Below, in pieces: positions 1 through 33,487 of a DNA stretch of 33,487 bases (positions are counted from its first letter, which is position 1; every line of letters starts with the position of its first letter). This DNA comes from Spirochaeta sp. (GTDB lineage: Bacteria; Spirochaetota; Spirochaetia; DSM-27196; Alkalispirochaetaceae), in NCBI GenBank assembly GCA_007117185.1, contig SKHA01000277.1, positions 1 to 33,487 of the forward strand, written 5' to 3'. A program made the position numbers and the translations under genes. The notes under the pieces were generated by a model. It worked only from the letters and a program-made list of their open reading frames with translations. It was not told where the DNA came from and ran no database searches.

Positions 1-1748
1 ACATTACCGATCGTCTTCATCCGCTTCTTCCCCTCTTTCTGCTTCTCAAGGAGTTTGCGCTTCCGGGAAATATCACCACCGTAACATTTGGCGGTCACAT
101 CCTTCCGGAGAGCCGGAATCGTCTCTCGAGCGATGATCGTTCCCCCTATCGCCCCTTGAATGGCGATCTTGAACTGGTGACGGGGAATCTCGTTTCGCAG
201 TTGCCTGCAGGCAGCCCGGGCGCGAAGTTCAGCGTTGCCACGGTAGACCAGCATCGCCAGCGCATCAACCGGCTTTGAGTTCACCAGGATATCCAGGCGT
301 ACCAGGTTCACCGGGCGGTAGTCGATCATCTCGTAATCGAACGAAGCGTACCCCCGGGAGAGGGACTTAAGGGAGTCGTAGAAGTCAAAGAGAACCTCCG
401 CCAGGGGCATCTCAAAGATCACCTCGACCCGGGATGTATCCAGGTAGATCATGTCCTTCTGAATACCCCGCTTGTCATTGCAGAGGGTCAGCATTGGCCC
501 CAGGTAGGTATCCGGGGTTATGATCGACGCCTTGATGAAAGGCTCGTAAGCCTGCTGGATGTGACCAACTTCGGGGTACTCCATGGGGCTGTCAACAACC
601 TTCTTTGACGCGTCGTTCATCGTCAGCTCGTACCGTACCGATGGCGCGGTCAGCACCAGGTTGAGACCAAACTCACGCTCCAGTCGTTCCTGAACCACCT
701 CCAGATGGAGCATGCCCAGAAATCCGCACCGAAATCCGAACCCAAGGGCAGCGGAGTTGTCCTTCTCGAAGACCAGGGACGCGTCGTTCAGCTTCAGCTT
801 GTCCATCGCCCGGACGAGGTCCTGATAATCATTGGTATCCACCGGAAAGATCGACGAGAAGACCACCGGTTTGACCTCACGGAACCCTGGCAGGGCCACA
901 TCACACTTACGCTCCGGTCTGGTGACGGTATCACCCACTCGGACGTCCCTGATCGTCTTTATCCCGGCGATGAAATACCCCACGTCGCCCGCTTCCAGCG
1001 AGTCGGTCTTCTCCAGAACGATCTTGAAGCGACCAATCTCCTCCACCTCGTACTGGGAGCCGTTAAACCACATCTCGATGGTGTCTCCACGACGAAGGCT
1101 CCCCTCAAAGATGCGGATGTGAACGATGACTCCGCGGTACGGGTCGTAGTGGCTGTCAAATACCAGCGCCTTCAACGGAGCTTTCACGTCACCGACTGGG
1201 GGTGGAATGCGCAAAACCAGCGCCCTGATGAGATCCTCAAGCCCCTGTCCCGTCTTTCCGCTGACCAGGACCACCTCATCCGGGTCCAGCCCAAGATCGT
1301 GGTTGATCTGATGCAGGCAGTTCTCCACATTCGCCGCGGGGAGATCGATCTTGTTGATCACCGGGATGATGTGCAGGTCGTGCTCTACCGCCAGATAGAG
1401 GTTGCTCAGGGTCTGTGCCTCAACACCCTGGGCGGCGTCGATCAACAGAATAGCTCCCTCGCACGAGGAGATTGCCCGGGAAACCTCGTAGGAAAAATCC
1501 ACGTGTCCCGGGGTATCAACCAGGTTCAGCTGGTACATCGTTCCGTCCACGTCCATGGGCAACGTGACCGCCTGGCTTTTTATGGTTATGCCTCGCTCAC
1601 GTTCGATATCCATAGAGTCCAGGAGCTGGTCTCGAAAGTCCCTGTCCTCAACGATGTGGGACCGTTGAATGAAGCGGTCAGCGAGGGTGGATTTACCGTG
1701 GTCAATATGTGCGATGATGCAGAAATTTCGTGTGTTGCCTTGATTCAT
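1..1748 (-). CDS. lepA: Elongation factor 4 (LepA) GTPase, 3' end truncated by window edge
   Basis: Minus-strand translation from ATG at 1748..1746 reads MNQGNTRNFCIIAHIDHGKSTLADRFIQ..., the LepA P-loop start. Frame stays open to position 1, so it is absent from the supplied ORF track. Confidence 0.95.
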   Translation of the reverse strand, partial: MNQGNTRNFCIIAHIDHGKSTLADRFIQRSHIVEDRDFRDQLLDSMDIERERGITIKSQAVTLPMDVDGTMYQLNLVDTPGHVDFSYEVSRAISSCEGAILLIDAAQGVEAQTLSNLYLAVEHDLHIIPVINKIDLPAANVENCLHQINHDLGLDPDEVVLVSGKTGQGLEDLIRALVLRIPPPVGDVKAPLKALVFDSHYDPYRGVIVHIRIFEGSLRRGDTIEMWFNGSQYEVEEIGRFKIVLEKTDSLEAGDVGYFIAGIKTIRDVRVGDTVTRPERKCDVALPGFREVKPVVFSSIFPVDTNDYQDLVRAMDKLKLNDASLVFEKDNSAALGFGFRCGFLGMLHLEVVQERLEREFGLNLVLTAPSVRYELTMNDASKKVVDSPMEYPEVGHIQQAYEPFIKASIITPDTYLGPMLTLCNDKRGIQKDMIYLDTSRVEVIFEMPLAEVLFDFYDSLKSLSRGYASFDYEMIDYRPVNLVRLDILVNSKPVDALAMLVYRGNAELRARAACRQLRNEIPRHQFKIAIQGAIGGTIIARETIPALRKDVTAKCYGGDISRKRKLLEKQKEGKKRMKTIGN

Positions 1749-1783
1749 CAGAGTGCAGTTGTACTACGCGAGAGGACGCGAGT

Positions 1784-3667
1784 TCAAGCAACGCCAGAAT
1801 CGAGCATTCGTCTCAGTCTGGTGACCAGCTCCAGCGGTTCAAACGGTTTGAGCAACGTTTCGTCCTGCCCGGCGTCACGTTCAGCTCCGGAGAGGAGTAA
1901 CATGATTCGCGGCACCCGTTCCCCGGGGTTCTCGCGGAGGAGCTCGACGATCTCGGTGACGGAAAAGTACGGAGCTGAAAGGTCGCTGACGATGGCCGCT
2001 ACCCGGGGAAAGCGGCGCAGCATCAGTACCCCTTCCCCGACGGACCGCGCCGTCAGTGGGGTGTAGCCGTAGTGGCGCAATGTCTCCGCTACAAGAGCTC
2101 GCACCGACTCCTGTTCCTGAATGACCAGGATCGTCTCGTTTCCTCCCACTTCCAGTTTCTCTGTTGCCCCGATGGGGGCGTCCACGGATGAACCTTTGGC
2201 AATGGGCAGGAAGACGGAAAAGCGGGTACCGTGTCCCAGGGTGCTGCTGACGTCGATTCCGCCATCGCTCTCGTCTACTGCACTGTAGACGGTGGCCAGA
2301 CCAAACCCACTGCCCTGGGTCTCGTCTTTGGTGGTGAAGAACGGTTCAAAGATCTGCGGCAGGTGCTCCGGAGCGATCCCCTCTCCGGAATCGGTCACCG
2401 AGAGGACGGCGTAACATCCGCTGTCCAGAGTTCGATTTCGCACAGTTACCGGAGAGCGCAGTTCCTGAACTTCCGTAGTGACCCGGATGCTTCCACCGGA
2501 AGGCATCGCGTCTCTGGCGTTCAGAACCAGATTCAGCAGGATCTGCTGCAGCCGGTTGGGGTCAATGAACACCACCGCGTCGTTCCCGTCGTTGTCGAAA
2601 TCAAGGTTGATGTTCTCCGTCACCAACCCCTCGATCATCGACCGTGCCATTCCTATCAGCTCATGGAAAACGATCTCTTCCGGACGCACCACCGGCACCC
2701 GACTGAACGCCAGCAGCCGTCGCGTCAGTTCTGCTGACCTGCGGGCAGTGTCGTACAACCCGAAGATATTCTTCTTCAGATTGTCCTCATCAGGAGAATC
2801 GGCAACATCATCAAGGGCCAGACGGGCATAACCGAGGATCACCGTGACAAGATTGTTGAAGTCGTGAGCCAACCCCGCAGACAACCGTCCAACCGCATCC
2901 ATCCGCCGGGAGTGAGCCAGCTGTTCCTCTTTTTCCCGCATCGCCCGCTCACGGCGTACCTGCGGTGTGGTGTCCCGGATCACCCAGACGATGTATTCGG
3001 CCTCACCGCTGAGGGTGTGCCCCAGGACGGTCAGGGCGAGCTCGTTCTCGTTTTTCAGTCGCGTCCAGGGGATACCTTCGGAGCCAGGGCCCGACCGGGC
3101 CGCTTCGGTGAGCACTGACATGGGAACGTAATGTTCAAGAGGAACGTCCTGACCTTCCAGCTCGAACAGTGCAGCAGCCGCAGAGTTGGAAAAGAGAATG
3201 GACCGCTGATGATCGGTAACGACGATTGCCGTCTCGATAGCTTCCATCACCAGTGAGAGCAGCTGCTCCCGCTGTTCCATTTCCCGACGCATCTGATGCC
3301 GGTAGAGGGCCAGAACAACAGCGGTGCGCAGCTCCCGCTCCTCAAAGGGTTTAATGATATAGGCAAAGGGTTCGGTCACTTTTGCCCGGGCCAGAGTTTC
3401 CTCGTCAGCGTACGCGGTGAGAAAGATCACCGGGAGGTGGAATCGACGTCGTATCTCCTCGGCAGCGGTAACCCCGTCCATCTCGCCCTGCAAGTGAATA
3501 TCCATCAACACCAGATCGGGCAGTTGGGCATCCCGCGTCTCCAGAAACTCGATCGCTTCCTCAGCCCCGGGGAACGTCCCGGCTACTTCATGACCAAAAC
3601 GCTGCAGGTGCAGACGGATGTCGAGGGCGACGATCTGCTCGTCTTCTACAACCAGTATCCGTGCCAT
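1784..3667 (-). CDS. Hybrid REC-PAS-histidine kinase with C-terminal receiver-like domain
   Basis: N-terminal REC (ILVVEDE...LVLMDIHL...LTAYAD...IIKPFEE), PAS-like segment, H-box LSAGLAHDFNNLVTVILGY, N/G boxes (LVLNARDAMPSGG, SGEGIAPE, GSGFGLATV), C-terminal receiver-like region. Confidence 0.9.
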   Translation of the reverse strand: MARILVVEDEQIVALDIRLHLQRFGHEVAGTFPGAEEAIEFLETRDAQLPDLVLMDIHLQGEMDGVTAAEEIRRRFHLPVIFLTAYADEETLARAKVTEPFAYIIKPFEERELRTAVVLALYRHQMRREMEQREQLLSLVMEAIETAIVVTDHQRSILFSNSAAAALFELEGQDVPLEHYVPMSVLTEAARSGPGSEGIPWTRLKNENELALTVLGHTLSGEAEYIVWVIRDTTPQVRRERAMREKEEQLAHSRRMDAVGRLSAGLAHDFNNLVTVILGYARLALDDVADSPDEDNLKKNIFGLYDTARRSAELTRRLLAFSRVPVVRPEEIVFHELIGMARSMIEGLVTENINLDFDNDGNDAVVFIDPNRLQQILLNLVLNARDAMPSGGSIRVTTEVQELRSPVTVRNRTLDSGCYAVLSVTDSGEGIAPEHLPQIFEPFFTTKDETQGSGFGLATVYSAVDESDGGIDVSSTLGHGTRFSVFLPIAKGSSVDAPIGATEKLEVGGNETILVIQEQESVRALVAETLRHYGYTPLTARSVGEGVLMLRRFPRVAAIVSDLSAPYFSVTEIVELLRENPGERVPRIMLLLSGAERDAGQDETLLKPFEPLELVTRLRRMLDSGVA

Positions 3668-3670
3668 CAG

Positions 3671-4069
3671 CTACCAGGACAGGCCAAGACTGGCGATGGT
3701 GGCCAGCAGCTTTTCCCGCTCAATCGGTTTGACCAGATACGCGTCGGCTTCACCGTCGTGATACGCCTCAACCACGTTCCTTGGATCCTCAAGGGCGGTG
3801 GTCATCACAACTTTAACACGATCCGCGAAGAGTACTCCGATCTCCGCTTCGAACCGCCGAATTTCCTTGAGGGCTGTATGCCCATCCATCTCGGGCATCA
3901 TGATGTCCAGAAGAATCAGATCGTACTGATTCCGTTCTTCCCAGGAGAGGCGATACGCTTCAACACCTTCACGACCATCCACTACAACGTCGGTGTCACA
4001 GACTCCCCGCAGCAAGACCTGGAGATACCGGCGGCTGCCGAAATCGTCCTCAACAATCAGAACACGCAT
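3671..4069 (-). CDS. Single-domain response regulator (REC, CheY-like)
   Basis: MRVLIVEDDFGSRRYL...YDLILLDIMMPEMDGHTAL...VVMTTA...AYLVKPIERE: complete receiver motifs, no output domain. Confidence 0.92.
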   Translation of the reverse strand: MRVLIVEDDFGSRRYLQVLLRGVCDTDVVVDGREGVEAYRLSWEERNQYDLILLDIMMPEMDGHTALKEIRRFEAEIGVLFADRVKVVMTTALEDPRNVVEAYHDGEADAYLVKPIEREKLLATIASLGLSW

Positions 4070-4079
4070 ACATCACCTC

Positions 4080-7206
<3,127 letters not shown>

Positions 7207-8046
7207 CTATTGTACCCTTTGATAGACCGTCGGCGCCACCGAAACGATGGGCAACTCGATTCCGGCAAGCGTCTCGGAATGACCAAGAAAAAGGTAGCCC
7301 CCGGGAAGGAGATACTGGTAAAGCTTGGTAAGCAGGCGCACCTGTCGTTCCCGGTCGAAATAGATGATCACGTTTCTGCAGAAAATCACGTGAAACCGGT
7401 CTTCAATGGGAAAGGAGGGAGCCATCAGATTGAGCCGATGAAACATTACCCGGCGACGGAGCTCCGGTCGCACTCGGACGACGTCGTTGTGCCGGTCCCG
7501 ACTTCTGAGGAAGTAGCGTTTTTTCAGCGCCATTTCCACCGGCTCTACCCGAGTCGACGGGTACACAGCTCTTCTGGCCGTTCCCAGGACCGCCGTGGAG
7601 ATATCCGTTCCGAGAATCCGGTAGTCGAAACGGGTCTCCTGTCGCTGAAACTCCGCCAGGACCATCGCCATGGTGTACGCTTCCTCGCCGGTTGAGGAGG
7701 CAGCGGACCACGCCTTGAAGTACCCATCGGTGCCCCACCCGTCGTCAAGGTGCCGGGGCAGCACAACGTCACGGAGATACCGGAAGTGGTCAGGTTCACG
7801 AAAGAAATCGGTCTTGTTGGTGGTAACCACGTCGATCATGTGGATGATCTCGCCATTATCATCAGAGAAGACAAAGTCGAGATATTCCTGGAAGGACGCC
7901 ATTTTCAACGCTCGCAGACGCTTCTGCAACCGACCTTCCAGCATGATCCGTTTCGCCGGGGGCATTTTTATCCCCACCTCTGTCTCGATGTAGGAACTCA
8001 ACTGCCGGAACTGCTTTTCATTGAGCGACGCGTTTATTACGGACAT
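7207..8046 (-). CDS. cheR: Chemotaxis protein methyltransferase
   Basis: CheR motifs VTTNKTDFFREPDHF, WSAASSTGEEAYTMAM, IFCRNVIIYFDRERQ, GYLFLGHSETL. Confidence 0.95.
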   Translation of the reverse strand: MSVINASLNEKQFRQLSSYIETEVGIKMPPAKRIMLEGRLQKRLRALKMASFQEYLDFVFSDDNGEIIHMIDVVTTNKTDFFREPDHFRYLRDVVLPRHLDDGWGTDGYFKAWSAASSTGEEAYTMAMVLAEFQRQETRFDYRILGTDISTAVLGTARRAVYPSTRVEPVEMALKKRYFLRSRDRHNDVVRVRPELRRRVMFHRLNLMAPSFPIEDRFHVIFCRNVIIYFDRERQVRLLTKLYQYLLPGGYLFLGHSETLAGIELPIVSVAPTVYQRVQ

Positions 8047-10144
8047 TGCTGTTCACCAATCGCTGTACATCAATAATCAGAGCTACGGTGCCGTCACCCA
8101 GGATCGTTGCCCCACTCACCGCTTCAACGTGATGGTACAACTGGCCCAGATTCTTAATCACTGTCTGATGATCACCGATGACAGCGTCCACAAGAAAGCC
8201 CACTGCACCGATACCGGTTTCCACCACCACGGCCTGCTCAATCTCCGGCAGCTCTCCGATGATGGAAAACTCGGAACGCAGATCCATCAGGGGAATCAAC
8301 TCGCCACGGTTTTCCAGTAACCCCTCCTTCTTGCCGTTGCGGTGATACTCGACGCACTCGGAGACATTTGAGAGGGGAATTACAAAGCGTTCGTCAGCGA
8401 TCCGTACCAGCAATCCGTCGATGATCGCCAGGGTGAGGGGAATGGTCATGACGACAGCAGAACCCTGCCCGGGGGTTGACTCGACGGCAACGGACCCGCC
8501 GATCGTATCGATCTCGCGCCGAACGACATCCATCCCTACCCCGCGGCCGGAGACGGAGGTGACTTCGGCAGCGGTGGAAAAACCCGCCATGAAAACCATA
8601 TCGTACACTTCCCGATCAGAAAGCTGCGTATCGGCACTGATCAGGCCATTTTTGATCGCCTTGGCGATGATCCGTTCGCGATCGAGGCCCTTGCCGTCGT
8701 CCTCAACGCGAATCTCCACGTTGGCTCCGGTGTGGCGAGCCACCAGCCGCACCGTGCCGTTTCGGCGTTTCCCCGCCGCCACACGCTGGTCCGGAAGCTC
8801 AACCCCGTGATCGATGCTGTTACGAATCACATGGACCAAGGGGTCCTGCAGTCGCTCGATGACAGTCTTGTCCAGTTCGGTGTCACCGCCCTCGGTCTCC
8901 AGGTCCACCTCTTTGTGGAGGTCCCGGGCCAGGTCCCGGACAAGCCGCTTGAAGCGGCTGAAAGTACTGGAGATGGGTAGCATGCGAATGCTCATGGTAT
9001 GATCCCGCAACTCCCCGATCAGCCGTTCGAAGTGTTCAGCAATTGCCTGCAGAGAGGACTCTTCCTGCAGAATCGCAGTCTGGGATAACCGCGCTTGCAA
9101 CGTTACCAGCTCGCCCACAAGATCCACAAGATCGTCCAGTTTTTCCGACTGCACCCGGATGCTGGCGGCACCGCTTTCGGACTGAATCTTCTGGCGAGCC
9201 TTTCGGGCGTGCTCCTGCTCCTGCAGCGCCGTCTCGATTTCCCGGGCATCTACCCCGCGGCTGCGCAGAACTTCGCCAAGGCGGGTCTGCCCGGCCAGTG
9301 CGTCCGCAACAACGGATTCCTCCACCACACCGCGTTCAACCAGAATCTGACCCAGGCGCTTGTACTGCTGGGGATCCCCAAAATCGATCTCGTCAACTTT
9401 CCTGATCAGCAGCTCACACTCATCCTCAACAAACATGAAGACGTCCCGCAGGGCGTTCTCATTCTCAGTGGTGGTAAGAAAAAGGTCCCAGGAGGTACCA
9501 CAACTGCCAAGATCAAACGTATCAACCGGAAGAATCCCCTCGGTGTGGGCCACGGTAGTGCAATCGCCCATCTCCTGAAGTTCCTGGAGCAGGAGCAACG
9601 GATTGGTACCGTTGGCCATTATCTTCGAGTCGGGAATAAAACGTATGTGCCAGGTGATCGGAAACCGATCCTGCTCCACCGAATCCGCCGGAAGAACAAC
9701 TGACGCGTCCTCACTGATGAGTCGCCTCTCCACCGGCTTCGCCGGCCCGCTCTGATCCCTGGTGCCGGGAGGACTCACCTCCAACTCGAGAAGGCGCTGC
9801 AGTTTCTTTGACTGTTCATCCAGTTCAGAGGTGACTTCCGGCGTGTCCAGAAGCGCCCGGATATGATCACGACATTGCAGCGTCAGGTCGATCAGGGAGG
9901 GGGTAACGGGAGATTTGCCGCTGCGAACCGTCTCCAGCGCAGATTCTACGTGATGGGTAAACCCGGCAACCACGTCGAAGCCGAACATTCCAGCGGAACC
10001 TTTGATGGTGTGCATCGCCCGGAAAACCGCCGCTACCAGTTCACCGTCTTCGGGGTTGTCTTCCAGGGCAAGAAGTGATTCTTCCAGACTGTTGAGCAGT
10101 TCCTGCGCTTCCGCGAGAAACCCTTCCTGGAACCCGTCAATCAT
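8018..10144 (-). CDS. cheA: Chemotaxis histidine kinase CheA
   Basis: HPt (FRAMHTIKGSAGMFGF), dimerisation and kinase core (LDDLVDLVGELV, HVIRNSIDHGVE, DDGKGLDRE, SGRGVGMDVVRREI), C-terminal CheW-like domain. Likely start MIDGFQEGF at 10144 (track extends to 10192). Confidence 0.95.
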   Translation of the reverse strand: MIDGFQEGFLAEAQELLNSLEESLLALEDNPEDGELVAAVFRAMHTIKGSAGMFGFDVVAGFTHHVESALETVRSGKSPVTPSLIDLTLQCRDHIRALLDTPEVTSELDEQSKKLQRLLELEVSPPGTRDQSGPAKPVERRLISEDASVVLPADSVEQDRFPITWHIRFIPDSKIMANGTNPLLLLQELQEMGDCTTVAHTEGILPVDTFDLGSCGTSWDLFLTTTENENALRDVFMFVEDECELLIRKVDEIDFGDPQQYKRLGQILVERGVVEESVVADALAGQTRLGEVLRSRGVDAREIETALQEQEHARKARQKIQSESGAASIRVQSEKLDDLVDLVGELVTLQARLSQTAILQEESSLQAIAEHFERLIGELRDHTMSIRMLPISSTFSRFKRLVRDLARDLHKEVDLETEGGDTELDKTVIERLQDPLVHVIRNSIDHGVELPDQRVAAGKRRNGTVRLVARHTGANVEIRVEDDGKGLDRERIIAKAIKNGLISADTQLSDREVYDMVFMAGFSTAAEVTSVSGRGVGMDVVRREIDTIGGSVAVESTPGQGSAVVMTIPLTLAIIDGLLVRIADERFVIPLSNVSECVEYHRNGKKEGLLENRGELIPLMDLRSEFSIIGELPEIEQAVVVETGIGAVGFLVDAVIGDHQTVIKNLGQLYHHVEAVSGATILGDGTVALIIDVQRLVNSNVRNKRVAQ

Positions 10145-10469
10145 TGGGCGCCCCTTTGTCCTCAAGGTGGGTATCCAGTTCCCGACCTTCACGTACCGGA
10201 TTCGGTGTAAACCCTCCAGCTGTCATCCGTCCGGCCACCACTTCAGGCACCGCACCGGTCAGGTGCACCGCCTTTTTGTGTAACCGGGCGTAGCGCTTGA
10301 GGGAAATCAGAAGCTGTACACCGGCAAGATCGATATCAGTGCATTGACTGAGACTCACCAGTACCATCGGAACTTCCTTGAGAGCTGTTGTCACTGTTTC
10401 GGCCAGACCTGTCACCGTTGAAAGGGTCACGTCACCTGTAAAGTTAACCACTCGAACGTTTGTACTCAT
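10137..10469 (-). CDS. STAS-domain protein (anti-sigma-factor-antagonist-like)
   Basis: 110 aa: MSTNVRVVNFTGDVTLSTVTGLAETVTTAL...VLVSLSQCTDIDLAGVQLLISLKRYA, a STAS fold pattern. Confidence 0.8.
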   Translation of the reverse strand: MSTNVRVVNFTGDVTLSTVTGLAETVTTALKEVPMVLVSLSQCTDIDLAGVQLLISLKRYARLHKKAVHLTGAVPEVVAGRMTAGGFTPNPVREGRELDTHLEDKGAPND

Positions 10470-10540
10470 GTGAATGCCCCTGTTGTTATGAAATCATACT
10501 GTACATCCGCAAACAAAACACGCGCCCCGGGTGGTTTTCT

Positions 10541-12340
10541 TCAGAGAAACGAGTTGGTCTCGAGGTACGCGCCAAGCTGCAACCCCGTCTCAAGAAAACC
10601 GGCTTTCCGTTTTCGGATTACGATCTGGATGAACGCCGCCCGGGCGTCACGGTCGACATGCCAGTTTCTCAGGGAGAAGGGATCGTTAACGGAAAGGCTG
10701 GACTCATCAGCAATTGAACCGGGCAGAACGTCAGTGATCACGTAGTCCGGTCCGAACAGGCTCCCGGCGAGTTCGTCCACGTTCATCCCGAAAAGAACAG
10801 GAAACAGCTCTTCAATGGGCTGGCTCTTCATTGCATCCTCTACAGGACTGAACGGTCGCTGATCAAGTGCCAGCAGACGCCGCACCTCCGTGCCACTGGA
10901 GTCTATCCAGTCCGTCACCACCAGCGAGCCGGGACGTCCGCCAAGAATCAGATCCTGCGCGTCGATCATATCTGAGACGGCGACACCATTGATGTGAGTG
11001 AGCCGCTCGCCAACCTGGACGCCGCTGCGCTGTACCGGTGATCCCGGAACCACGTACACCGCGGTCAATCCCCGGGACCCCTCGTGGAGGGAAACCCCGA
11101 GCCACGGGTGGACAATCGCACCATCAGTGAAGAGCCGGGGAAAGAAATGACGAATCCAGTACGCCGGAATGACGAAGTTCACCCCCTCAAACTGGGGGAT
11201 TCCCGCAAAAACAACCGCTGCAACCTGACCGTCGTCGGGAAGCACCAGAGGTCCCCCGCTGTTGCCCGGGTTTACCGGGGCATCAATCTGTACCGCCTCT
11301 CCGATCTGCAGGAAGCGGCGACCAGAAGCGGATACAATCCCCGAGGTGATCGTACTGTCCAGACCACCAGGTGATCCCAGCGCAAGAACGCGCTCCCCCG
11401 GTACGAGCCTCCGCACATCGCTGAGAGACATCACGATTGGCGGGTCGATCTCCACCTTCAGCAGGGCGATATCAAAGACCCGGTCGTATCCCACTACCCT
11501 GGCGGGAATCCGTTCGGTGCTCCGCCCGGGCAGCTTGACGTACAACCGGGAGAAGCCGTTGTAGGTGGGGTCAACTTCACTGGAGATGACGTGATAATTG
11601 GTGATCACATAGCCCCGCGGGTCGACAAAAAAACCACTGCCGATGACCCTGTCAGGCACCCCGACGCCACCGGATATGCGCATACCACGATTTACCCATA
11701 CGGTAACAGTACCTGCGAGGAGGTCCGCCGAGGTGACTTCCGGCAGGATCGGCTCATCGGTATCGCTCACTTCCAGACGTCTGAGAGCCTCGGAGTTGTT
11801 GAATCTCTCCGCGAGGTGCCGGAACGCGATCCGCTGCTCCTCGGAGAGATCGTCAAGGGTGGAACGACGCAGCAGCCGATACAGAGCCAGAACCTCCTCC
11901 TGCCGATCAAGCTCGGCAAGAGACCACCACAGCAGGATCTCATCCCGGGCGGGGAGTTCCAGCTCCTCGCCGGGGGAGTATTCCAGGCCCACCTGGAGGG
12001 GGTCGCTCAACAGGATTCGGATGTTGTCCACGCTCTGCAGCACCGTTTCCCAGTCTTCCTCGACCCGAGCGATACGGAATCGGTGGGACTCCGCGTCGAT
12101 GACCCGGCTCATCCATTCACCCACGTCCGGGGCAGACAGGAGGCCCCCGATGAGACCGGAGTTGAGCCGATCCACCACCGCACCGCTGGCCCCCTGGTCC
12201 AGCAGTTCCTCAAGATGGTCAAGGAGCATCTCCCGGTGATCGAAGGTACGGGGTATTCGTTGTTCCGGAGTGGATGAGCAACCTGCCGAACCGAACGAGA
12301 GAGCCAGTGTCATCAGGAAAAGAACAGTCGCACTTTTCAA
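10541..12340 (-). CDS. Trypsin-like serine protease with PDZ domain (HtrA/DegP-like), putative lipoprotein
   Basis: Signal with lipobox (LSFGSAGC); triad motifs YVITNYHVIS, VFDIALLKVE, PVNPGNSGGPLV; PDZ-like RSGVQVGERLTHINGVAVSD. Confidence 0.88.
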   Translation of the reverse strand: MKSATVLFLMTLALSFGSAGCSSTPEQRIPRTFDHREMLLDHLEELLDQGASGAVVDRLNSGLIGGLLSAPDVGEWMSRVIDAESHRFRIARVEEDWETVLQSVDNIRILLSDPLQVGLEYSPGEELELPARDEILLWWSLAELDRQEEVLALYRLLRRSTLDDLSEEQRIAFRHLAERFNNSEALRRLEVSDTDEPILPEVTSADLLAGTVTVWVNRGMRISGGVGVPDRVIGSGFFVDPRGYVITNYHVISSEVDPTYNGFSRLYVKLPGRSTERIPARVVGYDRVFDIALLKVEIDPPIVMSLSDVRRLVPGERVLALGSPGGLDSTITSGIVSASGRRFLQIGEAVQIDAPVNPGNSGGPLVLPDDGQVAAVVFAGIPQFEGVNFVIPAYWIRHFFPRLFTDGAIVHPWLGVSLHEGSRGLTAVYVVPGSPVQRSGVQVGERLTHINGVAVSDMIDAQDLILGGRPGSLVVTDWIDSSGTEVRRLLALDQRPFSPVEDAMKSQPIEELFPVLFGMNVDELAGSLFGPDYVITDVLPGSIADESSLSVNDPFSLRNWHVDRDARAAFIQIVIRKRKAGFLETGLQLGAYLETNSFL

Positions 12341-13815
12341 CGCAGCATCTCCAGCTCTCGCAGTTCTCGTTGCAGCTGCGCCACCGAGGCTGCATCAGGA
12401 AGATATGCTTCTGCACCTGCCAGTTGTCGTTGAAACCGTTCTGTCATCTCACTCTCGAACATAACACGTCCCGGAAGCATCTCCACCGTTGTGAAAAAAC
12501 GGCGTTGTGGATCGTTTGAAAACGGTACGGCCAGCCCCCCCGGGGAGACTGGAACCACAGCCAGGTTGATCTCGTACGGAAGCGGCTGCACCGGGCGCCA
12601 CCGCCGGGACTCCAGACGATCAATTTCCTCACGCTCCTCCGTCGTGGTCACCTGATAGCGATGAACCTCTGACAGAAGGGGGTATCGGCTGTAGCGCAAC
12701 TGGAAAATCTCATCACCATCACGGAGTCTCACAGTCAGCGCCGACCCTCCAAACTGGACCGACCGTTCCACCGTGCCGTCCCGGCCGGCATCGTGACGCC
12801 ACTGTACAAGATTGCCGTCGGCGAGACGGTATTCCTCCCAGCTGTGGTCTGACAGGTCGTCCCGATACAACGCGTGCTCTCCCCTCTCAAGCAGATCAAG
12901 GGCTGGTTCAAACGGGGCAGGCAGGTTCTGCGGCCAATCAGCGTATCCAACCCGTCGGGCAAGAAGTTCCCACAGCGATTTTCCGTCCTCTGCCAGCGCC
13001 TCAGCCAGGCGCGGATCTATGGGTACCTCCGCATCTATAACTCTCAGGAGAACCGGCTCCAGGGCGGTCCCGCCACGGTCAAGATAGAGCTCCGTCAGCA
13101 CCATGCGCACCTCCGCGGCGTCCGATGGCAGCGCAGTGATCACGTGGCTGAGAATTTCGTCGGGAGCGTTTTCTGCATCACCAGAGAGCATCTCCTGGAT
13201 CCACTCCAGCTGGGAAATGGTCACCACCGGAAAGCGACGGTAGTCCAGAAGCCCCAGCGTCACATTCAGGGGGTCTGCTGCGCGACGGCGACTCAGGGAA
13301 TCACCGGCGGACCAGGCGGGCCCTGCGTTCAAGAGGGCCTCTGTCAGCAATGTATCGATTGCCGGGTCGCCCTGGTGGGGCGTTAGAAACGGTATTGCTT
13401 CGCCGCTGCGTCCCGTCTCCATGAGCAGCTCAGCGTACGCTGCTGCCACCCGTTCAAACTCAAGGGACTCAAGGGGCAACTGCAGCGCCTGAAGAAGCAG
13501 CGTCTGCCGATAGTGCCGGTCGTCCCGACCGGCGTCCTGGAGCATCGCCAGGTGGTAAAAAGCATCACCCAGGTCAGGTGCTACCCGCCGGGCCCGCTCC
13601 AGAAGGAATCGTGCCGTACCGGCGTCTCCCTCTTCCTGTTGGGCCAGCGCCTGCCGCACCAACTGACGGGCAAGTCCCTGGTGGAGTTCCCGGGACTGCC
13701 CGTGCAGGGAAACCCCGGGTACGACCAGCGAGAAAACCAATGGCGCAAACCAAACCGCCCCGAATGGACGGCGGGTTTTACTGCTGCGTCTCCTCATCGG
13801 TACCTTCTTCATCAT
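12337..13815 (-). CDS. Secreted TPR-like protein of unknown function
   Basis: Basic/hydrophobic N-terminal signal (RRPFGAVWFAPLVFSLVVPGVSLHGQ), followed by TPR-like helices (AQQEEGDAGTARFLLERARRVAPDLGDAFYHLAML). ATGA-type overlap with the downstream protease gene. Confidence 0.65.
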   Translation of the reverse strand: MMKKVPMRRRSSKTRRPFGAVWFAPLVFSLVVPGVSLHGQSRELHQGLARQLVRQALAQQEEGDAGTARFLLERARRVAPDLGDAFYHLAMLQDAGRDDRHYRQTLLLQALQLPLESLEFERVAAAYAELLMETGRSGEAIPFLTPHQGDPAIDTLLTEALLNAGPAWSAGDSLSRRRAADPLNVTLGLLDYRRFPVVTISQLEWIQEMLSGDAENAPDEILSHVITALPSDAAEVRMVLTELYLDRGGTALEPVLLRVIDAEVPIDPRLAEALAEDGKSLWELLARRVGYADWPQNLPAPFEPALDLLERGEHALYRDDLSDHSWEEYRLADGNLVQWRHDAGRDGTVERSVQFGGSALTVRLRDGDEIFQLRYSRYPLLSEVHRYQVTTTEEREEIDRLESRRWRPVQPLPYEINLAVVPVSPGGLAVPFSNDPQRRFFTTVEMLPGRVMFESEMTERFQRQLAGAEAYLPDAASVAQLQRELRELEMLR

Positions 13816-15799
13816 CGGGCTTCGATTTCGGTTCTGGCTCCGTCTCCTGCGCTGTCTCCGGTTCTGTCTCCGGTTCTGGCTCCGGTTCTACCTTCATCTC
13901 CGGCTCCGTGTCCTGGACAAGCCGGGGAAAACCAAACAACTCCCTGATATCGCTGTCCGAGAGCGTCTCCCGCTCCACAAGGACCCGGGCCAGTTCTTCC
14001 AGCTGATCCCGATGCTCCGTCAGGATCGCTTCAGCAACCTGGTAGGACTCATTCAGGATTCTGCGTATTTCCGTGTCAATCGCCTGGGCGGTTGCTTCGG
14101 AGTAGTCCTTATGCGTGGCGATCTGTTTGCCGAGAAAGATCGGTTCGTCTTCCTGGCCGAATGACACCGGCCCCAACTCACTCATGCCCCACTCGGTAAC
14201 CATCCTCCGGGCCATCTCGGTGGCCTGCTTCAGATCGTTCTGTACCCCTGTGGTGGTCTCGTTGTAGAACATCCGCTCCGCGACGTAACCGCCGTAGGCG
14301 ATCCGGATCCGGTCCCGGAGATAACCCACCCCTTTACTGTAGGAGTCCTGTTCCGGCAGGGAAAACGCTACCCCGAGAGCACGTCCCCGGGGGATCACCG
14401 TCACCTTGTGGAGAGGATCAGCGTTGTCCAGGTAATAGTGCAGCAGAGCATGACCAGCTTCGTGACGCGCAGTCTTGAGCTTCTCTTCATCGTTGATGAT
14501 TCTTGATTTCCGGGCTACCCCCATGAGCAGTTTGTCCCGGGCCTCTTCGAAGTCCTCCGCCTCCACGATCTCCTTGTCTTTCCGGGCGGCGTAGAGTGCC
14601 GCTTCGTTTACCAGGTTGGCCAGATCAGCGCCACTGGACCCGGGTGTAGCCCGGGCGATCCGCTTGAGGTCCACATCCACCGCCAGTTTGATCGCTTTGC
14701 AGTGTACCCGCAGGATCGCTTCCCGCTCCTGCATATCCGGCATATCCACAACGACCTGACGATCAAAACGCCCCGGTCTCAGGATGGCCGGGTCCAGAAC
14801 ATCAGGCCGGTTGGTTGCGGCCAGGACGATGACCCCCGTCTTGGTATCAAAACCATCCATCTCAACGAGCATCTGGTTGAGAGTCTGCTCTCTCTCGTCG
14901 TGACCGCCACCGTAGCCCGCTCCGCGTGTTCGACCCACCGCGTCCAGCTCGTCGATGAAGATGATGCACGGTGCGTTCTTGCGCCCCTGCTCAAAGAGGT
15001 CACGGACTCGGCTGGCTCCGACACCGACGAACATCTCAACAAAATCGGAACCGCTCATATGAAAGAATGAGACCCCTGCCTCTCCGGCACTGGCTTTGGC
15101 CAGCAGCGTCTTTCCGGTGCCGGGCATGCCTACCAGCAGCACCCCTTTGGGAATCTTGGCTCCGATTTTGGTGAACTTCTGCGGGTTCTTGAGAAACTCA
15201 ACGATCTCCTGCAGCTCGTATTTTGCCTCTTTCTGCCCGGCGACGTCGTCAAAGGTAATTTTTATCCCCTCTTCGAGATATCGTTTGGCTTTGCTCTTGC
15301 CGAAGGAGAACGCTTTGTTGCCACTGCCCTGAATCTGCCGAAACATGAACCAGATGAAGAAGAACCCCAGCATCCAGGGAAAGAATTCCAATAGCACCTG
15401 CAACGGCGAAACCGGTCGCGGTGAGCCGGAAAACCGCACCCCCTGCTCCCGCAACTGCGTCACCAGCGAATCGTCAAAATACGGAATATTGGAGATGAAC
15501 GGCCGTGTCTCGCCGTTGGCGGTGGTCAATGTTCCCTGAATCTCGTACTGGTCGATGATCCGCACCGAGTCAACCTGACCCTGCTGCAGATACGCCAGGA
15601 ACTGTGAGTAGGGAATCTCCTGTCCGGGAGCCTGAGTGTTTGAAAAGAGCATCACCACAAACATTCCCAGGAGGGCGATGAGAAAAATCAGGGCAAACCT
15701 GTTGTTGCGGAAATTAAAATTGAAGTTATTGTTGTCGTTTTTGCCATTTCCCGAGTCCCCTCGCGGGTTTCGTGGTTCCTGGCCATTACTGTTCTGCAT
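13778..15799 (-). CDS. ftsH: ATP-dependent zinc metalloprotease FtsH
   Basis: Walker [14 protein letters not shown], Walker [21 protein letters not shown] zinc site, N-terminal TM segment. Confidence 0.98.
13830..13914. repeat. Degenerate 6-12 bp tandem repeat (gttctg/tctccg units) in 3' end of ftsH
   Basis: + strand reads ggttctggctccgtctcctgcgctgtctccggttctgtctccggttctggctccggttcta..., encoding the [21 protein letters not shown] tail. Confidence 0.75.
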
Positions 15800-17201
15800 A
15801 CGATTTCCATTCCTTACATACGAACCTGAGCGGCAGTTCCCGCTTGATCCGCGTCGTTGCGTCTGATTTGCAGTCTATCCCATCGCGGAAATAAAAGGCA
15901 GTACCGCTCTGCAGCACCGCAACGATACCCCGTCGATCCTCCAGGACGGTGAGGGTATCCAACGGGGCGATCCCGGTCAGGGACCGTCGTCTGCCGTTGT
16001 ACTCCACGAAGTCGTTCTTTCTCCCGTCACGTATCACCAAAGGCAGCGTGATCTGCTCGGGGAACGTCTCCACAGACTGCCGGTCTTCGCTGAACTGAAC
16101 ACTCTGTATCGTTTTGCTCTCCGGCGAACTCAGCACCAGGGTGACTGTTCCGGGTCTGTGTACGCCGATAAGATACCCACGTCGGAGTACCGGGACAAGG
16201 GAGTGAGCCACAACAATCCGCTGTTCCGAGACTGATATGTTCAGATCCCGCACGGTGAGTTCGCCGGAGGCCCTTTCACCCAGGTTTCGTAGAAACTGCC
16301 GAACCGGCTTCCAGGGAAATCTCGTATCCATTGTAAGCCGGTAGACGATCTGCCGCAGGAATAGCTCGCCCACCGACGGCGGCAGTGAAAAGAAAAGCGT
16401 CCGCGAGAGAACTGTTTGTTTCTCCCGGTCCTCCAGGAGAACCCCGGCGGGGACCATGGCCAATGCGTCCCGGCGCAGGTCCTGCAACTCCCGAGCCAGT
16501 GAGAGTATCCCCTGTTCCACCGGGTGCTCCGGAAACACCTGTTTCAGCGCTGGTATCAGACCTGTTCGGACACGATTGCGCTGATACTCGGTGGAACTGT
16601 TGCCGGGGTCGTGATGGTAACTCACCGGGTACTCCCGGACGAACGACACCAGCTCGTCCCGGGACAGATGAAGTGCCGGCCTGAGAAGGGCAATCCCTCC
16701 GCGATCTGCTTCCAGCAGTCGCCACTCGGGAATCAGCAGCGGTTCCATAGGCGAACGCCCGGAGAAGAGGCGCAGAAGCACAGTCTCCACAGCGTCGCCC
16801 TGGTGATGCCCGCAGACGATCGCCGGTGCTGCCTGAGTACGGGCAACCTGGCACAGCAGGCGATACCGTTCTGTCCGGGCCACTTCCTCTACACTACGCC
16901 CCTCCCTGACGGCGCGATCCCTCAGAACTCCCGCCGGAATCGCCTGGTGGATTACCGGGAAACCGGTGAGTGCGCCCAGGGCATCCACCGCCCGGGCTTC
17001 CATCTGCCGATTTTCATCGTTCTGGATTCCGTGATCAACGTGGCCGATGACACTCCGGATCCAGCCGCCCCGGGCAAGAGCAAGAACCACAGCCACCGAG
17101 TCGCTCCCGCCGGAACACGCAATTACCAGCGGGGTCTTCCTGTCAGGGACGTAGCACTGGAGGCGTTCCTGGATTGTCGCTGCCACGGTGTGTTCGCTCA
17201 T
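15786..17201 (-). CDS. tilS: tRNA(Ile)-lysidine synthase
   Basis: PP-loop IACSGGSDSVAVVLAL; GHVDHGIQ; CGHHQGDAVETVLLRLFSG. Confidence 0.93.
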   Translation of the reverse strand: MSEHTVAATIQERLQCYVPDRKTPLVIACSGGSDSVAVVLALARGGWIRSVIGHVDHGIQNDENRQMEARAVDALGALTGFPVIHQAIPAGVLRDRAVREGRSVEEVARTERYRLLCQVARTQAAPAIVCGHHQGDAVETVLLRLFSGRSPMEPLLIPEWRLLEADRGGIALLRPALHLSRDELVSFVREYPVSYHHDPGNSSTEYQRNRVRTGLIPALKQVFPEHPVEQGILSLARELQDLRRDALAMVPAGVLLEDREKQTVLSRTLFFSLPPSVGELFLRQIVYRLTMDTRFPWKPVRQFLRNLGERASGELTVRDLNISVSEQRIVVAHSLVPVLRRGYLIGVHRPGTVTLVLSSPESKTIQSVQFSEDRQSVETFPEQITLPLVIRDGRKNDFVEYNGRRRSLTGIAPLDTLTVLEDRRGIVAVLQSGTAFYFRDGIDCKSDATTRIKRELPLRFVCKEWKSYAEQ

Positions 17202-17755
17202 CGTCGACGTCTGTTTACCTCGCTTACAAGCGTCGGCAGGGGCGGCAGCGTGGCGGAGCGGAAGACCTCTGCCAGACGACGGATCGCCGCAGTCACGGCA
17301 TCATCTTCTTCCGGAGAAAACGTGCCCAACACGTGATCCACCGTGGAGGTACCCTGTGCCGGGCGGCCTACGCCGATGTATATCCGGGCATAGTCCGATG
17401 AACCCAGGGCCGCAGTCACCGACTTGAGTCCGTTGTGCCCGGCGTCGCCGCCACGGGTCTTCATGCGTATTTCACCCACCGGAAGATCCATGTTGTCCAG
17501 GACCAGGCATATCATTCCCGTTGGAATGGCAAAACGGCGCACCAGGTACGGGATTACCTCGCCTGAGCGGTTCATGTAGGTCAACGGCTTTGCAAGGGTC
17601 AGCGTGGCGTCACCAGCTGCCATGACGTTTCTAAACAGGGGGCGTCGCCAGGACAACCCCCGTTGGTCACAGATGCGGTCGACTGCTTCAAATCCCACGT
17701 TGTGCCGGGTATTCCGGTATCCGGGACCAGGGTTACCCAACCCCAGGACAAGCAT
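17198..17755 (-). CDS. pth: Peptidyl-tRNA hydrolase
   Basis: MLVLGLGNPGPGYRNTRHNVGFE, KPLTYMNRSGE, VLDNMDLPVGEIRMKTRGGDAGHNGLKS. The track start at 17860 overlaps rplY; the conserved start is 17755. Confidence 0.95.
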   Translation of the reverse strand: MLVLGLGNPGPGYRNTRHNVGFEAVDRICDQRGLSWRRPLFRNVMAAGDATLTLAKPLTYMNRSGEVIPYLVRRFAIPTGMICLVLDNMDLPVGEIRMKTRGGDAGHNGLKSVTAALGSSDYARIYIGVGRPAQGTSTVDHVLGTFSPEEDDAVTAAIRRLAEVFRSATLPPLPTLVSEVNRRRR

Positions 17756-17771
17756 ACCCGGTACGCTGGTG

Positions 17772-18395
17772 CTACTCGTCCTGGCCGGAATCGGCAGCAG
17801 GTGCAGCTGTGGTGGCTGCCTCTTCATCGTCGGTGGCTTCAACCTCGGCACGAGGCACAACGATTGAGACGATGGTCTGATCCGCGTGGGTGAGTACCTT
17901 CACCCCTTCCGGGATGGTCAGGTCCGAGACGTGGACCGATTCTTCTTTTTTGAGCGCCGTGATGTCGAAGGTGATCTTTTCAGGAATGTCCTTTGGCAGA
18001 CATTCAATCTCGATCTCGTACAGGGAATGATCCACGATGCCGCCCTCGCGAACACCGATTGCCGACCCCACCAGCTCGACTGCGACGTGGGTGCGCAGCT
18101 TCTTGCCCCGCTCGATTTCGTAAAAATCGATGTGCTGGATCGTTCCGGTAGTGATGTCTTCATCGTAATCCTTGATGAGTACTTCACGGTTTTCTTTGCC
18201 CACGCTCACGGTAAAGATCGTGCTCTCCGAGATGGTGTGAAAGGTCTTGTGAAACTCCCGGGCGGAAATTGAAAGGTGCAGTGGTTCACTGTGGCCGTAA
18301 ATGACCGCAGGAATACGTCCTTCCCGACGAAGCGAGCGGGCCACGCCCTTGCCAACTCCGGTACGCGCTTCTCCATTCAGTACTAACTGTGCCAT
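17772..18395 (-). CDS. rplY: 50S ribosomal protein L25/general stress protein Ctc
   Basis: GVARSLRREGRIPAVIYGH, LIKDYDEDITTGTIQHIDFYEI; long Ctc-type form with an acidic/Ala C-terminus. Confidence 0.95.
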   Translation of the reverse strand: MAQLVLNGEARTGVGKGVARSLRREGRIPAVIYGHSEPLHLSISAREFHKTFHTISESTIFTVSVGKENREVLIKDYDEDITTGTIQHIDFYEIERGKKLRTHVAVELVGSAIGVREGGIVDHSLYEIEIECLPKDIPEKITFDITALKKEESVHVSDLTIPEGVKVLTHADQTIVSIVVPRAEVEATDDEEAATTAAPAADSGQDE

Positions 18396-18428
18396 GCAAA
18401 ACTCTCCTTGGATACCAATTACGGGTTC

Positions 18429-18500
18429 CTGGGGCGGCAGGACTCGAACCTACGAATGCCGGGATCAAAACCCGGTGCCTTACCACTTGGCGACGCCCCA
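18429..18500 (-). tRNA. tRNA-Gln (anticodon TTG)
   Basis: Minus strand TGGGGCGTCGCCAAGTGGTAAGGCACCGGGTTTTGATCCCGGCATTCGTAGGTTCGAGTCCTGCCGCCCCAG: acceptor TGGGGCG/CGCCCCA, anticodon stem CCGGG/CCCGG with loop TTTTGAT, T-arm GTTCGAG. CCA not encoded. Confidence 0.95.
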
Positions 18501-18525
18501 AAACAAACCTCCCCGTGAGGGAGGG
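18501..18525 (-). terminator. Candidate rho-independent terminator downstream of spoVG
   Basis: Minus strand CCTCCC-TCACG-GGGAGG hairpin followed by TTTGTTTT, directly abutting the tRNA-Gln 5' end. Confidence 0.6.
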
Positions 18526-18562
18526 ATCGAGGAAAGACGATACCCCGTGGAGCGGCCTCGGG

Positions 18563-18883
18563 TCAATGCGGGTGAGCACCCTCAATCAGGTCCTCGTCAT
18601 CGGGTTCGTGAAGTCGGGAGTCTGGATCCTCCAGGGCTTTCTCGTACGCTTCCAGGACGCGGTCCTGCAGAAGAGTACGGAAATCACTGTGTATGGGGTG
18701 GGCCACGTCCTTGTATTCGCCAGTTTTGGTTCGGCGACTGGGCATAGCGATAAATACACCGTTGCGGCCGTGTATGACTTTTATATTGTGTACCACAAAG
18801 GCACTGTCAAAGGTGACGGTTACGTACGCTCTCAGCTTTCCGTCGCCGCCAACACGACGCACACGAATATCAGTAATCTCCAT
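18563..18883 (-). CDS. spoVG: Septation protein SpoVG family
   Basis: MEITDIRVRRVGGDGKLRAYVTVTFDSAFVVHNIKVIHGRNGVFIAMPSRRTKTGEYKDVAHPI, full-length family match by eye. Confidence 0.96.
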   Translation of the reverse strand: MEITDIRVRRVGGDGKLRAYVTVTFDSAFVVHNIKVIHGRNGVFIAMPSRRTKTGEYKDVAHPIHSDFRTLLQDRVLEAYEKALEDPDSRLHEPDDEDLIEGAHPH

Positions 18884-18901
18884 ACGCGGCTCCTGCTACT
18901 C

Positions 18902-18929
18902 AGTATACGGCCTCTGACCGCAGTGTCAA
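18902..18929 (-). promoter_or_regulatory. Sigma-70-type promoter upstream of spoVG
   Basis: Minus strand TTGACA-16 bp-TATACT, just upstream of spoVG, which has GCAGGAG as a likely RBS. Confidence 0.75.
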
Positions 18930-18954
18930 ATAAAAGTGAACACGAAACGGAGAT

Positions 18955-19326
18955 TCAGCCTTGAGAGACCTCAAACAGTCGCGGTGCGTCGAACCACAGT
19001 TTTTCCAGATCGTAAAACTCCCGCTGTTCCGGGAGAAACAGGTGGATTATCAGGTTTCCGCAGTCCATGAGGACCCAGCCGCCCTCTTCGCTTCGCCTGC
19101 GCCGGCTGTGGGGCTTCACTCCCCGGTCTGCCAACTCATCAACAAGTTGCCGTTGAAAACCCTGCAGCTGTCCCTCGCTGTTTGCTCCGGCAATCAGAAA
19201 AGCGTCCGCAAATGACGACTGGCTGGATACATCCAGCGCAATCACCTGGTCAGCACCGGCATCAACAAGAAACTCCGCGAGCTCCCTTGTCATCTCAATT
19301 ACCGGTTGCCCGGACTGTACTTCCAT
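18955..19326 (-). CDS. rsfS: Ribosome silencing factor RsfS
   Basis: ALDVSSQSSFADAFLIAGANSEGQLQGF...GWVLMDCGNLIIHLFLPEQREFYDLEKLW. ATG at 19326 is preceded by GGGAGGAG. Confidence 0.92.
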   Translation of the reverse strand: MEVQSGQPVIEMTRELAEFLVDAGADQVIALDVSSQSSFADAFLIAGANSEGQLQGFQRQLVDELADRGVKPHSRRRRSEEGGWVLMDCGNLIIHLFLPEQREFYDLEKLWFDAPRLFEVSQG

Positions 19327-20488
19327 CAAAATCTCCTCCCAGAATCACCGTCACGTCGATTTCACTGTCCGCCTCAACGTCGGTGACAAGACGTCTGGCA
19401 TTGATCACATTTGCTGCCTGCTCTGCAAGATCCCCAAAACCGCGCCGGTCAATCACCAGCGTGTGGGTCACGTCGGTTGAGTCTGCGTTGCCCACCCGTA
19501 CCACCTCGAAACCGAGTCCTTCATAGAGCTCCGCGGTCCGCCGGGCCAGGCCGGTACGACCCGTTCCATTGAGGATCTCCACGGTCACAACGACTGTCTC
19601 GGCGAAGTCTTCAACCGCTCCAGCTATCGTTTGCTCGACCTGCTGGACCGACTGCTGGAGCCACTGCCCTTCAAAGTGCGGAAACAACAGTTCCCGGGGC
19701 TGCCCCGCAACGTCTACGGTGCGGACAGTGCCCTGAATCCGGCGCCGTACCACCCGCTCCGGATCAATCTGTCCCAGGGTGCGGAAGAATGACGAGATCG
19801 CCCGGGATTCCAGTTCTGTTGTCATGTAGCGATCGCGCAGGGGGACCACGTCCGGGTGGAGCAGAAACTCGTTCTGGCTCTGAATTTCCCGCAGCATAGC
19901 CTGCACAAAGGACTGGCGCCGGCCCACTCGCTCAAGGTCATTGTCGGAGTCACCGGCGTTCCGCAGGAATCTCACTGCCCGTTGTCCGTCAAGACGAACA
20001 AGGCCGGAGGGCATCAACAGCGCGTCCGCCCGATCGCTGTCGCTGTAGTCGGTGATGATGAACAGCTCAAGACCTCCCAGCAAGTCCACCAGATGCTGCA
20101 ATTGCTGCTGATCCAGTGAAATCAAAAAGGGAATGGCAACACCGGTAAGCTGCTCGATCTGTCGCCGGTACACGTCGCTATCGGTCCCGTCGAATACAGC
20201 CCCGACGCCGTCGACCCTTCCCAGAGGGCGCAGGACCATTCCTACCGAGGAGGGAATATCCAGGAGGGCCAGGCGTTTTGTCTGGGGGTTGTAGAGCATC
20301 AGCACCGACAGAAACGGATCGTTTTCTTCGTGAGCAACCACCAGGGTACGGACCACGCCACCCTGGGAGATCACCGCCTGAACACTGTCGGTTCTCAACT
20401 GCAGATACAGAAAGACCCCGGTTACTACAATTGCCAGAAATATAAGAATCAGCAGGATACTCGTCGCATTGATCAGTTTTCTCGCCAT
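19295..20488 (-). CDS. LCP (LytR-CpsA-Psr)-like membrane protein with LytR_C-type C-terminal domain
   Basis: Start MARKLINATSILLILIFLAIVVTGVFLYLQ at 20488; divergent LCP region (LLGGLELFI...DGQRAVRFLRNAGDSDNDLERVGRRQSFVQAM); LytR_C-like VEILNGTGRTGLARRTAELYEGLGFEV. Confidence 0.78.
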   Translation of the reverse strand: MARKLINATSILLILIFLAIVVTGVFLYLQLRTDSVQAVISQGGVVRTLVVAHEENDPFLSVLMLYNPQTKRLALLDIPSSVGMVLRPLGRVDGVGAVFDGTDSDVYRRQIEQLTGVAIPFLISLDQQQLQHLVDLLGGLELFIITDYSDSDRADALLMPSGLVRLDGQRAVRFLRNAGDSDNDLERVGRRQSFVQAMLREIQSQNEFLLHPDVVPLRDRYMTTELESRAISSFFRTLGQIDPERVVRRRIQGTVRTVDVAGQPRELLFPHFEGQWLQQSVQQVEQTIAGAVEDFAETVVVTVEILNGTGRTGLARRTAELYEGLGFEVVRVGNADSTDVTHTLVIDRRGFGDLAEQAANVINARRLVTDVEADSEIDVTVILGGDFDGSTVRATGN

Positions 20489-20498
20489 GATGCTCTCT

Positions 20499-21089
20499 TC
20501 AGTGTGTCTCCAGAAGCCGAGCATACATCTGAGCGGTTGGTTCTTCAACCGTACCCCACCGCTCTTCACCCACCCGAATGATCTGAGCCACCATCTCCGG
20601 GAGGCTGTCCAGCCTCAGAATGCCGTTTCGGGTTGCCTCGGAGGGCCAGCTGCGCAGAGGTTCGCAGAAGTCAGCGGCATACAGCAGCAACCCCGGTGCA
20701 TGTACCGGTTCAGCCAGGAGGGGTGATCCGAGGGTATGATGGCGGACCGCTGCCAGAACGACCGGATCGGTCACTGCGTAACACCGCGCGAGACGTTCCG
20801 CCGCCACCGGCCCGTGCAGTAAAATGGGCGTACTGCGTTCAACTTCCAGTACAGCGGCGTTCCAGTCGCCACACCGGGCGATCAGCTGAGCAGGCGTTCT
20901 TTCACGGTCCAGGTCGTGGGCGACGGCGGCAAGGGCCACTTTCCGGACGGAAACACCGAACCGCCGGGCCAATGTCGTTGCAAGATCCGCGACGCTGCAC
21001 ACATGGGCATATCGCTGAGCCGAGAGGGTTCGGCGAGCGGCGGTAAGAACGTCTTCAGTGATAGATTCGATGGTATTCAATGTACTCAT
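20499..21089 (-). CDS. yqeK: HD-domain protein, YqeK-like (Ap4A hydrolase family)
   Basis: RYAHVCSVADLATTLARRFG...AAVAHDLDRE...LLHGPVAAERLARCY...AVRHHTLG...LLLYAADFCEP; follows nadD, as is common. Confidence 0.85.
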   Translation of the reverse strand: MSTLNTIESITEDVLTAARRTLSAQRYAHVCSVADLATTLARRFGVSVRKVALAAVAHDLDRERTPAQLIARCGDWNAAVLEVERSTPILLHGPVAAERLARCYAVTDPVVLAAVRHHTLGSPLLAEPVHAPGLLLYAADFCEPLRSWPSEATRNGILRLDSLPEMVAQIIRVGEERWGTVEEPTAQMYARLLETH

Positions 21090-21651
21090 TCACCGACTGG
21101 GGCAGCAGATCCGCCGGGGACTCTCCCCGGGCGATACGGGCACGCACCAGCGAAGACGACGCCGGATGGGGCGGGTTCTGCAGGAACACGGTATCATCAG
21201 GCAGCTCGGGCATGCTCTCCCGGAGCCGTGAGGGGTCGCCGTCTCTGGTGATGACCACTGGTACCGTAGTCTTCAGCAGGTCCCGCCAGCGATACCAGTT
21301 ACGCAACTGCTTCAACAGGTCGTCTCCCAGGATGTAGCCCGGCCGGGAGATCACCTGATTACTGCTGATCAGGGATTCCAGGGTATCGATAGCGTAGGAC
21401 GGTCCGGGACGATCAAGTTCTTCCCTGCTGACCCGGCAGTTCCCAAACGTCGCGAGGGCACGTTGGAGCATCTGCAGCCGGTCTTCGCAGCCTGCACCGG
21501 GACCGCGCGTTTTCAGCGGGTTTTGCCGGTTCGGCACCACCAGGATGGTGGTGAAGACGGTGCAGCTGCGTACAAGACCGATCACGTGAAGATGGCCCAG
21601 GTGGACCGGGTCGAAGGAGCCTCCGAACACGGCCGTAGCGGGGCCGCTCAC
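21055..21651 (-). CDS. nadD: Nicotinate-nucleotide adenylyltransferase
   Basis: AVFGGSFDPVHLGHLHVIG; YILGDDLLKQLRNWYRWRDLL; SSSLVRARIARGESPADLLPQSVNEYI. Confidence 0.93.
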   Translation of the reverse strand: MSGPATAVFGGSFDPVHLGHLHVIGLVRSCTVFTTILVVPNRQNPLKTRGPGAGCEDRLQMLQRALATFGNCRVSREELDRPGPSYAIDTLESLISSNQVISRPGYILGDDLLKQLRNWYRWRDLLKTTVPVVITRDGDPSRLRESMPELPDDTVFLQNPPHPASSSLVRARIARGESPADLLPQSVNEYIEYHRIYH

Positions 21652-22646
21652 TGGTCCCGCTCGGTCAGCTGGAACAGCACCGTCCGCAGTTCCGGGAGGT
21701 TCTCCCCGGCCAGGGCGGATATGCGCACGCAGGGGATTTCCGGAGGCAGCTGTTGCTGTACCTGTTCAACGTGGTCGGGATCGCATTCGCCGGAGGAAAC
21801 TCGGTCCATCTTGGTAAGGACCACTATACAGGGCTTCTCCGCCAGTTCCGTCGAGTACGCCTCAAGCTCCTTCCTGAGGGTCAGGAAGTCCTTATAGGGA
21901 TCCTCTTCACCGACGTCAAGCAGAATCGCAAGTCCGCGGGTTCGGGCTATGTGGCGCAGAAATCTGGTTCCAAGCCCCGCTCCCTCACTGGCGCCGGCGA
22001 TCAATCCCGGGATGTCCGCCAGGACGATGTCTCGGTCATGGAGGTGCATCACCCCGAGGTTGGGAATCACCGTGGTGAAGGGGTAGTTTCCAATTTTGGG
22101 ATCCGCTTTGGTCAGAACTTTGAGCAGGGTGGATTTTCCGGCGTTGGGCAGACCGACAAAACCGATATCCGCGATGATCTGCAGTTCAACTTTGAGGGTT
22201 CGTTCCTCTCCGGGTTCTCCCGGTTGGGAAAAACGGGGAGTCTGGTGGGTGGAGCTTTTGAAATGGGCATTTCCCTTGCCTCCCCGGCCACCACGAAGAA
22301 GGCACTCACGCTGCCCCTCGCTGACCAGGTCCAGAAGCCGCTCTCCGGTGGCTGCGTCGGTGACCACCGTTCCCGGGGGCACCTCGATAACCACGTCCTG
22401 TCCGGCGGCGCCGTCCTTGTTTCTCCCGGTACCGGAATTCCCGTTATCCGCAAAAAAACGCTGCCGCATTCGTACATACGACAGCGTTTTTATGTTCTTT
22501 TTAACCACGAAGACGACGTCGCCGCCGCGCCCGCCCTCTCCGCCGTCGGGGCCGCCTCGGGGAACGTACTTCTCCCGACGGAACGAAATCGCCCCGGGCC
22601 CGCCGTGACCGGACCGGACCAGGATCTCCGCTTCGTCAACGAACAG
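21648..22646 (-). CDS. obg: Obg GTPase (CgtA), probable non-canonical CTG start
   Basis: GTPase motifs ADIGFVGLPNAGKSTLLKVL, LADIPGLIAGASEGAGLG. Obg-fold N-terminus LFVDEAEILVRSGHGGPGAISFRREKYVPRGGPDGGEGGRGGDVVFVVKKNIKTL lies upstream of the track's GTG start at 22508. Confidence 0.93.
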   Translation of the reverse strand: MFVDEAEILVRSGHGGPGAISFRREKYVPRGGPDGGEGGRGGDVVFVVKKNIKTLSYVRMRQRFFADNGNSGTGRNKDGAAGQDVVIEVPPGTVVTDAATGERLLDLVSEGQRECLLRGGRGGKGNAHFKSSTHQTPRFSQPGEPGEERTLKVELQIIADIGFVGLPNAGKSTLLKVLTKADPKIGNYPFTTVIPNLGVMHLHDRDIVLADIPGLIAGASEGAGLGTRFLRHIARTRGLAILLDVGEEDPYKDFLTLRKELEAYSTELAEKPCIVVLTKMDRVSSGECDPDHVEQVQQQLPPEIPCVRISALAGENLPELRTVLFQLTERDQ

Positions 22647-22651
22647 GGGTC

Positions 22652-22921
22652 TTATCCCTGCACGGCCTCAGCGACGGGATCGATGGAAACCACCTTCTTG
22701 CCGCGCCGAGTATGAAAGCGAACCGTTCCGTCAGCTTTGGCAAAGAGGGTATCGTCCTTGCCGCGTCCGACCATTTCGCCAGGATGTACTTTGGTTCCCC
22801 GCTGTCGAATGATGATCGATCCTGCGGACACGAGCTCACCGCCAAACTTCTTGACTCCCAGGCGTTGTGAGTTAGAGTCTCTTCCGTTCTTTGAGCTACC
22901 ACCGCCCTTTTTATGTGCCAT
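22652..22921 (-). CDS. rpmA: 50S ribosomal protein L27
   Basis: [48 protein letters not shown]; start 22921 preceded by GGAGAGAG. Confidence 0.97.
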
Positions 22922-23276
22922 CTCTCTCTCCTTTGATTGCGCCCGCCGTTTTGTCCGTTTCGCTGATGACCAGCGAAACCTCATCGGGCCACTCGTGCTG
23001 AATCTCGATCAGCCCGGTCTTTGCCAGCTCCCACACGCCCCGGACCCAGGGTTGGTCAGCGCCGCTGACCAGGACCAGATCAAGAAATCCCTCGTCCTGA
23101 ACTGCGCCACGTACTTCACACAGGGTGCTTCGGACCAGAACCAGACCAAGTGCCTTGGTCAGGGCTGACACGGCGGCGCAGGACGCGCTGTCCCTGCCGT
23201 GGTCTCGTAACCCGTGACCCCGTACAGTTATCTGCTCCAGCGCATAACCCCGGGTGACAGCATCGATCCGGATCAT
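22911..23276 (-). CDS. Prp/YsxB-like ribosomal-processing cysteine protease
   Basis: Located between rplU and rpmA; motif [26 protein letters not shown] with His and Cys in the expected spacing. Confidence 0.85.
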
Positions 23277-23590
23277 GCGACTCCGGCGATCTCCTTGACC
23301 CGAACCAGGGAATACGCAGCGCGATGCCCCTGAGTCCGATGGTAATTCTTGCGACGTTTGTGCTTGTAGACGATTACCTTGGCATCCTTGCCGTGGCCCT
23401 CAACGATCGCCTTGACTGAGACGCCCTTCACGTAGGGGGTGCCAACCGAAACGGCTGAGTCGGTACGGACAAGAACAACATCGGAGAATTCCAGTTCTGA
23501 CCCCTCTTCCGAGGAGAGGAAATCTACCTTCACAACGGTGTCCTGCTCGACTTTATACTGCTTGCCTTTGATTTCTACCAGTGCGTACAT
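23273..23590 (-). CDS. rplU: 50S ribosomal protein L21
   Basis: MYALVEIKGKQYKVEQDTVVKVDFL...VIVYKHKRRKNYHRTQGHRAAYSLVRV; start 23590 (track extends to 23677). Confidence 0.96.
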   Translation of the reverse strand: MYALVEIKGKQYKVEQDTVVKVDFLSSEEGSELEFSDVVLVRTDSAVSVGTPYVKGVSVKAIVEGHGKDAKVIVYKHKRRKNYHRTQGHRAAYSLVRVKEIAGVA

Positions 23591-23598
23591 AACTCGTT

Positions 23599-23628
23599 TT
23601 TGTACACGGTTTTGCGCTAACTGGTCAA
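23599..23628 (-). promoter_or_regulatory. Candidate sigma-70-type promoter upstream of rplU
   Basis: Minus strand TTGACC-18 bp-TACAAA immediately upstream of the rplU ATG. Confidence 0.4.
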
Positions 23629-23657
23629 GCAGTTGGAGAGCACCTCCCACGCAGGGA

Positions 23658-25121
23658 TCACGGGAGGGCTGTCTCACCCATCAGAAAGCGGTCTACCTCG
23701 CGGGCGGCTCCACGCCCTTCGTTGATCGCCCAGACCACAAGACTTTGACCGCGACGGGCATCACCGGCGGCAAAAACTCCCGGGATTGACGTTGCAAAAT
23801 TGCCGTATTGCGCCTTGTAGTTGCTGCGGGGGTCCCGCTCCAGCGCCAGCTCCTGGGCGATATAGTCCTCGGGCCCCAGAAAACCGAGGGCCAAAAGGAC
23901 CAGATCCGTTTCAAACTCCTCTTCGGTGCCGGGTATTTCTTCCATTTTCGGCGGTGAGCCGGGCTCTTTGACCCAGTTGACCCGCACCGTTCGCACCGCC
24001 TTCACCCGTCCCTCGTCGTCACCGATGAACTCCTTGGTGAGAATGGCGAACTCCCGGGGGTCCCGGCCGAACACCGCCGCCGCTTCCTCGTGCCCGTAGT
24101 CGGTCTTCAGGGTCCGGGCATAGGTCGGCCAGGGCATCTCTTCGTTGCGTTCCGAGGGCGGTTTGGGCAGTAACTCAAAGTTGAGCAGACTGGCGCAGCC
24201 ATGCCGGACAGAGGTACCCAGGCAGTCGTTGCCGGTGTCGCCGCCACCAATGACGATCACCTTTCGCCCCCTGGCGGAGATGTAGGCGCCGTCCTCGAAA
24301 TTGCTGTCCAGGAGGCTCCTGGTGTTCGCCTTGAGAAACTCCATCGCGAAGTGGATTCCCTCGAGGTCGCGACCGGGAACGGGCAGGTCCCGCGGTCGGG
24401 TGGCCCCGCAGGCAAGAACAACCGCGTCATGATGCTCCATAAGCTGTTGCGTCGGGATATCCCGGCCGACGTCGACGCCGGTCCGGAAGGAGATTCCCTC
24501 GGCGGCCATCATTCCGTTGCGCTTTTCAACAAGCTGCTTGTCCAGCTTCATGTTGGGAATCCCGTACATCAACAGTCCGCCGATGCGATCCTGACGCTCG
24601 TAGACGGTGACGGTGTGTCCCGCCTGGTTCAGCTGGTCAGCTGCGGCCAGTCCGGCGGGGCCACTTCCTACCACAGCGACGGTCTTCCCCGTTCGCACCG
24701 CAGGGACGCGTGGCTGCATCAGCCCGTTCTCGTACGCTCGGTCGATGATCGCTGCTTCGTTTTCCTTGATGGTCACCGGGGGTTCGTTGATTCCCAGCAC
24801 GCAGGCGTGCTCGCACGGCGCCGGGCACACCCGCCCGGTGTACTCGGGAAAGTTGTTGGTCTTCATGAGACGGTAGAACGCCTCGTCCCAGCGGCCGTTG
24901 TAAATCAGATCATTCCATTCGGGGATGAGGTTGTCCACGGGGCAGCCGTAGTTGGACTGGCAGAAGGGAACGCCGCAATCCATGCAGCGTGCTCCCTGGG
25001 TCTCCCGCTCGGGCTGATCCATCTCTTTCTTGAACTCACCGAAATGGCTGATTCTCTCTTTGGCGTCCACGTGAGTCGCGGTCTGTCTGTCAAACTCCAT
25101 GAATCCGGTAGGCTTACCCAT
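23658..25121 (-). CDS. gltD: Glutamate synthase small subunit
   Basis: Cys-rich Fe-S motifs ([44 protein letters not shown]), dinucleotide folds [17 protein letters not shown] and [15 protein letters not shown]. Confidence 0.96.
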
Positions 25122-28100
25122 GGATCACCTCCTCACCGTACTGCAACGCCGCGTCTTCACGGCCGTGACGACGCAGCTCTTCATCCCGCAATTCTTTGCG
25201 TTCATGCTGTAGTTCCAGAACCCGCCGATACTGCGGCGAGATCACCTTGACGAACTGGCCGCGCACGGTGGCCCAGTTGGCCAGCACCTCAGCGGCGCGT
25301 TCACTCCCGGTGTGACGGAGATGATTGCGAGCCATCGACAGGACTTCCTCATCGTCGGAGACCTCCAGGGGGAGTAGTTCTACCATCCCCGGGTTTGTGT
25401 ATTCCCGCAGGTTACCCGACTGGTCCCAGACCCAGGCGATCCCGCCGCTCATTCCGGCCCCGAAGTTCCGGCCCACCGCGCCCAGGATGAGCGCACGACC
25501 TCCAGTCATGTATTCCAGCGCGTGGTCGCCGGTGCCTTCAACAACAACGCGCACCCCGGAGTTCCGAACGCAGAATCGCTCCGCCGCCACCCCGCGAATA
25601 TACGCTTCGCCGCCGGTGGCTCCGTAGAACGCCACGTTACCGATTATGATGTTTTCTTCCGCAGCGAAGGACGATTCCTTCGGGGGATAGACGATGATAT
25701 GGCCACCAGAGAGTCCCTTGCCGACGTAGTCGTTGGCGTCCCCTTCCAGTTCAAGGGTCACCCCCTGGGCAAGCCAGGCGCCGAAACTCTGTCCGGCGCT
25801 ACCGGTGAACTTGACGTGCAGCGAGTCGTCGTCCAGTTCGTACGCACCGATCTGTCGAACGATCTCGTTGCTGAGCATTCCGCCGGTGGTTCGGTCGGTA
25901 TTGACGATGGGAAACTCCAGCGAGACCGCCTCGCGCTGCCGGAACAGCGGCTGTGCCGCCGCGATCAGCTTTCGGTCCAGCACCTCGTCGATTCCGTGGT
26001 CCTGGGGAATGCAGCAGACCACCCCGGTATGACCGCTGCCCACCGTTATCGGGGTGAGCAGCGCCGAGAGGTCCACCCCGGCGCTCTTCCAGTTGCGAAC
26101 TGTCTCGTCCACTTCCAGAAGATCAACTCGACCTACCATCTCCTCAAGGCGACGGAACCCGAGCTGCGCCATGATCTGGCGCACCTCTTCGGCGACGAAA
26201 CGCATCATGTTGACCACGTGTTCCGGCCGGCCGGCAAACTTTTTGCGCAGCTCCTCGTCCTGGGTGGCAATTCCCACCGGGCAGGTGTTCTTTTCGCACT
26301 TGCGCATCATGATGCAGCCCATGCTGATCAGTGCGCTGGTGGCAAACCCCATCTCCTCCGCACCGAGGAGCGCGGCGATTACCACATCCCTGCCCGTCTT
26401 GAGCTGGCCGTCGGTCTGCAGGACAACACGGCTCCGCAGATCGTTGAGCACCAGCGTCTGGTGAACCTCGGCGATGCCCAGCTCCCAGGGGAGCCCGGCG
26501 TTCTTGATACCCGTCAGGGCGCTCGCCCCGGTGCCCCCGTCGTGCCCGGAGATGAGAATGTGGTCGGCGTGAGCCTTGGCTACCCCGGCGGCGATCGTTC
26601 CCACGCCCACCTCGCTCACCAGCTTGACGCTTACCCGCCCCGAGGGGTTGGCATTCTTCAAGTCGAAGATCAGCTGGGCCAGATCCTCAATGGAATAGAT
26701 GTCGTGGTGCGGCGGCGGGCTGATGAGGCCCACCCCGGGGGTGGAGAAACGCGTTTTGGCGATCTCGTCAAAGACTTTGTGCCCCGGCAGCTCGCCACCT
26801 TCCCCCGGTTTGGCCCCCTGAGCCATCTTGATCTGCATCTCGTCGGAGTTGGTCAGGTATTCGATGGTGACCCCGAAGCGGCCCGAAGCGACCTGCTTGA
26901 TCGCCGAGCGCTTGCTGTCGCCGTTCTCCAGGGGCTGGTACCGCCGGCGGTCTTCCCCGCCCTCTCCGGTGTTGGACTTGCCGCCAATGCGGTTCATCGC
27001 TACCGCCAGAGTCTCGTGGGCCTCGATGCTGATGGATCCGTAGCTCATCGCCCCGGTGACGAACCGCCGCATGATCTCCTCTGCCGGCTCCACCTCATCC
27101 AGAGGTACCGCTGTTGTCCCGTCGGCGAACTTCAACAGCCCCCGCAACGTCGCCTGGGAGGTGCTTCGCTCGTTCTGCCGGGCGGTGTAGCGCCCGAACG
27201 CCTCGGTGTCGCCGGTTCTCACCGCCAGCTGCAGATCCGCGATGGACTCGGGATCCCACATGTGCTTTTCACCCCCGAAACGCCACTGATAGTCGCCGGG
27301 GTTGAGATACTCCGTACCGATCTGCTGGTTTCCCCGGGGGTACGCCGCTTCGTGGCGACGCAACGCCTCCTGGGCCAGCTGACCGAAACCGGCCCCCTGA
27401 ATCCTGCTGGCTGTCCCGGCGAAGCAGAACTCCACCACCTCATCGGCCAGCCCCACGATCTCGAAGATCTGGGCGCCCTTGTAGGACTCCAGGGTGCTGA
27501 TTCCCATCTTTCCAAAGACTTTGCGCATTCCCTTCTGAACCGCATAGTGATAGGCGTCAACAATCGCCTCGTCGGCCAGGTCCTGCCTGAGCTGGTTGTC
27601 CCGCTTGAGCTGCCACATCGCCTCGTAGGCCAGGTAGGGGTTGATCGCGTCAGCTCCGTAGCCCACCAGGGTGCAGAAGTGGTGCACCTCCCGAGGCTCT
27701 CCGCTCTCAACGACGATCCCGATCTGGGTGCGCTTGTGGCTGCGGACCAGCTGGTGATGAGCAGCTCCCGTTGCCAGGAGAGCACTTACCGGCACCCGCT
27801 CCGGTCCGGCTGAGCGGTCCGAGAGGATGACCAGACTGTACCCTTCGCTGATGGCGCTCTCCGTCTCCCGGGCGATCCGCTCCAGAGCTTCCTTGAGCCC
27901 CCCTTCGCCGGAGGCCAGTGGGAAGGTGCAGTCGATGACCCTGGATCGCCACCCCCGGTAGTCCATCTCCTTCAACTTTGCCAGATCCTGGTTGGTGAGG
28001 ACAGGATGATCCAGCCAGAGCCGGTGGGCATCTTCCGGGCTGTTCTCCAGGACGTTGCCCTCCGGCCCGATGTAGGAACCGAGGCTCATTATCACCTCTT

Positions 28101-29712
28101 CGCGGATCGAGTCGATGGGCGGGTTGGTGACCTGTGCAAACAGCTGCTTGAAGTACTCGTAGAGCAAACGAGACTTGTCCGAAAGCACCGCCAGGGGGGT
28201 GTCGTTCCCCATCGACCCCAGGGGCTCCACCGAGTTTTCCGCCATCGGCTTGAGAATCAGTTGCAGGTGTTCCAGGGTGAACCCGAAGGCGCGCATCCGC
28301 TCCAGAATTGTCTCGCTGTCAAGCCCGGGGGCGTCGCCTACTCCGGCGATCTCCTGCAGGGTCAAGCGCTGCTCTTTGAGCCACGCCGCGAAGGGATACC
28401 GAGCGGCAATACCGTTCTTCAGCTCCGTATCGTCAACGATGCGTCCTTCCTGGAAGTTCACCAGGAACATCCGTCCGGGCTGCAGGCGCCCCTTCTGGAT
28501 CACTTTTGCCGGGTCAATGGAGGCGACGCCAACCTCGCTGGCCATCACCACCAGATCGTCACTGGTAACATAGTAGCGGCTGGGACGCAGACCGTTACGG
28601 TCCAGTACCGCTCCGATCACCCGACCGTCGGTAAAGGCGATCGACGCCGGTCCGTCCCAGGGCTCCATCTGGGTGCTCATGAATTCGTACATCGCCTTGC
28701 CGACCTCCGGCATGTGTCGGTGGTTCTGCCACGCCTCGGGGACCATCATCATGATCGCTTCAGGAAGCTCCCGACCGGCCATCAGCAACAACTCAAGAAC
28801 GTTGTCAAAGTTTCCCGAGTCGGAGAGGTCCGGCTCGATCACCGGCAGCAGCTTCTTCACGTCATCGCCGAAGAGTTCACTCCGGAGGATACCCTCCCGG
28901 GCGCGCATCTTGTTGATATTGCCCCGGAGGGTATTGATCTCTCCGTTGTGGCTCATGAACCGCAACGGTTGCGCTCGGTCCCAGCTCGGGAATGTATTCG
29001 TTGAGAACCGACTGTGGACCATCGCCAGATGGGTTTCAAAGAGGGGGTCCGTCAGATCCAGGTAGTACTGGAAAAGCTGCTCCGGGGTGAGCATCCCCTT
29101 GTAGACGATATTTCTGGTGGAAAGGCTGCAGATATAAAAGAAATGGGAGCGATCGTTCTCGCCTCCCCGCAAGGTGTTGGTGGCCCGCTTGCGGATGATG
29201 TACAGCGCCCGCTCAAAACTGTCCCGATCCATATCGCCGCCGGCAGCAATAAAGACCTGCCGAATGACCGGTTCAGCAGCCAGAGCGGAAGGACCGATCA
29301 TGGAGTTGTCCCGGGGAACGTCCCGCCAGCCCAGAAAGCGCTGCTTTTCTTCGGCGATGATCCCCTCGAACTGAGCCTCGCATCGCTGCCGCTCGTTTTC
29401 GTCCTGAGGGAGGAACACAAGTCCTGCGGCAAACTTGCCTCGCTCAGGGAGGGTTACCTGCAGCTCGTTCCCGGCGATTCGTTCCAAGAGAGCGTGGGGC
29501 AGCGCCGTCAGGATACCCGCGCCGTCACCGGTATTCACCTCTGCTCCCACCGCACCGCGGTGGGTCATGTTCACGAGCACTTCCCGGGCCATCGGCACCA
29601 GGTCATGACTGGCGTTGCCTTTTATGTGGGCAACAAACCCCACGCCACATGCATCGTGTTCCCACTGTGGAGAATAAAGTCCCTGCTGCCCCGGTCTGGT
29701 TCTGCGCGCCAT
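25114..29712 (-). CDS. gltB: Glutamate synthase large subunit
   Basis: 1532 aa; N-terminal amidotransferase start ([13 protein letters not shown]), FMN/Fe-S region ([42 protein letters not shown]), GXGXG C-terminal domain. Confidence 0.97.
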
Positions 29713-29749
29713 CCTTGCTCCTTACCCAAAATCTGGTGAAAAAATACTA

Positions 29750-29766
29750 TGCAATTTCAGTGCCAA
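29750..29766 (-). promoter_or_regulatory. Sigma-54 (RpoN) -24/-12 promoter upstream of gltBD
   Basis: Minus strand TTGGCACTGAAATTGCA: GG to GC spacing matches -24/-12. Predicted TSS near 29739, then AAGGAGCAAGG before ATG at 29712. Confidence 0.75.
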
Positions 29767-29887
29767 GCGTCAATTATCCTTACAACTTATGTAAGCAAAA
29801 GGAGATACGCCACCTCAGGAATTCATACGCCAGCGTAGTTTCTACAAAGTTGTAGGGTATCCTACCATTTCGTCCTACGTAAACGTA

Positions 29888-31618
29888 TTACATCGACTCC
29901 AGAAAGGGAATGTTCAGTAACCCGAGACCGTGACGCATCACCTCCATCACCGCCATAGAGAGTCCCAGACGAAACGACCGCACCTTCGGATCCGTGGCCA
30001 CGGCAATGGGATGGTCGTGGTAGAACCGGGAGAAGTCCCGGGCGGTCTCAAAGAGGAACCCTGCCAGGAGAGACGGGTTGTAAGAGGCCGCAGCGTCTGC
30101 AACGACCTGAGGATAGCCGGACACTCGAAAGACCAGGTTCCACTCTTCATCAGCAAGCTCCGTCGGCGGCTCGACCTGCTCCGGGGCAGGCTCCTTGCGA
30201 AGCATGCTGGAGACCCGCGCCCCCACGTACTGCAGATACGGACCGGTGTTTCCGGTAAACGCCAGGGACTCTTCCGGATTGAAGATCATGTCCTTCACCG
30301 GACTGGTCTGCAGCAGGTAGTAATGCAGGGCACCGAGGGCAACCCTCTCAGCGGTGATAGCGGGATCTTCCAGGTGTTCTTCCCGCTCTTTGTTGCGGAT
30401 TTCTTCCCGGGCCAGGCCTGCCAACTGATCCAGCAGCTCGTCAGCATCCACCACCGTTCCTTCCCGGGACTTCATCTTGCCCTCGGGAAGGTTGACCATC
30501 CCGTAGGCCAGGTGATGAAGCGAATCCGCCCACTTCACCCCCAGACGACGCAACACCTCGAAGAGAACCTGGAAATGGTACCGCTGCTCACTGGCTACAA
30601 CATACACCAGGGAGTCAAAGGGCCAGTCGTCGTGACGCTGCATGGCCGTGCCAATATCCTGGGTGAGGTAGAGGGAGGTTCCATCCGCTCGCAGGAGCAC
30701 TTTTTTGTCCAGCTGAATATCTGTCAGGTCCACCCAGACGGTGCCTTTCTCATCCCGGGTGAAGACGCCGTCGTCAAGGCCCTGGAGGATTTTCTCGCGG
30801 CCAAGCAGATAGGTCTGACTCTCGTAATAGACTTGATCGAATGATATGCCGGTGCGGAGGTAGGTTTTTTCGATTCCGGAAATCGCCCAGTGGTTCATCC
30901 GTTCCCACAGCTGGTGAATACCGGCATCGCCCTGCTCCCACTCCTGAAGCATCTGCCGCGCCCGCTCTTCCGCCTGGGAGCCTTCCTTCTCCCATTGGGC
31001 GTAACGGACGTAATAGTCCCCCACGAAGTGGTCCGACTTCTTGCCCACCTCCTCCGGTGTCTGCCCCTGTCCGAACTGTTCATACGCCGCCATGGACTTG
31101 CAGATGTGGATCCCCCTGTCGTTGATCAGGTTGACCCGGCGAACCGTTGCCCCGGCGGCAAGGAGCATCCGGGCCACACTCTCCCCCAGGGCGTCGTTAC
31201 GCAAATGACCAAGATGGAGTGGCTTGTTGGTATTGGGGCAGGAAAACTCTATCATAATACGACGGCCCGCCAGTGCAGCGCTGTCACCCCACCGGCCCGA
31301 CGCTGCCAGCGCGGCGTTCACGGTAGCGGAGGCAACTACCGGACGGTTCAGAAAGATGTTGATATACGGTCCGGTGGCTTCCACCCGTCCGGCGTCGCCT
31401 GATCCGATAACGGTGGCAACCTCAGCGGAAATCTGCTGCGGACTTTTCTTAAGAACTCTGGCCAGCGGAAACATCGGGAAGGCGATGTCCCCGAGGTTTC
31501 GCTCCGGTGGGGTCTCAGGGTGTATGAGCCGGTCAATCTGGTCGCGATCCGAATCGGGAAACGCCCGCAGGACTGCGGTAGCAACAGCCCGCTTCCATTC
31601 AATGTGATACTGCTTCAT
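29888..31618 (-). CDS. argS: Arginyl-tRNA synthetase
   Basis: FSCPNTNKPLHLGHLRNDALGESVARML (HIGH-like), VVASEQRYHFQVLFEVLRRLG, GMVNLPEGKMKSREGTVVDADELLD; start MKQYHIEWKR at 31618. Confidence 0.95.
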   Translation of the reverse strand: MKQYHIEWKRAVATAVLRAFPDSDRDQIDRLIHPETPPERNLGDIAFPMFPLARVLKKSPQQISAEVATVIGSGDAGRVEATGPYINIFLNRPVVASATVNAALAASGRWGDSAALAGRRIMIEFSCPNTNKPLHLGHLRNDALGESVARMLLAAGATVRRVNLINDRGIHICKSMAAYEQFGQGQTPEEVGKKSDHFVGDYYVRYAQWEKEGSQAEERARQMLQEWEQGDAGIHQLWERMNHWAISGIEKTYLRTGISFDQVYYESQTYLLGREKILQGLDDGVFTRDEKGTVWVDLTDIQLDKKVLLRADGTSLYLTQDIGTAMQRHDDWPFDSLVYVVASEQRYHFQVLFEVLRRLGVKWADSLHHLAYGMVNLPEGKMKSREGTVVDADELLDQLAGLAREEIRNKEREEHLEDPAITAERVALGALHYYLLQTSPVKDMIFNPEESLAFTGNTGPYLQYVGARVSSMLRKEPAPEQVEPPTELADEEWNLVFRVSGYPQVVADAAASYNPSLLAGFLFETARDFSRFYHDHPIAVATDPKVRSFRLGLSMAVMEVMRHGLGLLNIPFLESM

Positions 31619-31653
31619 GAGGGCGCCAGCATACAGCAAAGAGCTCTACCGCG

Positions 31654-33375
31654 TCAGGCCCCAAAGGTCATGTACAGGCCGTTTTCCAGAGCACGGCGTT
31701 CAAGGGCGTCGATCTCACCAATGACGCCGGTCAAGCGTTGAAACCGGGCGTACAGGTCCCGCAGTTCTTCGATGTATTCGGCGTTGCGGCGACCACCGAT
31801 CTGGCCGTAGTTCGCGATTGTATCAAAGGAACTCCCCGGCCGGGAGTACAGCACCCCGCCAAGGACGTTCACCAGCATCTCCAGGGTAAGCCGGAAGTCA
31901 TGAACCAGTGACTCCATCTCCTGATCGATTCGTTCCATCGCCGTTTTCAGCCGTTGCGGGTCTTCGCCGGCCTGCAACGATAGCTCCTGAAACATACCGC
32001 CCCACCCCTCGGGAGAGCACAGCAGCTGTTCGATCTGCTCAACGCGGTCAGGGATGCCGTCGTAGCTGCTGAACACGTCGTTGTACTGGGCACGGTTGGA
32101 ACTCTTGTAAAAGTCTCCCGTTGTCAGCAGTATCCGCAAGGGGGGAATACTGTCCCGCCACATCCTGGTAACAAAGCTGTAGATAATCGCTGCGAGGTGT
32201 CGATGATGGCTGCGGAACCCCTCGGGATCGTCGGGCAATCCGGGAAAGGCCAGGCAGGAGCCCTCAATCACCTCTTCCAGAACCTGGATCTGGCCGCGGC
32301 CCTGGCGATTAAGGGAAACCTGAAGCACCTGCCGGGCGATCCGATCCTGAAAGGTGGATCGATAGAGGGAGATCCAGTCATTACCCCCGGCGATATCCTC
32401 GGGTTCCCACCACGGATCCTCCTTCATGACCCGTACCAGCGGAATTAACGGAATCCGGCAGGCAAAGCTGCGGAACACGTTCAGGCTGCTTCGTATGAGC
32501 TGGACCTTCCCGGAGAGGAGTTCCAGAGATGCGGTGCCTCCCGGCTGGGCGGTGTCCTGAGAATCCGCCAGGACAACGGTGCTGATAACCACCGGGTGGA
32601 CAGCTGTCGTGAGGGCATTCAGCTCCTTTGCCAGCGCCTCCAGCGAGCGTTGCAGATAATCCAGTGGACATACCTGAGTGGAATCCACCGCGTTGGCAGA
32701 GAAGGCGGCGATCATTTTCGGCAGGGGGAACTCCGCCAGCCGTCCCATCTGCTCAATCTGCCGGATCGCGTTGCGCATCTCCGCCGCCGAGCGGGCATCG
32801 ATATCCCGCAGAGACCGTTCCAGCTGCTCCATCACCGTCTTCTTCAGGACCCGCTCATTCTCCTCTGGAATATCCCGCAGCGCCTCCCGGGAGGTTCGCT
32901 TTAGCAGGTCATTGTGAACCTCCGGAAAGAACTCACCAGCCATCGCGGTAATCAACCGTCCCCGATCTTCACGGAGCGCGTCCAGCGCCGGAACAAGTCC
33001 CGCTGCGGCGGTCTGCATCAGCTTCAGCTCTTCCAGAAAGGGTTCCCGAAAGACCTTACGTCTCAGATCAGCGGACTTTCCCAGGGTACGCTGCAGCCGG
33101 GTAGTCATTGTTCTCAGCACCCAGGAGGTAACCACTTTCTCCCGGGTCGCACCGGAGAAGAGGGTCGCCAGAAAAAGAATGATCCGCTCCAGCAGGGAGA
33201 GCTGTTTCAGCCGGGTATCCAGGGACGGTGGCTCCAGATCCTCGCGGGAGAGCTCCGCCGGTTCCACCGAAAGAGCGTCTTTCCTGAGCATCTCCTCGAT
33301 TGAAGCGAGCAGTTCTTTACGGTCACTCGGGCTGAGGTCGCTGGAAAGGTTCTGGAATACGTCTGAAGTACCCAT
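31654..33375 (-). CDS. Large helical protein of unknown function (possibly a spirochaete-restricted DUF family)
   Basis: Complete 573-aa ORF in the same strand and packing as its neighbours; no catalytic motif recognised. Confidence 0.7.
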   Translation of the reverse strand: MGTSDVFQNLSSDLSPSDRKELLASIEEMLRKDALSVEPAELSREDLEPPSLDTRLKQLSLLERIILFLATLFSGATREKVVTSWVLRTMTTRLQRTLGKSADLRRKVFREPFLEELKLMQTAAAGLVPALDALREDRGRLITAMAGEFFPEVHNDLLKRTSREALRDIPEENERVLKKTVMEQLERSLRDIDARSAAEMRNAIRQIEQMGRLAEFPLPKMIAAFSANAVDSTQVCPLDYLQRSLEALAKELNALTTAVHPVVISTVVLADSQDTAQPGGTASLELLSGKVQLIRSSLNVFRSFACRIPLIPLVRVMKEDPWWEPEDIAGGNDWISLYRSTFQDRIARQVLQVSLNRQGRGQIQVLEEVIEGSCLAFPGLPDDPEGFRSHHRHLAAIIYSFVTRMWRDSIPPLRILLTTGDFYKSSNRAQYNDVFSSYDGIPDRVEQIEQLLCSPEGWGGMFQELSLQAGEDPQRLKTAMERIDQEMESLVHDFRLTLEMLVNVLGGVLYSRPGSSFDTIANYGQIGGRRNAEYIEELRDLYARFQRLTGVIGEIDALERRALENGLYMTFGA

Positions 33376-33387
33376 GAGTATACCGTC

Positions 33388-33416
33388 ATTATAACGGTAT
33401 CTCTGCTTTTTGTTGA
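33388..33416 (-). promoter_or_regulatory. Sigma-70-type promoter upstream of the 31654..33375 gene
   Basis: Minus strand TCAACA-17 bp-TATAAT, exact -10 consensus and 4/6 -35. Confidence 0.55.
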
Positions 33417-33441
33417 CACCTGTACTGGAGCCTGTTATATC
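33413..33441 (+). promoter_or_regulatory. Divergent sigma-70-type promoter reading off the right edge
   Basis: Plus strand TTGACA-17 bp-TATATC; exact -35. Confidence 0.5.
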
Positions 33442-33487
33442 ATTGCATCATGGTATTTCTTACTTGCACTGTTACAAATGCAATCAC

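Follow-up and report, generated by a model that had tools for sequence, protein, structure and literature searches.

A conserved sigma-54 promoter ahead of gltBD in Spirochaeta sp. and a predicted NifA-type activator acting through upstream palindromes

The glutamate synthase genes gltBD of this Spirochaeta sp. are preceded by TGGCACTGAAATTGC. Judged from comparison among relatives, this element is a genuine sigma-54 promoter that evolution has conserved. This promoter is probably driven by a NifA-type activator through palindromes of the form CCTACANNNNTGTAGG, within a shared nitrogen-assimilation regulon. In the proposed mechanism, RNA polymerase with sigma-54 would sit waiting at 29751-29765, and the activator (GAF-AAA+-HTH) would bind the CCTACANNNNTGTAGG palindromes 79-129 bp upstream. 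Under nitrogen shortage, the bound activator would loop to the polymerase and open the gltB promoter with ATP. The same activator and palindrome would serve amtB-glnK in the host and glnA, the type III glutamine synthetase gene and sometimes nifH in relatives; their recurrence at amtB-glnK, glnA and type III glutamine synthetase would place GOGAT in a common nitrogen-assimilation regulon. The sequence itself shows the promoter and its conservation, rpoN, the palindromes with the nitrogen genes that they accompany, and an activator gene that encodes GAFTGA. From gene neighbourhood and shared targets, we infer that the amtB-linked activator binds the gltB palindromes; a response of the activator to nitrogen, in which the neighbouring PII protein may take part, is likewise predicted, as is the direction of control at gltB and the co-regulated genes. 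This arrangement suggests that a NifA-type activator, of a kind usually associated with nitrogen fixation, turns on ammonium assimilation in these bacteria, although the host has no detectable nitrogenase.

The analysis covered a window of 33,487 nucleotides, the whole of contig 307 of the host genome (3.07 Mb in 393 contigs, estimated to be 80% complete). The large subunit of glutamate synthase is encoded by gltB (25114-29712; 1532 aa; NCBIfam NF008730, 1712 bits versus a cut-off of 1047), which starts with an ATG at 29712. The end of gltB is overlapped by gltD, which encodes the small subunit (23658-25121; TIGR01317, 762 bits versus 448). The upstream neighbour argS (29888-31639; TIGR00456, 468 bits versus 262) forms the edge of a 175-bp intergenic space, and all three genes lie on the minus strand. 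Elsewhere in the window, the gene upstream of argS (31654-33375, minus strand) encodes a protein of the uncharacterised family DUF5312, and a hybrid kinase with similarity to receiver, sensor and histidine-kinase sequences is located at 1784-3667 (minus strand).

The minus-strand letters at 29766-29750, TTGGCACTGAAATTGCA, contain TGGCAC-N5-TTGC at 29765-29751 with no mismatches, and the GG and GC dinucleotides are 10 bp apart. The first-pass annotation had described an RpoN-consensus match with this spacing and a good ribosome-binding site before gltB, and both descriptions are confirmed. The element (29751-29765, minus strand) ends 39 bp before the gltB ATG and is the single exact match in the window, where 0.05 were expected and 5 of 100 shuffles contained one. 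When C29751 is taken as position -12, the -24/-12 geometry alone places the predicted +1 12 nt downstream at about 29739 (minus strand), in agreement with the first-pass annotation, leaving a leader of 27 nt. The ribosome-binding site AAGGAG occupies 29723-29718, 5 nt before the ATG, and its AGGAG is kept in the genus alignment. The base that follows TGGCAC is T in the window and G in 24 of the 28 relatives that carry the element.

The regions upstream of gltB were taken from 51 relatives and scored for the -24/-12 element, and the scores split into two groups. The element is present in 28 of the 51 regions versus 1.08 in shuffled regions, and none of the 28 departs from GG or TTGC. It was found in 8/8 members of the family, including all 7 genomes of the genus. 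Three families of the order (f3, f4 and f6) lack the element upstream of gltB, and a search for a displaced sigma-54 element in these families found none; RpoN control of GOGAT is therefore not universal in the order. The host genome encodes rpoN (TIGR02395, 392 bits versus a cut-off of 277), which was detected in 59 of 61 genomes. Two checks that had been proposed earlier, the presence of rpoN and the conservation of the motif upstream of gltB, thus came out in favour of the promoter, and together they support the claim that GOGAT would be under RpoN.

It is very improbable that the -24/-12 match arose by chance, with gltB transcription coming instead from a sigma-70 promoter or from argS read-through. 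TGGCAY-N5-TTGC occurs at 17 sites in the genome versus 10 for the reversed control pattern, so the motif alone is weak evidence on a genome-wide scale. A sigma-70-like match (9/12) also overlaps the element, and a terminator scan found no terminator after argS. The significance of the promoter lies instead in its recurrence at gltB among relatives, far above the shuffled expectation given above. Within the genus, GG and TTGC are conserved, whereas the sigma-70-like match does not keep its TTGACG box.

Upstream of the -24/-12 element, the palindrome CCTACANNNNTGTAGG was found at 47 sites in 25 of the 28 regions versus 2.5 expected. Across the 51 gltB regions, 25 palindrome pairs are exactly 32 bp apart (0.02 expected), a spacing of approximately three helical turns. 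The core CTACN6GTAG occurs at 33 sites upstream of gltB versus 0.22 expected; in the whole host genome it is not enriched by itself (40 versus 56 in the control), so single sites are uninformative and pairs are needed. The window contains four palindrome units 79-129 bp upstream of the -12 element, all predicted on the minus strand. Unit 3, CCTACAACTTTGTAGA (29841-29856, centre -96 from the -12 element), is the best match to CCTACANNNNTGTAGG in the window with 1 mismatch, and its position is conserved in relatives. Unit 1, AATACGTTTACGTAGG (29874-29889, centre -129), has 4 mismatches, and unit 2, AGGACGAAATGGTAGG (29861-29876, centre -116), and unit 4, ACTACGCTGGCGTATG (29824-29839, centre -79), are degenerate; these three keep their register across the genus. 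When five genus members are aligned, the conserved blocks upstream of gltB are the palindrome units and the promoter. By sequence, the palindromes at -79 to -129 qualify as predicted upstream enhancer sites for an activator.

Two canonical sites were considered and rejected. The NtrC enhancer GCAC-N7-GTGC is absent from all 51 gltB regions, and the NifA site TGT-N10-ACA occurs at background level upstream of gltB, with none in the region of the host; it is also absent from the five nifH regions. A second motif, the ArgR-box-like TGCATAWWTATGCA, is enriched upstream of gltB and often touches the promoter (L018, L024, L028-L031 and others); its half-site form was observed in 14 of 51 gltB regions versus 0.6 expected. 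ArgR represses gltBD in Pseudomonas.

Unit 1 overlaps the argS stop codon (29888-29890), which would suit palindromes that form RNA hairpins or argS terminators rather than DNA-binding sites. This reading is the least probable of those considered: copies of the palindrome also precede amtB, glnA and the activator gene at a constant DNA spacing, and the terminator scan finds no terminator here.

The earlier annotation had also proposed control by an enhancer-binding protein. The host genome encodes many such proteins, and that part of the proposal stands; the NtrC type does not, as the data point to a NifA-type GAF-AAA-HTH protein beside amtB, predicted to act through a palindrome that the annotation had left unmentioned. 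This protein (L002, 517 aa) comprises a GAF domain, a sigma-54 activation domain and a Fis-type HTH domain, carries the GAFTGA motif and scores 565.5 bits against TIGR01817 (nifA; cut-off 528.85). Its gene is located directly upstream of amtB-glnK, with the PII gene directly after amtB. Orthologues were found in 53 of 61 genomes, and at most of the loci examined amtB follows the activator gene, with a sigma-54 element and palindromes in between. In the genus, the palindrome is also present just upstream of the start codon of the activator gene itself. The activator was not detected in G032, a fragmented assembly of 720 contigs, despite good palindromes. No convincing nifH was found in the 80%-complete host genome, where only weak ParA/Mrp-like matches were seen, and as far as this assembly goes the activator thus has no nifH of its own genome to control; nifH was detected in 5 of 61 genomes.

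Several activators with receiver domains are present in the host. One of them, L004, is encoded approximately 3 kb from rpoN and scores 469 bits against NtrX and 413 against ntrC, and an NtrX-like protein of this kind could drive gltB instead, in line with the NtrC-type proposal. A true NtrC may have gone undetected, since contig ends cut off three activators and the assembly is 80% complete. We regard an activator of this kind at gltB as improbable nonetheless. No complete candidate reaches the cut-off for NtrC or NtrX (the best ntrC score is 428 versus 558.6 bits), NtrC sites are absent upstream of gltB, and the palindromes are located at the NifA-type gene and the adjacent amtB.

The assignment to the NifA-type activator is consistent with the other genes that carry the palindrome. 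Patterns that combine the palindrome with a sigma-54 element were found 37 and 52 times among the 61 genomes, much more often than the reversed controls. Among the genes downstream of these matches are gltB, amtB, glnA, type III glutamine synthetase and nifH. Matches at a sigma factor gene, at a SEC59-like gene and inside coding regions were left out of the regulon because the upstream repeat is shaped differently or there is a single weak site. A sequence-only model was also built from 21 paired gltB-upstream sites and searched in the 61 genomes, with no promoter required. In the host genome it matched at E <= 1, on the rough E-values of so short a gltB-trained model, only upstream of gltB (29842-29887, a match to which unit 1 contributes) and in the gap between the activator gene and amtB (contig 98). 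Outside gltB, 27 of the 35 places that it found in the 61 genomes are at nitrogen genes or the activator gene (amtB 14, glnA 11, type III glutamine synthetase 1 and just upstream of the activator gene 1), as sorted by activator positions, the targets of the palindrome-plus-promoter search and fetched loci. In relative G052, which has one NifA-type activator, nifH has both the palindrome and a strong sigma-54 element, in line with the NifA identity of the activator. Three other nifH-bearing relatives, G025 (L303), G042 (L259) and G050 (L304), encode a second activator directly upstream of nifH, about 52-55% identical, and the amtB-linked one is also present.

Some palindromes are associated with promoters of another type. 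The glnA genes of the genus lack a sigma-54 element, and in 6/6 genomes the glnA palindrome lies right after a sigma-70-like -10 box, at the presumed +1. The glnA promoter of these genomes (L248-L253) reads TTTACA-N17-TATTTT, with the palindrome in a repressor-like position. In family f4 (G010, G017, G023, G028, G032, G040 and G043), the paired palindromes of gltB are kept and directly precede a conserved sigma-70-like TTGAC...TAAGAAT promoter, as if the sigma factor had been exchanged while the regulator stayed. A sigma-54 activator alone cannot explain activation at the sites of glnA, the activator gene and f4 gltB, because these promoters look sigma-70. It is thus conceivable, though unlikely, that the sigma-54 promoter is real and the palindromes belong to another regulator, a nitrogen-responsive repressor or a sigma-70-type activator, with the enhancer-binding protein using unseen sites or acting from solution. 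The three positions (+1 of glnA, just before the activator gene start and beside the f4 gltB promoter) are typical of ordinary repressors or activators, and a second protein may recognise the same palindrome. Against this, the palindromes and the -24/-12 element form the conserved blocks of the genus gltB alignment, and both the distance of the palindromes and their 32-bp spacing are as expected of an enhancer. Repression of sigma-70 promoters is also known for NtrC, so that both roles can reside in one protein; the simplest reading is a single protein that, like NtrC, is an activator at sigma-54 promoters and can act as a repressor at sigma-70 promoters.

This reading can be extended to the order, tentatively and with slightly less than even confidence. 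A NifA-family protein, retained in lineages that lack nitrogenase, would replace NtrC as general nitrogen regulator: it would activate gltBD, amtB-glnK and often glnA with sigma-54 through its own palindrome, and repress the sigma-70 promoters of glnA and of itself near the start. If so, NifA in this lineage is a general regulator of ammonium assimilation, with a nif role only where nif genes are present. For free-living spirochaetes, the analysis predicts a coherent regulon of nitrogen assimilation whose enhancer sequence is defined and whose activator is named. This prediction bears on the question of whether NifA was originally a general regulator of nitrogen metabolism.

In Proteobacteria, nitrogen genes are textbook targets of sigma-54, and the predicted system resembles two known regulators. 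Like enteric NtrC, which activates nitrogen assimilation with sigma-54 from tandem enhancer palindromes and can repress sigma-70 promoters, the activator would combine these three features; it differs from NtrC in the absence of a receiver domain, a score below the NtrC cut-off and a different palindrome. With NifA (TIGR01817) it shares the GAF-AAA+-HTH architecture, a score above the cut-off and GAFTGA. In contrast to NifA, the gene sits with amtB-glnK in a host (80% complete) without detected nifH, and the sites are CCTACANNNNTGTAGG rather than TGT-N10-ACA.

In Geobacter sulfurreducens, GS/GOGAT and other nitrogen-assimilation genes, including the gltB operon (GSU1239), have been assigned to RpoN (PMC2725144). 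Placing gltB under RpoN is the feature shared with the spirochaete; the phylum and the GOGAT gene arrangement are different, and the passages of that study consulted here name neither a NifA-type activator nor the CCTACANNNNTGTAGG palindrome (PMC2725144). The closest spirochaete parallel is EbpA-RpoN of Leptospira, in which a GAF-containing enhancer-binding protein controls amtB and is needed for low-nitrogen growth (PMC12655853). Compared by description, EbpA is FhlA-like with two GAF domains. The targets demonstrated for it comprise amtB and two lipoprotein genes, with glnA predicted only and gltB unmentioned (PMC12655853). A 2025 survey described sigma-54 nitrogen control in Spirochaetia as weaker and nif-centred, with nitrogen genes less enriched among the targets (PMC12316311). 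In the open-access literature searched, we found no report of the palindrome, of a NifA-type gltB regulator or of such a regulon in spirochaetes. Sigma-54 control of GOGAT is already known from Geobacter; the motif, the activator family and the spirochaete regulon are new. If the activator assignment is right, the novelty is a spirochaete nitrogen regulon in which a NifA-type protein fills the place of NtrC and uses an enhancer palindrome of its own.

RpoN elements were also observed at two genes of other kinds. A strong sigma-54 element, TGGCACGCTCCTTGC, precedes the gene of a 286-aa RpoD/RpoS-like sigma factor (L311:1655-2537, G000 contig 192; promoter also in L138), which adjoins flgG and a flgJ-like gene. 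In relatives L226, L234 and L237, a repeat resembling TACACA..TGTATACA lies upstream of the sigma-factor gene. A sigma-54 element ahead of an RpoD/RpoS-like gene resembles the RpoN-RpoS cascade of Borrelia, where the neighbourhood of rpoS is presumably similar to these flgG/flgJ-like surroundings; by this analogy, the cascade may be ancestral in spirochaetes. Another sigma-54 element precedes the gene of a small SEC59/phosphatidate cytidylyltransferase-like membrane protein in several genomes of this group (L136, G000 contig 180; L220, L221 and L245), and TACACA-type repeats are located upstream of this gene in relatives.
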